NCBI GenBank assembly: GCA_022793195.1
Contig: JAAWCJ010000010.1
Location: 1 to 64,000 of the forward strand
Direction of reading: 5' to 3'
From: Lachnospiraceae bacterium
GTDB lineage: Bacteria; Bacillota; Clostridia; Lachnospirales; Lachnospiraceae
Length of the DNA: 64,000 bases
Part shown: positions 1-64,000 of the stretch, one piece after another
How the letters are laid out: the number at the start of each line of letters is the position of its first letter
Numbering within the stretch: position 1 is the first letter of the stretch
Program-made: the position numbers and the translations under genes
The notes under the pieces: model-generated
Told to the model about the DNA's origin: nothing
The model's input: only the letters and a program-made list of their open reading frames with translations
Databases searched by the model: none

Positions 1-655
<655 letters not shown>

Positions 656-668
<13 letters not shown>

Positions 669-1222
669 GTTTCATCACCTATTTCCTTTAACGTCCTGTC
701 AATCAGCTCATCCTGGATTTTCACATCCATGGACGCAGCCACAGCCTTTCCGGCCATCATAGACGCAATGGTTATCATTTCCTGCTTCATCTCATCGAGA
801 GCCTTCTTTTTCTCAAGCTCTGCCTCATGGCCGGCCTTCTCAATGATACGGGCTGATTCTGCTCTTGCCTCCTCCAGAATTTCCGCCTCCCTTTTCAGGG
901 CTTTCTTCCTGGCATCGGAAAGAATCGTCTCCGCTTCTTTATTAATATCCTTAAGCTTTGCCTCATACTCCGTCTTCAGCCCCTCGGCTGTTTCCTTTTC
1001 CTTTGCAGCGCCGTCAAGATCCGCCCGGATTCGCTCCGTACGCTTCTCAAGCATTGCCCGTGCAGGATTGAAAAGCAAATAGGATAAGGCAAAAAACAGG
1101 ATAAATATATTGACGCCCAGCAAAATGGCATCATGAATCAGCTGCGGGTCAAGCCCCAAAATTCTGGTATACTCTTCCCCGCTGGCTATCAGAAAATTTC
1201 CTGCTGCCAATATGGATTCCAA
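656..1222 (-). CDS. atpF: ATP synthase Fo subunit b
   Basis: A 188-residue subunit b that forms the peripheral stator. One membrane helix lies near residues 29-52 (rich in I, L and F, with NPARAM following). After it comes a long charged helix of Glu/Lys/Ala heptads (about 55-180) typical of the coiled-coil stator arm. The start has a GGAGG-rich leader at about 1224-1235. The N-terminus before the helix (about 28 residues) is slightly longer than in many b subunits. Confidence 0.93.
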
Positions 1223-1262
1223 TGCTCCTCCTCCTTTCTTCCTTTATTTTCAAAGATAAGTT

Positions 1263-1562
<300 letters not shown>

Positions 1563-2258
1563 CTACATTTTGTCATCCACGTACACCATAGTCAGCATAC
1601 AGAATACGTAGGTCTGGATACACCCGGAAAATAAATCCAGATACGCATGCAGAAAAGCCGGTATTCCCAGCTTCGCAACTACAATCGGTATGATTCCATA
1701 CCAGAGCGCCATTATGATGGTTCCGGCCAGCATATTGGCGAACAGACGCAATGACAATGAAATCGGTGTCGCAATCTCGCCGATCAGGTTGATCGGGAAA
1801 AACAACGGTATTGGTTCAAACAGCGCCTTAAAATGCCCCGCCTTCTGACATTTAATTCCATTGTACTGAATCAGGCAGAAGGTAATCAGGCCCAGGCAGA
1901 GCGTCACACCGTAGTCCGCCGTTGGTCCGCGCAGTCCCAGAAGCCCGGACAGGTTGCAGATCAATATAAACAGAAACAGCGTTCCGATATAATTCATGAA
2001 TTTTCGCGGCTGCTTCATATTGGTCTTTACCATGTTTCCAAGCATCTCGACTACGATTTCCACCACATTCTGGAAGCCCGTCGGCACATCTTTTGCCTTT
2101 TTCATACTGCGGTTGGCAGCAAAAGCAAAAATCAATAGTACGACCGTCACGATAATCATGGAAACGTGGGTCGATGTCAGCCAAAATGTATGTCCGAACA
2201 TCTGGTAACTCACCAGACCTTTTATGGCGAAATCTGCTTCACATAAAATCATTCTCAT
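1563..2258 (-). CDS. atpB: ATP synthase Fo subunit a
   Basis: A 231-residue polytopic membrane protein forming the ion half-channels against the c ring. The essential arginine lies in the penultimate helix motif SLSLRLFANMLAG. About five membrane helices are visible. The C-terminus ends with a hydrophobic helix and VYVDDKM. Length is normal for the short clostridial form. The start chosen is the ATG followed by an RMILCEADFAIKG segment. It is first in the a-c-b-delta-alpha series and follows atpI by 68 bp. Confidence 0.95.
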   Translation of the reverse strand: MRMILCEADFAIKGLVSYQMFGHTFWLTSTHVSMIIVTVVLLIFAFAANRSMKKAKDVPTGFQNVVEIVVEMLGNMVKTNMKQPRKFMNYIGTLFLFILICNLSGLLGLRGPTADYGVTLCLGLITFCLIQYNGIKCQKAGHFKALFEPIPLFFPINLIGEIATPISLSLRLFANMLAGTIIMALWYGIIPIVVAKLGIPAFLHAYLDLFSGCIQTYVFCMLTMVYVDDKM

Positions 2259-2326
2259 GCTCTCACCCCTTTCTTTATGGAAATAGGTTGTTTAGCGCAG
2301 GCCGCGGTGCAGCCATGCTTTATCTT

Positions 2327-2737
2327 TCAGTCCTCAGAATCACCATGGATCCCAAAATGACAGAAAGCCTTGTGAATAAACGGCCTTATATAGACCCCCA
2401 GCTTCAGGGTAAAAAGGCCTGCCAGAATGGCTAACATATTGAACCATCCCGATTTCCAGGCCAGAACCAGAATAACGGCTCCGGCGGCAACTCTTATCAA
2501 ATATGCCCGCAGGGCATGATTTTTCGCTGATTCCTCCTCCATCATATCCACAGAGGTTTCCAAAGTAATACTCATATGAATAAAATATCCGCAAGCCAGT
2601 AAAACCCCCAGAAAAAAGCCATATAAAACCCCTTCTGAAAGTCCCCAGGACGCCACAATCAGAATGGCTCCGAAAATCCCCCACAAAATAATTCCCAAAA
2701 GTACTTCCCGCACCACCTGGCTGATATATTTAATCAT
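2327..2737 (-). CDS. atpI: ATP synthase subunit I-like membrane protein
   Basis: About 136 residues with four hydrophobic helices and little else conserved, the pattern of the ATP synthase I family. These proteins assist c-ring assembly or Mg2+/Na+ handling. I chose the ATG at 2737 (MIKYISQVVREV) rather than an upstream in-frame ATG because GAGGAG sits 7 bp before it. It overlaps atpZ by 8 bp and precedes atpB, the conserved location for atpI. Function rests mainly on position and topology. Confidence 0.8.
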   Translation of the reverse strand: MIKYISQVVREVLLGIILWGIFGAILIVASWGLSEGVLYGFFLGVLLACGYFIHMSITLETSVDMMEEESAKNHALRAYLIRVAAGAVILVLAWKSGWFNMLAILAGLFTLKLGVYIRPFIHKAFCHFGIHGDSED

Positions 2738-2972
2738 CACCGTTCTCCTCATCACCATCATCCGGCTGAATCACCTTTTTTGCCATCAGATACGCACTTC
2801 GGGCCCCGGCCAGAATTCCCAGGATCAAAAGCGGAAGTGTAAAATATGTGGAAAACCTGCCGTCTAACCATACCCCCAGCATAACACAGAGGGCCACCGG
2901 CGTCAGCATGGTAATCCCCAGCTGGCTCACCAACGCCAGGCAACGGACAAGCTCTCTCCGTTTCCGGTTCAT
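2730..2972 (-). CDS. atpZ: AtpZ/AtpI family assembly protein
   Basis: An 80-residue protein with two membrane helices (about 14-33 and 44-62), a glycine-rich second helix (LGILAGARSAYLMAKK) and an acidic tail. This matches the short AtpZ/AtpI family found upstream of atpI in Clostridia and Bacilli. It overlaps comEB by 4 bp at its start and atpI at its end, so the block is translationally coupled. The AtpZ label rests on length, topology and place. Confidence 0.75.
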   Translation of the reverse strand: MNRKRRELVRCLALVSQLGITMLTPVALCVMLGVWLDGRFSTYFTLPLLILGILAGARSAYLMAKKVIQPDDGDEENGDD

Positions 2973-3457
2973 ACCCGGACCTCCAGGCTCCGCCCGGTAG
3001 CTTCATAAGGTTTAAGCTCCACGCCCGCCGCCAAAAGCATCCGCTTGGACGCCCGGACAGAAGGAGTATCCCCATATTTGTCATCACCATAAATAATGGT
3101 TTTTATTCCACTCTGAATAATCGCCTTGGCACATTCATTGCAGGGAAACAGTGTCACATAAATCTTGCTGCCTTCCAGGCTGCCGCCCCGGTAATTGAGG
3201 ATAGCATTTAGCTCACTGTGGGTACTGTAAAAATACTTTGTCTCATAAGGGTCGTTTCCCTCTCTCTCCCAGGGAAACTCATCGTCCGGGCATCCTTTCG
3301 GAAATCCGTTGTAACCCATGGAAAGGATTTTGTTATCCTGGCTGACAATGCAAGCTCCCACCTGGGTACTGGGGTCTTTGGAACGCATGGCCGAAAGTTC
3401 TGCCACCCCCATAAAATACTCATCCCAGGAGATATAACCCTGTCTTTTCCCGCCCAT
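2969..3457 (-). CDS. comEB: dCMP deaminase
   Basis: A 162-residue deoxycytidylate deaminase that converts dCMP to dUMP for thymidylate synthesis. The zinc-dependent catalytic signature is complete: HSELNAI near residue 80 (His ligand and proton-shuttling Glu) and PCNECAK near residue 104 (two Cys ligands). An early SKDPSTQVGACIV segment is also typical. Length is normal. It lies 15 bp after rpiB and overlaps atpZ by 4 bp. ComEB-type deaminases are common beside atp operons in Firmicutes. Confidence 0.92.
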   Translation of the reverse strand: MGGKRQGYISWDEYFMGVAELSAMRSKDPSTQVGACIVSQDNKILSMGYNGFPKGCPDDEFPWEREGNDPYETKYFYSTHSELNAILNYRGGSLEGSKIYVTLFPCNECAKAIIQSGIKTIIYGDDKYGDTPSVRASKRMLLAAGVELKPYEATGRSLEVRV

Positions 3458-3472
3458 ATACCACTTCCTCCG

Positions 3473-3901
3473 TCATTCTTCAATCAGGCTGATACGCCTT
3501 TTGTGGCGCTCATCCCCGGAAAAAGGGGTATTTAAAAAAGTATCTACAATCTTCACTGCCAGCCCGGCCCCCAAAACCCTGGCCCCCATGGCCAGAATAT
3601 TGGCATCATTATGAAGCCTGGTGGCTTCTGCCGAAAAGCAGTCGGAACAGAGGGCGGCACGAACCCCCTTAATCTTGTTTGCCGCAATAGAAATGCCAAT
3701 GCCGGTTCCACAAATCAAAATCCCTTTTTCACATTCTCCGTCGGCCACAGCGTGTCCCACCAGCCTGGAGTACACGGGATAATCCACCGCCTCGGTACTG
3801 AAACATCCGTAATCCTTATATTCCAGATGATTTTTGTCAAGCCATGCCATGATCTCCTGCTTCAGTTCATAGCCTCCATGGTCACATCCCAGCGCTATCA
3901 T
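3473..3901 (-). CDS. rpiB: Ribose-5-phosphate isomerase B
   Basis: A 142-residue RpiB/LacAB sugar isomerase that interconverts ribose-5-phosphate and ribulose-5-phosphate in the pentose phosphate pathway. Conserved motifs are the N-terminal ALGCDHGGYELK, the anion-hole segment GILICGTGIGISIAANK with its catalytic Cys near residue 65, and RLHNDANILAMGAR. It overlaps the end of the ywlE-like gene by 20 bp. The ywlC-ywlE-rpiB-atp order is conserved in Firmicutes. Confidence 0.95.
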   Translation of the reverse strand: MIALGCDHGGYELKQEIMAWLDKNHLEYKDYGCFSTEAVDYPVYSRLVGHAVADGECEKGILICGTGIGISIAANKIKGVRAALCSDCFSAEATRLHNDANILAMGARVLGAGLAVKIVDTFLNTPFSGDERHKRRISLIEE

Positions 3902-4358
3902 CCTTTTCTTCCTCCTTAAATATAATCTCTGCCGCTACTTTTGTAAACAAGTCAATATGCTCATAACAAGCTCCGTAATCTGCCAGCGTCCCCCCGAGAG
4001 GTTCTACGATGTCTCCCTCCTGTCCGTCAAATTCCCGCAGGGTAAAAATATTCGGCATATCCGGAAAACGTTCTTTTACCTGATCCCGTTCCGCCCCGGT
4101 CATGGTAAGCACCAGCGTTCCCGGTACAAAATCCCTGCTCTCAAGGGGCTTCGCCTCGTCAGCCAGAAGTTTAAGCTGATGGCTTGTCAAAATAGCCACC
4201 GCCTTTTGATTGATGGGTTCCGGAAAAAGCACCACCAGGCCCCTTGAAGCCACCTCTATCTCCCGCTCCCCGCGAATCCCCTCAAACACGGCTGCCGCCA
4301 TATTGCTCAGGCAGGTATTGTCCGTACAGACAAAAATAACCTTTTTCACTGCTGACAT
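3882..4358 (-). CDS. Low-molecular-weight phosphatase homologue (YwlE-like), catalytic residues altered
   Basis: A 158-residue protein with the low-molecular-weight protein phosphatase fold, in the slot where Bacillus has the arginine phosphatase ywlE. The phosphate loop should read C-x5-R. Here it is C11-T-D-N-T-C-L17, so the phosphate-binding arginine is leucine. The general-acid Asp of the DPFGG motif is Glu (E119 in EPLGG). The nucleophile Cys11 remains. Either the enzyme is inactive and only binds a partner, or it uses another chemistry. It overlaps rpiB by 20 bp. Confidence 0.8.
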   Translation of the reverse strand: MSAVKKVIFVCTDNTCLSNMAAAVFEGIRGEREIEVASRGLVVLFPEPINQKAVAILTSHQLKLLADEAKPLESRDFVPGTLVLTMTGAERDQVKERFPDMPNIFTLREFDGQEGDIVEPLGGTLADYGACYEHIDLFTKVAAEIIFKEEEKDDSAGM

Positions 4359-4403
4359 TCCATCACCCCTGACCTTTTATCACTGCCAATGTACTACTGC
4401 GGC

Positions 4404-5468
4404 TTAAATCCTTCCGCATACCACTGTCCTGTATCCTGCCGCCTTTAAAAGACGGTTCATAATCGCCCCGCTTAAGGGCAAATCCTCAAAACTCTCTGAA
4501 AAAATGCAATCCACCTGCTCCTTGTCAAAGGCGCGCAGTACATCATACAGGCTGCGGGCCACGCTTTCCGGCTCATTTCTCCTGCCGGCACATTTTTTAA
4601 CCGGAGCCTGGTAAAATGCCTCCGACTCCTCCGTACAGAGGACACCGGCCCTCTTTCCCTGTGCTTTTGCTTCAAGAAGCGCTTTTTCTATGGCCCCGCA
4701 AACTGCCACCGGCGGACCAAGAAATACGGTGAGCTCCGCCTTCGGCGCATAATGGCGGTATTTCATGCCGGGCGCCTTTGGCCGGATATCCGGCGGTATC
4801 TGTCCCTTAACAGCCGGGTCGACAGCCATCGGCCCCATAAGCTGCTCTACCATCTCCTCCGTAATATACCCCGGACGCAAGAGTACAGGCGTCCCCTCCG
4901 ACACATCAATGATGGTGGATTCCAGGCCAATTCCCACATCCCCGCCATCTATGACCATGTCAATTTTCCCATCCATATCCTCAAGGACATGAATGGCTTT
5001 TGTGGGGCTGGGCCTGCCCGAAGTATTGGCGCTGGGCGCCGCTATGGGCACTCCCGCCGCCTGAATCACCTGTCTGGCCACCGGATGGGAAGGCATACGG
5101 ACTGCCACGGTATCCAGGCCTCCTGTTGTCCCTCCCGGCACTCTCCCCGATTTTTTTAAAACCAGCGTCATGGGCCCTGGCCAAAATGCCTCCGCCAGAA
5201 TCCTGGCTGTTTCCGGAACCTCTGCCACCAAAGGATAGAGTTCCTCCATGGCCGCAATATGGAGAATCAACGGATTATCAGAAGGGCGCCCTTTCGCCGC
5301 ATAAATCCGCGCCGCCGCCTCCGCGTCCAGTCCATTGGCCCCCAGTCCATATACGGTTTCCGTGGGAAAGGCCACCAGACCTCCATCGGCCAGCAGCCTT
5401 CCCGCCTCCTGTATGGCAGCTTCATTTTTATGAAATTTGTCTATCCTAACCAACTTTGTAATCGCCAT
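4404..5468 (-). CDS. tsaC: L-threonylcarbamoyladenylate synthase (Sua5 type)
   Basis: A 354-residue two-domain Sua5/YwlC enzyme. It makes threonylcarbamoyl-AMP, used for the t6A37 modification of ANN-decoding tRNAs. The YrdC domain (about 10-210) contains the KGRPSDNPL nucleotide-binding motif and APSANTSGRPSPT. The Sua5 C-terminal domain (about 225-354) starts after PKAPGMKYRHYAP. No Shine-Dalgarno is visible before the ATG, and a promoter lies so close that the transcript may be leaderless (see next entry). Confidence 0.94.
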   Translation of the reverse strand: MAITKLVRIDKFHKNEAAIQEAGRLLADGGLVAFPTETVYGLGANGLDAEAAARIYAAKGRPSDNPLILHIAAMEELYPLVAEVPETARILAEAFWPGPMTLVLKKSGRVPGGTTGGLDTVAVRMPSHPVARQVIQAAGVPIAAPSANTSGRPSPTKAIHVLEDMDGKIDMVIDGGDVGIGLESTIIDVSEGTPVLLRPGYITEEMVEQLMGPMAVDPAVKGQIPPDIRPKAPGMKYRHYAPKAELTVFLGPPVAVCGAIEKALLEAKAQGKRAGVLCTEESEAFYQAPVKKCAGRRNEPESVARSLYDVLRAFDKEQVDCIFSESFEDLPLSGAIMNRLLKAAGYRTVVCGRI

Positions 5469-5475
5469 ATGCTTT

Positions 5476-5504
5476 AGTATAGCACCACCAGCGTAAAATG
5501 GAAA
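5476..5504 (-). promoter_or_regulatory. Candidate sigma-A promoter of tsaC
   Basis: On the minus strand TTTCCA (5504-5499), a 17-bp spacer and TATACT (5481-5476). Transcription would start about 7 bp downstream, within a base or two of the tsaC ATG at 5468. An A/T-rich near-palindrome at 5508-5529 lies just upstream and could be the end of the cwlD transcript or an operator. Confidence 0.5.
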
Positions 5505-5543
5505 GACTACATTTTTTAAAAATTGTAGAAATTTCTCCGTTTT

Positions 5544-6242
5544 TCAGGAATTTCTCTCCTCCAGGTATTTTAAAATTCCTTTGGCCAGCGCCTGGGCCAC
5601 CTCATCCTGATAGTTTTCCGTCCGAAGCCGCTCCGCATCTTCCCAGTTGCTTAAAAATCCACATTCCGCTATGACGATGGGGCAGGATACATGCAACAGC
5701 ATATAGTATTCCCCATTTTCCCTTGGCTTATGGGGTTTACTGCTGACTGTTTCATTAAAGACATCCTGGAGGGTTTCCGCCAGTTTCTTTCCCTCTTTGG
5801 AATTTTTGTAATAAAACATCTGCGCTCCACGGACACCGCCGTCGCTGTAGCTGTTCTGATGGATACTGACCACAAAATCCGCGCCGCTTTCCTCAATGAT
5901 TTCGCACCTTCTGTTCAAATCCGCCCGCTTTTTATTTCCGTCCGTTTCCCGGTACAGCCCTTCGTCATCCTCACGGGTCAAAACCACCTGTACTCCCTCT
6001 TCTTCTAAAAGTTTTTTTGTCTTTAGTACAATGGACAGATTGATATCTTTTTCCAGCGTCTCATTGATACCGATTTTTCCGGGATCGGCCCCTCCATGTC
6101 CCGCATCCAAAGCCACCACCGGCGCCGCCCCGCCTGATACGGCCGCACTTTCATTCCAGAGTATTCCCGCCGCCGGACCTGATAATACAAACGCCGCCAG
6201 GAGCAAAACAACGCCCATGATAAACTCCATACATCTTTTCAA
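5544..6242 (-). CDS. cwlD: N-acetylmuramoyl-L-alanine amidase, CwlD type
   Basis: A zinc amidase of the Amidase_3 family, about 232 residues. The zinc/catalytic set is intact: DAGHGG, the Glu of ETLEKD, the His of VSIHQN and the Glu of AECGF. A single N-terminal membrane helix follows a KRCMEFI start, giving a signal-anchored protein. CwlD removes peptides from cortex muramic acid so muramic lactam can form, which implies sporulation. The long open frame begins at 6431, but GGGAG lies 9 bp before a TTG at 6242, giving a normal-length protein; an ATG at 6230 is the alternative. Confidence 0.85.
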   Translation of the reverse strand: MKRCMEFIMGVVLLLAAFVLSGPAAGILWNESAAVSGGAAPVVALDAGHGGADPGKIGINETLEKDINLSIVLKTKKLLEEEGVQVVLTREDDEGLYRETDGNKKRADLNRRCEIIEESGADFVVSIHQNSYSDGGVRGAQMFYYKNSKEGKKLAETLQDVFNETVSSKPHKPRENGEYYMLLHVSCPIVIAECGFLSNWEDAERLRTENYQDEVAQALAKGILKYLEERNS

Positions 6243-6393
6243 AAAAAAACGCTCCCAAATCCTTTCGTTGTTTCTACTATATGAAACAAACGGGGAAGGA
6301 TATGAAAGCTGTAAATTCCCTTTTTCGAGAAAAATTAATGGATTTTTTACAAATTTTATTGAAATTTTCCAATTCCTTTGTCGGTAACGCCCA

Positions 6394-6422
6394 TTGACTT
6401 CCTTTTTTAGCCATGATAGACT
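6394..6422 (+). promoter_or_regulatory. Candidate promoter of the ammonium transporter
   Basis: TTGACT at 6394-6399, a 17-bp spacer, then TAGACT at 6417-6422. The predicted start near 6429 gives a leader of about 100 nt before the transporter ATG. The cwlD gene runs divergently to the left, so 6243-6393 is a shared upstream region in which no further site was recognised. Confidence 0.45.
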
Positions 6423-6437
6423 TACCCCCATAGAGCA

Positions 6438-6476
6438 AAGGCGCTTTGGAATATTTCCGGAGCGCCTTCTCTTTTT
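6438..6476 (+). terminator. Terminator-like hairpin in the ammonium transporter leader
   Basis: The arms AAGGCGCT (6438-6445) and AGCGCCTT (6461-6468) pair, with further weaker pairing inside, and are followed by CTCTTTTTT. It lies between the candidate promoter and the start codon of the gene, so it could attenuate transcription. No obvious antiterminator was found by eye. Confidence 0.5.
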
Positions 6477-6529
6477 TCCTGTTGCAAAGCGCGCGCAGAC
6501 AGAACTTTCAGTTTACGAGGAGGAACGTT

Positions 6530-8275
6530 ATGACAGAAGAAATCTTAAGTGCCGTAAACGGCCAGGTATTTGGCGTCTGGTTTTTAATCGGGGCCGCACT
6601 GGTATTCTGGATGCAGGCTGGCTTTGCCATGGTGGAGGCTGGCTTTACAAGGGCAAAAAATACGGGAAACATCCTGATGAAAAATCTGATGGATTTCTGT
6701 ATCGGCACCGTTGTTTTCATCCTGGTGGGGTTCGGCCTGCTGCTGGGTGAGGATATGGCCGGTTTGATCGGAAAACCCGGGATTGATATCTTCACCAACT
6801 ATGCGGAGTTTGACTGGTCCAATTTTGTATTTAATCTGGTATTCTGCGCCACAACGGCGACTATTGTTTCCGGCGCCATGGCGGAACGGACCAAATTCTT
6901 ATCTTACTGCATTTACTCTGCGGTTATTTCCGCAGTGATTTATCCTATTGAAGCCCACTGGATCTGGGGTAACGGCTGGCTGTCCCGGATTGGATTCCAC
7001 GATTTTGCCGGCTCCTGCGCCATCCATATGGTCGGCGGCATTTCCGCCCTCATCGGCGCCACGCTCCTGGGGCCGCGTATCGGGAAATTCGTCAGGGACA
7101 AGAGCGGCAAAATTACGAAAGTCAACGCTTTCCCCGGACATAATCTTCCCATCGGCTGCCTGGGCGTATTTATTCTCTGGCTGGGCTGGTACGGTTTCAA
7201 CGGGGCGGCAGCCACCAGTGTGGACCAGCTGGCTTCCATTACCCTGACCACCACCGTCGCCCCGGCCATCGCAACTGTTGTCTGCATGATCTTCACCTGG
7301 ATTAAATATGGAAAGCCGGATGTTTCCATGTGTTTAAATGCATCCCTCGCCGGGCTTGTGGCCATCACAGCCCCCTGTGATGTCACAGACTGCCTTGGAG
7401 CCGCAGCCATCGGCGCCGTGGCCGGGCTTTTAGTTGTATTCGGCGTCTGGCTGTTAGACTACAAGCTTCGGGTGGATGACCCGGTAGGCGCCGTGGCCGT
7501 CCATTGCCTTAACGGTATCTGGGGAACCATTTCCGTCGGCCTATTCGCCACCGCTTCCGCCCCCGGAAACGATAGCGTCGTCGGCCTGTTTTACGGCGGC
7601 GGCCTCAGGCAGCTGGGTATCCAGTTCGTCGGTTTTGCTTCTGTGGCCGCGTGGACGGCAGTGACCATCACAATCGCCTTCCTGCTAATCAAAGCCTGTG
7701 TGGGGCTTCGCGTATCCGAGGAGGAGGAAATCGTCGGGCTGGATGCCAAAGAGCATGGATTGGCTTCCGCTTATTCCGGTTTCAGTATCATGGATGTCTC
7801 CAACACCATGACCATGGATATCAACGAAAACACTGATCTCGGGACGTATGATTACGAAAATGCTTCCGAAATACAGAGGGACGCCGCCGTACCGGTTGTC
7901 AGCCAGGCAGATTTCTCCACCGGCATCCATAAAGTAGTAATCATTGCAAAACTGGAGCGTTATGACAAGTTAAAGAAAGCCATGAATAATCTGGGTGTGA
8001 CCGGTATGACCGTCACCCAGGTGATGGGCTGCGGAATCCAGAAGGGCGCCGGAGAGATGTACCGTGGCGTCGAAATTGATGCCACACTTCTTCCCAAGGT
8101 TAAAATCGAAGTGGTTGTCAGCAAAATCCCGGTGAAAGATATTGTGGAGGCTGCCAAAGAGGCGCTCTACACCGGACATATCGGAGACGGAAAGATTTTC
8201 GTATACAATGTGGCCCATGTTGTCAAAATCCGCACCGGTGAAGAAGACTATGCCGCTCTTCAGGATGTGGAATAG
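6530..8275 (+). CDS. amt: Ammonium transporter fused to a PII (GlnK-like) domain
   Basis: A 581-residue fusion. Residues 1 to about 410 are an 11-helix Amt/MEP channel with both pore histidines (EAHWIWG and VAVHCLNGIWG). After a linker, residues about 465-577 form a PII signalling domain that normally binds ATP and 2-oxoglutarate and plugs Amt when nitrogen is plentiful. The T-loop reads YRGVEIDATLLPKVKIE, so the tyrosine uridylylated in enterobacterial GlnK is Ile516. Regulation is therefore presumably by ligand only. The start is set by GAGGAGG at 6517-6523, 6 bp before the ATG. Confidence 0.93.
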   Translation: MTEEILSAVNGQVFGVWFLIGAALVFWMQAGFAMVEAGFTRAKNTGNILMKNLMDFCIGTVVFILVGFGLLLGEDMAGLIGKPGIDIFTNYAEFDWSNFVFNLVFCATTATIVSGAMAERTKFLSYCIYSAVISAVIYPIEAHWIWGNGWLSRIGFHDFAGSCAIHMVGGISALIGATLLGPRIGKFVRDKSGKITKVNAFPGHNLPIGCLGVFILWLGWYGFNGAAATSVDQLASITLTTTVAPAIATVVCMIFTWIKYGKPDVSMCLNASLAGLVAITAPCDVTDCLGAAAIGAVAGLLVVFGVWLLDYKLRVDDPVGAVAVHCLNGIWGTISVGLFATASAPGNDSVVGLFYGGGLRQLGIQFVGFASVAAWTAVTITIAFLLIKACVGLRVSEEEEIVGLDAKEHGLASAYSGFSIMDVSNTMTMDINENTDLGTYDYENASEIQRDAAVPVVSQADFSTGIHKVVIIAKLERYDKLKKAMNNLGVTGMTVTQVMGCGIQKGAGEMYRGVEIDATLLPKVKIEVVVSKIPVKDIVEAAKEALYTGHIGDGKIFVYNVAHVVKIRTGEEDYAALQDVE

Positions 8276-8316
8276 AGCTGTATTGTAGCAGCCAGCTAAA
8301 AGTTCTTAATTCAATA

Positions 8317-8505
8317 AAAACCCCCGGGCCCCCGCCTGCCTTTGCGCCTGGCCGGTAGGCAGATTTTGCAGGTTTTGTGAGCATAGCGCCGTCTGTCTCG
8401 CTGACCGTCTTCTATGGAAGCGACGGCAGACGGCAAAAGGCGGCGCAGCAAAACCCAAAAATCAACGTGGCCAGGCGCAAAGGCAGGCGGGGGCCCGGGG
8501 GTTTT
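8317..8505. repeat. Large palindromic repeat, copy 1
   Basis: A perfect 37-bp inverted repeat (8317-8353 with 8469-8505) encloses a 115-nt core with its own stems (GCCGTCTG near 8389 with CAGACGGC near 8427). The core shares TAGGCAGATTTTGCAGG and an ATCAACGTGG segment with the copies at 10394 and 57398. It fills the gap between convergent amt and anti-sigma genes, and the T-rich flanks could let it act as a terminator in both directions. Confidence 0.85.
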
Positions 8506-8520
8506 GAGTGATTTTAATTC

Positions 8521-9750
8521 TTATCTGATCTTCACAAAATAGAAATCGTCATCGGTAAACTTTCCGTCCTCCGGATAATCCTTCATGAACAGGATATATT
8601 CTACCTGCTCCACATCCAAAATCCGGCTCCCTCCACTGATGATCTCACAAACATCCGTTTCCACATACCGTGCAGATCCGCCCCCGGTCCATACAAAATA
8701 ATGTGAGGTCCCGTCCGCCAGTTTCACGCCGCAGGGGTGCGGGGGCATCTCCCATGTGGTGTGGGTGCCGCCTCCCTCCAGCTCCTCCTCATACTCCTGC
8801 CTGGGAAAATCAATGAGCACTCTCAGGGAAACCGGAGATAGTTCCACATGGGTCAGCGTAGCGCCCGTATCGCCCACCGCCCCGTCTTCAATGTCAGCCT
8901 CATAGATCTCATCCGCACCCTCCAGCGTCCATTCCAGAACCCAGTTTCCTTCCAGGTCTGTATACAGATCTCCCGCTTTTTCTGTGGAATAGCCGAAACC
9001 CGCGATCTCCAGACGCATCGGCTGATTGAGATAAGCTCCTTTCGTATCACAATCTATACGGATATTGTACTCCATGGATCCGTCTGCAAACTGGCAGTTC
9101 TTCACCGCCTCGTCCTTCACATATTTTCCAAACTCATCGGTATAATCCCCGTTATAAAAACCGCTGCTCATGACGCCGCCCACATGGTTCATAACGTCAT
9201 CCCCTGTCTCGAGGCCAAATATCAGCTCCGGCGAGCAAAATTCGGCTCCCTCCGGCACTTCCGGCAACTGATAGCCGTCGATGCGCAGGCTCATCCTTAC
9301 ACTGTAATTGTCCACGATACAGTCCTGCAGGGTAATGGTAACTCCTTTGTCCGTGGCAGACACATTCGGAAAGGTGACAAGCGCATCCTTTTCCTGTTTT
9401 ACCTCTTCCGATTCTCCTGTCTCCATTTTTACACTCTCTTTTGCCGCTGCCTGACTCTCAAGTTCTGCTTTCTGTTGTTCGGAAATTTTCATCACCTTTT
9501 CTGTACTCCGGCTGATTCCCTGATACGCGGCCGCGATACAGGTTCCGCCGATCACCAAAATGGCCGCCGCAATACAAACCACCAGTCTCTTTCTTCCTTT
9601 TCTGCTCATTTTCCTTCCTTTCCCGTCCACGTCCTGCTTCTTCGCGCACGTTTTCCGAATCTGTTCCAACGCTTCGTCAGCCTTTCTCTGAACAATATCA
9701 GGAACCTCAATATCTTCCCGAAGCGCTTCCATTATTTCATACATGTTCAT
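8521..9750 (-). CDS. Membrane anti-sigma factor-like protein (DUF4179 type)
   Basis: A 409-residue single-pass protein. A cytoplasmic N-terminus of about 53 residues carries an EALRED..VPDIVQRKADEALEQI helix. A membrane helix follows at about 54-75. A long extracytoplasmic part (about 80-409) is Gly/Glu-rich and beta-like. The gene overlaps the ECF sigma gene by 4 bp (ATGA), the usual layout for a sigma factor and its membrane-bound regulator. DUF4179 proteins are the likely family. The outside signal cannot be read from sequence. Confidence 0.75.
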   Translation of the reverse strand: MNMYEIMEALREDIEVPDIVQRKADEALEQIRKTCAKKQDVDGKGRKMSRKGRKRLVVCIAAAILVIGGTCIAAAYQGISRSTEKVMKISEQQKAELESQAAAKESVKMETGESEEVKQEKDALVTFPNVSATDKGVTITLQDCIVDNYSVRMSLRIDGYQLPEVPEGAEFCSPELIFGLETGDDVMNHVGGVMSSGFYNGDYTDEFGKYVKDEAVKNCQFADGSMEYNIRIDCDTKGAYLNQPMRLEIAGFGYSTEKAGDLYTDLEGNWVLEWTLEGADEIYEADIEDGAVGDTGATLTHVELSPVSLRVLIDFPRQEYEEELEGGGTHTTWEMPPHPCGVKLADGTSHYFVWTGGGSARYVETDVCEIISGGSRILDVEQVEYILFMKDYPEDGKFTDDDFYFVKIR

Positions 9751-10265
9751 ACCGTTCTCCTCTCCGCTTCGTGATACATGGCAAAAAGCTGTTTCCTTCC
9801 CCTGGCAAGCCTGGTGCGGACCGTTGCCTCAGGGATGTCGAGAATCTGCCCGATCTCCCCTGTCTTAAACCCTTCAATGTAATACAAAATCAAAATCAGG
9901 CGGTATTTTTCCTCTAAGCAGGACAACGCTTCCTTCCATTCCACATTTCCATATCCCGCATCTGGCACAAGCTCTTCCGGCAGCGTCTCCATGGGAACCA
10001 CCTGTGTTTTCTTTCTTAAAAGGTCATAACACTTGTTCACCAGAATCCGTGCCAGCCAGGAAGGAAACACTCGTGGTTCCTTCAACTGGTTCAACCGTTC
10101 AAAAGCCGTCAGGATCGCATCCTGTATGGCGTCCGCCACGTCTTCATCACTTCTCAGGACCGAGCGTCCAATCTTATACATGGCCTTCATGTTTTTCTGA
10201 ATCAGGGCCGCAAACGCATCTGCATCCCCGTCCTTTGCCCGGGCAATCAGGACCTCCATATCCAT
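9747..10265 (-). CDS. ECF-type RNA polymerase sigma factor
   Basis: A 172-residue sigma-70 family protein with region 2 (about 5-75, including DAIQDAILTAFERL and FPSWLARILVNKCYDLLR) and region 4 (about 112-165, with FKTGEIGQILDIPEATVRTRLARGR, a helix-turn-helix). Regions 1.1 and 3 are absent, as in ECF factors. I chose the ATG at 10265 because AGGAGG lies 8 bp upstream; a GTG at 10274 overlaps that site. The anti-sigma gene follows with a 4-bp overlap, and a matching ECF promoter lies about 75 bp upstream. Confidence 0.9.
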   Translation of the reverse strand: MDMEVLIARAKDGDADAFAALIQKNMKAMYKIGRSVLRSDEDVADAIQDAILTAFERLNQLKEPRVFPSWLARILVNKCYDLLRKKTQVVPMETLPEELVPDAGYGNVEWKEALSCLEEKYRLILILYYIEGFKTGEIGQILDIPEATVRTRLARGRKQLFAMYHEAERRTV

Positions 10266-10341
10266 GCCGCCCACCTCCTCCCATGTCTTCTTCCACGGAC
10301 TTTAATATCCGGTTATCTTTTTGAAAGCTTTCTACTTAAAA

Positions 10342-10374
10342 GACGGATGAAACAGGAATTTTGTTTCATCCGTC
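10342..10374. promoter_or_regulatory. Palindromic ECF promoter upstream of the sigma gene
   Basis: A 12-bp perfect inverted repeat (10342-10353 with 10363-10374). Read on the minus strand it contains TGAAAC, 17 bp, then CGTC, close to the ECF (sigma-W-like) consensus TGAAAC-N16-17-CGT, and points at the sigma gene. Because the site is palindromic the same promoter also reads rightwards into the repeat element. This suggests the sigma factor activates its own operon. As an alternative, the hairpin could be a terminator, but no T-run follows. Confidence 0.6.
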
Positions 10375-10393
10375 CGAAAATTTCTCTATAAAA

Positions 10394-10851
10394 GGAACGG
10401 CTGCAAAATATATAGGGTTATATACGCCCGGAGCCCCTGCCTGCTGCACCTGTCCAATAGGCAGATTTTGCAGGTTTTGTGAGCATCGTTATGAGCACTT
10501 AGCGCCCATGTTTTGGGCGCTTACGTGCGATACATGCAAAGCACTTAGCAAGGTATTTTCGCGCTTTAGTGCTTTGCATAGCGCCGGCTATCTCGCTGAC
10601 CGTCTTTTGTCGTATGGAAAAATTTTCCATACGGCAAAAGTCCTCCGGGGGAAGCGCAGTTCGCGGAAAGGAAATTAGCCTTTCAGGCACCGCTCACGCG
10701 CGACGATTGCGCAAGCGCAATCTTTATGGAAGCGATGGCAGACGGCAAAAGGCGGCGCAGCAAAACCAAAAAATCAACGTGGACAGGCGCAGCAGGCAGG
10801 GGCTCCGGGCGGGAATAAACGCTAAAACCGTATATATTTTGTAGCGTTCCC
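10394..10851. repeat. Large palindromic repeat, copy 2 with inserted modules
   Basis: The outer arms (about 10394-10455 with 10790-10851) pair almost completely and start GGAACG. The core matches copies 1 and 3 but carries two extra palindromic modules. Module A (about 10487-10573) has arms ATGCAAAGCAC and GTGCTTTGCAT. Module B (about 10606-10722) begins with GTCGTATGG..CCATACGGC. Together with the ECF promoter this fills the 588-bp gap between the sigma gene and nrdG; no gene was recognised in it. Confidence 0.82.
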
Positions 10852-10853
10852 TT

Positions 10854-11366
10854 TTATCGATACAATTCTTCCATCGGCTTTCCATCTTTCAACCTTAAAA
10901 CCCTCTGGTTCCTGCTGCCACGAAACATGAGGGTCAGGTCTTTTTCTTCCTCCACGAAACGCCCCTCCACCAACACGTCAAGATACGAAAGCATCTCTTC
11001 CGTCACTTCCGTATATACCTTTCCTCCGGGAGCCATGTCCGGCTCCAGTGTATAACCGGAATAGCACCAGATATCCTTATGGGGATGAGTTTCACGGACC
11101 TTTTTCAAAAGTTTCACCACTTCCCTCTGATTTTCCGGCTCAAAAGGCTCCCCTCCCAAAAGGGTAAAACCCTGGATATAATCCGGCTCCAGCAGTTTAA
11201 GCAGATGCTTCTCTATCTCCTCTGTATAAGGCTGCCCATAGGAAAAATCCCATGTCTCTGAGTTAAAACAGCCTTTACAGCGGTTGCGGCACCCGGACAC
11301 AAACAGCGTGACCCGGACGCCGGGGCCATCCGCAATATCATATTCTTTTATATTTCCATAATACAT
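10854..11366 (-). CDS. nrdG: Anaerobic ribonucleotide reductase activating protein
   Basis: A 170-residue radical SAM activase that installs the glycyl radical on NrdD. The cluster motif is CRNRCKGC (C-x3-C-x2-C) near residue 27, and the SAM-binding GGEPFEPEN lies near residue 78. It begins MYYGNIKEYDIADGPGVR, typical of NrdG. It lies 179 bp after nrdD in the same orientation and is probably co-transcribed with it. The protein ends at the edge of palindromic repeat copy 2. Confidence 0.94.
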   Translation of the reverse strand: MYYGNIKEYDIADGPGVRVTLFVSGCRNRCKGCFNSETWDFSYGQPYTEEIEKHLLKLLEPDYIQGFTLLGGEPFEPENQREVVKLLKKVRETHPHKDIWCYSGYTLEPDMAPGGKVYTEVTEEMLSYLDVLVEGRFVEEEKDLTLMFRGSRNQRVLRLKDGKPMEELYR

Positions 11367-11440
11367 ACCGCTTACCTCGATTTTCCTGTCATACTTCTCC
11401 GCCGCATTGCCCGCATCATTCCCTGTTTTCCAGATTCGCG

Positions 11441-11476
11441 CAGAAGCCGTCCCCTTTTTACAGGAAACGGCTTCTG
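11441..11476. repeat. Inverted repeat between nrdD and nrdG
   Basis: CAGAAGCCGT (11441-11450) and ACGGCTTCTG (11467-11476) form a perfect 10-bp stem with a 16-nt loop. There is no U-run, so it is more likely an mRNA-processing or stability hairpin that adjusts nrdG relative to nrdD than a full terminator. Confidence 0.5.
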
Positions 11477-11545
11477 TCCTTCATCTACATTCTTAATTTT
11501 TATCGTGCCAGGCCCAGGCGCAGAAATCTTTTTGCAGCTTCCTCT

Positions 11546-13735
11546 TTACAGATGCAATACCCTGTCTTTAATTTCCTGGGTGCGCCCCTGGTTCCAGAAC
11601 TGGGTCCCGATATACCCGCAAGTACGGCGGGCCACAAACATCTTGTCCTGGTCTCTGTTTCCACAGTTTGGACATTCCCAAACCAGTTTGCCGTCCTCCT
11701 GCTCCCTGATCTGAATTTCCCCGTCATAACCGCATTGCTCACAGTAATCGCTTTTGGTATTGAGTTCCGCGTACATAATATTGTCGTAAATAAATTTCAT
11801 CACTGAAAGCACCGCCGGTATATTATGCTGCATATTGGGTACTTCCACATAGCTGATTGCGCCGCCCGGAGACAACTTCTGAAAGTCCGACTCAAATTTC
11901 AGCTTGTCAAAAGCATTGATTTCCTCAGACACATGTACATGGTAGCTGTTGGTAATATAATTCTTATCAGTGACACCCGGAATAATACCGAAGCGCTTCT
12001 GGAGACATTTGGCAAATTTATAAGTGGTGGATTCCATAGGCGTCCCGTACACGGAATAACTGATATTTTCCGCCTGTTTCCACTCCGCGCATTTATCATT
12101 GAGCCGCTGCATAACTGCCAGCGCAAAAGGCTTCGCCTCCGGATCCGTATGGGATTTTCCCACCATCCGCATACACATTTCATAGAGACCCGCGTATCCC
12201 AGGGAAATGGTAGAATAGCCGTTGTATAAAAGCTTGTCAATGGTTTCGCCTTTTTTAAGCCTTGCCAGAGCGCCGTACTGCCACAGGATCGGCGCCACGT
12301 CGGAGACAGTCCCTTTCAGCCGCTCATGGCGACACCGGAGTGCCCGGTGGCAAAGCTCCAGACGGTCGTCCAGAATTTTCCAGAACTTATCCATATCCCC
12401 TTCGGAAGAGCATGCCACATCCACCAGATTGATGGTGACAACCCCCTGATTAAAACGTCCGTAAAACTTATAGCTTCCGTCGGGATTCTTCTGGCTGTCC
12501 TCCACCGTCAGGAACGAACGGCAACCCATGCAGGTATATACATTGCCCTTCTTAAGCTTCCGCATCATCTTTGCGGAAATATAATCAGGCACCATCCGTT
12601 TCGCCGTACACCTGGCCGCCAGCTCCGTCAAATACCAGTACCTGGAATCCTCAGTAATATTGTCCTCGTCCAACACGTAAATCAGCTTGGGAAACGCAGG
12701 GGTAATCCAGACACCCTTTTCATTTTTAACGCCCTGCATCCTCTGGCGCAGCACTTCTTCCGTGATCAAAGCCAAGTCGTCCCTGGTCTGTCCTGCAGGC
12801 ACCTCATCCAGGTACATAAAGACTGTCACAAAAGGCGCCTGGCCATTGCAGGTCATCAAGGTAATCAACTGGTACTGGATGGTCTGGATTCCACTCTTGA
12901 CCTCTTCTCTCAGGCGACATTCTGTCACCTTATCAATAATGGCTTCATCCAAAGATTCTCCACAGGCTTGCCTCTCCGCAATCACCGCCCGTTTTAATTT
13001 CTGGCGGCTGATATCCACAAAAGGCGCCAGATGGGCCAGCGAAAAGGACTGTCCGCCGTACTGGTTACTGGCCACCTGGGCCACAATCTGCGTCGTCACA
13101 TTGCAAGCGGTAAAAAAACTATGGGGTTTTTCAATCATCGTTTCGCTGATGACTGTCCCGTTCTGGAGCATATCTTCCAAATTGATCAGGTCGCAGTTGT
13201 GCTCCCTCTGGGCATAATAATCCGTATCATGAAAATGGATAATCCCTTCCTCATGGGCCCGTACCACCTCAGCCGGAAGCAGGACTCTCCTGGACAAATC
13301 TTTGCTGACCTCGCCTGCCATATAATCCCTCTGTGTGGAATTGATCACCGGATTTTTGTTGGAATTTTCCTGCGTCACTTCTTCATTAATATTGTCAAGA
13401 AGGGAAAGGATTCCATTGTCGGTGGTGTTGGATTTTCTGGTCAGCTCCCGCCTGTAACGGTAGCGTACATACTTCTGGGCCACCTCATAGCCCCTCATCT
13501 CCATGATTCCGGTTTCCACCATATCCTGAATATCTTCCACATTCACCGCGTGGGTTGTCTCCTGAATCCTGTCAGCCACATTATCCGCGATGGCCAGAAT
13601 CTGATATTCATTCATTTTATGAATGTTGTCCACTTCGTGATTTGCCTTTTCGATTGCATTTACAATCTTACTCAAATCAAAAGTTACTTCTTCCCCGTTT
13701 CGTTTGATTACTCGATTCTTTACTTCTGCACTCAT
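11546..13735 (-). CDS. nrdD: Anaerobic ribonucleoside-triphosphate reductase
   Basis: A class III ribonucleotide reductase of about 729 residues, making dNTPs without oxygen. An ATP-cone regulatory domain sits at the N-terminus (VIKRNGEEVTFDLSKIV). The catalytic barrel follows. Four cysteines of the zinc site (CEQCGYDG and CPNCGNRD) precede the glycyl radical loop RRTCGYIGTQFW near the C-terminus. I chose the ATG at 13735 (MSAEVKNRV) because GAGGAG lies just upstream; the ATG at 13756 has no ribosome binding site. Confidence 0.95.
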   Translation of the reverse strand: MSAEVKNRVIKRNGEEVTFDLSKIVNAIEKANHEVDNIHKMNEYQILAIADNVADRIQETTHAVNVEDIQDMVETGIMEMRGYEVAQKYVRYRYRRELTRKSNTTDNGILSLLDNINEEVTQENSNKNPVINSTQRDYMAGEVSKDLSRRVLLPAEVVRAHEEGIIHFHDTDYYAQREHNCDLINLEDMLQNGTVISETMIEKPHSFFTACNVTTQIVAQVASNQYGGQSFSLAHLAPFVDISRQKLKRAVIAERQACGESLDEAIIDKVTECRLREEVKSGIQTIQYQLITLMTCNGQAPFVTVFMYLDEVPAGQTRDDLALITEEVLRQRMQGVKNEKGVWITPAFPKLIYVLDEDNITEDSRYWYLTELAARCTAKRMVPDYISAKMMRKLKKGNVYTCMGCRSFLTVEDSQKNPDGSYKFYGRFNQGVVTINLVDVACSSEGDMDKFWKILDDRLELCHRALRCRHERLKGTVSDVAPILWQYGALARLKKGETIDKLLYNGYSTISLGYAGLYEMCMRMVGKSHTDPEAKPFALAVMQRLNDKCAEWKQAENISYSVYGTPMESTTYKFAKCLQKRFGIIPGVTDKNYITNSYHVHVSEEINAFDKLKFESDFQKLSPGGAISYVEVPNMQHNIPAVLSVMKFIYDNIMYAELNTKSDYCEQCGYDGEIQIREQEDGKLVWECPNCGNRDQDKMFVARRTCGYIGTQFWNQGRTQEIKDRVLHL

Positions 13736-13784
13736 AATTCTCCTCGCCGTCGTCATACCAGATGTTGATACTGCCTAACTCAAA

Positions 13785-13837
13785 ACGCAATATATAGTTG
13801 CAGGTTCTATAATACAACAAAACAGGGGGATTGAAAA
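13785..13837 (-). promoter_or_regulatory. nrdD promoter with NrdR-box-like site
   Basis: On the minus strand TTTTCA (13837-13832), 17 bp, TATTAT (13814-13809). Immediately downstream lies TGCAACTATATATTGCGT (13802-13785), which resembles the NrdR box (ACAnTATATnnTGT-like dyad). A repressor bound there would sit on the transcription start. Only one clear box was seen, whereas NrdR usually uses two. Confidence 0.45.
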
Positions 13838-13953
13838 GGGGATAACTTCATGTTTTTTTTTTGTACAATCCGGCGTCGGACACCTTGCGGCAGACTGTAG
13901 TTCTGCCGCCGCAGGGTTGTCCGTACCCGGATCCTTTAATACAATGAACCGCC

Positions 13954-15129
13954 TTAAATTCTCGCCACGCCTGTATCTCTGGCGGCTTTTGCCACTGCCT
14001 TTGCCACGGCAGGCCCCACCCGCTTATCAAAAGCTTTTGGAATGATGTATTCCGGTGAAAGTTCCTCATCCGAAATCAGGGCTGCCAAAGCTCCTGCCGC
14101 CGCAATCTTCATTTCATCGTTGATATCCCTGGCCCGCACGTCAAAAGTCCCGCGGAACACACCGGGAAATGCCAGTACATTATTGATCTGGTTGGGGAAA
14201 TCGCTCCGTCCGGTGGCAATCACCTTCGCCCCTCCGGCTTTTGCATCCTCCGGGAAAATTTCCGGCGTCGGATTTGCACATGCAAAGATAACCGCATCCT
14301 TTGCCATGGTCTTCACCATCTCTGTGGTCAAAACGCCGGGAGCCGATACACCGATGAACACATCTGCCAGGGCGATCACTTCTCCCAGGCTACCTGCCTT
14401 CTTTTCTTTATTGGTCAAAAGGGACATCTCTTCCTTAATGGAATTCATGCCCTCTTTCCGTCCCTCATAAATGGCGCCTTTTCTGTCACAAAGCGTCACA
14501 TTCTGGTATCCCGCTGACAAAAGAAGCTTTGTGATGGAAATGGCCGCCGCGCCCGCGCCGTTCACCACGATTCTCACAGTCTCTTTTTTCTTTCCCACCA
14601 CCTTCATGGCATTGTTAAGACCGGCCAAAGTAATGATAGCCGTTCCATGCTGGTCGTCATGGAAGATCGGAATATCGCATTTTTCTTTCAGCTTTTTCTC
14701 AATTTCAAAGCAGCGGGGGGCGGCAATATCTTCCAGGTTCACCCCGCCAAAAGAACCGGAAATCAGGTAAATGGTATTTACGATCTCATCCACATCTTTA
14801 CTCTTGATGCAAAGGGGAAACGCATCCACATCGCCGAAAGCTTTAAACAATACACATTTTCCCTCCATCACCGGCATACCCGCCTCCGGCCCGATGTCCC
14901 CCAGTCCGAGAACTGCCGTTCCATCCGTCACCACCAGGCACATATTGTGGCGTCTGGTCAGCTCATAGCTCTTGTCCACATCTTTTTGAATCTCCAGGCA
15001 GGGCTGTGCCACACCGGGAGTATATGCAAGAGATAAATCCTCTTTTGTCTCAACCGGTACTGTTGCCCTCACTTCAATTTTCCCCTTCCACTCTCCGTGA
15101 AGACGCAGGGATTCTTTTGCATAATCCAT
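13954..15129 (-). CDS. NAD(P)-dependent malic enzyme
   Basis: A 391-residue short-form malic enzyme (oxidative decarboxylation of malate to pyruvate and CO2). Conserved segments are LAYTPGVAQPC near residue 33, VTDGTAVLGLGDIGPEAGMPVMEGK, IFHDDQHGTAIITLAGL with the metal-binding Asp residues, and the Rossmann glycines in VNGAGAAAISI. Length is normal for the bacterial type without a phosphotransacetylase-like tail. GGAGAAGG lies upstream of the ATG, and the gene has its own strong promoter at 15171-15199. Confidence 0.95.
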   Translation of the reverse strand: MDYAKESLRLHGEWKGKIEVRATVPVETKEDLSLAYTPGVAQPCLEIQKDVDKSYELTRRHNMCLVVTDGTAVLGLGDIGPEAGMPVMEGKCVLFKAFGDVDAFPLCIKSKDVDEIVNTIYLISGSFGGVNLEDIAAPRCFEIEKKLKEKCDIPIFHDDQHGTAIITLAGLNNAMKVVGKKKETVRIVVNGAGAAAISITKLLLSAGYQNVTLCDRKGAIYEGRKEGMNSIKEEMSLLTNKEKKAGSLGEVIALADVFIGVSAPGVLTTEMVKTMAKDAVIFACANPTPEIFPEDAKAGGAKVIATGRSDFPNQINNVLAFPGVFRGTFDVRARDINDEMKIAAAGALAALISDEELSPEYIIPKAFDKRVGPAVAKAVAKAARDTGVARI

Positions 15130-15170
15130 AACTTTTCCTTCTCCTTTTTTAATAAATTCAGACGCGTTCG

Positions 15171-15199
15171 ATTATAACATATTCCTTATTGGCAGTCAA
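15171..15199 (-). promoter_or_regulatory. Strong sigma-A promoter of the malic enzyme gene
   Basis: Minus strand TTGACT (15199-15194), a 17-bp spacer and a perfect TATAAT (15176-15171), about 40 bp before the start codon. No operator was recognised. Confidence 0.65.
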
Positions 15200-15320
15200 A
15201 CACCGCCGCTCCCCAAAAAGGTATGTTATGAATAAGCCTCCCGGCATTTTCGCATACTAAAAAAGGGCCGCAGTGCGCTTCCAAAATCCTGTAAACTTAT
15301 TTTCAGAAAGGAAACCTGCC

Positions 15321-15752
15321 ATGAATGACGACACGAAAAACCTTTTAAAAGAATGTAACGCAGGCACGAAAATGGCCGTTGAAACCCTGAATCAGATTTT
15401 ACCTTCCGTCCACGACCCTGATTTTAAAAAAAGTCTGGAAAAGTACAGAAATGCCCATGTAAGCTTTGGGGACAAGCTCCATTCTCTGGCAAACAAAGGC
15501 GGAGAGCCTGCCGGGGAACTGGGACCCATAGAAAAACTTTCCGCCCGCATCATGACCGGTATGAAGTTAATGCTGGACGACTCTGACAAAAAGATCGCCT
15601 CCATGCTGACCGACGGTTGCAACATGGGCATCAAATCTTTAAGCGCTTATCTGAACCAGTACACAAAAGCAAACCATACTTCCCGTGAAATTGCCGGAAA
15701 CATCATCCGACTGGAAGAAAGTATGTCCGAGGATTTAAGACAGTACCTCTGA
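15321..15752 (+). CDS. Small helical protein, possibly ferritin-like (DUF2383-like)
   Basis: A 143-residue soluble, almost wholly helical protein with no signal peptide or membrane segment. Helices near 1-25, 30-58, 70-100 and 105-140 suggest a four-helix bundle. It has some likeness to DUF2383/ferritin-like proteins, but the Glu/His iron ligands are not convincing. I chose the ATG at 15321 after AGAAAGGAA; the open frame extends upstream to 15273. It stands alone between two divergent or convergent genes. Function unknown. Confidence 0.7.
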   Translation: MNDDTKNLLKECNAGTKMAVETLNQILPSVHDPDFKKSLEKYRNAHVSFGDKLHSLANKGGEPAGELGPIEKLSARIMTGMKLMLDDSDKKIASMLTDGCNMGIKSLSAYLNQYTKANHTSREIAGNIIRLEESMSEDLRQYL

Positions 15753-15790
15753 GTTCATCAGAGAACACTGAAAATTTTCTGGTTTCACGC

Positions 15791-15865
15791 CTACCCGTCG
15801 CCCTGCAAAATCTGCCTACCGGACGGGGGCAGCGACAGGCGGGGCCACGGGCAGGCGTGGATACC
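15791..15865 (-). repeat. Truncated copy of the palindromic repeat family
   Basis: On the minus strand the segment reads CCGCCTGTCGCTGCCC followed by CCGGTAGGCAGATTTTGCAGG, as in copy 1, and then closes at once with an outer arm; the core is missing. Arms CACGCCTACCCG (15788-15799) and CGGGCAGGCGTG pair. It lies between the convergent helical-protein and serine hydrolase genes and may terminate both. Confidence 0.65.
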
Positions 15866-15885
15866 TGTAAATTTTACAGTGTCTC

Positions 15886-17760
15886 CTAATGAACTTCCAA
15901 TGCCCCGGTGACAATGGGATGGATAGTCCTGTCCACCAGGATTTCCGGCAGATCCACTCCTGCTTTTTCCCGTATCATTTCCATGAATCCGCTTTTTAAA
16001 GAATCACTGAGCAAAGCGCCAAGCCCTTCCGTAATCAGCCTGCCTCCAGGCGTTTCGTCCCAATGAAGTTCTATCCTCCCTTCCGGTTCCTGAAAATAGC
16101 ATTTCACCTTCCGGCGTACCGCCTCCTCCAAAAATGCAATATCCAGCTTAAGGACCGGCCTTCCGTCCTCATCTTCTGAAAACACGCCCTGTGCACCCAA
16201 AAGGTACGGCTCTCCATGGAAAGAAACCTCTGACACGGCAGCGTGGCCAAACCCCACTTCTATCCTATGCAGCATCTCCCCTTCTTCCAAAACCAGATAA
16301 AACCGCTTATCCTCATAATAAAAGGCCACTGTCCTGATACCTTCCGTATAGTTATTGTGGAACACCTGGAATACCAGAGGGCAAAGCCCCACATGTGTCT
16401 GTTCCAGGCGATAGACTCTGCCGTCAACCATACGTTTCAGCCTTTCTTCTTTGAGAACCCCCATGCCCTCTGCGCTCTTTTCTCTGTTTCCCCAGAGGTT
16501 CTGTCTGTTTCTTTGCAGGTTTCCTGTCCGGTACTTATTTTTCCCGCGGCTTCCCCCTGTGCGCAAATTCCATCGTGCCCGCAGCGCTCCCCCATACAGG
16601 TTCCTGTTTCCCCAAAGGCTTCCATCCCTCTCCAGACGTTTTTTTACTTCCTGAAGCTGCCGATACCCCGCCGGATCCTCCGGTAGCGTTTCCTCCGGAT
16701 TAAAATCTTCCTCAAAATACTTCCTGACAATATTTAAAAGGACACAGTTCTGGTACAGCTCATCGCTTCCCGCATTGGTGGCAATCACCATATCCAAATC
16801 AGGATAGACCACCACATTCTGTCCCAGCATCCCATTAAATGTACAACTTCCCGGCCGCCCTCCCAGCCACACCTGGTATCCATAGCCGTAGGGCCCCATA
16901 TATTCCGGGGAATCCATATGCTTCTCCACAGAAGCCTTCAGCCATTCTTCCGGCACAAGCTGCCTTCCCTGCCATTTTCCTTTCTGCAAAAAAAGCTGTC
17001 CTATTTTGGCCGCGTCTTCCGTGCTGATCAAAAGCCCCCAGCCGCCTTTACAGATTCCCCTGGGACAAGTCTCCCAGAATACGCGTGTGATTCCGAGAGG
17101 TTCCCAAAGCCTTGGCCTGAGATATTCCATCAGCGTCTCTCCCGTTATCTTTGTGATAATTGCCGACAGAATATAAGTATTCATACTGTTATACTCGAAC
17201 TGCTTCCCCGGCGTCCCTTTTATTCCTGACTGCAGATAGCTGGAGAGCCAGTCGTCTCCCGATACCATTCCTGTTTCATTGAAACCGGCTCCGGAACTCA
17301 TGGTGAGTAAATGCTCCACCGTCAGGTTTTTCTTTCCCGACAGAAGGGACTTTTTGTCCAGAAGTGTAAAAACCTTATCATCCAGCGCCAGTCGGCCTTC
17401 CGCTATCAACATTCCAACTGCCAACCCTGTGATGGTCTTACACATGGAATAAGAAGCATGCCACATCCCATTTTTGTAAGGCGCCACCGACACCTCCGCA
17501 ATCACCATTCCATGGCGGAGCACCATTACATGGTGAAGGTCGATGCGCCCTTCTTCCGCCAGTTCCCTGATAAAAGACGCCAGTTTCCGGGAAGGAATCC
17601 CCTGGGACTCCGGAACTACCCTGGAAAACTGCCAGCCAGCCGGCCTGTCTTCCAAAAAAGAAGGCTTCTGGGGGGTATAAGTCACGCGGCTGATTCCCTC
17701 TGTATTTCCCCGAATCAGGTTTTTTAAAAGTTCCATCACTGCAAGTTGTTCTTTCAGCAT
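15886..17760 (-). CDS. Serine hydrolase of the beta-lactamase/PBP class C family
   Basis: A 624-residue protein. Its first 370 residues match class C beta-lactamase-like serine hydrolases: SYSMCKT gives the S-x-x-K nucleophile/base pair near residue 107, a YNS motif follows FE near residue 196, and FNGMLGQNVVVYPDLDMVIATNAG near residue 315 is typical. A low-complexity Arg/Gly/Asn linker follows, then a beta-rich C-terminal domain (about 440-610) without recognised motifs. No signal peptide is seen, so it is probably cytoplasmic. GGGAGGG lies 5 bp before the ATG. Confidence 0.85.
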   Translation of the reverse strand: MLKEQLAVMELLKNLIRGNTEGISRVTYTPQKPSFLEDRPAGWQFSRVVPESQGIPSRKLASFIRELAEEGRIDLHHVMVLRHGMVIAEVSVAPYKNGMWHASYSMCKTITGLAVGMLIAEGRLALDDKVFTLLDKKSLLSGKKNLTVEHLLTMSSGAGFNETGMVSGDDWLSSYLQSGIKGTPGKQFEYNSMNTYILSAIITKITGETLMEYLRPRLWEPLGITRVFWETCPRGICKGGWGLLISTEDAAKIGQLFLQKGKWQGRQLVPEEWLKASVEKHMDSPEYMGPYGYGYQVWLGGRPGSCTFNGMLGQNVVVYPDLDMVIATNAGSDELYQNCVLLNIVRKYFEEDFNPEETLPEDPAGYRQLQEVKKRLERDGSLWGNRNLYGGALRARWNLRTGGSRGKNKYRTGNLQRNRQNLWGNREKSAEGMGVLKEERLKRMVDGRVYRLEQTHVGLCPLVFQVFHNNYTEGIRTVAFYYEDKRFYLVLEEGEMLHRIEVGFGHAAVSEVSFHGEPYLLGAQGVFSEDEDGRPVLKLDIAFLEEAVRRKVKCYFQEPEGRIELHWDETPGGRLITEGLGALLSDSLKSGFMEMIREKAGVDLPEILVDRTIHPIVTGALEVH

Positions 17761-17784
17761 AGAATCCCTCCCTTTTTTTCCTTA

Positions 17785-17813
17785 ATTATAGTCTTATTAT
17801 TTCCCGGTTTCCA
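17785..17813 (-). promoter_or_regulatory. Promoter of the serine hydrolase gene
   Basis: Minus strand TGGAAA (17813-17808), 17 bp, TATAAT (17790-17785), about 25 bp before the ATG. Confidence 0.5.
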
Positions 17814-17868
17814 TAAAATTTTCCTAAAGAAATTCTGACCTTTTATATACTGATATGGGAATAATTTA

Positions 17869-17877
17869 TGTTATAAT
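17869..17877 (+). promoter_or_regulatory. Extended -10 promoter of the EamA gene
   Basis: TGTTATAAT, an extended -10 (TGn plus TATAAT), 25 bp before the ATG at 17903. No good -35 is visible, as is common for extended -10 promoters. The ribosome binding site AAAGGAG is at 17888-17894. Confidence 0.45.
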
Positions 17878-17902
17878 TATGTCCAGGAAAGGAGTGACTG
17901 TT

Positions 17903-18316
17903 ATGTGGTTTGTTTTAGCCTTGCTCTCCGCAGTGTTCGCAGCGCTTACCTCGATACTGGCCAAGATAGGCATCAGCGGCGTCAATTCTAATCTGGCCAC
18001 AGCCGTAAGAACCGTCGTTGTCGTCATTATGGCATGGGGAATGGTTTTTCTCACCAATGCCCAGGCCGGCCTGTCCGGGATAAGTAAAAAGAGCTGGTTA
18101 TTTTTGATCTTATCCGGGCTTTCCACAGGAGCCTCCTGGTTATGCTACTACAAAGCCTTACAAATTGGCGACGCCTCGAAAGTTGTACCTGTTGATAAAT
18201 TGAGCGTAGTGATCACTCTTGTGATGGCGTTTGTTTTTTTGCATGAAAGCTTCACTACAAAATCCCTGATGGGATGTCTGCTCATTGGGGCCGGAACATT
18301 AATTATGGTTATTTAA
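17903..18316 (+). CDS. Half-size EamA/DMT-superfamily transporter
   Basis: A 137-residue membrane protein with about five hydrophobic helices. It has the EamA-type pattern WFVLALLSAVFAALTSILAK at the start and ASKVVPVDKLSVVITLVMAFVFLHE near residue 105. Full EamA proteins have ten helices; this is the single-repeat form that works as a dimer. The substrate cannot be inferred. The start at 17903 is set by AAAGGAG 8 bp upstream; an ATG at 17855 has no site. Confidence 0.85.
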   Translation: MWFVLALLSAVFAALTSILAKIGISGVNSNLATAVRTVVVVIMAWGMVFLTNAQAGLSGISKKSWLFLILSGLSTGASWLCYYKALQIGDASKVVPVDKLSVVITLVMAFVFLHESFTTKSLMGCLLIGAGTLIMVI

Positions 18317-18365
18317 ACATGGAAGATCCCTTTCGGGCGCTTTTTACGTATCTTATTTAATGATC

Positions 18366-18414
18366 AAAAAAGCTTTGTCACGATAGTTTGTAATAAATCG
18401 TAAACAAAGCTTTT
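18366..18414. terminator. Bidirectional terminator
   Basis: The arms AAAAAGCTTTGT (18367-18378) and ACAAAGCTTTT (18404-18414) pair, with an inner CGAT/ATCG pairing. A-rich and T-rich flanks suit termination both of the EamA gene and of the convergent RelB-like gene. Confidence 0.65.
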
Positions 18415-18483
18415 CTGCCATTTCGGATATTATTAAAAAACAATTATTCTTACTCCTGTCAGACTGCCGGAAAGCGATAAATC

Positions 18484-18762
18484 TTATCCCGCATCCAGTT
18501 TTGCAAAGAACTCTTCCAGATTATCGTATTCTTTTGCATTTTCCTCCTGCACCGGCTGTTTTTCCATTACCTCCAAAGCAGGTTCCTCCCGCTTCTTCCC
18601 CAGAGAAACTTTGAAAGGAATTCCCCCCTGCCGTACCGCCTGGCGAACAAATACATTGACTGCTGTGGAAAAGCTCAATCCCAATTCAGAAAACAGTTCT
18701 TCTGCCTGGGCTTTGATTTCTGCATCCATACGGACACTGATATTGGATGTGTTTCCCGCCAT
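18484..18762 (-). CDS. RelB/DinJ-family antitoxin without an adjacent toxin
   Basis: A 92-residue protein. Its N-terminus (TSNISVRMDAEIKAQAEELF) and AVNVFVRQAVRQGGIPF segment are the ribbon-helix-helix DNA-binding dimer of RelB/DinJ antitoxins. The C-terminal half is charged and would be the toxin-binding tail. The expected RelE/YafQ toxin gene should follow on the minus strand, but 18317-18483 holds only a terminator. I chose the ATG at 18762 because AAGGAGG lies 8 bp upstream. Confidence 0.85.
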   Translation of the reverse strand: MAGNTSNISVRMDAEIKAQAEELFSELGLSFSTAVNVFVRQAVRQGGIPFKVSLGKKREEPALEVMEKQPVQEENAKEYDNLEEFFAKLDAG

Positions 18763-18872
18763 TCTCACCGCCTCCTTCTGCCTTTTTAACCATCTTATTT
18801 CACTGTCCCTGATTCTATGACTAGTGTTCTGTCTGGATTATATTCAGCCAAACCTCCTTGTCTTTCGTTTCC

Positions 18873-18901
18873 TTGACTTTCCCTGACATTCCCTATAGAA
18901 T
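18873..18901 (+). promoter_or_regulatory. Promoter of the cysteine desulfidase gene
   Basis: TTGACT at 18873-18878, a 17-bp spacer and TAGAAT at 18896-18901, about 42 bp before the start codon. Confidence 0.6.
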
Positions 18902-18943
18902 GAAACCAGATACGGGAAGCGTTTATAAATGGAGGTCTTTCTC

Positions 18944-20284
18944 ATGCATCCTCTTACTGCGTTAATATTAGAAGATATGAAACCGGCCCTCGGGGTCACG
19001 GAGCCTGCTGCCATTGCTTTGGCCTGTGCCTTTGCCAGGTCATATCTTACCGGCTCTGTAAAAAGCCTTGTGGTTTCTCTCAATTCCGGCATGTATAAAA
19101 ACGCTTTTACTTGCGGGGTTCCCGGCTCCCCCTACACCGGAATCTTAATTTCCGCCGCCCTGGGCATCACTGCCGGAAATCCTGACAAGGGGCTGGAAGT
19201 ACTATCCGATGTCACTGATGAAGACCATGCCGCGGCAAAAAAACTGGTTTCTGACGGCTGTATACGGGCAGATGTCTCTTCCATCAGCCCCGATATCTCC
19301 ATTAAAGCGCAGCTTACGACAACAGACGGATATTGCGAAGCAGAAATCCTTCACACCCATACCAACTTACAGTACATCAAACGAAATGGAAAACTGGTCT
19401 ATGGAAAAGAGGCGGACGTGGTTGAGGCTTGTCCGGCTGCAAAAGACATGACGGCAAAAAATAGTCTGAGAAACAAAATGGACGGTGAAAACACTCTTTC
19501 CTCCATCCATGGCTTTACGCTCAGTGACTTTCTTCATTATATAAAAACAGTAGGCGAAAAAGAGCTGGAGCCACTGCGGGCCGCATATGACACCAATTTA
19601 GAATTGTTCCGCTTTTCCATGGCCTCCGACCGTACTGTCATCGCAAAACAGCTTCTTTCCGCCAATGGCGGAGCCATCCTTTCGGAAAATGAGCTGGCCA
19701 CTGCGCAGCTTCTCTGCAACGGCGCCATTGAGGGGCGGGTTCTTGGCCTTAACCGGGCAGCCATGAGCATCACCGGAAGCGGCGCCCATGGGATTATCTG
19801 CACCATGCCCCTTTATGCTGTGCAGAAAATCCGCGGCCTGGAAGAAACCCGGCTTCTCCGCGCCACGGCCCTCAGCTATCTCATCACCATGTATATCAAA
19901 GAATATTCCGGCCGCCTGTCCGCTTTCTGCGGATGCGGCATTGCCGCAGGCACCGGCATGGCCTGTGCCCTGGCCTGGCTAAACGGTGGAAACAAGGATA
20001 CCATCACAAAAGTGATCAACAATATGGCTGCCGGAATCACCGGAATGATCTGTGACGGCGGCAATCACGGTTGTACCATGAAAGGAATCGTCGCCGTTGA
20101 TGCCGCGTGGCGGGCCGTAAGTCTGGCCTCGCACGGCATATCCATTGAAGCAGAGCACGGGATTTGTGCCGCCACGCCGGAAGAAGCCATGCGCCAGATG
20201 GGGCAGATTGCCGACCCCGGCATGAGGGAAACGGAGCGAACCATCCTGGACATCATGCAGGCCAAGGCGGACGCGAACCTTTAA
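18944..20284 (+). CDS. cyuA: L-cysteine desulfidase / UPF0597 family
   Basis: A 446-residue iron-sulfur lyase of the CyuA/L-cysteine desulfidase family, related to the alpha part of L-serine dehydratase. It breaks cysteine into pyruvate, ammonia and sulfide. Candidate cluster cysteines lie in SAFCGCGIAAGTG and GMICDGGNHGCTMKG in the last third. The N-terminal segment LGVTEPAAIALACAFAR is diagnostic. GGAGG 8 bp before 18944 sets the start over an ATG at 18929. The 3' end overlaps convergent nth by 4 bp. Confidence 0.88.
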   Translation: MHPLTALILEDMKPALGVTEPAAIALACAFARSYLTGSVKSLVVSLNSGMYKNAFTCGVPGSPYTGILISAALGITAGNPDKGLEVLSDVTDEDHAAAKKLVSDGCIRADVSSISPDISIKAQLTTTDGYCEAEILHTHTNLQYIKRNGKLVYGKEADVVEACPAAKDMTAKNSLRNKMDGENTLSSIHGFTLSDFLHYIKTVGEKELEPLRAAYDTNLELFRFSMASDRTVIAKQLLSANGGAILSENELATAQLLCNGAIEGRVLGLNRAAMSITGSGAHGIICTMPLYAVQKIRGLEETRLLRATALSYLITMYIKEYSGRLSAFCGCGIAAGTGMACALAWLNGGNKDTITKVINNMAAGITGMICDGGNHGCTMKGIVAVDAAWRAVSLASHGISIEAEHGICAATPEEAMRQMGQIADPGMRETERTILDIMQAKADANL

Positions 20285-20913
20285 ATTCTTTTCTGACACA
20301 CATCCTCCAGGCAGCACCTCTCACAAAACGGCGCTGTCCTGGCTGTGCACACTTCTCTTCCATGGTACACCAGCCGGTGGCAGAAGCTGTTTCCCTCCTC
20401 CGGCGGAATAATCTTCCACAGGGCCATCTCCACTTTTTTCGGTTCTTTTATCCCGTCCACCAGGCCGATTCTGTTTGTCAGGCGGATGCAGTGGGTGTCT
20501 GTCACAATGGCCGGTTTTCCAAACACATCCCCCATAATCAAATTCGCGCTTTTCCGTCCAACTCCAGGCAACGAAAGGAGGGCCTGAAAGTCATCCGGCA
20601 CGTGTCCGCCGTACTTCTCTTTCAAAACCTTCATGCAGGCGCTTATATCCCTGGCTTTACTTTTCCCCAAACCACAGGGGCGCACAATGGCCTCGATATC
20701 TTCCACTTCTGCCTCTGCCAGGGCATCCACATCAGGATATTTTGCATACAATTCCTCCACCACCACATTCACCCTGGCATCCGTACACTGGGCGGCCAGC
20801 CGCACACTCACCAAAAGCTTCCATGCCTGGTCATAGTCCAGGCTGCACTCCGCGTCCGGGTACTCCTCTTTCAGTCTGTCAATTACAATCTTTGCAAGCT
20901 CCTCTTTTGTCAT
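20281..20913 (-). CDS. nth: Endonuclease III
   Basis: A 210-residue DNA glycosylase/AP lyase for oxidised pyrimidines. The helix-hairpin-helix LLSLPGVGRKSANL includes the catalytic Lys, and VTDTHCIRLTNRIGLV includes the catalytic Asp. The C-terminal 4Fe-4S motif is C-x6-C-x2-C-x5-C-like (CTARTAPFCERCCLEDVC, with one extra adjacent Cys). Length is normal. It converges on cyuA with a 4-bp overlap and lacks other repair genes nearby. Confidence 0.95.
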   Translation of the reverse strand: MTKEELAKIVIDRLKEEYPDAECSLDYDQAWKLLVSVRLAAQCTDARVNVVVEELYAKYPDVDALAEAEVEDIEAIVRPCGLGKSKARDISACMKVLKEKYGGHVPDDFQALLSLPGVGRKSANLIMGDVFGKPAIVTDTHCIRLTNRIGLVDGIKEPKKVEMALWKIIPPEEGNSFCHRLVYHGREVCTARTAPFCERCCLEDVCQKRI

Positions 20914-20973
20914 GATATCCTCCTGCTTCTATAATATTGAAACCGGTGTGCCGACTGGCTACACCATTAAAAC

Positions 20974-21044
20974 CCTAAAGGATTATGGTGCGGGAAGATA
21001 CCTTCCAAGATGGCCGCCGTCAAATTGCACCATAATCCTTTAGG
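20974..21044. terminator. 18-bp perfect inverted repeat at the end of the MATE gene
   Basis: The arms at 20974-20991 (CCTAAAGGATTATGGTGC) and 21027-21044 are exact reverse complements. The 35-nt interior holds a second small stem (GGAAG/CTTCC). The right arm includes the MATE stop codon. It probably ends the MATE transcript, although the U-run after the minus-strand arm is weak (GGGTTTTAA). Confidence 0.55.
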
Positions 21045-22410
21045 AAAATAAATCGTCCCGCGTAATATTGGTCAGCCAGTTTCCATTCCGATAATGCTTA
21101 ATTACAAAAGGCCATTTGACAAACTCGTCCGTACACAAAAGAAAGTATACTGCCATGACCGGAAGCTTAAACACAAAGGCCGCCAGAAATCCCAGGGGAA
21201 CCGCGTAGCACCACATGGCTATGCAGTCACATAGAAATCCAAACCGGCTATCCCCTCCTGCCCGGAAAGCCCCCACGATCAACGTCGTATTGACTGCCAT
21301 CCCCATAACATAATAAGTATTGATATAAAGCATATATTTTAGATACTTCATGGCCTGAGGGGACAGATCCGCATATTTTAAAACAAGAGGAGAAGAGGAC
21401 AGAATCATCAGGCCTCCAAAAGCTCCGGTCAGCACAGTCAGTTTCATAAGCCCCTTTGTATAGAGCCTGGCCGTTTCCATTTTCCCCTCTCCAATGACAT
21501 TCCCGAGGAGGATACCTCCCGCATTTGCCATTCCGAAGCACAGGATGGTTCCAAAATTCCGAACCACCACCACAAAGGAATTGGCTGCCACTGCATCCGT
21601 TCCCAAATGTCCCATGATAACGGAATACATGGAAAAGGCCACACCCCAGACAATATCATTTCCCAGGGCAGGTATGGACAACCGCAGGAAATCAGAAAAC
21701 AACGCCTTATTTCTCACAAACATGGCCCGGAAATTCAGTTTGACGTCTTTACTTTTTGCCGAAACCACAAAGCAGGCGGCAAGCTCCACTGCCCTGGATA
21801 TAGAAGTGGCCAGGGCGACTCCCGCTGCCCCCAGCTTCGGCGCGCCCAACAGGCCAAAAATAAAAACGCCGTTCAGTACCACATTCAGCGTAAAAGCCAG
21901 CACATTCATAACCGTACTGACCACCACTCTTCCCACACTTCTGAGTACCGCCAGATATACTTCCGAAATCCCCCAGCATATGTAGCTGAAACTGATAAAC
22001 CTCAGGTAAGAAGCGCCGATTTCTATGAGTCCCGGGTCATTTGTAAAGAGATGCATCATCGTTTCGGGAATCGCCAGCGTCAGCGCTGCAAAGGAAACCG
22101 ACAGTACCAGGGAAAATCTCAGGGCAATCCCTTCAACAGCCTCGATGGCCTGCAGATCCCCCTTCCCATAATACTGGGCGCAGAGCATGATCGCGCCTGT
22201 CCCCAGGCCGTAAAACACCATGAACAGGACGCTGGCATACTGGGAGGCGAGGGAGACTGCCGAAATCGACGATTGGCCCACATAGTTGAGCATTACCACA
22301 TCGGCTGAACTAACCGCCGCACTCAAAAGATTCTGGATGACGATTGGAAGAGACAGGCGAAACATCCGTTTATAAAACTCTCCGCCAATGGCTGCCTTCC
22401 CATTTCCCAT
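21040..22410 (-). CDS. MATE-family efflux transporter
   Basis: A 456-residue, twelve-helix multidrug and toxic compound extrusion protein of the NorM/DinF superfamily, which exports cationic compounds in exchange for Na+ or H+. Both six-helix repeats are recognisable: a first repeat beginning RLSLPIVIQNLLSAAVSSADVV and a second with FLRLSIPALGNDIVWG. The gene follows gtrA by 8 bp at the end of a tightly packed four-gene set with a TetR regulator, suggesting inducible export. Confidence 0.9.
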   Translation of the reverse strand: MGNGKAAIGGEFYKRMFRLSLPIVIQNLLSAAVSSADVVMLNYVGQSSISAVSLASQYASVLFMVFYGLGTGAIMLCAQYYGKGDLQAIEAVEGIALRFSLVLSVSFAALTLAIPETMMHLFTNDPGLIEIGASYLRFISFSYICWGISEVYLAVLRSVGRVVVSTVMNVLAFTLNVVLNGVFIFGLLGAPKLGAAGVALATSISRAVELAACFVVSAKSKDVKLNFRAMFVRNKALFSDFLRLSIPALGNDIVWGVAFSMYSVIMGHLGTDAVAANSFVVVVRNFGTILCFGMANAGGILLGNVIGEGKMETARLYTKGLMKLTVLTGAFGGLMILSSSPLVLKYADLSPQAMKYLKYMLYINTYYVMGMAVNTTLIVGAFRAGGDSRFGFLCDCIAMWCYAVPLGFLAAFVFKLPVMAVYFLLCTDEFVKWPFVIKHYRNGNWLTNITRDDLFS

Positions 22411-22418
22411 ATCTCCCC

Positions 22419-22850
22419 CTACTTTCCCTTTTTCTTTGCCACACTGTTGGTATCCATAGAATCCCGGAATACAAAGAAACGGTCATATAAAAATTCCAGC
22501 ACAAAGTTGGCAACCATATTGAGGGCTGTCACCAGGTATTCATTCCAGCCGATCCCTTCTGCCAGGTAATTTCCCAGAATTGTGGACACAGGGGTAAATA
22601 CACAGTAAAAAGCCGCCACCTTGACCATCGCCGCCGGAATATTATTGGCTGACTGGAACGTATATCTCCTGTTCAAAGTAAAGTTCCAGAGCACCGACAA
22701 AATCAAGGCGATCAGGTAACAGTGCCAGTAGCTCCATCCGGAAAACTCATTGAGCAGGCTGAAAGCCGCAATTTCAATAACACCCGCCGAGACTGAAAAC
22801 ACCAAAAATTTTAAAGAACGAAGAAGCTCTTTTTTTCTATTATCTTTCAT
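22419..22850 (-). CDS. GtrA-like membrane protein
   Basis: A 143-residue protein with four membrane helices. It shows the GtrA-family pattern of FLVFSVSAGVIEIAAFSLLN in helix 1, NFTLNRRYTF after helix 2, and FVLEFLYDRFFVF near the C-terminus. GtrA proteins are thought to flip or support lipid-linked sugars for cell-surface glycosylation. It overlaps the FGGY kinase gene by 4 bp, which ties it to a carbohydrate function. Confidence 0.88.
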   Translation of the reverse strand: MKDNRKKELLRSLKFLVFSVSAGVIEIAAFSLLNEFSGWSYWHCYLIALILSVLWNFTLNRRYTFQSANNIPAAMVKVAAFYCVFTPVSTILGNYLAEGIGWNEYLVTALNMVANFVLEFLYDRFFVFRDSMDTNSVAKKKGK

Positions 22851-24469
22851 ATGGAATCCTTTCCCCGCCTTGCCTGTCCCAGCAGCCGATAATTCTTTTT
22901 GTTTGCAGCGTAAAGCCCTTTAAATACCTCAAAATAACGGTCATAGACTGCCTTTTCCTCTTTTCGCGGTAAAAACCGCTCCTTTACCGGAATAAAAGCG
23001 CCGACTTCTTCCAGGCTGGGAATCAGCTTGAGGCCCACGGCAGTGACAGCGGCAGCACCTACGGCCCCCACATTCTGCGGGCTTTCCACCACCTCCACCT
23101 CGCGTCCGGTCACGTCGGAAAGAAGCTGGGCCGTCACCGGCGACAGCGCCCCTCCCCCTACAAACCGGATGGTCTTTGCCGTCTTAAGCTTTTTATCCTG
23201 ACATTCAAGCATCCAGCGCAGGTGATAACAAATGCCTTCCAATACTGCCCTGATCAGTTCCGTCTTTCCCGTTTCCAGCCGGATTCCAAAAAACATCCCG
23301 GCCGCATCCGGATCTTCAAAAGGACAACGATTTCCGTGGAGCCATGGGGTAAACACTACGCCGCCGGAACCTGCCGGAACCTGTTTAATGGTCTCTGTCA
23401 TATAATCATACAGGCTCTTATAAGCCGCTTCTTCCCCTTCTGTCACATGCCTCTTTTCCAGATAAATGCCGATTTCATCCAAAGCCAGATGGTCTTTCAC
23501 CCATTCCAGGCATTTTCCAGCTGTCTCCATCTCCGCAAAATAATTATATTTTCCACTCTGGGCTCCCACAATGGCGGCAATCATGGCCGACACGTCCACC
23601 ATCTGCCTGTCGGTCACCGTCGTTACCCACCCGGAGGTTCCACAGTAAATGTGGGTATCCCCCACACGGACACAACCGGCTCCCACACTAATGAGGGAAG
23701 CGTCCCCGCCTCCGCCAAACACCGGTATCCCCGGGCAAAGTCCCAGCTCTTTTGCCGCCCGTTCCGTAAGGACGCCCGCCTGTTGGGAGGATTTGATGAT
23801 TTCCGGCAGATGGGACATACGGATACCGAACATTTTACACAGCTCCCTGCTCCATCCTTCCTTCCCTTTCCTGGTATCATAGAGGAGCGTTGCATAGGCA
23901 GAATCCTCCGTCATGACAAATTTTCCCGTCAAGCGGCAAATCAGATACTCTTTCACATCCAGCCATTTATAAGCTTTGGCAAAATTCTCCGGCTCATGGT
24001 TCTCCAGCCATTTATACTTCCACATGGGATCTTTGACGCTGGTGGAAACAGCTCCCGTGATTTTCAGGCTTTTTAACAGCTTCCTCACATTGGCCCCCGC
24101 GACCTTAAATCCATGCGCAATCCCCTTTTGAACCTCTTTTACCGCCCTCTGGTCCATATAGCTCATGGGCCGATGGACCGGAACGCCTTCCCTGTCCACC
24201 AACACCAATCCCTGCATCTGGGAACAGAAGGAAATCCCTGCAATCTCCTCCGGCTTTATCTCCACCTGTGCAAACAACTCCCTGGTGGTTTTGCACATGG
24301 CTTCCCACCATTCTTCCGTATCCTGTTCCGCGCCCCCGTTTTCCAGAATATAAAGGCCATATCCCCTGCTGGCACCGGCTAAAAGGGTAATTCTCTCTCC
24401 AATGCCAAACAAGCAGGTTTTCACCCCTGTCGTCCCTATATCATAGGCCAATACATAAACCATACTCAT
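22847..24469 (-). CDS. FGGY-family carbohydrate kinase (xylulokinase-like)
   Basis: A 540-residue sugar kinase with the two-domain actin-like ATPase fold. The N-terminal phosphate-1 motif reads YDIGTTGVKTCLF, SYMDQRA is typical of the xylulokinase branch, and FVGGGALSPVTAQLLSDV followed by VGAAGAAAVTAVGL matches the adenosine/FGGY signature region. The sugar cannot be decided. It overlaps the TetR gene before it and gtrA after it by 4 bp each. Confidence 0.88.
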   Translation of the reverse strand: MSMVYVLAYDIGTTGVKTCLFGIGERITLLAGASRGYGLYILENGGAEQDTEEWWEAMCKTTRELFAQVEIKPEEIAGISFCSQMQGLVLVDREGVPVHRPMSYMDQRAVKEVQKGIAHGFKVAGANVRKLLKSLKITGAVSTSVKDPMWKYKWLENHEPENFAKAYKWLDVKEYLICRLTGKFVMTEDSAYATLLYDTRKGKEGWSRELCKMFGIRMSHLPEIIKSSQQAGVLTERAAKELGLCPGIPVFGGGGDASLISVGAGCVRVGDTHIYCGTSGWVTTVTDRQMVDVSAMIAAIVGAQSGKYNYFAEMETAGKCLEWVKDHLALDEIGIYLEKRHVTEGEEAAYKSLYDYMTETIKQVPAGSGGVVFTPWLHGNRCPFEDPDAAGMFFGIRLETGKTELIRAVLEGICYHLRWMLECQDKKLKTAKTIRFVGGGALSPVTAQLLSDVTGREVEVVESPQNVGAVGAAAVTAVGLKLIPSLEEVGAFIPVKERFLPRKEEKAVYDRYFEVFKGLYAANKKNYRLLGQARRGKDSI

Positions 24470-25122
24470 TTCCCCTCTCTGTGGGTAATCTCCGCCTGCC
24501 CAAAAGTAAAGGCCGACTCAAAAAATTTAAGAAGCTCTTTTCGGACATGGGCGTCTTGCTCCAGCACATCTTCTCCACAGTAAATCAAAAAACGCTCCCT
24601 GTAATAATCACAGGAATAGCTGAACTGTAACATCATCAGCAGATTATCAAAGAAAAATGCAAACAGCTTCGGATCCATATCCTGACGCACATTCCCGTCC
24701 CGCCTGGCTGTTTCTATAAACCCAGTATACAGCCTGGCTGTGATCCCTTCAATCTTTTCGGCCAGAAAAGCGCTTCCCGGTACTCCGTCGGAAGCCAGCC
24801 TGTTATACATACGGATGCAGTCTCCATGCTCCCTGGCATGAATCTGCAGCGCTTCAATCACCCTCTCCGCATAGACCAGAAGTTTTTCTTCCGGTTCCGT
24901 CACCTGGCAAAGCACCTGCTCCAAAACCCCGATACTTTTATGAAGGCAGGCCAAAAAAAACTGCTCCTTGTCACCATAGTACTTATATAGCACCCCCACA
25001 CTGATTCCTGCCCGCCCGGCGATGACATTCATACTGGCCTGATAAAATCCCCGTTTGGCAAATTCGGAAATCCCCGCCTCCAGAATCTCCTTAAGCTTCT
25101 CCTCCGTCAGTTTTTTAAGCAT
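24466..25122 (-). CDS. TetR/AcrR-family regulator
   Basis: A 218-residue one-component regulator. The N-terminal helix-turn-helix reads FYQASMNVIAGRAGISVGVLYKYYGDKEQFF (residues about 26-56). The C-terminal part is a helical ligand-binding domain. It is the first gene of a set overlapping by 4 bp (regulator, FGGY kinase, GtrA, then MATE), so it probably represses its own operon. A 262-bp inverted-repeat element sits directly upstream. Confidence 0.9.
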   Translation of the reverse strand: MLKKLTEEKLKEILEAGISEFAKRGFYQASMNVIAGRAGISVGVLYKYYGDKEQFFLACLHKSIGVLEQVLCQVTEPEEKLLVYAERVIEALQIHAREHGDCIRMYNRLASDGVPGSAFLAEKIEGITARLYTGFIETARRDGNVRQDMDPKLFAFFFDNLLMMLQFSYSCDYYRERFLIYCGEDVLEQDAHVRKELLKFFESAFTFGQAEITHREGK

Positions 25123-25146
25123 ACGCCTCCCTCGTCCAAAACAGAT

Positions 25147-25408
25147 TTATGAAAGCGCCATTAAATTGTACAAAAATTTCGTGGACTGTGTATTGCCATG
25201 AATATCCGAAGTATCTTAATGTTCTGTTGGGCTAAACCAGCAATTTCCGGACAGGACGTCCGGAAAAGGCTTATGCCGCCATGGACGGCGGATCATAAGC
25301 CGGTTGCGCGATGCAGTTAGATCTAAATCAGAATATTTAGATACTTCAATATTCATGGCATCGGCACAGGAAACGAAACCTTTGTACAATTTAATGGTAG
25401 TTTCATAA
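25147..25408. mobile_element. MITE-like element with 70-bp terminal inverted repeats
   Basis: The arms 25147-25216 and about 25339-25408 are imperfect reverse complements, about 80% by eye, both ending TTATGAAA and containing CCATTAAATTGTACAAA and GCCATGAATAT. The interior carries nested palindromes (TTTCCGGAC..GTCCGGAAA and GGCTTATG..CATAAGCC). There is no open frame. It fills the 298-bp gap between the aldolase and TetR genes. A non-autonomous transposable element or a large structured RNA is possible. Confidence 0.65.
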
Positions 25409-25420
25409 GTTCATACCTTT

Positions 25421-26593
25421 TTACGTCCTCATTTTCCTGGAATATTTCTTCTTATACACCATCCGCTGCAGGGCAGCGTCTCTCCCGTCAAGGGGGCAGC
25501 AGTATTTTTCATCCCCGGCGGCTTTCCATAGGTCATTTTGTACTTTCGCAAACAGTTGTGCCGCACACCCTTTTCTCAAAATCGTCTTCACAGCAGCCAC
25601 ATCATCTGCCCTCTGCCCTGTACAGAGGGCGCCTCCCCCCTGAATGAAGACAGCGTTTCTTCCTTTTAATGCTTTCGCCGCTTCCCTGAGGTTTGAAAAG
25701 CGGATACTGGTTCCTGCAATCTGGGCCAGGTCGTCCAGATAAGGCATCAGTCGTTCCTCCTGGCAGCATACCTCCATAACCACAGGGCTACTCTCCTGGG
25801 CAATATAACGGGCCGCGCTGCTTTTATAAATGGAGGCATGGAGGGCTGCCGCAGGAGAAATCCCCGCCGGAAGCGCCCGCAGGTCATAAATCTTCCGTTT
25901 CCCGTTTAACAGATGGCAGAAATAATTTCCCTTTCTCATACTTTTTCCCAGCTTCAAGACTTCTCCGGGGCAAGCTTTCTGCCTGTCTTTCGTTTCATCA
26001 CCGGCTGCTTCCCATTCCCGGAATCTGTTCCGCATCTCTTTTCCACAAAGCTGTTCCAATTCTTTCGCCGCGAGAAATGCCTGGCCGCAGTCCTCCCCCA
26101 TACAAAGGGCCCCATGATTTCTCATGAGAACTGCCCTGGCCACCTGCGCTGCCGCCACCTGCGCTGCCACTGCCCGGCGCAGCTTCTTTGTGGAGGAGAG
26201 ACCGTAATCTGCGCAGGGCACGACGCTCCCCAAAAGGGAAGCCTTCCCCTCCGTCTGCAAATCCTCCCCGGCAATTCCAAATACGGAAGCCTTCTCCTGG
26301 TGTGTGTGAATGACAAAACAGACTTCCGGCCTCAGCCTGTATACATCTGCATGGATACCCTTTTCGCTGGAAGGCTTTCTGTCCCCCTCCCAGGAGCAAT
26401 CCTCAACATTCACCGTCACTAAATCTTCCGGCTGCATCGTATCATACCCCAAGCCACTGGGAGTGATCACAAACTGGGTATCCGAAATTCTGGCGCTGAT
26501 ATTTCCCCACGTCCTTGCAACCAGCCCTTCCTTCACCAGACGATGCCCGGCTTTTATAATCAATGCTTTTGCTTCCCTCTCTGAGTAAGCCAT
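25421..26593 (-). CDS. Class II aldolase/adducin-family protein with two tandem domains
   Basis: A 390-residue protein. The N-terminal domain (about 1-195) is a fuculose-phosphate-aldolase-like fold with GNISARISDTQFVITPSG, the zinc ligands in FVIHTHQEKAS and the later RNHGALCMG. The C-terminal half (about 215-380) looks like a second, degenerate copy (ALHASIYKSSAARYI, VFIQGGGALCTGQ) lacking the full His set. It probably cleaves or epimerises a phosphorylated sugar. It is the last gene of the DeoR/PfkB/aminotransferase/aldolase set. Confidence 0.82.
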   Translation of the reverse strand: MAYSEREAKALIIKAGHRLVKEGLVARTWGNISARISDTQFVITPSGLGYDTMQPEDLVTVNVEDCSWEGDRKPSSEKGIHADVYRLRPEVCFVIHTHQEKASVFGIAGEDLQTEGKASLLGSVVPCADYGLSSTKKLRRAVAAQVAAAQVARAVLMRNHGALCMGEDCGQAFLAAKELEQLCGKEMRNRFREWEAAGDETKDRQKACPGEVLKLGKSMRKGNYFCHLLNGKRKIYDLRALPAGISPAAALHASIYKSSAARYIAQESSPVVMEVCCQEERLMPYLDDLAQIAGTSIRFSNLREAAKALKGRNAVFIQGGGALCTGQRADDVAAVKTILRKGCAAQLFAKVQNDLWKAAGDEKYCCPLDGRDAALQRMVYKKKYSRKMRT

Positions 26594-26660
26594 ATTCCGG
26601 CCTCCGTTTCCGCAAATCCGTTAATAAATCCATTATCCAAATATACCGTTTCAAATCCCT

Positions 26661-28157
26661 TTATTTCAAATCCTTTTTGTCGATCTTTCCACAAGCGGCA
26701 AATACCCGCTCAAACCGCGACAGCACGTCATCAATCATTTCTTCCGTATATGCCGCGCTAGTATAAAGCCTGGAACCTGCCAGGGTGACAATCCCCTCCG
26801 CCATGTAGGCTGCCCCCATGTGCTCCATTTCCTTCTGGCGAATCCCAGTCTCCTTAAGTACCTTCGGAATGGTCCAGAGTTTCTTCCAGTTGACCGTAAA
26901 ATGCATGGTTCCCACACTGTCCAAATGGCAGATGGAACCCTGGTTAAATGCCACAAAGGGCAACTGGTACTTTTTAATCAGCTTCTGCAGCCCCCTGGTC
27001 AGCCGGTCGCCCATCCGTCCTGCCGTTTCACAGGCATTGGTTCTTTCGATTTCACAGAGGGTATAATAACCGGCTACGCAGGAAATCGGGGTAGCCGCCA
27101 TGGTTCCGCCGCACATGGCCTTGGACACCTTCTTCCCGGAAGAATCCAGTCCGGCCCCCAGATAAGCCATACAGTCTCCATGGCCGCCCACGCCTCCGGC
27201 CCCCGGATAGCCTCCGGCCACAATCTTTCCAAATACCGTCAAATCCGGATCCACTCCAAAATAACTCTGGGCGCCACCGGGCCCAATACGGAATCCCGTC
27301 ACCACCTCATCAAAAATCACCAGGGCTCCATACTGGTGAGCAAGCCTCACAGCTCCCCGAATGAATTTTTTTGATACCGGCCTTGTGCCACTTTCCGGCC
27401 CCACCGGCTCCAGATATACCGCCGCAGTCCCTCCCGTCAACCGGTTCTTTTGTAATTTCCGTTCCAAATCCTGCAGGTCATTGGGGAAAAACTCATCCGT
27501 GTGTTTGAAGACAAAACCGGGAACCCCTTTTGACATAAGCCCCTTTGTTCCGGGAACCCTCATCCCGTAGGCCAGCTGATCCGACCATCCGTGGTATGCC
27601 CCTCCCATTTTCAGGATATTTTTCTTTCCTGTTTTAAGCCTTGCGATTCTGGCGGCACACATACACGCTTCCGTACCGGAACCAAGCATCCGGAATTTTT
27701 CCACCGAGGGAACCATTTCCGAAATCTTTTTAGCCAGCTTATATTCATACTCATGAAACAGCCCCGTGGACGGCCCGCAAGTATTTAAAAGCTGGATGAC
27801 TTGTTCCCGGACAGCCGGAGGGTTGCTTCCTAAAATCGTCGGCCCACCTGCCTGCAGGAGATCATAATACCAGTTTCCATCCACGTCATAAAGCTTCGCC
27901 CCTTCCGCCCGCTTAATCACAATGGGAAATGGATAATTAAAGGCCAGATTGTGCTGTACGCCTCCCGGAATCACCGTTTTTGCTTCTTCGATCATTGCCT
28001 TTGAGACTGCGCACCTTTTGTCAAAATAGTCCTCTACATAGCTTTTTAACCTGTCCCGCTTGATGGAATAAACCGGTTTCGTAATCAACTCATCCAGCTG
28101 TTTCGTGACAGCCTCCGCATTCAGATATTTGTCAATCGCAAACCCTTGATACGCCAT
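26661..28157 (-). CDS. Class III aminotransferase (glutamate-1-semialdehyde aminomutase-like)
   Basis: A 498-residue PLP enzyme. Conserved parts include GGVQHNLAFNYPFP, the LGSGTEACMCAARIAR phosphate-binding segment, GGAYHGWSD, FDEVVTGFR with the PLP-binding Asp, and FGKIVAGGYPG with the Schiff-base Lys. It is longer than HemL (about 430) because of an N-terminal extension of about 55 residues. The neighbourhood holds no haem genes, so I infer a catabolic role on an amino sugar or amino acid. AAGGAGG sets the start at 28157. Confidence 0.88.
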   Translation of the reverse strand: MAYQGFAIDKYLNAEAVTKQLDELITKPVYSIKRDRLKSYVEDYFDKRCAVSKAMIEEAKTVIPGGVQHNLAFNYPFPIVIKRAEGAKLYDVDGNWYYDLLQAGGPTILGSNPPAVREQVIQLLNTCGPSTGLFHEYEYKLAKKISEMVPSVEKFRMLGSGTEACMCAARIARLKTGKKNILKMGGAYHGWSDQLAYGMRVPGTKGLMSKGVPGFVFKHTDEFFPNDLQDLERKLQKNRLTGGTAAVYLEPVGPESGTRPVSKKFIRGAVRLAHQYGALVIFDEVVTGFRIGPGGAQSYFGVDPDLTVFGKIVAGGYPGAGGVGGHGDCMAYLGAGLDSSGKKVSKAMCGGTMAATPISCVAGYYTLCEIERTNACETAGRMGDRLTRGLQKLIKKYQLPFVAFNQGSICHLDSVGTMHFTVNWKKLWTIPKVLKETGIRQKEMEHMGAAYMAEGIVTLAGSRLYTSAAYTEEMIDDVLSRFERVFAACGKIDKKDLK

Positions 28158-28245
28158 AAAACACCCTCCTTCTCCACTCTTGTGAATTGTCATTCATGTC
28201 ATAAAATGATTCTATCACTTTGCGGCTTTGCTGTCAAAAGAATTC

Positions 28246-29223
28246 CTATTTTCTGTGAAGTTCCCTTTTCTCCGCGGAAGCCATAAACTGCCGGATATGG
28301 TCTTCTGACTGGACATAAAGGTGGGCGCCGATTCCCTGGGAGTTTAAAGCCCCGGCGCCGCAGGCAAATTCGGCACATTCCTCCGGTTCCATCCCCTTCA
28401 GAAGACAGTGGAGGAAAGCCGCCACAAAATTATCCCCACAGCCGGTGGTATCCACAGGATTCACCTTATAAGGGTCTGTAAAAAACCGCTTTTTGGCGCT
28501 TTTGAAAAAGCAGCCCTCCTCCCCCATCTTCAACACCACATTCTTCACCCCTGCTGCCAGGAAAACATCGGCAATTTTATCCGGCTCCCTTTCCCCTGTC
28601 ACATAAACGGCCTCATCGTAGCTGGGCATCAGGTAATCCGTATACGGATATACACTGTCAATGGCATGGGGCCCCAGTCCAAGGGTATCAAAATTCATAT
28701 CCGCCAGGGTAATGGCCCCCGCCTTCTGCGCTTTTTCAAAAATAACAGCCAGTCCGCCCGTATCCAGTTCCCCTAAGCCATAAATACTTCCCGCCGTCAC
28801 AGCCCTTGTCTCTTCAAATACCGACAAGTCGATATCCGACATCTTTAACATGAAATTTTCTCCCGGTCCGATTAAAAAAGAGTGGTCTCCATTCTGCTTC
28901 ACCACCACTACAGTGGAAAAAGTCTTGCAGTCGTCCGGCCGGGTCAAAAGAGAGGTATCCACACCTTCCCGCACCAGATCACCGTATATCATATCTCCCA
29001 CATTCCGTTTATCCAGCCTGGTAAGCAGCGCAGAATGGTTTCCCAGCTTCGCCAGCATAGCCGCTTCATTGACCGCATCGCCGCCGGAAGCCAAAAGCAC
29101 CTGTCCTGCCATCACCGTATCCGTACCTGAAGTCAGCGCATTTTCCGGTATATTTGTCACCATAATATCCTGCACCACCTGCCCTATACAGATCACATCG
29201 TATTTTTTATTCTGACTGCCCAT
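28246..29223 (-). CDS. PfkB-family carbohydrate kinase
   Basis: A 325-residue ribokinase-fold kinase. Signature 1 appears as GGDAVNEAAMLAKLG (about residues 48-62) and signature 2 as VDTTGCGDNFVAAFLHCLL near residue 262, with the catalytic Asp in the DTTGCGD loop. The substrate is probably a sugar or sugar acid; the family also covers ribose, fructose and KDG kinases. GAGGAACAGAAT precedes the ATG. It lies between the DeoR regulator and the aminotransferase. Confidence 0.92.
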   Translation of the reverse strand: MGSQNKKYDVICIGQVVQDIMVTNIPENALTSGTDTVMAGQVLLASGGDAVNEAAMLAKLGNHSALLTRLDKRNVGDMIYGDLVREGVDTSLLTRPDDCKTFSTVVVVKQNGDHSFLIGPGENFMLKMSDIDLSVFEETRAVTAGSIYGLGELDTGGLAVIFEKAQKAGAITLADMNFDTLGLGPHAIDSVYPYTDYLMPSYDEAVYVTGEREPDKIADVFLAAGVKNVVLKMGEEGCFFKSAKKRFFTDPYKVNPVDTTGCGDNFVAAFLHCLLKGMEPEECAEFACGAGALNSQGIGAHLYVQSEDHIRQFMASAEKRELHRK

Positions 29224-29335
29224 ATTCTGTTCCTCGCTTTCCGCATATTTCTCCGATTACTCAGTTATTATCAGTTTACTACAAGAGAAAGACCTTCGCA
29301 ATCCGTTTTTTCCTGATAAATTCCGAAAATTATTC

Positions 29336-30106
29336 TCATTCTGCAATGTCCAGATTTGCCCTCTTTTCAATTATGGAATAGTCGAAGTCATCCAGCCGCT
29401 TATCGGTAATCAGCCAGTCCGTATGGCCTGTCAGTCCTCCCACCTTCAAAAACGAAGGCTTTTCAAATTTCGTATGGTCTGCCAGTACAAAATTCTGTCG
29501 CGACGCCTCCAGCATCGCCTGCTTAATAAACATTTCCGGGAAACTGCCTGCCATATAAACGCCGTCCCTGTGAATACTGTCTGTCCCCATAAAACATTTA
29601 TCAGCCCGCATACTGCGAAACATACGCACTGCCATACTTCCAAGCACTGCATTGGTCTGTTTCATAATGGGTCCGCCTGCGATAACCACATTCAATTTTC
29701 TGTTGGTCAAAAGGACATTGACTGCCGGAATGGCAGTGGTAACTACAGTGAGGTTTTCATAATCCCCTGCTGCCAGAAGCTTTGCCAGTTCAAGAACCGT
29801 AGAAGAATCATCCAAAATGATGGCCTCATTGTCACAGACATATTGAATGGCCCTGCGGGCAATCCTCCGCTTTTCCTCCATCCGCAAAGACTCTGGCCCC
29901 TGCCATGGAAGCTCATATTGGCCGTGGTTTAAAATCAGAGCCCCTCCATGGGTTCGGCACAGTTTCCGCGCGCCGTGCAGTTCATCAAGATCTTTTCGCA
30001 CCGTCACCTCAGAAATCTTTAAAAACTTACTTAATTCTGAGACTTTCACTGATTTTTTTCTGTCCAGGATTTCCAGTATCTTTTCTTTTCTCTCCTCCGA
30101 AAACAT
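29336..30106 (-). CDS. DeoR/GlpR-family transcriptional regulator
   Basis: A 256-residue repressor. The winged helix (about 1-56) reads RKEKILEILDRKKSVKVSELSKFL followed by SEVTVRKDLDEL, the classic DeoR signature. The C-terminal DeoRC sensor (about 75-240) has the IILDDSSTVLELAK and TVVTTAIPAVNVL sugar-phosphate-binding loops. Such regulators respond to phosphorylated sugars, which fits the kinase downstream. It is probably the first gene of the set 25421-30106. Confidence 0.93.
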   Translation of the reverse strand: MFSEERKEKILEILDRKKSVKVSELSKFLKISEVTVRKDLDELHGARKLCRTHGGALILNHGQYELPWQGPESLRMEEKRRIARRAIQYVCDNEAIILDDSSTVLELAKLLAAGDYENLTVVTTAIPAVNVLLTNRKLNVVIAGGPIMKQTNAVLGSMAVRMFRSMRADKCFMGTDSIHRDGVYMAGSFPEMFIKQAMLEASRQNFVLADHTKFEKPSFLKVGGLTGHTDWLITDKRLDDFDYSIIEKRANLDIAE

Positions 30107-30176
30107 CTAAGCCCCCTCGGCCCTTTATCATGGTCTTGTATTTCCTTTTCCACAATTCCGTCATATCTGTTTATAC

Positions 30177-30211
30177 AAAAAGACAGCCGAAGTCCTTCAG
30201 CTGCCCTTTTT
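30177..30211. terminator. Bidirectional intrinsic terminator after greA
   Basis: AAAAAGACAGCCGAAG pairs with CTTCAGCTGCCCTTTTTG around a short loop, with A-runs and T-runs on both sides. It ends the greA transcript on the minus strand. Confidence 0.65.
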
Positions 30212-30244
30212 GCCGTATCAGTTCCAAGCGCCGGAAACGATTGG

Positions 30245-30748
30245 TCAAAAGCCCCTCAACTTGTCGCTCCCGTCATCTCCCGTATTTTCTATGGAACGGA
30301 TCTCCACATCATAGCCAATGGTATCATTTACTTTCACATGGACCACATCTCCTACCCGATGGCCCAGAATCGCCTGCCCGATGGGGGACTCCGTACTGAT
30401 ATAATTTTTCAGGGAATTTCCCCGTACGGAAGTCACCAGCTTGTAGATTTCTTCTTCTTCATCCTCCACAAAATAAAGCGTCACGGTATTGTTGAGGCCT
30501 ACCTCATCTTCCCTGGAATCCTCGGATACCACCACAGAAGTTTTTAACATCCTCTCCAGATAACGAATCCTGCTTTCGTTCTGGTTTTTGTCCTTCTTCG
30601 CCGCATGATATTCAAAATTCTCACTCAGGTCGCCATGGGCCCTGGCCTCTTTCACCGCCTCCAGAGCCTGTTTGCGAACCACCAGTTTCCGGTATTCGAT
30701 CTCCTCCTCAATCCGCTTTACGTCTTTTTCTGTCAGCTGATTTTTCAT
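30245..30748 (-). CDS. greA: GreA/GreB-family transcription elongation factor
   Basis: A 167-residue protein that reactivates backtracked RNA polymerase. The N-terminal coiled coil contains ALEAVKEARAHGDLSENFEY, with the acidic DLSEN tip that reaches the active site. The C-terminal FKBP-like domain includes ISTESPIGQAILGHRVGD. I chose the ATG at 30748 (MKNQLTEKDVKRI) to give the normal length; the open frame extends to 30817. It follows the FMN oxidase gene by 20 bp. Confidence 0.92.
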   Translation of the reverse strand: MKNQLTEKDVKRIEEEIEYRKLVVRKQALEAVKEARAHGDLSENFEYHAAKKDKNQNESRIRYLERMLKTSVVVSEDSREDEVGLNNTVTLYFVEDEEEEIYKLVTSVRGNSLKNYISTESPIGQAILGHRVGDVVHVKVNDTIGYDVEIRSIENTGDDGSDKLRGF

Positions 30749-30768
30749 TGCAGCATCGTTCGTCCTTT

Positions 30769-31785
30769 CTAACGCACCATATCTCTGGTGATCTCTTTCA
30801 GGGAAGCAGCCCCACACATGGACATGGCGTCCGCAAGCTCTGCCCCAATCTTTGAAACATATTCTGCCACACCTTCGGCTCCTCCGCCATACATGGCTGT
30901 CACAAAGGGCCTGGCAATGATCACGGCATCCGCGCCCAGCGCCAACGCCTTAAACACATCGGTGCCGGAACGAATTCCGCCATCCACAAAAATTTTCATG
31001 GAACCATCCACAGCCTTTGCAATCTCCTCCAGTACTTCTGCCGTAGCCGGGCACTGATCCAGTACGCGCCCCCCGTGATTGGAAACTACGATGGCGGCAG
31101 CTCCCGCTTCCTTTGCCTTCAGCGCCCCTTTTACCGTCATAATGCCCTTGACAATAAAAGGAATGTCTCCACAGGAATCCACAATATCCTTAAGCTCCTT
31201 CACCGTCTTTCTCCCGGCCGGCGGATTCATATTCTTCAAAAACGGCAGCCCGGCCGCATCCACATCCATGGCCACCGCAAAAGCTCCCGCCTCTTTCACC
31301 ATGGCAAGCTTCTCCTGGACAGTTTCCAGATTCCAGGGCTTCACTGTAGGAATACCGAGGCCTTCTGCTTTTTTGATGGCGGCAGCAGCGCCCTTTATCA
31401 CCGCCGGATTGGTTCCGTCACCGGTAAAAGCCGCAATTCCGGCAGCAGCGCAGGCAGACACCAGCACCTCATTGTAGCTTTCATCATCATACTTATCTCC
31501 ATAGTGAAGATTAACCGCCCCCACAGGACCGGCAAAAACAGGATAGGAAAATTTCTTTCCAAAAAGTGAAAGCCCCGTATCCACCGGCTCATTGGCGCAA
31601 AGGGTGTCCATATTGACCCGGATTTCCTGCCATTTCTCATAGTTCCGCATAGCCGTATCCCCTACCCCCTTGGCCCCCGGGCCGGGGATCTGGTTCCGGC
31701 AGGCTTTTCCATTGCAGACAGGGCATGCCTTACAGTAATTTCCAATACAAGTACGGGCGTTTTCCAGTATTTCCTGATAATTCAT
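30769..31785 (-). CDS. FMN-dependent 2-hydroxyacid oxidase/dehydrogenase with N-terminal cysteine cluster
   Basis: A 338-residue TIM-barrel flavoprotein of the lactate oxidase/glycolate oxidase family. The catalytic and FMN-binding motifs are present: VSNHGGRVLDQCPAT with the base His, and DGGIRSGTDVFKALALGAD for phosphate binding. The first 35 residues carry five cysteines (C-x4-C-x2-C-x2-C-x4-C), unusual for the oxidases. An anaerobe would not use oxygen, so an iron-sulfur electron outlet is possible. GGAGG 7 bp upstream sets the start at 31785. Confidence 0.87.
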   Translation of the reverse strand: MNYQEILENARTCIGNYCKACPVCNGKACRNQIPGPGAKGVGDTAMRNYEKWQEIRVNMDTLCANEPVDTGLSLFGKKFSYPVFAGPVGAVNLHYGDKYDDESYNEVLVSACAAAGIAAFTGDGTNPAVIKGAAAAIKKAEGLGIPTVKPWNLETVQEKLAMVKEAGAFAVAMDVDAAGLPFLKNMNPPAGRKTVKELKDIVDSCGDIPFIVKGIMTVKGALKAKEAGAAAIVVSNHGGRVLDQCPATAEVLEEIAKAVDGSMKIFVDGGIRSGTDVFKALALGADAVIIARPFVTAMYGGGAEGVAEYVSKIGAELADAMSMCGAASLKEITRDMVR

Positions 31786-31886
31786 AGCTTTTCCTCCATA
31801 TAACAACGGGAACCTATTCCCTGTATTCTTATTAAAACGGCACCTTCGATGAGCAATGAATATGAACCTCTCTTCTTTGGCTGCTT

Positions 31887-33623
31887 TTATTTCTTCCTTT
31901 CAAATGTCTCCACTTCAATCAGCGTGTCTTTCGTCGGGTAATGGGTAATGGAAACGCTGTCTCCCACATTTAGGAGCACTGCCGTGGGGTAAGCCCTGGC
32001 ATTTACCATATAATACGCCTCCCCCTTTTCCAGCTTAAGGAAATACACCGTATCCCCTTCCATATCGGCGGCGCGGATTTCTTCCACTTTCCCCGACACA
32101 CTGACGGCTTCTTCCTGCGGTTTCTCCTCCTCTTCGTCTTCCTCACTTAAAATCTGGTTTTCCACAAGGAGCTCATGATATCGCCTCTGGCAGTCGGCGA
32201 CCGTATTTCCCGTCGCCACGATCTGATACTGCTGCACATTGACCATGGCATACATTTTCACCAGCCCCGCTGCATCTTTAAGGGCCATAAAATAAGTGGG
32301 CTGGTCGGAAATATTCAGAAGCAGCGGGAAGGTTGCCCTGTAGCTGTACTGTTGGACAGCCCCCTCCGCAGAGGACATGGCAGAATATTCTTCCGCCCCG
32401 GCACAGGAATAATAATGAGCCTCTTTCGTCCTCTGATTTACCAAAATAAAGCCAATATTACCTCTGTCCCCAGTCACAGAAGTCACACCTGTATAAACCC
32501 ATACATCATCATCCTGGGCAATAAAATTGTAACCGTCCGTGGTTTCCGTGCAATCGGTCTGGCCGAATAATGAATTCCAGAACCCATTGTGGTATTCTCC
32601 ATAATAATCATACTGCTCAATAATCAAATCCGCAGAATAAGCCCGGTCCACCCAGGAGGGCACGTCTGCGATATCATAATACTCTGAATCCCCTGTGACG
32701 GCGTTCATTAACACCGCGCCTTTGATATCCGTCCCGTCAAAAAGCCCTATACGCTTCTCCACCACAGAAGCAATCCAGTAAGGGGTCCCGTCGTCATTGA
32801 TCTCAAAATTCACATCATCAAACATCAGGGTCGGATAAGAAAAACGCAGATGGCGCATCAAATCCCTGCTGAAGTATTCCGACGGCGAGTATTTGATGCC
32901 TTCCTCCAGGCGGACCACTTCTACTTCCTGGGTCCTCATATCGATCCTCACGTAAGCCGGGATTCCCTCTCCCCGGTTATTCCACCATTTGAAAAAATCA
33001 TTATAATTCAGATAATTGACCCTGACGGGGTTCCCCTGGTAATTGATCTGTGCCGAAGCATCGTCCACAGCAAACTGGCTCACCAAATCACTCAGCTCCC
33101 CCAGCTTCCTGTTGGCCAGGTTATTGGCGGAATCTTCATCCAGAAGCGGAATCTGGTTCCAGTTGATCTCTGATACTTCCTGGGCGAAATCCCCGGTATT
33201 CATCGGCATAAGCTCCGAATACGCTTTTGCCCGGAATACAATCCACCCCGACAGGGTTCCCACAACAATCACCGCCACTGCTAAAACCACCAGAATCAAA
33301 GGCACTGTCAAGTTCTTTTTTGTGTAGGTGAGATATTCTTTCACTGAACTGGAGCGAAACCCCTGCAGGAGCACCATACAAACGGAAAATACAATACAGA
33401 GTATCACCACAAAACCATAAAGCTCCCTGTTATGGATATTCAAAGCCGGAAGTTTGATATAAAAATAAATGCCGCCAAACACCAGCGTAACCAGAAGGCT
33501 TATGAGTACCCGCGTAACCGGTCCTCCCTTCGGCTTCCTGGGGCGTATCACTTTTTCTCTCTGAGGTTCGCCCTGGTTCTGGCCCATATGCATACCGGTA
33601 AATTTAAAATCAAAAATGTTCAT
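31887..33623 (-). CDS. Unknown multi-pass membrane protein with large extracytoplasmic domain
   Basis: A 578-residue protein. Membrane helices lie near 37-57, 68-86 and 107-131, followed by about 440 residues that should be outside the cell. This part is rich in Tyr/Asp, contains PVRVNYLNYNDFFKWWNNR and NAVTGDSEYYDIADVPSWVDR, and ends in a Glu-rich linker plus a small beta domain. I recognise no enzyme motif. AAAGGA lies upstream of the ATG. It stands alone between the FMN oxidase and the toxin-antitoxin locus. Confidence 0.75.
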   Translation of the reverse strand: MNIFDFKFTGMHMGQNQGEPQREKVIRPRKPKGGPVTRVLISLLVTLVFGGIYFYIKLPALNIHNRELYGFVVILCIVFSVCMVLLQGFRSSSVKEYLTYTKKNLTVPLILVVLAVAVIVVGTLSGWIVFRAKAYSELMPMNTGDFAQEVSEINWNQIPLLDEDSANNLANRKLGELSDLVSQFAVDDASAQINYQGNPVRVNYLNYNDFFKWWNNRGEGIPAYVRIDMRTQEVEVVRLEEGIKYSPSEYFSRDLMRHLRFSYPTLMFDDVNFEINDDGTPYWIASVVEKRIGLFDGTDIKGAVLMNAVTGDSEYYDIADVPSWVDRAYSADLIIEQYDYYGEYHNGFWNSLFGQTDCTETTDGYNFIAQDDDVWVYTGVTSVTGDRGNIGFILVNQRTKEAHYYSCAGAEEYSAMSSAEGAVQQYSYRATFPLLLNISDQPTYFMALKDAAGLVKMYAMVNVQQYQIVATGNTVADCQRRYHELLVENQILSEEDEEEEKPQEEAVSVSGKVEEIRAADMEGDTVYFLKLEKGEAYYMVNARAYPTAVLLNVGDSVSITHYPTKDTLIEVETFERKK

Positions 33624-33733
33624 GCTGGATTCCTTTCAGACTTTGGCTGTCAAAACCCCTATTTTTGTTTTCTGCACTGTCCTTGTCAATCGACGATATC
33701 AACCGACGAAACATGCTTTTAAACGATTTTTTC

Positions 33734-33876
33734 TTGAAAAAACAAAAGGGATATGTTATATTAGATACGTAAAAAGAACAACCGCCCATATATGCCCTAT
33801 GGGTACAAGGTGGGTTGACCAATAAGGAGGTAGAAAACCCACCCTGCTACTCGGTCAAAGTTTTGGGGTGGTTTTT
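33734..33876 (+). ncRNA. Candidate antisense antitoxin RNA with promoter and terminator
   Basis: A near-perfect sigma-A promoter (TTGAAA at 33734-33739, 17 bp, TATATT at 33757-33762) would start an RNA of about 105 nt near 33769. It ends at the hairpin made by ACCCACCC (about 33837-33844) and GGGTGG (33866-33871) plus TTTTT. The RNA has no convincing reading frame. It converges on the toxin gene, and the 3' ends of the two transcripts overlap across the shared bidirectional terminator, the usual layout of type I systems such as txpA/ratA. Confidence 0.6.
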
Positions 33877-33886
33877 CTATGTATGG

Positions 33887-33976
33887 CTACCTACAAAACG
33901 TAAAGACGAATGTAAGTAATGCCAAAAGGAAAAGACCAAAGGTCATTAAATCCTTAAAATCAAAATGATTTTTCAT
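33887..33976 (-). CDS. Holin-like type I toxin peptide
   Basis: A 29-residue hydrophobic peptide, MKNHFDFKDLMTFGLFLLAL followed by LTFVFTFCR. The FG-x-F-x2-ALLT-F/L-V core is the pattern of the short putative holin-like toxins (Hol_Tox, TxpA/BsrG type) of Firmicutes. GGGGGTGATG precedes the ATG at 33976. One membrane helix is predicted. The antisense RNA at 33734-33876 and a strong promoter at 34046-34074 support a toxin-antitoxin unit. Confidence 0.75.
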   Translation of the reverse strand: MKNHFDFKDLMTFGLFLLALLTFVFTFCR

Positions 33977-34045
33977 AGGCATCACCCCCATTCTATAAAA
34001 AATGAGAGGTCAGCCCACCCTGCAACACAGTTGTCCTTGTGGGAC

Positions 34046-34074
34046 ATTTTACCATAAAACAGGGGTTAAAACAA
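34046..34074 (-). promoter_or_regulatory. Promoter of the toxin mRNA
   Basis: Minus strand TTGTTT (34074-34069), 17 bp, TAAAAT (34051-34046). The leader (about 60 nt) contains GGGTGGGCTGACC, which repeats in inverted form the GGTGGGTTGACC at 33809-33820. The pair flanks the whole locus and may help the two RNAs fold or pair. Confidence 0.55.
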
Positions 34075-34084
34075 TGTAAAGTTT

Positions 34085-34192
34085 TTAAAACAAAAATCCT
34101 TCTTTTATTCTGTTAAAAAACCAGTCCGAATAATAATTGGGAATATCCGTCCTTCTGCTTGCACTTAAAATCACAAACTTTTTATCTCCCAC
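34085..34192 (-). pseudogene. DUF1848 N-terminal remnant
   Basis: The 35-codon frame contains FVILSASRRTDIPNYYSDWF and then NRIKEGF, matching the N-terminus of DUF1848 proteins (about 270-300 residues), and stops after EGFLF. The remaining 85% of the gene is missing; the toxin-antitoxin locus begins at once downstream. I read it as a deletion or insertion scar. A GTG at 34192 could still start translation. Confidence 0.6.
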
Positions 34193-34241
34193 ATGGGTTA
34201 AGACACAGGCGAAAATGGCATGATTTTTGCTCTCCAATATC

Positions 34242-34910
34242 TTATGTATCCACAATCCTTGTCTCCATTGCCCGGATAAAGTATTGAAAACTCGGAGAAA
34301 TGTTTCTGTCAAAATTAAGGCGTTTTCCTATTTTGTCCGCCCACTCACATTTCGCTTTCCCCACCACATTCTGTCCCGCTTCTTTTTTCTTTTTCAGTCC
34401 GGCCAACCCACCGGGGTATAGCATATTAGCAAGCACTTCCCAAGTGTCGCATATCCCGTCCTGTTCATAATCTTTCAAATATTTTTTTCTGGCATTTGGA
34501 TAAGCTTCTAAAATGGCACACTCATCTCCCAAAAGCCATGCCTCCATCTCTTTTACTGCTATACAAAACACGTGATCTGTCAGCAGCATTGTTTCGTTCG
34601 CAATACGTTCCAATTCGATTTTAAACTCTTCACAATTTCTTTTGTCATTATCTAAAACCACAATAATCGCTGCCTGAGCCATATTTCTCAAAGATCTGTC
34701 AAATCCTCTCAAATAACTTCTTAAATTATTTAACAGCTTACTGCCTTTCCTCTCAAATAAATTTCCACTTGTTTTCAAATGCCCAATGCCGCTGAATGAT
34801 TTACTGTCATAAATGATTTCCTGTTCCGGGTATTTCAAACGGAATTTTTCCATTACATGATCTACCAAGATCTCCGTTGAATGATCCTCTATCATAAACT
34901 GAAAATACAT
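34242..34910 (-). CDS. TOPRIM-like protein (DUF4276 type), partner of the ATPase
   Basis: A 222-residue protein. Its acidic pattern fits a TOPRIM nuclease: E8 in FMIEDHSTEIL at the first strand and D87/D89 in IIVVLDNDK. KEMEAWLLGD further on is typical of DUF4276. It begins 13 bp after the ATPase stop, with GGAGGA before the ATG at 34910. OLD-like and PARIS-like defence systems pair such a TOPRIM effector with an ABC-type ATPase; PARIS uses DUF4435 instead, so this is at most a relative. Confidence 0.72.
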   Translation of the reverse strand: MYFQFMIEDHSTEILVDHVMEKFRLKYPEQEIIYDSKSFSGIGHLKTSGNLFERKGSKLLNNLRSYLRGFDRSLRNMAQAAIIVVLDNDKRNCEEFKIELERIANETMLLTDHVFCIAVKEMEAWLLGDECAILEAYPNARKKYLKDYEQDGICDTWEVLANMLYPGGLAGLKKKKEAGQNVVGKAKCEWADKIGKRLNFDRNISPSFQYFIRAMETRIVDT

Positions 34911-34923
34911 TTTGGTTCCTCCG

Positions 34924-36144
34924 CTACCCAAAGTATTTACTATACCACATATCTCCCAAAGGTACATTTTCATCATACAGGTCTTTTACAAAGGGATATT
35001 CCGAAGCTTTCTGAATCGTCGAAAATCCATCCTCCCCCTTCATAAGCACCCATACATCCTGAGGATTCAACGTATTTACAAAAAACGGGCTGTGAGTGGT
35101 TACAAATAATTGTTTTGAAAATCCCCTTCCCACATTTTCTACCATTTCATCAGCCAGCAAACCCAGATATTGATGATACAATCCGTTTTCCGGTTCTTCA
35201 ATAAAGACCAGCTGCCTGGGATTCCTTTCATGCAGCAACAAATAATAAGCAAATAATTTCAATGTCCCATCTGACATCCTGGGTGAATAAAAGGCGTTTC
35301 GAAATCCCTTTTCCCAAAATTTAAGCATCATTTGTCCGTTATCAAATCGTACCGGCTCTATTTTATCTATTCCTGGAAGTTTTGTCTGAATCTCCTTCAG
35401 TACCTTTTCAAACTCTTTTTTATTTTCACGGAACATATATCCCGCTACATTATTAATATTGCTGCCATCACGGTTCAAATATGGCTGTGGAGCCGCTGTC
35501 TGCAGCATCCTTGCCGCATCCGGAGAAAAGTAGCACAGATACCAGCTCCTTAGAAATGCCAAAAAGCTTTCCACCCGCTGATACTGTTTCATGGCGCCAA
35601 TGGTCACGATACCCAATTTCCTTTTATCGGACAATTCCACTTCCTTTTTTTCTCCACTTAAAATCCGGCCTGTTTCATCCTGCCATCCTTCTGTTCCTTC
35701 AAAAGCATATCCTTTCCCTTTCTGAAGGTGCAGGAAAGACAACGGCCATCCCCGTTTTTGAACCCTCTGTCTGAGCCGCTCCTCTTCCACATAAGGCCGC
35801 CCTATTTCATCCATATTAATCTTCAGTTCATATGTGATTGGGCGCGCGGTACTTCTCTCGCGATAATATAGTTCAAACGCTATAGGGCCTGTACATCCTT
35901 GTGAACGGAGCTGTTCAAAACCACCGCGATTTTTCTCATCGCAGGCAGCTTCCACCCCTATTTCCAGACAATCTGCCAGAAATCCAAATGCATCAGCTAA
36001 TGTACTTTTCCCGTTTCCGCTGGGCCCTATGATAGCTGTCATGTTGCTCAGGGCTCCAGCCTCCTGATTGGAAAGTGTCTTTCCCATAACAATATCTTTT
36101 AATGGTCCAAAATTTTGAATTTTAACCCCCTCTATCTTCCCCAT
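34924..36144 (-). CDS. AAA/ABC-type ATPase (OLD/RecF-like)
   Basis: A 406-residue ATPase. The Walker A is GPSGNGKST (about 40-48). The ABC-like signature is MSDGTLKLFAYYLLL near residue 285. Walker B is LVFIEEPENGLY near 313, with the catalytic Glu, and the switch His lies in VTTHSPFF near 351. The N-terminal KIQNFGPLKDI is typical of AAA_21/AAA_15 proteins. It forms a two-gene unit with the TOPRIM protein. It is likely an anti-phage sensor, by family analogy only. Confidence 0.85.
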   Translation of the reverse strand: MGKIEGVKIQNFGPLKDIVMGKTLSNQEAGALSNMTAIIGPSGNGKSTLADAFGFLADCLEIGVEAACDEKNRGGFEQLRSQGCTGPIAFELYYRERSTARPITYELKINMDEIGRPYVEEERLRQRVQKRGWPLSFLHLQKGKGYAFEGTEGWQDETGRILSGEKKEVELSDKRKLGIVTIGAMKQYQRVESFLAFLRSWYLCYFSPDAARMLQTAAPQPYLNRDGSNINNVAGYMFRENKKEFEKVLKEIQTKLPGIDKIEPVRFDNGQMMLKFWEKGFRNAFYSPRMSDGTLKLFAYYLLLHERNPRQLVFIEEPENGLYHQYLGLLADEMVENVGRGFSKQLFVTTHSPFFVNTLNPQDVWVLMKGEDGFSTIQKASEYPFVKDLYDENVPLGDMWYSKYFG

Positions 36145-36221
36145 CTGTCTCCTCCAGAAAATTTATATATTTATATGGCACTGCCGGTTGGCAAAACATA
36201 CATGGTAAAAGCCCTCTTCAA

Positions 36222-36250
36222 ATTATATCAGAGGTATTCCCGGAAAACAA
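36222..36250 (-). promoter_or_regulatory. Promoter of the ATPase/TOPRIM pair
   Basis: Minus strand TTGTTT (36250-36245), 17 bp, TATAAT (36227-36222), about 75 bp before the ATPase ATG. The -35 abuts the pilus terminator, so the pair is an independent transcription unit. Confidence 0.55.
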
Positions 36251-36298
36251 TACCGTCGGCCGACAAGCACACATATGTCCTTGTCAACCGACGGTATT
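36249..36298 (-). terminator. Terminator of the pilus locus
   Basis: The 19-nt arms 36249-36267 and 36280-36298 (AATACCGTCGG..GACAAG with CTTGTC..CCGACGGTATT) pair except for one small internal mismatch. On the minus strand the stem is followed by GTTTTC. It closes the long surface-fibre operon just after the SipW-type gene. Confidence 0.7.
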
Positions 36299-36304
36299 CT
36301 TCTT

Positions 36305-36883
36305 TTATTTTCCCTGGCGGGAACCGATCAGGTTTAATACTACCCCAAAGAGCACCACACAGACCGCCGCTATTTTCCCATACAGGGACGTCATGGACGT
36401 CAGCACAATTCCCACATAGGGCACTGTAAGCGCCACGGTGCCGATATAATTTTCATAAGACACGGGAAGGGGATCTTCCTCCCCATTGGCATCCCCTTTT
36501 GTCCGAAATGTACCGGAGACCACATTGTTTTTTATCACCCGGTGTGTAATAATCCCCGAATCCTCCAGAGAGCCATAAAATGCAATGATATCGTCTGCTT
36601 CCACCTCTTCGGGCCGCCCTTCCCGGACATAAATCAGGCTTCCCACCGGCATGGCCGGCTCCATACTGCCACTCAGCACATGGTACATATGATATCCGAA
36701 AAAGCCCGGCAAAACCAGCATGGAACACAGAATAATCACAACCACGATCAGTATTGTCCCGGTAGCGCTACAGATTTTTCCGATTCTGCCCTTCCCTTTT
36801 CCTGCCGACCCTGCTTTCCCTTTCGTCTCTTCTTTTTTTATTTCCTGTGTTTCTCTTTCCCTCGCTCTTTCTGTCTCTCCCAT
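36305..36883 (-). CDS. sipW: Signal peptidase I, SipW/ER type
   Basis: A 192-residue membrane peptidase. The nucleophile lies in VLSGSMEPAMPVGS near residue 73, and the general base is His in GIITHRV instead of Lys, the mark of SipW/ER-type signal peptidases. Two membrane helices flank the catalytic domain. SipW enzymes process TasA-like fibre proteins, and two such proteins are encoded in the same operon. AGGA 7 bp before 36883 sets the start; a GTG at 36889 overlaps the preceding stop. Confidence 0.88.
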   Translation of the reverse strand: MGETERARERETQEIKKEETKGKAGSAGKGKGRIGKICSATGTILIVVVIILCSMLVLPGFFGYHMYHVLSGSMEPAMPVGSLIYVREGRPEEVEADDIIAFYGSLEDSGIITHRVIKNNVVSGTFRTKGDANGEEDPLPVSYENYIGTVALTVPYVGIVLTSMTSLYGKIAAVCVVLFGVVLNLIGSRQGK

Positions 36884-36885
36884 GG

Positions 36886-37881
36886 TCACTTCCTGCGGCC
36901 GGCCATTCTGCCATTTCCCTTTCCGGCTGATCCCACATCCGCAGTTTTGCGCCTTTTCTTCAGGTAGATCGCTGCTATAGCCAGAATAGCCAGGGCGGCA
37001 ATACCTATTCCTATATAAACAGGAAGATATCCCATTACGGTATTCTTTATTTCATCCTTAAAGGTCCCCAGAGGCACCTCTTCGTCATCCAGATCTTGTA
37101 CTAGCTTCTGTCCAAGGGGGACATCTTCATCATCAATCTGTCCCGTCACGTCTCCGCCCAGAGGAACGTTTTCATCATCAATCTGCTGTGCCTGTTCTTC
37201 CTCCGGTTCGGCCGGCGTATTTTCAGGCGCTTCCTCTTCCGGCCCGGCAGGTGTTCCTGTTCCGCCCTCCGGCGCCCCCGTTTCTGATACAGGAACATAC
37301 TGGAATGTGAACACGTTTTCCGCCTCATTTGCGGACAAAGTTTTCACCATATTTAAAGCCTGGGGCTGATATCCGTCGACATAACGGGAAGATACATACT
37401 GCCTCTCCCCTATATTTCCACGGTAAGTGTCACTTTCCAGGATTTCCCTTCCGTCCATATCCACATAATTGACTGTATAAGCGACTGTTTCACCGCTGAC
37501 GCCGTAGGCAACCACAAAATCCCTGTCGCTTCCCACGGAAAAAGACGGCGCTTCCGCTTCTGAATTATCCCGCCCCGATCTTTTGACGCCCCTGACATAA
37601 TACCTGTCGTCTGTGGAAACCGCCGCCATCTGCGGCCTGATATATACGGTATCGCGATACTTAAGCCCCGTGATCACAATCTCGTCCTTGCCGTAGGAAA
37701 TACTGGCCGATTCCGAATCAATCTCAATCCCCTCTTCCGTAAGGACTCCCAGATTTCCTGCATACAGTCTCACAGTATAAGTATATTCCTCATCTTCCGC
37801 TGCAAATACGGTTTTTCCATCTGTCATGGCAAACACTGACAGGAGTAAAAGACTTACACATAAATATTTCAGCCATTTCAT
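36886..37881 (-). CDS. Cell-surface protein with C-terminal anchor and DDExVPLG repeats
   Basis: A 331-residue exported protein. A signal peptide ends near VFAAEDEEY, a beta-rich body follows, then a MucBP-like strand pattern (YTVNYVDMDGREILESDTY). A Pro/Glu/Gly linker follows, with three copies of a D-D-E-x-V-P-L-G motif (about 238-285). The C-terminus has one membrane helix and an RR-K tail. No LPxTG is seen, so it is probably membrane-held. It overlaps the 264-residue gene by 4 bp and is 2 bp from sipW. Confidence 0.75.
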   Translation of the reverse strand: MKWLKYLCVSLLLLSVFAMTDGKTVFAAEDEEYTYTVRLYAGNLGVLTEEGIEIDSESASISYGKDEIVITGLKYRDTVYIRPQMAAVSTDDRYYVRGVKRSGRDNSEAEAPSFSVGSDRDFVVAYGVSGETVAYTVNYVDMDGREILESDTYRGNIGERQYVSSRYVDGYQPQALNMVKTLSANEAENVFTFQYVPVSETGAPEGGTGTPAGPEEEAPENTPAEPEEEQAQQIDDENVPLGGDVTGQIDDEDVPLGQKLVQDLDDEEVPLGTFKDEIKNTVMGYLPVYIGIGIAALAILAIAAIYLKKRRKTADVGSAGKGNGRMAGRRK

Positions 37882-38672
37882 CGGATACGATCTCTCCTTT
37901 CCCCTGTCTTTCCTTCTGCCTCCACTAAAACTGCCTCTGTGGGATCCCCGTCTTCCTTCTGGCGGCGAAGCAACAAAATACCACCGATCAAAAGCACCAG
38001 CCCGGATGCGAACATGATGATAATATTCCGCAGGATATCTGCCTCATCACCAGTCTTTATGATCTTGTTTCCAGAACCGCCCCCTGAACTTACAAGCTCT
38101 GTGGCAAAGTCCATCTGCAGCCTGGCAAGGGTATTCTGGTAATCATTCACCAAAGTCTCGCCGTCCAGGGCTACCTTTAACTTCACGACGCCGGAATCTC
38201 CCTTTCCCATCCTGTCCAGATAAAAATAATCATCCAGGCTCTTTGTCGCCCCGTGGAGCCCCACGCCATTGATTCTGCCATCCCCTCCGAACTTTTCACT
38301 GGAATAAAGTGTCGTGGTCTCCCCCTTCGTATCTGTATAAGTCAGAAGATAATCATAAGCGCCGCCTGCGGCGTCCCCGGCATCCTCCAGGGACTGAAGC
38401 ACCTGGTTCTTCATATACCAGTCTGCCTGGCCGTCAAAAGTATTTTTCAAGGTAATGGTTAATTCCACCGAATCCCCCGGCTGCATGGCCCCTATTTCAT
38501 CACTCATACCACCTGTGGTGAAATTGTTTTCCATCTTCTTTCCGTCGAATGTCACCTGCCATCCGGCCTCTCCCTGCAGGTCTTCCGCCTGTGCCACAAT
38601 ATCCGGTATCGAGAGCCCAAGGATCAGAAGCAGCGCTGCCGCCAGGCTGAAGCTCTTCCACTTTTTCTTCAT
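37878..38672 (-). CDS. Secreted protein with C-terminal KTGD-type anchor
   Basis: A 264-residue protein with a signal peptide (cleavage near AQAEDL), a single extracellular domain of about 170 residues (GDSVELTITLKNTFDGQADWY resembles TasA-like strands) and a C-terminus with IIKTGDEAD, a 20-residue membrane helix and RRQKED. The KTGD-helix-RR order resembles sortase-type sorting signals but lacks the usual LPxTG Pro. It overlaps the next gene by 4 bp. AGGAGGG precedes the ATG. Confidence 0.72.
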   Translation of the reverse strand: MKKKWKSFSLAAALLLILGLSIPDIVAQAEDLQGEAGWQVTFDGKKMENNFTTGGMSDEIGAMQPGDSVELTITLKNTFDGQADWYMKNQVLQSLEDAGDAAGGAYDYLLTYTDTKGETTTLYSSEKFGGDGRINGVGLHGATKSLDDYFYLDRMGKGDSGVVKLKVALDGETLVNDYQNTLARLQMDFATELVSSGGGSGNKIIKTGDEADILRNIIIMFASGLVLLIGGILLLRRQKEDGDPTEAVLVEAEGKTGERRDRIR

Positions 38673-38687
38673 TTTCCCTGCCCTCCT

Positions 38688-39065
38688 TTACAAAATCCCA
38701 AGATCTTCGGCATCCACGCCCCATGCGCTTTTGATCGCGTCCTGGGCATTGTGGGTCTGTACCGCATCCACCTCTACATCCACGTGGAATTCTACGCCGT
38801 CATACTTATAAACCGTGGTGATGACGTCCCCTTTTGTACCCTTCCCCCTGTTACTTCCTGTCTGCCATTCATTCTGATTATAATCCCGGCTGCTTACAAC
38901 CTCCCCGTTTTCCAGAAGGCTTACGCCAATCTGGGAAACAGTAATCTCAGCCGTATAGTTTTCACTGTAATAGGTAAGCGCCGCCCTGGTACTTCCAACC
39001 GCGCTTCCCATAAGCAAAAGCACTGCCAGCACAAGCAGCAAATACGTGACTTTTTTCTTTCCCAT
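38688..39065 (-). CDS. Small TasA-like secreted protein
   Basis: A 125-residue protein. A signal peptide ends in SAVGSTRAALTYYSENYTAE. The TRA-hydrophobic-T-Y/F-x pattern is the SipW-dependent cleavage region of TasA/camelysin proteins. The mature part is short (about 95 residues) with strands rich in Val/Tyr and no anchor. It shares one base with the preceding TasA-like gene and is likely a minor subunit processed by the SipW enzyme downstream. Confidence 0.7.
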   Translation of the reverse strand: MGKKKVTYLLLVLAVLLLMGSAVGSTRAALTYYSENYTAEITVSQIGVSLLENGEVVSSRDYNQNEWQTGSNRGKGTKGDVITTVYKYDGVEFHVDVEVDAVQTHNAQDAIKSAWGVDAEDLGIL

Positions 39066-39622
39066 CAGCTCTGCGCCCCCTCTCCCTGGCCGCCGGCAGT
39101 TTCCTGGTAATCCGTATAGACCGTATTCCAGTCGGCTGTCGGGTTTCCTGCCTCATCGTAGGCCACCGGCGTACACTCCTGAATCACCACCACATTAAAA
39201 CTGTCTTTGTCAAAGTTTTCCGGCAGATCTCCAATTTTTACGTCCAAAATCTCCGTACTCGCCCCCGCCGGAAGGATTGGCTCATAATACCAATATCCGT
39301 CTTCCTGCGAATAAGTCCAGAGATCCCCGCTTTCGCTCTTATCCTCATATGAAATATTCAGCTGCCCGCCATAAAACACCTTCACCCGTACAAAACAGTC
39401 ATTGATCTGTGAAGTATTCGTAATGGAAACATGCTTTGTCATATTGCTTACATCTTCATGGATCTCCGTCTGCGCCCCCAGGTGCACCACCTGGCTTCCA
39501 CCTGCGGACACATAAGTGGTAAAATACGCTACCGCTCCCTGAAGCGTCAAAAACACAGTCATCCCCAAAGCTGCCGCCGACATTATCAATACCTTTTTCT
39601 GCTCTTTTATATATTTCATCAT
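39065..39622 (-). CDS. TasA-like secreted protein
   Basis: A 185-residue protein. Its signal region (LTLQGAVAYFTTYVSAGGS) has the AYFT motif of TasA/CalY-type fibre subunits, and its HVSITNTSQINDCFVRVKVFY strands fit the TasA fold. It has no sortase signal. The C-terminus is Gly/Glu-rich. AAAGGAG lies upstream of a double ATG; I keep the first. It is encoded between the pilin-like protein and the smaller TasA-like protein. Confidence 0.75.
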   Translation of the reverse strand: MMKYIKEQKKVLIMSAAALGMTVFLTLQGAVAYFTTYVSAGGSQVVHLGAQTEIHEDVSNMTKHVSITNTSQINDCFVRVKVFYGGQLNISYEDKSESGDLWTYSQEDGYWYYEPILPAGASTEILDVKIGDLPENFDKDSFNVVVIQECTPVAYDEAGNPTADWNTVYTDYQETAGGQGEGAQS

Positions 39623-39637
39623 CGCTGCAGCTCCTTT

Positions 39638-40717
39638 CTATTCTTCAAGAGGCGTTGTGGGGTTCTCCCAAATCCATCCGCCGTCGCCGTCGGACTCAAA
39701 ATGATTCGTCACACCGTATCCTCCCCGGTTTCCTCCGTCATAACGGTTGGTAAAAGTCACTGTCGCCTCTCCTGCCCCGGGCACTCCATTTGATATGGCC
39801 GCGTCGGACCAGATAAGGGCCGTACTTTCATCAGGCCCCACAATCGTATAGCTGGCCCCGGAATAAACCTCCGTCACCGTCACATTCAGTCCCGCGGGAA
39901 TCCCTTCCAGGGTAACCGTATTACTTCCGGCCGCCGTATAAGTCATGCTGGCCACTTCATCATATTTTGTAACTCCCAGTTTATCCACACCCACAATATG
40001 GAATACGAAAGTGGTCTGGCCCAGGGTTTCATTATAATTTTGCAGCCCCTTTACGATATGCAGCTTTCCAAACTGCGGCTCTGCCTCCGGTTTTAAGCCG
40101 ATTTTCATATCATAAACCCATTCGTCACTTCCCTCTCCCGTCAAAGTATACTCACTGGCGGGAAGCGCCGTCAGATATGGAATAAACGTGTACAGAACCG
40201 TATAATCCGGGTTATAGGAAGCCTCAGGAACCACCAGGTATAACCCCGGCGTCAAGCCACCGATCACACCCTGGGCAGCCTCCGTACTTCCCTCCTGTTT
40301 TTTCACATCTACAGTCCCGGCTGCTTCCAGGGGGTCTTCCGCCCCTACCCTGATTTTCTCCGCTTCCTGCGCCAGCTTACGCCAGCGGTCTGCGGTATCC
40401 CCGTTATGCTCCGGGCTAAGGTCGCTAAAATCCATATTTTTAAAAGGTTCTGTCGGGTTGTACCGCTGGCCGGTTACGTCCACATCTGCCACCCGGTATA
40501 CCGACACCGGGATCGTCATCTCATTAGAATCTTCCAGATATTCTTTATTCCCTTCATCCGTTTGGCCTATTTCCACAGATACCGTAAGGCTACAGTCGTC
40601 TTTGCCTATATCAATCCCACCGGCTGCCTGGGTCCGTATAAAATTCAGGCAGGGAAATACAAAGACTGCCGCCAGGGCCAGTATACACCATCCTCTTACT
40701 TTTTTACTTATTTTCAA
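39638..40717 (-). CDS. Pilin-like secreted protein with Cna-B-type domains, no anchor
   Basis: A 359-residue protein. A signal peptide ends near RTQAAG. The body has two or more Ig-like strands blocks: a first with VIGGLTPGLYLVVPEASY, and a second (about 220-330) with FGKLHIVKGLQNYNETLGQTTF and LEGIPAGLNVTVTEVYSG, resembling Cna-B/DUF5979 domains. The last residues are WENPTTPLEE, with no membrane helix or LPxTG, so it may be released or added at the tip. The start is TTG at 40717, with GAGGAGGG upstream. Confidence 0.7.
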   Translation of the reverse strand: MKISKKVRGWCILALAAVFVFPCLNFIRTQAAGGIDIGKDDCSLTVSVEIGQTDEGNKEYLEDSNEMTIPVSVYRVADVDVTGQRYNPTEPFKNMDFSDLSPEHNGDTADRWRKLAQEAEKIRVGAEDPLEAAGTVDVKKQEGSTEAAQGVIGGLTPGLYLVVPEASYNPDYTVLYTFIPYLTALPASEYTLTGEGSDEWVYDMKIGLKPEAEPQFGKLHIVKGLQNYNETLGQTTFVFHIVGVDKLGVTKYDEVASMTYTAAGSNTVTLEGIPAGLNVTVTEVYSGASYTIVGPDESTALIWSDAAISNGVPGAGEATVTFTNRYDGGNRGGYGVTNHFESDGDGGWIWENPTTPLEE

Positions 40718-41607
40718 TTCTTTCCCTCCTCGCTCTCTCCCTCTGTTTGCTTCCCTTTCTTTCTTCTCATAACGCGGCGCAAAATCAAAATCGCCAAAAC
40801 CGTCACTCCAAGGCCAAGCAACAAATACAGCATATAGTAGTTTTGAATCGCCTGCACCATGGATTCCACAGGCGTGGATTCCAGCTCCCCGTCATAGGGA
40901 ATCCTGTGGCCCCGCACCAGCAGGCGGTGGCTGTTGACGCCATAAGGGGTACAGGTAAACAGTGTCACATAATCCTGTCCCGAATCCACCTGAAGGGCTT
41001 CTTCCAGCGTATCAAAATCATCTTTATCCACCATCGGCAGAACCTGATCCACCTCATATGCCAAATCTTCGTTCAAAATATGCAGATAAAACCTGTCTCC
41101 CCGTCCCAACTGGTCGATATCCGTAAAAAGCTTCGCACTGGGAAGTCCCCTGTGGGCAGACAGGACACTATGGTTACTTTCTCCGCCGATGGGAAGCTTC
41201 GTACCGTTCATATGCCCGACTCCGGTGTCCAGCACCTCCTCAGCTGTCCCATGATAAATGGAGAGTTTTACGTTTATCTTGGGGATGGTAAGGTATCCCA
41301 TGATACCGTCCCCGGTGACATTGAGCACATTCCAATACTCTGTCCCTTTTATGTCCTCTGCCCCGTCAATCCCAAATACATCTGCCAGTATTTTGTTTTG
41401 CGTAAAAGACCGGTTATAAGCTTCGGCAGCTTCCCAGGCTTCTTCAAAATCTTCCTCTTTCATCTGGCTCACTGCCGCATCGTAACCGGAAATGAGCTTT
41501 GACTGCCTGTAAGTGTTCCACTGGTCGGAAATCGTAGGGTACGCAAGAATTCCCAGGCCGGCGAGAAACAAAAGGACGATCAGGACTGTGGATATCTTCC
41601 TTTTCAT
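40714..41607 (-). CDS. Class C sortase
   Basis: A 297-residue pilus-building transpeptidase. An N-terminal membrane helix (STVLIVLLFLAGLGILAY) precedes the catalytic domain, with the His in LSAHRGLP, the Cys in TLFTCTPYGVNSHR and the Arg of RLLVRGHR. A second C-terminal membrane helix, usual for class C, lies near 262-282. It joins pilin subunits. It overlaps the other sortase gene by 4 bp. Confidence 0.93.
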   Translation of the reverse strand: MKRKISTVLIVLLFLAGLGILAYPTISDQWNTYRQSKLISGYDAAVSQMKEEDFEEAWEAAEAYNRSFTQNKILADVFGIDGAEDIKGTEYWNVLNVTGDGIMGYLTIPKINVKLSIYHGTAEEVLDTGVGHMNGTKLPIGGESNHSVLSAHRGLPSAKLFTDIDQLGRGDRFYLHILNEDLAYEVDQVLPMVDKDDFDTLEEALQVDSGQDYVTLFTCTPYGVNSHRLLVRGHRIPYDGELESTPVESMVQAIQNYYMLYLLLGLGVTVLAILILRRVMRRKKGKQTEGESEEGKN

Positions 41608-42590
41608 GGTTTCATTTCCTCCTGGCTTTCCTCTTCCGGTTTCTCTTTCAATTCCTCTTCCGGCTCCATATCCTCCGGCAGCGTTTCTTCAGCCGCCTCC
41701 CCAGTTTCCGGCCGGTCATCTCCTGAAATTTCCCCGGCCTTCTTCAATGACAGCTTCTTTTCTCTCCTGTACAGGAAAAAGCTGAATACCCCGGTAATCA
41801 CAATCCCCACAACCACCCATAAAAGATAATTGGTATGCAGGCTCATATTGCTGAGAGGCACCTTTTCGTCCGCAACTTCCTCCGGCACATAAGGCACCCT
41901 GTGGCCCCGTACCATCAGACGGTGGCTGTTGACCCCATAAGGGGTACAAGTCATAAGGGTCGCCAGGTCTTCCTTGTATCCCACCTCCAGAACCTTCGTG
42001 TCTTCCGGCTCCACCACGGAAATCAAATCAACCTCATAACAAAGCGTCTCATTCAAAATATGAAGAAGAAAATGGTCGCCTTCTTCCATTTTATCTAAAT
42101 CCGTAAACAATGCCGCGCTGGGCAGCCCTCTGTGGGCAGAAATCACAGTATGGGTACTCTCCCCGCCCACCGGAAGGGAACTTCCCTCCAGATGGCCCGC
42201 CGCCATTTCCAACAGTTCTTCCCTGGTAGTATGGAAAATTGGAAGCGTAATCCCTATTTTGGGAATCTCCACTGTCCCCATCACGCCGTTTCCGGCAATA
42301 TTCAGGCAGGACATATACGCTTCGTCTTCCTCCGCAGCCTCAGCATCCGCAAAAGAATCCGGCAGGATACTTGGCAAAAGGGCATTATTATAATCCACCG
42401 CCAACTTCCACTCCGCTTCATAGTCAATGATTCCCGCCGCCTCTTTATCGGCCACTGCCTCATCAAACTCATTCAGAAGCTGTTTCTGTCTGTAATTATT
42501 CCACTGATTTGCCACAAATGGATACAGCAGCAGGGACAATCCGGCTAAAAATAAAAGGACTATTAAAATTTTACCTGCTTTTCTTTTCAT
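41604..42590 (-). CDS. Class C sortase
   Basis: A 328-residue sortase with the same plan: N-terminal helix, ISAHRGLP (His), ATLMTCTPYGVNSHR (Cys) and RLMVRGHRV (Arg), then a C-terminal helix and a Glu/Pro-rich tail of about 40 residues. Two sortases in one cluster suggest one for shaft polymerisation and one for accessory subunits. GGAGA 6 bp before 42590 sets the start over an ATG at 42638. Confidence 0.93.
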   Translation of the reverse strand: MKRKAGKILIVLLFLAGLSLLLYPFVANQWNNYRQKQLLNEFDEAVADKEAAGIIDYEAEWKLAVDYNNALLPSILPDSFADAEAAEEDEAYMSCLNIAGNGVMGTVEIPKIGITLPIFHTTREELLEMAAGHLEGSSLPVGGESTHTVISAHRGLPSAALFTDLDKMEEGDHFLLHILNETLCYEVDLISVVEPEDTKVLEVGYKEDLATLMTCTPYGVNSHRLMVRGHRVPYVPEEVADEKVPLSNMSLHTNYLLWVVVGIVITGVFSFFLYRREKKLSLKKAGEISGDDRPETGEAAEETLPEDMEPEEELKEKPEEESQEEMKP

Positions 42591-42685
42591 CCGGACTCTC
42601 CTTGCTGTTGTATGTTCTTTCAATATTGCGGAGATCATCCGCGGCCCTGTTTCGTATCCCGAAGGGCCGCGGATGGCCTTAAAAT

Positions 42686-44314
42686 TTATTTACTTACTTT
42701 TGCAGATTTTCTGCGGCTTGCGAAGAATAATCCTGCCGCAACCACCATGATCAGGCAGCCTGCAACAGTAAAGATTGTTGTACCGATACCACCGGTGGAA
42801 GGAAGGGCGGAAAGTCTGGTATTCTGAATCTTAATTGCTTCTTCAACCGCTTCATTTCCATAGTCGTCCAGCGCCCCGGTTGCAACATCAATCACTGTTC
42901 CTGTTTCGCCATATGTCACTGTATAATCCTTGGTTTTGTTTGTCACATTATCTGTAACATGTACCTTATAAGTAATGTCTTCCCCTGCATAGTTTTCCGG
43001 TTTGTCAAATTCAAAGGTAATCCTGTAAACCGTGTCATTGATGGAATACTTATCGGGAGCCGCCGTCTCCTTCAGGTAATATACCTTATCCGTATCGCCA
43101 TCCAGGCCCTTAAATTTAATCTCACCATCTTCTTCCGTCGTATATTCACCGACTTTGTTTGCCTTTACATTTGCCGTCTCATCGTTGGGATCCCATACGA
43201 TTGTTTCCGTTCCTGCCGCGTCGGCAAGGTACAGGCTGAAAACTGCATCCTGAAGGGCTTCATCCTTTTCATCTACTTTGTCAAAAATCCCATGGATGGC
43301 AAAAGAGAATACATACTCTTTATCTGTCTTGTCATCTGTCTCCCCAGGTTCTGTTGAGAACTCCAGTTTTGCCTCATTTTCTCCTACTTTGACAACTGCC
43401 GCATCCGTAACCTCAGCCGCATAGGTGATCTCAACGGCGCGCGCTGTGGTATCCTTACCTGCAAGTCCATGAATATAATCCGCTGTAAAGGCAACTGTAA
43501 AAGATGCGTTCTCATCATATGTCAGTTCGTATTCTACATCCTTAGTAAGGGTGGTTCCCCCCACTTTCACCACAGGCTCACCTGTATATTTCAGACCATT
43601 GACAATGGTATCGCTGATTGTAAACACAGGATTCTCATAATAAGTCTTATCATAGGAAGGCATCGTGCTTGTGATGGTGAAGGGTACTTCATCCCCTACT
43701 TTCACCTTTGTATCTGTTGCGGGGTTATCCAGATCCTTGGTAAGTTTGATTTCGCTTGATTTTGCAAAAGCATCCGTTGTCTCCAGGGTCCAGTTCTTAT
43801 TTGCATCCACACTGCCTGCCGTAAGCTCGTTGGAGGTTCCGCTTCCCTCCACCGTATAGTAAACACTGACTACCATCGGATTGTAAACTTTTGTCGGGTT
43901 GTTTTCCGGCGGCGTCACAAGGATCATCCAGGTTCCGGCTGTCAGTTTCGTCTCATTGGGGGTAAAAGCTACGCTTTCCAGGCCTGCAGGATTCTTCGCC
44001 AGCTCTGTGATCATGGCGCTTGTGAGTCCCTGGACTACAGCCTCGTCCCCCGCGCCGGTAAATGTCACTTTCTGGCCTGCGTTCGCCATTCCCTTTGCCC
44101 AGACATAGCCGGTAAAACCGCCGTCATTGGGCGCATAGGTGGCGTCAATAATCTGGTAGGCCGTATAAGTAGCGCCCGCTTCCACATTTGTGATATCCAC
44201 TGTTTTTGAATCTGTGTCCTTCGGTAATGCCGGGGCCGCGGACGCCACAATAGACATCCCCAGTACCATCGCCATTGCAAGCAGCAAGGCAAACCATTTC
44301 TTCATGCTTTTCAT
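42686..44314 (-). CDS. LPSTGG-anchored major pilin-type protein
   Basis: A 542-residue surface protein. The signal peptide ends near IVASAAPALP. A fimbrial isopeptide-forming D2 domain (about 195-320, TKDLDNPATDTKVKVGDEVPF) and a Cna-B/SpaA domain with YYLKETAAPDKY, whose Glu supports an isopeptide bond, are visible. The C-terminus is LPSTGG, a 20-residue helix and RRKSAK, a canonical sorting signal. It probably forms the pilus shaft. GGAG lies 6 bp upstream of the ATG. Confidence 0.88.
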   Translation of the reverse strand: MKSMKKWFALLLAMAMVLGMSIVASAAPALPKDTDSKTVDITNVEAGATYTAYQIIDATYAPNDGGFTGYVWAKGMANAGQKVTFTGAGDEAVVQGLTSAMITELAKNPAGLESVAFTPNETKLTAGTWMILVTPPENNPTKVYNPMVVSVYYTVEGSGTSNELTAGSVDANKNWTLETTDAFAKSSEIKLTKDLDNPATDTKVKVGDEVPFTITSTMPSYDKTYYENPVFTISDTIVNGLKYTGEPVVKVGGTTLTKDVEYELTYDENASFTVAFTADYIHGLAGKDTTARAVEITYAAEVTDAAVVKVGENEAKLEFSTEPGETDDKTDKEYVFSFAIHGIFDKVDEKDEALQDAVFSLYLADAAGTETIVWDPNDETANVKANKVGEYTTEEDGEIKFKGLDGDTDKVYYLKETAAPDKYSINDTVYRITFEFDKPENYAGEDITYKVHVTDNVTNKTKDYTVTYGETGTVIDVATGALDDYGNEAVEEAIKIQNTRLSALPSTGGIGTTIFTVAGCLIMVVAAGLFFASRRKSAKVSK

Positions 44315-44436
44315 CTCATTCTCCTTTTCTTTTTATCATTTTTCTTGGTTTCATATGCATGACACATTATTTGTGGTGGTGCATTTTCCCACCCTGTTTT
44401 GTGCGGTACAGGAACCGCCAGGTATTGTCTCATTTT

Positions 44437-46530
44437 TTAACTTCCCGACACCTCCCTGCACTTACTTTTATATAAGATCAGCGCGGCTGCAAACATCAGC
44501 AGTACACCGCCAATCGAATACCAGTAGATTCCGCGTCCGCCTGCCTCTGGCAGCGCGTACAGCTTTTCATTCCTGATCTTCAGGATAATCTCTTTACCGT
44601 CCTCGGCGCCGACGCCCGCCATACTGCCCCCCGGCCCTTTAAGGGCTACGGTTCCGTCCGTCTTCAGCGTAAAGCCCACAGGCTCCCGCAAAAGCGAATG
44701 TCCTTCCGGGGATTTAATTTCTGTGATGGTGTAGTCGCCGGGAATCAAGTTACAAATCGTCAGGCTTCCGTTTCCGTCCACACTTAAATCTGTCTTTGCG
44801 TCAGGATTGCTGCTGCCTCCTGCAGGAACCAGCATCCATTTCTGGGCCGGGCTTTCATTTGCATCCCACAGATGGATGGTCCCATTCTCACTGACGCTTC
44901 CTCCGCTTAAATCCATACGCCATGTACTAGTATTTCCAGCCCTACTAGGGCAAATATAGGAACCTCCACCGCCGGAAGTCACATACCATAGCTGGTTTTC
45001 ATTGGGAGTCGTGTTACTCCAGACATGGATTTTGGCTCCCTGAGCCAGACGTCCTTCATCCAGATCCAGCCATTTCCCAGAACCTATATTGAAGAAACTG
45101 TAAAGGCCATCTCCACGGTCTGTGATTTCAAATAACTGCATATCACTGCCAGTTCTTCTTTGAAGGACAGGCAAGGCGCCGTCCCAGGTTCCGTTGACTC
45201 CCACCACATAATCGGAATTGCCTGCAAACGCAATGTAATATTTTCCCTCCAGAGCCGGCTCCTCTTCCTCAAGTAATGTATAGCCCTTCCCCTCTTCATA
45301 AGTAAATGAAAGTGTCCTGCCACCGCCATCCCGGATGGTAAAGGCCGCGCCTGACAAAGGATTCTCTCCATTGGCGCCCGTTTTCTGAATCTTCATCACC
45401 GTATCAGGGTAAAATCCACAGTCATGGTATTTGGATTCATACAGGGAAACAGACATTTTCTCAGCTTCCGGCATTTCCAGGTTCAAAATCAACGTTTTCT
45501 GCAGTTTCTCGTCACCGTCATATACGGCAGCCCCATCCGAATCCAGGGTGTCGTCTGTGCCGCTGTCCCTTTTTGTCACATTCAGCTCTGTGATTTTTGT
45601 CTCAGTTCCGTCTGTAAAACGTACGGCAAAAGTTCCTGCCGGAAGGTCTATAAAACGGTAACGCCCCTGCTCATAAGAAGTAACTTTGCTGCTGTCCTTT
45701 GCCCGGACACTGACCTGTTTTCCCGTTTCAATTATGATCTTGTTCTCTTCCTTCGTCGTATCTGTGCCGGGATAGTAAACATTCTCATAAGAGCTTTCTT
45801 CCTCCGGGTCTTTTCCTTCTATCAGTTTTAGCAGCTCTACTTTGACACCGGAAATCCTGGTTTCTGTCTGCGGATCACCCTGTATCCCATCCCGGTCATA
45901 ATCCATCCATGTGAGTCCCTCCAAAGTACGCCTCAACGTGGGCGTCTCCGTAGTGGTAGTGGTATCACCGTTGGAAAGCCGATTGACAAAATAGTTGGTT
46001 CCTGTCCTGTTCCCTTCCGACTCTCCCGGATTCAGTTTAATTTGTAAATCCACATATACGCTCTTACCAGGTTCCAAAGCTCCCAGCACGGCCCAGGCCA
46101 CCGGATACGGCTGCTCTTTACTGGCCCCGTCTGCCTCTGTCGGTATCGCAATGGTCCCATCCGGGCTGACCGGCGCTTCCTTCCAGGTTTCTATTTCTGT
46201 TACCGGTACATCCTTCGCTGTCTTATTTTGATACCCTGTATCAAAGGTATAATAAATTTTAATCCTGTTTACATCACATTTTGTGGCATCCAGCTTCCAT
46301 TTGGCAAAACTATAAGTACCGGTGAAATCACTTCCGCTCACCCCATTCATGGGCATCGTATCCATCAGCGCCACCGAAACCCCGGTTTTTGCATTATTAT
46401 TGAAATAAACAACGTAATCAATGGCTCCGTCTTCGTCCACTACTTTCTGCTTCGTATATTTGGCGAAAGAGCTGGCGCTGCCGCGGGTAACGGTAATCCC
46501 GGCCTTTGCATGTTTCTCCTCCGTACTCAT
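44437..46530 (-). CDS. Adhesin 3' part: lectin-like and LPEAGG-anchored
   Basis: A 697-residue frame without its own signal peptide. It contains SdrD-like strands (TLRRTLEGLTWMDYDRDGIQ), a prealbumin-like domain with LSGAAFTIRDGG, two ricin B-type repeats (NENQLWYV and SPAQKWMLV are Q-x-W motifs), a Cna-B domain (GDYTITEIKSPEGH) and LPEAGG, helix, KSKCREVS at the end. On its own it would stay in the cytoplasm; the ATG at 46530 lacks a good ribosome site. It belongs to the split adhesin. Confidence 0.75.
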   Translation of the reverse strand: MSTEEKHAKAGITVTRGSASSFAKYTKQKVVDEDGAIDYVVYFNNNAKTGVSVALMDTMPMNGVSGSDFTGTYSFAKWKLDATKCDVNRIKIYYTFDTGYQNKTAKDVPVTEIETWKEAPVSPDGTIAIPTEADGASKEQPYPVAWAVLGALEPGKSVYVDLQIKLNPGESEGNRTGTNYFVNRLSNGDTTTTTETPTLRRTLEGLTWMDYDRDGIQGDPQTETRISGVKVELLKLIEGKDPEEESSYENVYYPGTDTTKEENKIIIETGKQVSVRAKDSSKVTSYEQGRYRFIDLPAGTFAVRFTDGTETKITELNVTKRDSGTDDTLDSDGAAVYDGDEKLQKTLILNLEMPEAEKMSVSLYESKYHDCGFYPDTVMKIQKTGANGENPLSGAAFTIRDGGGRTLSFTYEEGKGYTLLEEEEPALEGKYYIAFAGNSDYVVGVNGTWDGALPVLQRRTGSDMQLFEITDRGDGLYSFFNIGSGKWLDLDEGRLAQGAKIHVWSNTTPNENQLWYVTSGGGGSYICPSRAGNTSTWRMDLSGGSVSENGTIHLWDANESPAQKWMLVPAGGSSNPDAKTDLSVDGNGSLTICNLIPGDYTITEIKSPEGHSLLREPVGFTLKTDGTVALKGPGGSMAGVGAEDGKEIILKIRNEKLYALPEAGGRGIYWYSIGGVLLMFAAALILYKSKCREVSGS

Positions 46531-49500
46531 GGGGTCGCGCAGATCCCGGGGAGTTGTAATATAAACCGTATTCTCCAGCGCCGTCGTACCGGTGGGAATA
46601 TCTTTCTCCGGATTTCCTTTGACACCGATCTCCGCGGAATAATAAATGGGGCCATCTCTTTGCCGATTTCCACATCCTCGATAATCCAGGTCAGAGTCTG
46701 TGTCCCGTCCGCATTGTCTGTGACTGTCGGTTCTGTCAACACCGGTTCCGGGAACAGGGCTCCGGCGGATTCATCTTTAACGATATTCCCCTTTGTCCCG
46801 CCGTTTGCCGACGTCTGTACGTAAACGCCTCCAAAATATGCGGTTCCCGGCTTGTAAGTCATATGCTTCGGGAGAGTGTCCACAATGGTAATCCTGGCAG
46901 TATCCCGGAATTCACCTGGTTGATCATAATAGGTCCTCGGCTGCAATTTGAAATCCGCCACTCTCTGATCGGTATCCAGATTAAAGAGCTGTTTCTCTTC
47001 CCCATTGTTTTCTGTCTGCTGCAGATTTTTCGTGATCTTCGTCTTATATCCGATGATCAGCAGAGTATCGCCCCAGTGGTACCAGTCGGAGTTGTGGCTG
47101 CCTTTTATCCCGCTTCCGTCTTCCCAGTATGTCTCCTTATCATAGAAAACACTGCCTTCTATATTGGCGCTCTTATAATGGTCAAGCTCCCATAAACCTT
47201 CTTTCAAAACCAGGTCAGGGACATTTAAATCCGGATGCTGTTCAAGATCAACGCTGCTCAGCATACCGGCTTCCTCCAGCATCCTTTTTGTCCACACACG
47301 GGATGTGGAGGCCAACATAAATGTTTTTCCGGCCAAGTCCATGTCGTCCCTGACTTTTGCCTTGTGATAACACATATAATACGGGTCACTGGCATCCACT
47401 TCGCTCCCCGGGCCGATAAAGCTGATCAGCATACCGACGCAGAGCTTTCCTTCCGGGATTTTATCCAGGCTGTCATAAAAGACAAGTTCATCCTCATAAG
47501 TACCTTTCAGCTGCTCATCACTGGCCCAGTCGCTCCCATCTTTTTTTGTCGCATAATAGATCCGGATATGCTCTTTGGCCTGCGCTATCTCATTACTATC
47601 ATGTCCCCCCAGGGATGCTCCTCCGTCAAGAGTCAAAATCCAGTCCTCTTCCGTTAGCTCCAGGGCATTCCCATAAAACTTAACTAAAGTCGTCCCCAGG
47701 TAAAGCTGGTTCTCCTCAACCCTGTTTGGATTATAAGAAAGTCCTCCCATCAAATTCAGTTCCGAATCCACCGCCGCATAATCCCGGCCATCCCGGTTAT
47801 CCTTGATTCCACATCCTCTTCCGATGTCATTCGCATCCGCATAACGGACTCTGTTCTGCATATGCCCTTCCAGTGTAAGCTCCAGGGTTCTGGTTTCCCG
47901 GTCATCCTCACTGACCATTTGCTGAAAACCATTTTCTCCCTGCACCAGCTTCTCTCCGCTTACCGTTGTGACTTTCATATTGTAGGCCTGCGCTATTGTG
48001 GTAAAAGCCCCCTGGCCGTAAGTCTCCACTATATCGTAATTCGGTTTTTTGCCTGTGCCTTCTTTTTTATTAAACGGTTGTATCAGCCAGATTTCACCGG
48101 ATGAAAAGCAGCCCACATTGGCATAATATTTCACTTCTGACGTATCGGCATTCATAGTAGGCATTTTTTGCGGATCAATCTCATAACCGCTGACGGTTAT
48201 ATGAATCTTATCCCCCTCCTGGGTAGCCGTCCAACTGCCACCGTTATAACAGCCATTGGAATCGTTTGACCAGGTATTATAAGGGGCAAAGGGAGTTCCT
48301 TTCAGGCTGTCGTCAATCTGACGGCCATCTTTATTCCGCTCTCCATATTCCCTCCAGGTCAGTTCGTTATAGCTCCACAAAAGAGGTGCATAATCTGCAT
48401 CTTTTATGATTTGGCCGCTTTGATACCCGGATCCATCCTTCGGCGTATTGATTTTATATTCCGACGATATCGTCAGGTCAAAACTAATCTCCCCTTCCGG
48501 CAGTTCAATTCCTTTCAGGCCCTTGGAAGCATTGTCGTTGTATAGCTGAAGCGTAATGCCAAGCTTCATGGCCCGCCCCGGTATGATATCCGTATTGGCC
48601 GCCACATTTCCATACTGTTCCATCCAGGCGGCATCTCCCTGGAAATTGAAATCGTCTGCGTAGGAAGAATCTCCTTTTACCTGAATGTTATATTTGGGCG
48701 CCGCCGTTACTTCCACTTCGTTTGCCCTAACAGTCTTTTTCTCCTCCGCGGGCTGGCCATTGATTGTATGGTTTTCGCAAGGACCATCCCAGGTGCCTCC
48801 CTCCATGGCCGCGCTTATAATAGGGGCAAATCTCTGTCCATTTCTCATGGAGCGGACATAAACCGCCACATTTTCTCCAAACTCTCCCGGCACCACCGAA
48901 TGGTTTCCCTCCGAAGGGAGCAGAAGTTTATGGCAGGTCAATACCTGACATTCCTTCTCCTGGCCGTCAATCGTACGGATTTCCGTAGTAAGGACCGGCT
49001 TATACCCTTCTGTCTGATCCATCCATGCCATAGCCGTCTGGTCAAACACCGCCTCATCTTTAGTTAGGGGCAGTACGAACTCCATTTTTACCCTGGCCTG
49101 GGCGTAGGTTTTGGTGGCGTCCCAGGACTCCATATCAACCAGAAAATTATAATTAACCGTATCAAAGGTACGAACCAGATCATCCTCTGCCGTCGTATCG
49201 TTTCCCCGTCCTGCCGAAGTGTCAAAAGGGGAGGAGCCTGTGGCAACACCACTAATCGTAATTTCTTTTACGCGGGCCTCATCCGGTCCCATCACATTCC
49301 CGGCCGAATCCTCCAGCGTACTGGTCTGCATCCACTCAAACTGAGAAAGTTTTTCCGAATTGGCTACCTGTGCCTTCTGGGCCTCATTGAGCTTCTCATA
49401 AGCACTCCGCACTTCGCAAACCTGGCTGTAAAGTTCCTGGTAATACAAATTGTAGCCGTCTTCGTCTTCTGCTTCCATCAAAGCGAGAAACCGCTCTTCT

Positions 49501-50678
49501 ACTTCTTCCCGTTCAGGCAATGTTTCAATCAGAGCCGTTACCGCTTCCACCTGCTGCTTCTCTTCCTCTGTCAGGACACTTTGAGTTCCGGAAACTGCAT
49601 TTCCCTCCAGCATCCTGTTTCCGGCATTTGCTGTTTCCTCCCCGGCATTTTTATATGCTGCTTCCAATTCCGTTATTTTCAAATATCCGGTAATGTGGCT
49701 GTCGCCGGCAGGATATTGGTTCTCCCTCACTTCATCGCTGCTGTTGCCTTCAATCACCCGAATTGTATTCTCCCCTGCATTATAGGAAGAAACAATTCCC
49801 ATCTGGTGTGCCGTCTCTTCGTTTTCCCTTGCAAAGAAAACAATGTCGCCCGCTTTGGGTTCATAGCCGCCTGCTGCTATCACAAAGTTCCGGTTTGTTT
49901 CGTTTGCTCCTACGAATTTATCATACCATCCGGCTGCTTCCAGCTCTTTTGGAAAGATGTTTAACTCAGACATCCCGGCATAATACATACAAAAATTCAC
50001 AAAAGCTGCATCCCAGTCTGCATACATATTTCCGGCAAAATGACCGTACCGGCTATAACCTTTATGGCTTCCATCCTCTGCAACCGTATAATTGTTAAGG
50101 CTTTCCCTGTATCCCACCTGTTGCTTGGCCGCCGTCACCAAATCTTCTCCCCAGACGCCTTTCCATGTGGTGCCGGCATACATCCCATTCCAAGTCTCCT
50201 GGCTCTCCACATCCTCGGTTTCATTGGTGTAACACAAGTCCGTATGGATATGTTCTTCCTTTCCGCAGACGATTTCACTTGTATAACATTCATCCGTATG
50301 GCTATGCCCTTCTCTTTCTTCCAATCCGCAGGCCCAGCCTTCCGGTGTGCTATAACACTCCTCCGTATGGGTATGTTCTTCGCCTTCCTCCAGTCCGCAC
50401 CTCAGTTCCTTCGGAAAATAACAAGACTCCGTATGAAGATGCCCTTCCACTTCCTCTAAGCCGCAGGATAGTGTTTTTGTATAGCATCCCTCACCGTGCT
50501 GATGTTCTTCCACTCCACATTGGGGCGTACCAGTCATGGCCATACCGTATTGTGACAGAATCCCTGCCACGCTTCCGACTACCATCACAACCAGAAGAAC
50601 CGCAGCAATCGCGGCTTTCCTGCTTTTCCTCTGCCGCTTCTTCAACTCATCTAAATATTCTCTCAAAAGTTTCTGCAT
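46527..50678 (-). CDS. Adhesin 5' part: His/Cys repeats and degenerate CHAP domain
   Basis: About 1,383 residues from ATG 50678 (GGAAGGTGAAG upstream). Residues 22-48 are a membrane or signal segment. Residues 54-150 hold five C-G-x-E-E..H-x-H-x3-C-Y repeats. Residues 175-340 look like a CHAP amidase, but the catalytic Cys is D223 (ADWDAAFVNFC); the His (AHQMGIV, H291) stays. A long Ig-like body follows to the frameshift at about residue 1343. The tail after it is out of frame and lacks an anchor. Confidence 0.75.
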   Translation of the reverse strand: MQKLLREYLDELKKRQRKSRKAAIAAVLLVVMVVGSVAGILSQYGMAMTGTPQCGVEEHQHGEGCYTKTLSCGLEEVEGHLHTESCYFPKELRCGLEEGEEHTHTEECYSTPEGWACGLEEREGHSHTDECYTSEIVCGKEEHIHTDLCYTNETEDVESQETWNGMYAGTTWKGVWGEDLVTAAKQQVGYRESLNNYTVAEDGSHKGYSRYGHFAGNMYADWDAAFVNFCMYYAGMSELNIFPKELEAAGWYDKFVGANETNRNFVIAAGGYEPKAGDIVFFARENEETAHQMGIVSSYNAGENTIRVIEGNSSDEVRENQYPAGDSHITGYLKITELEAAYKNAGEETANAGNRMLEGNAVSGTQSVLTEEEKQQVEAVTALIETLPEREEVEERFLALMEAEDEDGYNLYYQELYSQVCEVRSAYEKLNEAQKAQVANSEKLSQFEWMQTSTLEDSAGNVMGPDEARVKEITISGVATGSSPFDTSAGRGNDTTAEDDLVRTFDTVNYNFLVDMESWDATKTYAQARVKMEFVLPLTKDEAVFDQTAMAWMDQTEGYKPVLTTEIRTIDGQEKECQVLTCHKLLLPSEGNHSVVPGEFGENVAVYVRSMRNGQRFAPIISAAMEGGTWDGPCENHTINGQPAEEKKTVRANEVEVTAAPKYNIQVKGDSSYADDFNFQGDAAWMEQYGNVAANTDIIPGRAMKLGITLQLYNDNASKGLKGIELPEGEISFDLTISSEYKINTPKDGSGYQSGQIIKDADYAPLLWSYNELTWREYGERNKDGRQIDDSLKGTPFAPYNTWSNDSNGCYNGGSWTATQEGDKIHITVSGYEIDPQKMPTMNADTSEVKYYANVGCFSSGEIWLIQPFNKKEGTGKKPNYDIVETYGQGAFTTIAQAYNMKVTTVSGEKLVQGENGFQQMVSEDDRETRTLELTLEGHMQNRVRYADANDIGRGCGIKDNRDGRDYAAVDSELNLMGGLSYNPNRVEENQLYLGTTLVKFYGNALELTEEDWILTLDGGASLGGHDSNEIAQAKEHIRIYYATKKDGSDWASDEQLKGTYEDELVFYDSLDKIPEGKLCVGMLISFIGPGSEVDASDPYYMCYHKAKVRDDMDLAGKTFMLASTSRVWTKRMLEEAGMLSSVDLEQHPDLNVPDLVLKEGLWELDHYKSANIEGSVFYDKETYWEDGSGIKGSHNSDWYHWGDTLLIIGYKTKITKNLQQTENNGEEKQLFNLDTDQRVADFKLQPRTYYDQPGEFRDTARITIVDTLPKHMTYKPGTAYFGGVYVQTSANGGTKGNIVKDESAGALFPEPVLTEPTVTDNADGTQTLTWIIEDVEIGKEMAPFIIPRRSVSKEIRRKIFPPVRRRWRIRFILQLPGICATP

Positions 50679-50691
50679 ATTCTTCACCTTC

Positions 50692-51297
50692 CTAGTGCAT
50701 AATTCCCATGCGCGCCAATGGCCACGCCCGAAACACCACTTTGCCGACAATCTGCTCTTTTTCCACAGATCCGATTGATTTAATCCGGCTGTCTATTGAT
50801 ATGGCTCTGTTGTCCCCCAGCACAAATGTCATCCCTTCCGGAACGATGTAGGGAAATTCCACTTCACATTTTCCCAGACTTTTTTCTTCCAGATAAGGCT
50901 CATCAATCATTTCACCGTTGACATATACGTTGCCATCTCTGTCCATCTCCACACAGTCCCCTGAGCTTGCTATGGCGCGTTTTAAGAGTACCCGTCCGCC
51001 ATAATAAAATCCCACTATATCCCCCGTCTCAATCTCTTTTGTCTGGCGGAGAAATACGATCTCGCCGCTCTCAAGGGCCGGTTCCATACTGTTTCCATTG
51101 ATTTTGATTAGTACGAAAATCCTGGTGGCCACCAACGCGGTTATCGCAGCTGCCACAATCAGCACCACCGCCACATTCCAGAGGGTTTTCCGAAAACTAT
51201 GTTTTGCCTCCTCCCTGGCCAATTCCGCCCGGAGAAGTTCTATGGAAGGAATCTCCAGTGTTTCTTTCCGTTCTTCCTTCCGCTCTTCTTTATCCAT
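50692..51297 (-). CDS. lepB: Signal peptidase I
   Basis: About 201 residues. The membrane helix (about 39-61) is followed by NGNSMEPALESGE with the nucleophile Ser, VLLKRAIASSGD with the base Lys, and LGDNRAISIDSR. This is the prokaryotic Ser/Lys type, unlike the SipW-type enzyme at the other end of the operon. The Lys/Glu-rich N-terminus of about 25 residues is cytoplasmic. I chose the ATG at 51297 (MDKEERKEE) with AGGTGA upstream. It lies 13 bp before the adhesin gene. Confidence 0.92.
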   Translation of the reverse strand: MDKEERKEERKETLEIPSIELLRAELAREEAKHSFRKTLWNVAVVLIVAAAITALVATRIFVLIKINGNSMEPALESGEIVFLRQTKEIETGDIVGFYYGGRVLLKRAIASSGDCVEMDRDGNVYVNGEMIDEPYLEEKSLGKCEVEFPYIVPEGMTFVLGDNRAISIDSRIKSIGSVEKEQIVGKVVFRAWPLARMGIMH

Positions 51298-51336
51298 AAA
51301 TATCACCTGAGGCCATGACAAGTGAAGCGTATTCTG

Positions 51337-51855
51337 TCACGGCTGTTTCCGTATGCCGGTCAGTCCTGCCTGTCTGCCGTGGCTGAGGCACATTCTGTCT
51401 TTTCCGAATACTGGTAATCCTCCCCAGTTCCAGGGGAGGCTGCTGTTTTTTTCCTTCCCTTCTGCAGCAGACTGTTTTTTTTCCGAAACCGCCATTCCAT
51501 TTTTCTGAATACTCATCAAATAGCGTTCCGCTGCTTTCTGGGCTTCTCCGAATATCTCACTGATCCTGTCTGCGGCCTCTGCAAGGGAACCCGCTTCTCC
51601 CAATCTGGTCTCCTGTTTTTTCTTCAGCTCTTCGATTTCTGCCTTAAGCTGCGCAATGCTGGCGTCCTTCTGGTTCAGCCGTTCATCTTTGACGTCCAGC
51701 TTTTTCTTCAGGCGCTGGTAACTTTCTTCCATTACGGCAAACTGTTCTTTTATTTCATCTGATTCCTGCTGCAGTCTTTCTGTTTCTTCACACTGTATAA
51801 GAAGCATCTGCAAAAGTTCTCTCCGCTTTAACCTGCGCAATTCTTTCTCTGCCAT
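51337..51855 (-). CDS. Coiled-coil protein of the pilus locus
   Basis: A 172-residue cytoplasmic protein. Residues 1-75 form a long coiled coil (RLKRRELLQMLLIQCEETER, later LKKKLDVKDERLNQKDASIA). Residues 85-115 contain LAEAADRISEIFGEAQKAAE, resembling DivIVA-like segments. The C-terminus is low-complexity. It lies between the small protein B gene and lepB, 11 bp from the former. It could be a scaffold that places the assembly machine; I do not recognise the family. Confidence 0.7.
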   Translation of the reverse strand: MAEKELRRLKRRELLQMLLIQCEETERLQQESDEIKEQFAVMEESYQRLKKKLDVKDERLNQKDASIAQLKAEIEELKKKQETRLGEAGSLAEAADRISEIFGEAQKAAERYLMSIQKNGMAVSEKKQSAAEGKEKNSSLPWNWGGLPVFGKDRMCLSHGRQAGLTGIRKQP

Positions 51856-51866
51856 ATAATCCCTCT

Positions 51867-52343
51867 TTACATTTCTTTATCTGACCCGCCATCATTCGCC
51901 TGCCCTGCTTCATCCAGGGTACTGTCTATGATCTTAATCAGTTCCAAAGCCGACCGGAAACATACGGTTTGGTCTTTATCCAGGTATGTGACCCTGCCCT
52001 GCCAGCTGCTGTGCTGTCTGTGCTGTACACGGATAACAAACGTCCCCATATCACCATGTTGTTCTAATAATTCTTCATCGCCCATGACTTTTGCCATCCC
52101 TTCTTTTTTCCGGTATCTGTGTATACGCCCGCCTATATCTCTGTCACCGGTTCCCATATGGGGAAAGCCCAGTGAATTAAAAAGCTCCTCCGCAGTCCTT
52201 ATGATATCTTCATATCCGCAAAAAAGAATTCCTTCTTTACTGTATCCGTGATACAGCCGGCCTTTTATCATCCCATTATCATTCTGATCGACACACAGCA
52301 TAATCCCGTTCGGTGTCCCAATATAACGCCCGGATGCTCCCAT
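51867..52343 (-). CDS. Small unknown protein B, paralogue of protein A
   Basis: A 158-residue soluble protein. Its C-terminal half (FVIRVQHRQHSSWQGRVTYL followed by FRSALELIKIIDSTLDE) aligns with protein A (53851-54336: VTVHRREYGSIQGTVNV, FRSALELMHMLHEYLE). The N-terminal half repeats the plan (GMIKGRLYHGY, IIRTAEELFNSLGF). So each protein looks like two copies of a strand-strand-helix unit. First gene of the structural pilus operon. Function unknown. Confidence 0.7.
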   Translation of the reverse strand: MGASGRYIGTPNGIMLCVDQNDNGMIKGRLYHGYSKEGILFCGYEDIIRTAEELFNSLGFPHMGTGDRDIGGRIHRYRKKEGMAKVMGDEELLEQHGDMGTFVIRVQHRQHSSWQGRVTYLDKDQTVCFRSALELIKIIDSTLDEAGQANDGGSDKEM

Positions 52344-52452
52344 CAGACCATACCCTTTCCGCGCCTTTTATCTTTCCTTCTTCCTGACTGACAAATATAT
52401 CTACATTCATACGTCCCTGTGGTTCAGGAACATTTCCACTTTTATTTCGATA

Positions 52453-52470
52453 TTAACAACATTTTAACAA
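52453..52470 (-). promoter_or_regulatory. Heptamer direct repeats, candidate BTAD/SARP operator
   Basis: On the minus strand TTGTTAA occurs twice with an 11-bp period (52470-52464 and 52459-52453). SARP-type activators bind 7-bp direct repeats with an 11-bp period next to the -35. The site lies about 110 bp before the protein B gene and between it and the BTAD regulator. A GATAG pair (near 52492 and 52480) further upstream has similar spacing. Confidence 0.45.
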
Positions 52471-52543
52471 TCCACCACTATCTCAATAGCTATCCATTTC
52501 GCTTTTTACTGCGCTTTTTTAATTTTTTGGCTATATAAATCAT

Positions 52544-52574
52544 GTCGTATAGGGAACAAAGTTTCCTATACGAC
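52544..52574. repeat. Hairpin related to module B of the palindromic repeats
   Basis: The arms GTCGTATAGGGAAC (52544-52557) and GTTTCCTATACGAC (52561-52574) pair with one mismatch around a 3-nt loop. The same GTCGTAT..ATACGAC hairpin occurs at 57361-57391 and, altered, at 10609-10635. It adjoins the regulator terminator. Confidence 0.6.
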
Positions 52575-52604
52575 AAAAAAACAGCAGGCTCATACCCGCT
52601 GTTT
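52574..52604 (-). terminator. Terminator of the BTAD regulator gene
   Basis: On the minus strand AACAGCGGG pairs with CCTGCTG across a TATGAG loop, followed by TTTTTTT. It separates the regulator unit from the structural pilus operon, so the latter must have its own promoter in 52344-52573. Confidence 0.75.
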
Positions 52605-52618
52605 TAAAGGTGTTTCTC

Positions 52619-53812
52619 TTATGTCTCACAAATCACACTGTTCACATGATATTGTATACCTATGCGCTGTCTTCCGACAATGAATCTCTGATTAATGCGA
52701 TTCTTTATAATCTCGCAATCTTCTCTTGTAATATTAATCAACAGAATCAAAAACTGGCCGCTTCCATACTGATTGACAATATCTCCATGTCTCACAGACA
52801 TTTTGACTGCTTCCAGAAGCCTGGCAGACATTTCCTCCCGTCGTTCCTTTTCTTTAACCGGATTCCCTTTACTGTCCACCATGGTGCATAACATCAGGTA
52901 AATGCTCTGCCCTCCCCGCTCCATCAGGCGGCTGACCGCATGGTATATACCGCGAAATACCGGATATGAACATTGATAGCCGCCATTTGGGGAACCGGAA
53001 TCTTCTGCCAGTCTCCTCTGGATCTGATCCAGCACTGCATAAGAGTGGCGCATCTGGCTTCCCAACCGTTCCATTGTCTCCAAAAGCTTCGCAGAAGGAT
53101 AGACGCCCTGTTCTCTGAGATAATATTCCACCGTATCGGCATACAGCTTTTCAGCCTCCCCATATCTCCCTTTCTCCATAAGGGCTTCCATAATCAGGCT
53201 TTCCCAGTTGGAGAAGGGGGTAATCTCTGTCACATATCTTCCAAGCTTCTCCAGGCGGAGCCAATCTTCTTTCTTCCTTATAATAGTAGCTGCATTTTCC
53301 ACACATTCGCAAAACTGCCTGCGGTAACGTCTCGCCTCCGCCCCCGCCCACCGGACTGCCGTATATGTAGAAAGAAACTCTCCTTTGTATTTGTAACATG
53401 CATCCAGATAAATTCCCAGTCGTTTTTCCTCGTCCGCACATCCTTCCGCCTGACTGCATAAGCTGTCAAAAACCGCTGCATCTTCGCTCACCGGTATCTG
53501 CGGCGTCCAATAATAAATACCCTTTTTCAGAAATATATAATTCTCATCAGGCAGCCCCATATTCTTAAGCTTCTTTTTCGCCTTATACACAATCGTCTGC
53601 AGCGCCTGATGTCTGTTTTCCACATCCCTGTCCCCAAGCAACACATCTTCCAGATAGTCCCGGCTCACTCCCGTGGAAACATTGTGGAGCAGAATCTGCA
53701 TAAGACTCGTGAAATGAGTATCTCTAAGCTTTTCTCCGGTCAAAGGACGTCCATTGTAATACAGCTGAAAATTTCCAAACATCTGGACGTACAGAACATG
53801 TGGCTTCTCCAT
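52619..53812 (-). CDS. BTAD-type transcriptional activator with degenerate GGDEF-like domain
   Basis: A 397-residue regulator. Residues 1-95 are a winged-helix DNA-binding domain of the SARP/OmpR type (VQMFGNFQLYYNGRPL). Residues 100-255 are a helical bacterial transcriptional activator domain (TAVRWAGAEARRYRRQF). Residues 275-397 resemble a GGDEF domain, but the motif is QYGSGQF instead of RYGGDEF, so it cannot make c-di-GMP by the usual mechanism. It follows protein A by 38 bp. It probably activates the pilus operon. Confidence 0.85.
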   Translation of the reverse strand: MEKPHVLYVQMFGNFQLYYNGRPLTGEKLRDTHFTSLMQILLHNVSTGVSRDYLEDVLLGDRDVENRHQALQTIVYKAKKKLKNMGLPDENYIFLKKGIYYWTPQIPVSEDAAVFDSLCSQAEGCADEEKRLGIYLDACYKYKGEFLSTYTAVRWAGAEARRYRRQFCECVENAATIIRKKEDWLRLEKLGRYVTEITPFSNWESLIMEALMEKGRYGEAEKLYADTVEYYLREQGVYPSAKLLETMERLGSQMRHSYAVLDQIQRRLAEDSGSPNGGYQCSYPVFRGIYHAVSRLMERGGQSIYLMLCTMVDSKGNPVKEKERREEMSARLLEAVKMSVRHGDIVNQYGSGQFLILLINITREDCEIIKNRINQRFIVGRQRIGIQYHVNSVICET

Positions 53813-53850
53813 CTTTATTTTCCCATCCCTCAGCTTTTTCCATCTATGTT

Positions 53851-54336
53851 TTAAGAACGGTGCCGAAAATTGTTTTCCAGGTATTCATGAAGCATGTGCA
53901 TGAGTTCCAGCGCACTGCGAAACTGTGTCTTCTCTCCTTTCACATTTACAGTCCCCTGTATACTTCCGTACTCCCGCCGGTGTACGGTAACTGTCATCTG
54001 TCCACGGAAACCGGCGCCTGTTTCCCTCCGTCCATCCCCATCCTCCGGACTCCGGCTCGCCTGTTTCCAGGAAATCCATCTCCATCCGCGGTTTTCTGCT
54101 TTAGAATATCCGGTTTTCCCTTTTTCCATCTTCAGATGTCTGAACTCTCCTATCTTCCGCGGGAACTCCGCCTCATCCAAAGCATCTTCCATAAGCATGA
54201 ACAACTGATCCAGGCTGTCAAAGTAAAATGGCATCTGATAGCGAAGCGTCTGCATCGTCCCCTTCGCAACCCTGCCCTCATAAGAATCAAAACGCAGCAG
54301 CAACGGCTCTGAACAAAAAGCGGTATGGTCTGTCAT
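53851..54336 (-). CDS. Small unknown protein A, first gene behind the invertible promoter
   Basis: A 161-residue soluble protein with two strand-strand-helix halves, separated by an Arg/Ser/Gly linker (about 85-105). It is a paralogue of protein B. GGAGGAG lies 7 bp before the ATG. The 55 bp between the start and the left inverted repeat (54392) contain no promoter that I can see, so its expression must come from the invertible segment or from integrase readthrough. It precedes the BTAD gene. Confidence 0.7.
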   Translation of the reverse strand: MTDHTAFCSEPLLLRFDSYEGRVAKGTMQTLRYQMPFYFDSLDQLFMLMEDALDEAEFPRKIGEFRHLKMEKGKTGYSKAENRGWRWISWKQASRSPEDGDGRRETGAGFRGQMTVTVHRREYGSIQGTVNVKGEKTQFRSALELMHMLHEYLENNFRHRS

Positions 54337-54391
54337 GCCGTTTCTCCTCCTCTCTGTCCCTTCCCGGCCTCACATTTTTATGGATAATAAC

Positions 54392-54419
54392 TGTCATAAA
54401 GTTCCATACTTTCGGACAA
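54392..54419 (-). repeat. Left 28-bp inverted repeat of the invertible segment
   Basis: Exact reverse complement of 55899-55926. It contains a symmetrical core, AAAGT-ATGGA-ACTTT when read on the minus strand, which fits two recombinase half-sites around a 5-bp crossover region. Confidence 0.85.
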
Positions 54420-54436
54420 GTTGGCTGAATAGCCAG

Positions 54437-55630
54437 TTAAAGGCCATTTGTGTGGATTACCTGACCAGAATCCTGACCACAAACGGAAATTTTTTCCAAA
54501 CGGTTCATATGTTGGCGCTTTAAGTTGATGGAAGGATGAACATATCTTTGGAGTGTCGTGGACACACTGGAATGACCCAGGATCTCTGACAAGGATTTCA
54601 GGTCAAAGTCATTTTCGACACAACGTGTGGCGAATGTATGCCGCAATGCATGATAGTTGAAATTTTCCAGTCCGCATTTTTTCATTACCTTTTTATATTT
54701 TCTGTAATATTCCCTTGGCTCCAGGTAATTGCAACTTCCAGTTAATACGTAGAAATCCAAATTTGTCTGATGGTTTTGGAAGGCAGGCAGCATGAAAGAA
54801 GGAATGGGAATTTTTCTGGAAGAAGAGTTGGTTTTTGGCGTATCAATAATGATTTTTGTTTTTGCCTGAATTCCAGGAGCATTTTCAGAATGAAAGACAG
54901 GAATTCGCTGAATGGATCTCCGTACACATAAAATACCGTTTTCCATATCCAAATCTTCCCAACGCAAGGCGCAAATTTCTCCAATCCGCAGACCAAGATA
55001 CAAGCTTACCATAATGCCAAAACTAACTTTGGTATCTTCTTTCAACAGAATAACTTCCAGTTTTTTTTGTTCTTCCCAGGTGAGGATTTGAATTTTGGGG
55101 GTATTTTGTCGGGGATTACGGATAACGATATGTGTTGGACAACAATATCCGCGTTCTGCCCCATAGTCCAGTGCAAGGCGGATGACAGATAAAAACCCTG
55201 TTACGGTTTTTGGGGACCATCCCCCTGATTTTTTCAAATTTCCCTGAGCCAGTTTTTTCAGTGAAAAGTGATCAATATCCTCACTGGTCATTTCAGACAA
55301 AGAAATCTGCCCCAGTTCCGGCCGAATATGTTTTTCGATCATAGCCGTATAGCGGCTATAGGTGGATTCTTTCACATCCGGCCGGACGAAATACAGCCAG
55401 TCCGTAAGCAGTGAGCCGAATGAACGGCGTGTTTGAGGGTAAGTAATACTGCGGGAACCATGAAATAATTTCTGCGACATCATTTGATTTTTTGCTTCTT
55501 TTGCTTCCGCATAAGTTTTTCTGTAGATATACTTATACTTCGCCCTTCCATTCTCTTTATATCCACAGATCAGCCTCGCTTCCCATCGCCCGTCTTTCCT
55601 CTTTCGGATATTTTCACCGTGTCTTGCCAT
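54437..55630 (-). CDS. Tyrosine recombinase (Tn916-integrase type)
   Basis: A 397-residue site-specific recombinase. The N-terminal arm-binding domain (about 1-60, [20 protein letters not shown]), core-binding domain (about 70-170) and catalytic domain (about 185-380) are complete. The catalytic residues are the Arg in [12 protein letters not shown], His/Arg in [11 protein letters not shown], the His in LGHSS and the Tyr in [15 protein letters not shown] lies before the ATG. The gene lies within the 28-bp inverted repeats, so its strand changes on inversion. Confidence 0.92.
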
Positions 55631-55836
55631 AAATGTTTCCCCTTTCGTTTTTTTATTTAAGATATCAAATGGTTTCTGATTAATATATCATATACGTAAA
55701 AAACGAAAAGAAAAACATTTATAACTGACCACGAAAACGACTGAAAATCCTGCAAAAATGGGATAAAAACAGAAAAATTCAAGGTTCTGGCCTGGAAAAT
55801 ACTGGAATATACTGGAAATGTGCGCCTTGGGAAGTA

Positions 55837-55865
55837 TTGACTTTTTAAGATTGGTAGCATAGAAT
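55837..55865 (+). promoter_or_regulatory. Outward-facing sigma-A promoter of the invertible segment
   Basis: TTGACT at 55837-55842, a 17-bp spacer and TAGAAT at 55860-55865. It lies 34 bp inside the right inverted repeat and transcribes rightwards out of the segment. As drawn, its transcript meets the terminator at 56044-56090 after about 210 nt; 55927-56043 holds a hairpin (55976-55985 with 56011-56020) but no convincing gene. Confidence 0.65.
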
Positions 55866-55898
55866 TGTATTAAATTAAGTGATTTTGTTGATTTTTGG

Positions 55899-55926
55899 TT
55901 GTCCGAAAGTATGGAACTTTATGACA
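55899..55926 (+). repeat. Right 28-bp inverted repeat of the invertible segment
   Basis: Exact reverse complement of 54392-54419. The match ends abruptly on both sides: outside, the left flank continues GTT and the right AAA in equivalent orientation. Confidence 0.85.
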
Positions 55927-56043
55927 AAATTTGTATCGTAAGGAGAGAGTTAAAATAATTAAGAAATTCACCCATGGAAATCCGCTCCCACGTCAAAAAG
56001 ATTGTGCAGCGCGGATTTCCAGCAACAGGAAAATACTTTTCAT

Positions 56044-56090
56044 AAATGTGGCAGATAATAACAAGTCTCTTTTACTGCCACATTTTTTTT
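56044..56090 (+). terminator. Terminator facing the invertible promoter
   Basis: AAATGTGGCAG (56044-56054) pairs with CTGCCACATTT (56075-56085), followed by TTTTT. On the plus strand it is a good intrinsic terminator. It overlaps the last codons and stop of the convergent methyltransferase-NUDIX gene. Confidence 0.65.
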
Positions 56091-57244
56091 ATTCGCTCAA
56101 TCAGGTCCAGATCTGCCGGCAGCCATGCCACATCATCCAGCTCCTCTTTTGAAAGCCATCTCGCATCCTCATGTTCCTTTAAAGTCAGATTACCTGATAC
56201 TACTTTTGCCCAAAAACAGTCCATGGACAGATGAAAAGCCGGATAATCATATTCAACGCACATGATTTTTTCGCCTACAGCGATTTCCGTATCCAGCTCC
56301 TCCTTGATTTCCCTGATTAAAGCTGTCTTTGAGGTTTCCCCCGGTTCCACCTTTCCCCCCGGGAACTCCCATCCGTCCTTAAATTCACCATAACCACGCT
56401 GGGTTGCAAAAATCCGATTCTGGTTTCGTATAATCGCCGCAGTGACTTTTACGGTTTTTCTGGCTTTCGGTTTCAGCTCCAGCATAGCCGCATAATGCTT
56501 TATGAAAAAATTTTCGGGCATCTCCGACAGCATTTTTTTATGTTCTGATTCCCATTGTTCCAGTTCCTTTTGCGCCAGAGAGGCGCCAATTCCTCTGCAG
56601 GCTTTCATCCTTCCATGCCATGTCTCCCGTGTAAAGGGCAGCTCCATCGTGTATTCCTCATGATAAACTTCCTCAAATCTGTCATATACACAATCTGGCA
56701 CCTCAATCCGGTGTTTCCACTCACCGGCTCCGGTCCAGTCAGGATTATACTTGAGCGCCAGCTCTTCGCTGGCTCCGGCAATGGCATCTTCAAAAGGCAG
56801 CCATGCCATATAAAGCAGCAAAAGGCTTCCGTTTTCTTTCAGTATAGAAGACAGTTTTGGAACAAGCCTTTCATGGTCAAAATACCAAAAACACTGGCAG
56901 GCTGTTATGACGTCAAAAAAATGAGGCGGGAAATCCACATCCTCCGCCGCCACTGCCTGATACCGGATATCCATATTCTGTTCTGCCGACAGTCTCTCCG
57001 CCTGTTCAATCTGGTTTACGGAAATATCCGTCCCCACCCATTCTGCTCCAAACCGGTACATATTCCGCGGCAGCACCCCGGTTCCCGTACCGAGATCCAA
57101 AACCTTCTGCCCTTCTGTGCAAAGTCCCCGTCCCACAATCTTTTCATAAAACAACTCAGGATAAATATCACGGTATTTTGCATACTCTCCGGAAACCCTC
57201 CCCCAGTCAAATGCCCTTCCGCCGTCGATTGCCTCATTAATCAT
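56072..57244 (-). CDS. SAM methyltransferase fused to a NUDIX hydrolase
   Basis: A 390-residue fusion. The N-terminal part (about 1-255) is a class I methyltransferase of the UbiE/Methyltransf_11 type: VLDLGTGTGVLPRNM (motif I) and EDVDFPPHFFDVITACQCFWYF (motifs II-III). The C-terminal part (about 262-390) is a MutT-like NUDIX domain: WEFPGGKVEPGETSKTALIR then EIKEELD, with Asp replacing the last Gly of the NUDIX box, as in some CTP/8-oxo-dGTP pyrophosphohydrolases. AGGAGG precedes the ATG. Confidence 0.85.
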   Translation of the reverse strand: MINEAIDGGRAFDWGRVSGEYAKYRDIYPELFYEKIVGRGLCTEGQKVLDLGTGTGVLPRNMYRFGAEWVGTDISVNQIEQAERLSAEQNMDIRYQAVAAEDVDFPPHFFDVITACQCFWYFDHERLVPKLSSILKENGSLLLLYMAWLPFEDAIAGASEELALKYNPDWTGAGEWKHRIEVPDCVYDRFEEVYHEEYTMELPFTRETWHGRMKACRGIGASLAQKELEQWESEHKKMLSEMPENFFIKHYAAMLELKPKARKTVKVTAAIIRNQNRIFATQRGYGEFKDGWEFPGGKVEPGETSKTALIREIKEELDTEIAVGEKIMCVEYDYPAFHLSMDCFWAKVVSGNLTLKEHEDARWLSKEELDDVAWLPADLDLIERIKKMWQ

Positions 57245-57272
57245 GCCTGGTTCCTCCTGTTTCTGTAAAAAG

Positions 57273-57394
57273 ATTGCGCTCCGCGCAATCGCCGCGCGTG
57301 AGCGGTGCCTGAAAGGCTAATCTCCTTTCCGCGAACTGCGCTTCCCCCGGAGGGCTTTTTGTCGTATGGGGAACAGAGTTTTCCATACGACAAA
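57273..57394 (-). repeat. Detached, inverted module B of the palindromic repeat family
   Basis: The reverse complement of this segment matches the inserted part of copy 2 (about 10606-10722): the GTCGTATGG hairpin, CTCCGGGGGAAGCGCAGTTC, a GGCACCGCTCACGCGCG stretch and the closing GATTGCGC hairpin. Here it stands outside copy 3 and reversed, so it behaves as a separate unit. Confidence 0.7.
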
Positions 57395-57397
57395 AAG

Positions 57398-57723
57398 GGC
57401 TGGTGCAAAATATCTGAATTTATATGTGCCCGGCCGCCCGCCTGTCTTTTGCATTTGCCCGATAGGCAGGTTTTGTGAGCTCGTTATGAGCACTTAGAGC
57501 CCGTAGTTTGGGCGCTTACGTGCGATACATGCAAAGTACTTAGCAAGGTATTTTCGCGCTTTAGTACTTTGCGTAGCTCCGACAGCCTCGCTGACCAGCT
57601 TTTATGGAAGCGATGGCTGTCGGTAAAAGGCGGCGCAGCAAAACCAAAAAATCAACGTGGACAAATGCAAAGACAGGCGGGCGGCCGGGTAAGTATAAAC
57701 ATCCGTATGTTTTGCAACACCCT
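57398..57723. repeat. Large palindromic repeat, copy 3
   Basis: Arms about 57402-57460 and 57655-57720 pair (CGGCCGCCCGCCTGTC with GACAGGCGGGCGGCCG). It contains module A (about 57478-57575) with arms GCAAAGTACTT and AGTACTTTGC, where copy 2 has GCAC/GTGC: paired bases change together. It lies between the methyltransferase start region and the metY stop; no gene was recognised in 57245-57726. Confidence 0.82.
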
Positions 57724-57726
57724 TTG

Positions 57727-59013
57727 TTACCTCACCGTATCCAATGCCTGCTGGATATCGGCGATAATGTCCGACACATTTTCAATTCCCACGGAAAAGC
57801 GGATCAAGTCCGGTTTCACTCCTGCTTCGATGAGCTGCTCATCGGAGAGCTGGCGGTGGGTATGGCTGGCCGGATGGAGCACCGAAGTTCTGGCATCCGC
57901 CACATGGGTCACAATGGCGGCCAGCTTTAAGCTGTCCATAAACCGGATGGACCGCTCTCTGCCGCCTTTTAAGCCGAAAGCAATGACGCCACAGGTGCCA
58001 TTCGGCATGTATTTCTGCGCTCTCTCATAGTAAGGGCTGCTCTTCAATCCGGGATAATTTACCCATGCCACATCTTCACAGGCTTCCAGGTATTCTGCCA
58101 CTTTTTGGGCATTTTCACAGTGGCGTGGCATCCTCAGATGCAGCGTCTCCAATCCCACATTCAAAAGGAAGGCGTTTTGCGGCGACTGAATCGCCCCCAG
58201 ATCCCGCATAAGCTGTGCTGTCGCTTTCGTGATATAGGCTTTTTTCCCGAAAGCCTCCGCATAGACAAGGCCGTGATAAGAATCGTCCGGTGTGGTAAGT
58301 CCGGGAAACTTCTCCTTGTGGGCCATCCAGTCAAAATTTCCGCTGTCCACGATACAGCCGCCCACACTCATGGCATGGCCATCCATATATTTGGTGGTGG
58401 AATGGGTGACAATATCCGCGCCGAACTCAAAAGGACGGCAGTTGATGGGCGTCGCGAACGTATTGTCCAGAATCAACGGTACGCCGTGGTCATGGGCCGC
58501 TTTGGCAAACTTTTCGATGTCTAAAACCACCAGGGACGGATTGGAAATGGTTTCCCCAAACACCGCCTTTGTATTGGGGCGGAACTCTTTTTCCAGGTCC
58601 TCAGGGGAAATTTCCGGATCCACCAGTGTAAAATCAATACCCAGTTTTTTGAGGGTCACGGTAAACAGATTGGAAGAACCACCATAAATAGTAGCGGAGC
58701 TGATCACATGATCACCGGCGGAAGCAATATTAAATATTGCATAGAATGTAGCTGCCTGGCCGGAAGAGGTCAGCATAGCCGCCACGCCTCCTTCCAGCTG
58801 GCAAATTTTCTCTGCCACCGCATCGTTGGTGGGATTCTGAAGCCTTGTATAGAAATACCCCTCGTCCTCCAGGTCAAACAGCCTGGCCATCTGCTCACTG
58901 GTATCATACTTGTAAGTGGTGCTCTGATAAATGGGGAGCACCCTGGGTTCCCCTTTTCCAGGCTTCCATCCCCCCTGGATACAAATAGTTTCCGGTTGAT
59001 ACTGATGTTCCAT
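57727..59013 (-). CDS. metY: O-acetylhomoserine sulfhydrylase
   Basis: A 428-residue PLP enzyme of the Cys/Met metabolism family that makes homocysteine from O-acetylhomoserine and sulfide. Motifs are YQSTTYKYDTSEQM near residue 25, TSSGQAATFYAIFN, LILDNTFATPINCRPFEFGAD, and the PLP Lys in VTHSTTKYMDGHAMSVGG. GGAG lies 9 bp before the ATG at 59013 (MEHQYQPETICIQGG); the longer frame to 59115 has no support. With cyuA in this region, sulfide release and reuse are both encoded. Confidence 0.93.
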   Translation of the reverse strand: MEHQYQPETICIQGGWKPGKGEPRVLPIYQSTTYKYDTSEQMARLFDLEDEGYFYTRLQNPTNDAVAEKICQLEGGVAAMLTSSGQAATFYAIFNIASAGDHVISSATIYGGSSNLFTVTLKKLGIDFTLVDPEISPEDLEKEFRPNTKAVFGETISNPSLVVLDIEKFAKAAHDHGVPLILDNTFATPINCRPFEFGADIVTHSTTKYMDGHAMSVGGCIVDSGNFDWMAHKEKFPGLTTPDDSYHGLVYAEAFGKKAYITKATAQLMRDLGAIQSPQNAFLLNVGLETLHLRMPRHCENAQKVAEYLEACEDVAWVNYPGLKSSPYYERAQKYMPNGTCGVIAFGLKGGRERSIRFMDSLKLAAIVTHVADARTSVLHPASHTHRQLSDEQLIEAGVKPDLIRFSVGIENVSDIIADIQQALDTVR

Positions 59014-59105
59014 GTCCTTCTTCTCCTCTCTCATTATCCTTCCTGTCTGCACGACCTTTGCTATAGGGCGCTGCGCCTGTAACCTCTGACAAAACGCCAT
59101 CGTCC

Positions 59106-60275
59106 CTACAGACAACCCTGGTATATCTTTACCACATCTTCCTCATGAAGGGGCACATAGGCCTGCGTGTCCAGATTTGCATAAGGCACCGCCGCTTTTG
59201 CCATGGCCTCAAAGTTGGAATCGTCAATTCCAAGCTCCGAAAGCTTTGACGGAAGGCCGCAGTCCTGGAAAAACTGTTCCGTGGCATCAATTCCCATATT
59301 GGCCAGGGCGAAACGGTCCGTTTCCCTGGGGAAACCCCAGACATTGATGGCATAATCCACAAATTTATCCACCGTATCCTCCGACAGGATGTAGCGCATC
59401 CAAACAGGTGTCAAAATCGCCAAAGCCACGCCGTGGGTAACGTCATAATATGCTCCCAGCTGGTGCCCCATGGCATGACAGGACCATTTTCCCCCTTTAC
59501 CACAGCCGCAAAGGCCATTCAAAGCCATACTTGCCGCCCACATGATATTGGCCCTGGCAGAATAATTTTCCGGTTCTGTGAGGGCCACAGGCCCCCACTT
59601 GATACAGGTTTTCAAAATCCCTTCCGCGAATTTATCCTGCACATAGGCATCCTCCGTCCGCTTAAAATATCCCTCAAAAATATGGGACATGATATCCGCC
59701 ACCCCGGCCGCCGTCTGGAGGACAGGAAGCGTATACAAAAAAGTCGGGTCAAGCACGGAAGCTTTCGGATACAGGTATCCGCTGTGAACCCCCTGTTTTT
59801 CCTTTGTCTCCGGATTGGTGATCACTGCCGTCGGGTTCATCTCCGACCCGGTAGCTGCCATGGTCAGGACAGAAAACACCGGAAGTGCATTTTTAATTTT
59901 CCCCGGATCTTTTACCAGCTCCCAGGGATCTCCATCATAACAGGCCCCTGCGGCGATCACCTTCCCGCAGTCCAGGACGCTTCCGCCGCCCACAGCCAAA
60001 ACCATATCCACATGATTTTCCCATGCAAGCGCCACTCCGCAGCGAACCGCTTCAATCCTGGGATTGGGCGTCACACCGCCAAGCTCCGAAAGAAAAAAGC
60101 CTTCCTCCCGGAGCAATCTGCACACCGTATCGTAAATCCCATGTTTTTTGACGCTTCCGCCCCCATACACCAGAAGCACCCTGCTTCCAAACGGCTTCAT
60201 CTCCTGCGGGAGCGCCGCCACCTTCCCCTTGCCGAACAACATTTTTGTCGGCGCATAAAAATCAAAATTTTCCAT
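59106..60275 (-). CDS. Iron-containing alcohol dehydrogenase (butanol dehydrogenase-like)
   Basis: A 389-residue group III dehydrogenase. The nucleotide-binding VLAVGGGSVLDCGKVIAAG is near residue 90. Iron ligands are an Asp near VADIMSHIFEGYF and His residues in WSCHAMGHQLGAYYDVTHG. It begins MENFDFYAPTKMLFGKG. It resembles BdhA-type enzymes that reduce aldehydes with NAD(P)H. GGGGG 5 bp before 60275 sets the start. A second enzyme of the family lies at 61405-62577. Confidence 0.92.
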   Translation of the reverse strand: MENFDFYAPTKMLFGKGKVAALPQEMKPFGSRVLLVYGGGSVKKHGIYDTVCRLLREEGFFLSELGGVTPNPRIEAVRCGVALAWENHVDMVLAVGGGSVLDCGKVIAAGACYDGDPWELVKDPGKIKNALPVFSVLTMAATGSEMNPTAVITNPETKEKQGVHSGYLYPKASVLDPTFLYTLPVLQTAAGVADIMSHIFEGYFKRTEDAYVQDKFAEGILKTCIKWGPVALTEPENYSARANIMWAASMALNGLCGCGKGGKWSCHAMGHQLGAYYDVTHGVALAILTPVWMRYILSEDTVDKFVDYAINVWGFPRETDRFALANMGIDATEQFFQDCGLPSKLSELGIDDSNFEAMAKAAVPYANLDTQAYVPLHEEDVVKIYQGCL

Positions 60276-60319
60276 CTGTACCCCCATATACAAAATTCAT
60301 CCGTCTTTTACCGGCATTT

Positions 60320-61381
60320 TTAGCGGTATTTATCATTCTCCGGAAGGCAGGCCAGGCTTCCATAGTAATAGCTGCCGCCGGAAAGGTATACTTCATGGAT
60401 TCCCCATCCTTCCATACAATACCCTACCTCTTCCATGCTTGAAAACGGAATCTCCATCTCTTCCCACACCTGGTTCCTGTCCCGCTCCGGCTCCAGGGCA
60501 CAGACTGCCAGGAGAAACGCCTGTTTGAAAGCCTCTTCCGTATCTGCCCCCACAGAGACCTCCATGACTTCCCCGGTAGCCGTATCGCAACTGACCGTAT
60601 AAGAAACACCATTTTCCAGCCAGATTTTTGCGTCTTTTTTATAATAACTGTGAGAGTAATCCCCTTCTCTATAAACCTGGTTGTTGCTTTCCATCCATTC
60701 GATATCCGGTGTTTCCGACTGCCACAAGGTTTCTATGTAACCGGACAGCCGGTTTACATATTCGGAACCATCCATATCATAGTGGCTGTACCCATTGCAA
60801 GGTTCCCCTGCCGCCACCACTTCTTCCTCCGAAAGGACAATCGCACTTTCGGAATCTTCTTCCTCCCGGCTGCCCTCATCGGAAAGCTCTTCCGTTCCAA
60901 AGATCAGATCTTCCACCATCTCCCTGACGGGTTTCACAAAGGCCAGCGCCAGAATCACCATCACCAGGATAATGACAAAACTCCGCAGTACTTTCCCGGA
61001 AGCACTGCCTTCCGCCCGCTTTTTCTTGTGGGGATCCCGGTTGGGCACTCCGTAAGTATGGGCATGGCCGCTGCCGCAGGCGTCCATATAGCGGCTGTCA
61101 TAGACCCTCCCGCCTGCCTGTACTTGTTTCCCGGGGGATACTGCCCTCCCGGATGCCTGGCCGGTCCTGCTGCTCTGGTAATTTCCTTTAGGATTCGTCT
61201 GCCCCGAAGGGCGGCTCCTTTCCGCGGCCGTCTCCTCCACCATCCCCTCATGGAGGCTCTCATTGGGAAGCAGCCAGCCTTCATATATCACCGGTTCCCT
61301 GCGGATTCTGCGGCACTCCGGACAGAAGCTTTTTGCTGTCAGTTCGTGGTCACAGACCGGGCATAAATATCGCTTCTTCAT
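60320..61381 (-). CDS. Unknown single-pass membrane protein with N-terminal zinc ribbon
   Basis: A 353-residue protein. Residues 1-25 hold a zinc ribbon (CPVCDHELTAKSFCPEC, C-x2-C-x10-C-x2-C). A disordered Gly/Ser/Arg/Lys-rich part runs to about 128. A membrane helix lies at about 129-150, then an acidic linker and a globular domain (about 190-353) presumably outside the cell. No enzyme motif is recognised. It lies between two alcohol dehydrogenase genes on the same strand. Confidence 0.75.
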   Translation of the reverse strand: MKKRYLCPVCDHELTAKSFCPECRRIRREPVIYEGWLLPNESLHEGMVEETAAERSRPSGQTNPKGNYQSSRTGQASGRAVSPGKQVQAGGRVYDSRYMDACGSGHAHTYGVPNRDPHKKKRAEGSASGKVLRSFVIILVMVILALAFVKPVREMVEDLIFGTEELSDEGSREEEDSESAIVLSEEEVVAAGEPCNGYSHYDMDGSEYVNRLSGYIETLWQSETPDIEWMESNNQVYREGDYSHSYYKKDAKIWLENGVSYTVSCDTATGEVMEVSVGADTEEAFKQAFLLAVCALEPERDRNQVWEEMEIPFSSMEEVGYCMEGWGIHEVYLSGGSYYYGSLACLPENDKYR

Positions 61382-61404
61382 GACTTATCTCCCTTTGGGA
61401 AGCC

Positions 61405-62577
61405 TCAGCGGCATGCCAGCCGGTATACTTCCTCACATTCCTTCGGCCCCAGTTTTACAAAAAACCCTTCTGTGCGGCCCTCGATCTGAAGTGTCTCCAG
61501 AAGCTTCGGGATATCTTCCTCTTTCGCACCCAACTCCTCAAAGGAGGTAGGCATCCCCACTGACCGGAAAAATGCCTTTGTCCTGGCAATTCCTTCTTTT
61601 GCCGTCTCCTCCGGGTTCTCAAAGTTCATTTCGCAACCCCAAACACGGACTGCAAACTGGACAAACCGGTCCACGTCATGATGCATAACGTAGGTCATCC
61701 ATGCCGGAAACATCACCGCCAGCCCGGCTCCATGGGCACAGTCATAAAATGCCGAAAGCTCATGCTCCAGGTTGTGGCTTGCCCAGTCCTGTTCCCTTCC
61801 CACGCCGCAGACGTCATTGTGGGCCAGGGTTCCCGCCCACATAATATTGGCTCTGGCTTCATAATCGTTGGGATTCTCAAGGACTTTCGGAAGTTCCTTA
61901 ATAATGGTTTTCAGTACGCCTTCACACAGGCGGTCTGTGATTTCCACGTGCTTCGTATTGGTAAAATACCGTTCAAATACATGGGCCATGATATCGGTGC
62001 AGCCGCTGGCCGTCTGATAGGGCGGCAGCGTCATGGTCAACTCCGGATTCATAATGGCAAAAACAGGGCGCATCATCTCACAGCCAAAGGGCCTCTTGTA
62101 CATGCCGTCCTCATGTGTAATCACGGAGCCGTCGCTTCCCTCGCTGCCTGCCGCCGCAATGGTAAGGACAGAGCCTACGGGAATGGATTTCTCCGGCTGT
62201 GCTTTTCCCAGATAGAAATCCCAGAAATCTCCGTCATAAGGCGTCCCTATGGCAATGGCCTTTGAAGAATCAATGGTACTGCCGCCGCCCACAGCCAGAA
62301 TAAAATCCACATGTTCTTTCCGGCAAAGCTGGATTCCCTCATATACGAGGCCGCTCCTGGGGTTGGGCTTTACACCGCCCAGCTCCACATAGCCAATTCC
62401 CTCTTTTTCCAGTGAAGCTTTTACCCTGTCAAGAAGGCCGGACCGGACGACACTCCCACCGCCGTAATGGATAAGTACACGGCTTCCCCCAAACCGTTTC
62501 ACATAATGGCCTGCCTGATTTTCTGTCCCTTTCCCAAACGCAAAATACGTGGGACTGTAAAATGTAAAATTATCCAT
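61405..62577 (-). CDS. Iron-containing alcohol dehydrogenase
   Basis: A 390-residue paralogue of the enzyme at 59106-60275, starting MDNFTFYSPTYFAFGKG. It has ILAVGGGSTIDSSKAIAIG and the ligand region DWASHNLEHELSAFYDCAHG. The two proteins share the same layout, yet differ at many positions, so they likely differ in substrate. AAAGGAG 7 bp before 62577 sets the start; the open frame continues to 62640. Confidence 0.92.
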   Translation of the reverse strand: MDNFTFYSPTYFAFGKGTENQAGHYVKRFGGSRVLIHYGGGSVVRSGLLDRVKASLEKEGIGYVELGGVKPNPRSGLVYEGIQLCRKEHVDFILAVGGGSTIDSSKAIAIGTPYDGDFWDFYLGKAQPEKSIPVGSVLTIAAAGSEGSDGSVITHEDGMYKRPFGCEMMRPVFAIMNPELTMTLPPYQTASGCTDIMAHVFERYFTNTKHVEITDRLCEGVLKTIIKELPKVLENPNDYEARANIMWAGTLAHNDVCGVGREQDWASHNLEHELSAFYDCAHGAGLAVMFPAWMTYVMHHDVDRFVQFAVRVWGCEMNFENPEETAKEGIARTKAFFRSVGMPTSFEELGAKEEDIPKLLETLQIEGRTEGFFVKLGPKECEEVYRLACR

Positions 62578-62670
62578 ACCTGTTCTCCTTTGATATTTGT
62601 TATCTTTCAGTATAGCATATTTCCCGTTTCCCTTCCACAAAAAATACAGAAAACACAGCCGGAAAGCGCC

Positions 62671-63696
62671 TTATCCCAGAATATCCTCCATGACTCGTTC
62701 CGCGTTTTTCCTGGCAACCAGTTCAATCTGCCGTTCCGAAAAACCCGCATGACGGAGCGCTTCCCACAAAAGCCCCATTTGATCAGGAGACGCAATTTCC
62801 AGGTTTCCTTCTATTCCGTCCAGGTCGGAGCCAAGGGCCAAAACTTCCTCGCCACCGCAGTTTACAATATGCTTTGCATGGGCCGCCATACGGCTGATAC
62901 GGCTGTCTTTGCTGTTGAAATCCTCTGCCAGGAATCCGGGGGCAAAATTAAGCCCCGTCACGCCGCCCTTTTGGGCCAGCAGGCGAATCATATCGTCACT
63001 TAAATTCCGCGAACAAAAAGACAACGTCCTGGCATTGGAATGGGAAGCCACAAAAGGCTTCCGGGAAACAGCCGCCACGTCATAGAACCCTTCGTCGGAC
63101 AGATGGGATACATCCACCATCATCCCCAGTTCATTCATATAACAGACAGCTTCCTTTCCGAAATCGGTAAGGCCGCTTCCCCTGCTGCCAAAAGCCTCGT
63201 CCCTGTAATTGGCCCTGCCAAAACAGTTATCATAATTCCAGGTGAGGGTAATGAGGCGGACGCCTTTGTCATAAAAATATTTCAGCCGTTCCATGTCTCC
63301 CCTCACCGCCCGGCCGTCTTCCAGGGTCAAAAAAGCCGACATCCGCCCGGCAGCCTCATTGTCCCGCAAATCTTTCATGGACAGGGCCAGGGAAATCTCA
63401 TCCCCATGTTCTGCGCAAGTCTCCGCGAGGCTGCGAAGCAGCCGCCCGATATAAGCGTCGTCCCATTCTGTATCGGTCAGTTCGCCGGAGAGGTCCTTGC
63501 ATACCCCTTTTTCTTCCAGCTCTCTCCTGCCGTCCCCGTCCGGCATCCAAACGGCAAAAAACTGAGCCAGGCAGTTTCCTTTCCGCAACCGCGCAATATC
63601 CACGGACATTTTATTTTCGTAAAGATTCCCGCCGTCCCCCGCAAACATCATAAGGGTATCGCAGTGCAAATCAATATAACTGATATGAGAGGCCAT
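62671..63696 (-). CDS. Membrane (renal) dipeptidase family
   Basis: A 341-residue zinc peptidase of the M19 family. It begins MASHISYIDLHCDTLMMF, with the H-x-D zinc ligands. Further ligands are in ALTLEDGRAV (Glu near residue 105), DVSHLSDEGF and ASHSNARTL, and GLNFAPGFL plus LGSDLDGIEG follow. It cleaves dipeptides, including D-amino acid ones. TAGGAGG 7 bp before 63696 sets the start. It follows argS by 10 bp. Confidence 0.93.
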   Translation of the reverse strand: MASHISYIDLHCDTLMMFAGDGGNLYENKMSVDIARLRKGNCLAQFFAVWMPDGDGRRELEEKGVCKDLSGELTDTEWDDAYIGRLLRSLAETCAEHGDEISLALSMKDLRDNEAAGRMSAFLTLEDGRAVRGDMERLKYFYDKGVRLITLTWNYDNCFGRANYRDEAFGSRGSGLTDFGKEAVCYMNELGMMVDVSHLSDEGFYDVAAVSRKPFVASHSNARTLSFCSRNLSDDMIRLLAQKGGVTGLNFAPGFLAEDFNSKDSRISRMAAHAKHIVNCGGEEVLALGSDLDGIEGNLEIASPDQMGLLWEALRHAGFSERQIELVARKNAERVMEDILG

Positions 63697-63706
63697 ACCA
63701 ATCCTC

Positions 63707-64000
63707 CTACATTCTGTCGGGCGCTTCAAACCCCAAAATATCAATACAAGTTTCTAAAACACGTCTCACCAACCCCAGAAGGCGGATATATCCCGCCTGG
63801 CGTTCCTGGTTTTCCTCCGCCATAATCTTCGTCTCATGGTAAAACCGGTTAAAGGCATTGGACAAGTCATAAATATACTGGCATATTTTGTGGGGCGCCT
63901 GTTCAGCAAAGGCGGCGAGCAGTGCATCGGCTACCCTGCCCACCATAAGCTGTAGGGCTTTTTCGCTTTCAGAGGCCGCCGGCAGAATCTTTGCTTCCCC
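63707..64000 (-). CDS. argS: Arginyl-tRNA synthetase (partial, C-terminus)
   Basis: The last 97 codons of argS; the rest lies beyond the right edge. The DALR anticodon-binding domain is clear: HKICQYIYDLSNAFNRFYHE, then QAGYIRLLGLVRRVLETCID and LGFEAPDRM at the end, the near-invariant ArgS C-terminus. The frame is open to position 64000. The dipeptidase gene follows 10 bp later, so the two may be co-transcribed. Confidence 0.92.
   Translation of the reverse strand, partial: GEAKILPAASESEKALQLMVGRVADALLAAFAEQAPHKICQYIYDLSNAFNRFYHETKIMAEENQERQAGYIRLLGLVRRVLETCIDILGFEAPDRM

Follow-up and report, generated by a model that had tools for sequence, protein, structure and literature searches.

A probable self-contained invertible promoter cassette, carrying an integrase-like recombinase, ahead of a pilus locus in a member of the Clostridia

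In the Hin switch, which sets flagellar phase in Salmonella, a promoter fires out of one end, and Hin itself is a serine recombinase that works together with an enhancer and Fis. The fim recombinases are encoded outside the 314-bp segment and are not known to have an arm-binding domain. The accessible text of PMC5903667 names Hin and, together with that of PMC7241687, treats the RecV switches of Clostridioides difficile, which are clostridial invertible regulatory segments served by a tyrosine recombinase. Promoter-bearing invertible segments, called invertons, have been located in gut bacteria with PhaseFinder, often near surface genes or recombinases (PMC11892184, in part), and tyrosine recombinases of mobile elements have gained an arm-binding domain that is needed for mobility, a group within which the accessible part of PMC8138268 sets out an IntTn916 subgroup. 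Here we describe a segment in a stretch of 64,000 nucleotides from a Lachnospiraceae bacterium (the window, by which we mean that whole stretch), and we consider it very likely, judging from the sequence, that the segment is a self-contained phase-variation cassette in which inversion of a promoter would control protein A, a BTAD activator and pilus genes.

The segment is bounded by perfect 28-bp inverted repeats, as the first-pass annotation of this DNA had claimed. The left repeat (54392-54419) can be read as a core site with the outer half TGTCATAAAGT, the spacer TCCAT and the inner half ACTTTCGGACA, and the right repeat (55899-55926) is its perfect reverse complement, with 28/28 positions complementary and 1479 bp between the arms. 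No further match to the repeat sequence, at up to 3 mismatches, is present in the 64-kb window (0.00 expected). The sole large ORF between the arms is the one tyrosine recombinase gene that had been claimed to lie there (54437-55630, minus strand, 397 aa, with a Phage_integrase match). Perfect inverted repeats of at least 20 bp within 3 kb occur at three other sites in the window (8317, 10425 and 57429). These three (8317-8505, 10425-10811 and 57419-57699) are copies of one intergenic palindromic element, with perfect inverted ends of 21-37 bp and a core common to all of them, and a 37-bp hairpin is present twice in the window, at 52543 and 57360. A second cassette, with 20-bp perfect inverted repeats and a recombinase split in two frames, is found elsewhere in the same genome (L183, G000:C38:79965-81470).

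The recombinase matches Phage_integrase and SAM_3 (Phage_int_SAM_3) in Pfam and has the core-binding and catalytic domains of tyrosine recombinases; its AP2 match stays below the Pfam cut-off, at 21.8 of 33.3 bits. The residues R215, H327, R330, H353 and Y363, which we take to be catalytic, are invariant across 14 recombinase sequences, and an N-terminal GxNIxKRKDGRxE block is conserved in the same set. The best PDB relatives are the "Int protein" chains 6emy, 6emz and 6en0 (profile match to 6en0 with E 1.9e-28), presumably the Int of Tn1549, and the cassette enzyme is very probably of the mobile-element integrase type. A Hin/Gin serine invertase was considered and rejected, the window enzyme being a tyrosine recombinase and not a serine recombinase, which bears out the earlier remark that the enzyme family is unlike that of Hin.

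The putative promoter is TTGACT-17-TAGAAT, directed outwards, and the string is indeed found where the first-pass annotation put it, at 55837-55865 on the plus strand. A promoter scan of this region of the window gave 7 candidate sites, and shuffled sequence gave 9.6 ± 3.0. A promoter string in a single genome proves nothing, and conservation across loci is used instead: the pattern TTGAC(T/A)-17-TA(G/A)AAT keeps its position, 33-41 bp inside the repeat, in all six pilus loci (the window included), and the noncoding DNA that holds it is 61-74% identical among locus pairs, except for the pair of the window and L034 with 87%. What the inverted repeats flank is accordingly a segment that bears a candidate promoter.

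Beyond the left repeat, the first gene encodes protein A (53851-54336, minus strand, 161 aa). Its start at 54336 lies 55 bp past the repeat and has a GGAGGAG ribosome site, and the window promoter scan lists no promoter-like site for it, in agreement with its first description as a promoterless gene with a good ribosome site. The BTAD transcriptional activator (52619-53812, minus strand, 397 aa) is directly next in order, also as described. Protein A matches no family in Pfam or NCBIfam, five of the 397 genomes of the bacterial family have a match to it, with a close one in its own genome alone, and it resembles the 158-aa product of the first pilus-operon gene (51867-52343, minus strand) at 20% identity. 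A terminator 3' of BTAD (52578-52605, minus strand) suggests that the switch would govern an A-BTAD transcript; a strong hairpin terminator closes the A-BTAD unit in four of the five pilus loci examined, L035 being the one without.

The operon that follows belongs to a sortase-assembled pilus locus, with two class C sortases (41604-42638 and 40714-41607), a SpaH/EbpB-family LPXTG major pilin (42686-44314), a large CHAP-like/SpaA/ricin-B adhesin (44437-50750) and a signal peptidase I (50692-51321), all on the minus strand. The adhesin is divided over two overlapping ORFs in the window and is a single ORF of 2181 aa in L035 and of 2134 aa in L037, so the split is either a frameshift or an assembly error. 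Ahead of the operon stands a conserved element of the type GGATAG-N7-GATAGTGG(C/T)GGATTGTTA (52465-52495, minus strand). It could be aligned in five loci: the window, L035 and L036 share the reading GGATAG-N7-GATAGTGGYGGAYTGYTA, from which L034 and L037 depart by one or two changes. The core pattern is found at a single place in the window's own genome, and the element is likely the binding site of BTAD.

From these parts a simple course of events can be proposed. The recombinase, encoded inside the segment, would be present in either state and would use both 28-bp repeats as its core binding sites, and its N-terminal domain probably binds TGGTCA sites inside each end; strand exchange within the 5-bp spacer would then turn the segment over. 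In the OFF state, which is the one sequenced, the promoter would fire rightwards into the terminator at 56044-56090. In the inverted state the -10 would end at 54453 on the minus strand, and a leader of about 110 nt, if the start is assumed to be 7 nt after the -10, would run into protein A and BTAD, and the transcript would end at the 52578-52605 terminator. Through the element at 52465-52495, BTAD would in turn activate the separate sortase-pilus operon. The inner parts travel with the segment, which leaves the substrate almost unchanged by inversion, and the switch could therefore be reversible without a directionality factor. The terminator had been called dedicated. The plus strand at 56044-56090 does fold into a hairpin (-15.2 kcal/mol, z -5.0) that is followed by a U run and would catch the promoter in the OFF state, but the convergent methyltransferase-NUDIX gene ends within this hairpin, at 56072, and "dedicated" is for that reason an interpretation.

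The same cassette was sought upstream of BTAD and pilus genes in related genomes, as the first-pass annotation had proposed, and orthologous cassettes are present in four congeneric genomes (L034-L037) as well as in a metagenome-assembled genome titled uncultured Dorea (L032). Their recombinases are 64-87% identical to the window enzyme, and their repeats are 28, 25, 26, 18 and 22 bp long in L034, L035, L036, L037 and L032, with one mismatch in L036 and in L032; apart from L034, the repeat sequences have diverged from that of the window. The order of repeats, recombinase, promoter, A and BTAD is kept in 6/6 loci, and the pilus genes are retained in 5/6, the DNA fetched for L032 holding the cassette, A and BTAD, with none of the window's pilus proteins found in it. 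The neighbour on the side away from A is the methyltransferase-NUDIX gene at two loci, a LacI-like gene (by eye) at three and another gene in L032. The six pilus recombinases form one clade in the recombinase tree with a support of 100/99, and since all six cassettes precede A-BTAD, the pilus branch does not look like an ordinary mobile element scattered over unrelated places, an outcome that would have spoken against the switch. On this comparison the pilus switch is passed down as a unit. A Tn916-like mobile element, which would bring Xis and conjugation genes with it, was also tried as a candidate and rejected, on the grounds that there is no further large ORF, that the core sites are inverted and that the cassette keeps the same place before A-BTAD.

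The orientation is identical in all six pilus loci, with the promoter facing away from A (OFF), and an inverted pilus cassette was found neither in 11 genomes of its own genus, nor in 41 genomes of near and far kin, nor in three loci from a contig search (of which L031 is the same contig as L034). One could take the uniform orientation to mean that a cassette that once inverted is now a relic locked OFF in this lineage, and a decayed copy of the island in L138 points the same way. We give that only a slim chance, since the recombinase ORF is intact, the 28-bp repeats are perfect both in the window and in L034, and the spacers have changed between lineages yet are equal within each locus. The copy in L138 (G334:C83), which is from another genus, has a decayed recombinase, A, BTAD and a sortase (by eye) in unchanged order. 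Relatives of protein A also occur beside other repeats. In L140, from another genus, a distant one is situated behind an inverton-like segment with 24-bp perfect repeats and 233 bp between them, in which no strong promoter was found (the best is 9/12 in either direction), and a 280-aa ORF just outside it has an end that matches the catalytic end of the window enzyme. In a congener (L139, G041:C35), a contig of 119,042 bp is a palindrome, checked over its central 11 kb, a mid-arm stretch and both ends, centred on the same inverton-like segment upstream of a relative of A, and is perhaps an assembly fold-back from mixed orientations. Genes like A may thus have come under inversion control more than once, by different enzymes.

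The cassette also has a much wider family. With a limit of E 1e-60, a profile built from 14 recombinases finds matches in 102 of the 397 genomes that represent the bacterial family. Sixty loci were fetched and 58 used (L139 and L140, fetched as relatives of protein A, have no recombinase match and were dropped), and flanking inverted repeats with a score of 18 or more are present at 39 of the 58, against 3 of 290 mismatched pairings of left and right flanks, counts that come mostly from the top of the match list and include some near-copies, and so are not counts of independent events. Among the 19 loci whose repeats fall below the threshold, one is a decayed copy and one starts at a contig end. 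At the level of the class, which we take to be Clostridia from the named relatives, 34 of 391 genomes match at E up to 1e-100, and 15 of 26 loci reach a score of 18 (26 of 29 loci were used, three being from genomes of the family sample, and the control with mismatched pairs applies to the family level alone). For the comparisons below we use a set of 53 cassettes, made up of the 15 first loci and 38 of the 39 that score at least 18, L121 having been dropped since its left arm is too far away. Six of the 16 listed matches in phage and plasmid records were examined, and five of these have flanking repeats. There are cassettes in Vescimonas fastidiosa pMM35_02 and in three unannotated fecal scaffolds filed as phage, a related one in Ruminococcus albus 7 pRUMAL02 is flanked by 20-bp repeats and carries an outward promoter that scores 12/12, and in Enterococcus gilvus pCR1A (L179) no clear repeats were found.

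Both orientations have been observed for two pairs of sister cassettes, against 6/6 OFF in the pilus clade. One genome holds both L082 and L083, copies that are 92-95% identical and lie in opposite orientations; when their cassettes are aligned directly both flanks are inverted, and at either end the alignment extends across the repeat. The repeats carry a C/T difference in their outer half that goes with the flank, and the strand exchange is thereby placed at the spacer or directly beside it. L043 and L044 come from two genomes; here too the cassette is inverted between the flanks, with one alignment that crosses the repeat and another that ends about 40-55 bp outside it. Swaps of one flank are seen in L040/L041 (a sugar transferase), in L123/L136 (TadZ) and in many pairs with a TnpB-like target. 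The spacers tell a similar story. A spacer of 5-7 bp is equal in both repeat copies at 52 of 53 loci and equal between loci in 8 of 932 comparisons, a test that is not fully independent, as the repeat search favours matching centres. With the centring fixed on a 5-bp spacer, there is no mismatch between the copies (0/53) at each of the seven central positions, and mismatches become commoner outwards. In the six pilus loci the spacers differ at 2.9 of 5 positions on average between loci and at none within, and such equality within loci is expected if each pair has to match for strand exchange. Taken with the architecture and the promoter kept in 6/6 pilus loci, and with the sortase-pilus operon downstream, the two inversions and the identical spacers support the original reading of an invertible promoter. 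We think that the self-contained invertible promoter is real and probably working, and we infer that the window's own segment inverts as well.

A further feature points to the type of integrase. Inside both ends of the cassettes in the 53-member set there are pairs of TGGTCA, about 12 bp apart and on the same strand, which are putative arm sites. If the promoter end is called left and the end with the recombinase C-terminus right, and at least 10 of 12 letters are demanded, a pair is present at the left end in 34/53 cassettes, where 1.15 are expected, and at the right end in 40/53, which is coding DNA and is not covered by the shuffle expectation, this being for the left end alone; on the other strand there are 0/53 such pairs at either end. 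The window has the right-end pair 12 bp apart (54462-54479, minus strand), inside the last recombinase codons (GQDSGQ), and one clear copy at the promoter end (55726-55731, minus strand), a place where most relatives have the two paired. Throughout the family the right-end pair coincides with the last codons of the recombinase, GQxxGQ, and 46 of the 47 C-terminal Gly codons are GGT, a codon used for 152 of the 1039 Gly residues elsewhere in these genes (L041, with its broken gene, is omitted from the counts). The DNA itself therefore seems to be under selection there. Paired sites inside both ends suit an arm-site integrase of the IntTn916 type, and because the AP2/arm domain scored under the Pfam cut-off, arm binding by the recombinase at TGGTCA is something that we infer.

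The state in which the window was sequenced might be more than simply OFF. There are 17 bp between the recombinase stop and the left repeat, and the stretch up to protein A gave no hairpin with a U run, and read-through from the recombinase into protein A is therefore possible in the present orientation; the OFF state may be leaky, or the recombinase and protein A may form one operon. Extended to the whole locus, this would mean that transcription of the recombinase gene continues across the left repeat to A and BTAD, that the present state is a low-level ON, and that inversion either uncouples the genes or swaps the low expression for a strong one. Recombinase and target are codirectional in 6/6 pilus loci, and the same is true of 29 family cassettes among the 36 for which one side could be called automatically. 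In the automatic tally of the 53 cassettes 7 are ON and 29 OFF, 11 have genes that point away on both sides and 6 are without a call, three of which are OFF by gene order; the excess of OFF means that recombinase and target usually run in the same direction, and may reflect leaky operon expression or a population bias. Such an operon would however have no use for the outward promoter, which is present in 6/6 pilus loci and, with at least 11 of 12 consensus letters, in 27 of 53 family cassettes, some of them near-copies, where 0.35 are expected (inward in 1/53), and which in several target families faces the target in some genomes (L042, L044, L045, L082, L115 and L123). We therefore hold the operon to be a minor though serious possibility, and keep to the invertible promoter as the better account.

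The recombinase groups with integrases, and the cassettes precede many different genes, with at least six changes on the recombinase tree (from which L041, with its broken gene, and L138 are omitted) needed for the TnpB-like target alone. Both facts would suit a small mobile element, an integrase-only transposon with the repeats as its ends that happens to sit ahead of protein A. The core spacers are however identical in inverted orientation, inversions are seen between orthologous or duplicated loci, and the pilus group is a single clade with 6/6 members ahead of A-BTAD, all of which makes a chance insertion very improbable. Across the family the invertible promoter seems to have acquired new targets repeatedly.

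The targets themselves deserve a description. The labels TnpB-like and helicase-like were given from the resemblance of the N-terminal residues and from matches at the DNA level, with Pfam run for L043, L044 and L083 alone. By likeness, a TnpB-like protein of about 440-470 aa is the target in 13 of the 53 cassettes (L042, L043, L044, L045, L039, L084, L093, L096, L105, L115, L126, L130 and L133), in both orientations of the switch; a Cas12f1-like TNB domain scores above the Pfam cut-off in L044 and just below it in L043, there is a weak TnpB-family match, and the protein is possibly phase-variable. A helicase-like target is found in L082, L083, L086 and L111, with DEAD/ResIII and helicase-associated domains in L083 and by likeness in the rest. 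In L038 (1865-8575, G007:C56) the cassette is placed ahead of a ubiquitin-like operon that encodes a RING-like zinc ribbon, a YukD/ubiquitin-like protein, a ThiF E1-like protein, an E2-like protein with FHA and a JAB protease, and this system is possibly phase-variable as well.

If the switch works as proposed, it could explain mixed pilus expression within clonal populations, and the family supplies candidates for phase-variable genes among gut Clostridia that have received little study. The cassette is a compact flip module with one enzyme, and its mechanism can be tested in Ruminococcus albus 7, a named strain that has a related cassette.

Compared with the systems described earlier, the window differs from the Hin switch in the enzyme, Hin being a serine recombinase and the window enzyme a tyrosine recombinase with putative arm sites of the integrase type. 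It is closer to fimS with FimB and FimE in Escherichia coli, which from the accessible description also combines a tyrosine recombinase, inverted repeats, an invertible promoter and a pilus, but in the window the enzyme gene is part of the segment, which measures 1.5 kb, and the promoter would first reach protein A and the activator, not a pilin. One RecV inverts several segments in C. difficile, according to the available text, whereas each cassette here has an enzyme of its own. Invertase genes are placed near invertons in the accessible parts of PMC11892184, which describe no group of segments with an arm-site recombinase inside them, and a limited search of open papers gave no title or abstract that matched a segment carrying its own arm-site integrase. 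Among solved structures the enzyme is closest to the Int chains 6emy, 6emz and 6en0, a likeness to integrases such as the Int of Tn916 and Tn1549. The paired sites of the same direction near both ends resemble the DR-2 arm sites of Tn916. We lean, with some reserve, towards regarding these loci as a class of portable, self-inverting promoter cassettes in Clostridia, each with an arm-site (IntTn916-like) integrase, two core sites in inverted orientation and direct-repeat arm sites that all fall within the segment, with one pair of arm sites in the last codons of the enzyme; such a cassette would flip rather than jump, might do so without a directionality factor, and would have been coupled repeatedly to pili, polysaccharide genes, TnpB-like proteins, helicases, a ubiquitin-like operon and others. 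In contrast to the elements of the IntTn916 type, the core sites are set for inversion and the segment holds little beyond the enzyme gene and the promoter, and an integrase of the mobility type thus appears to have been tamed into a gene switch that carries with it what it needs.
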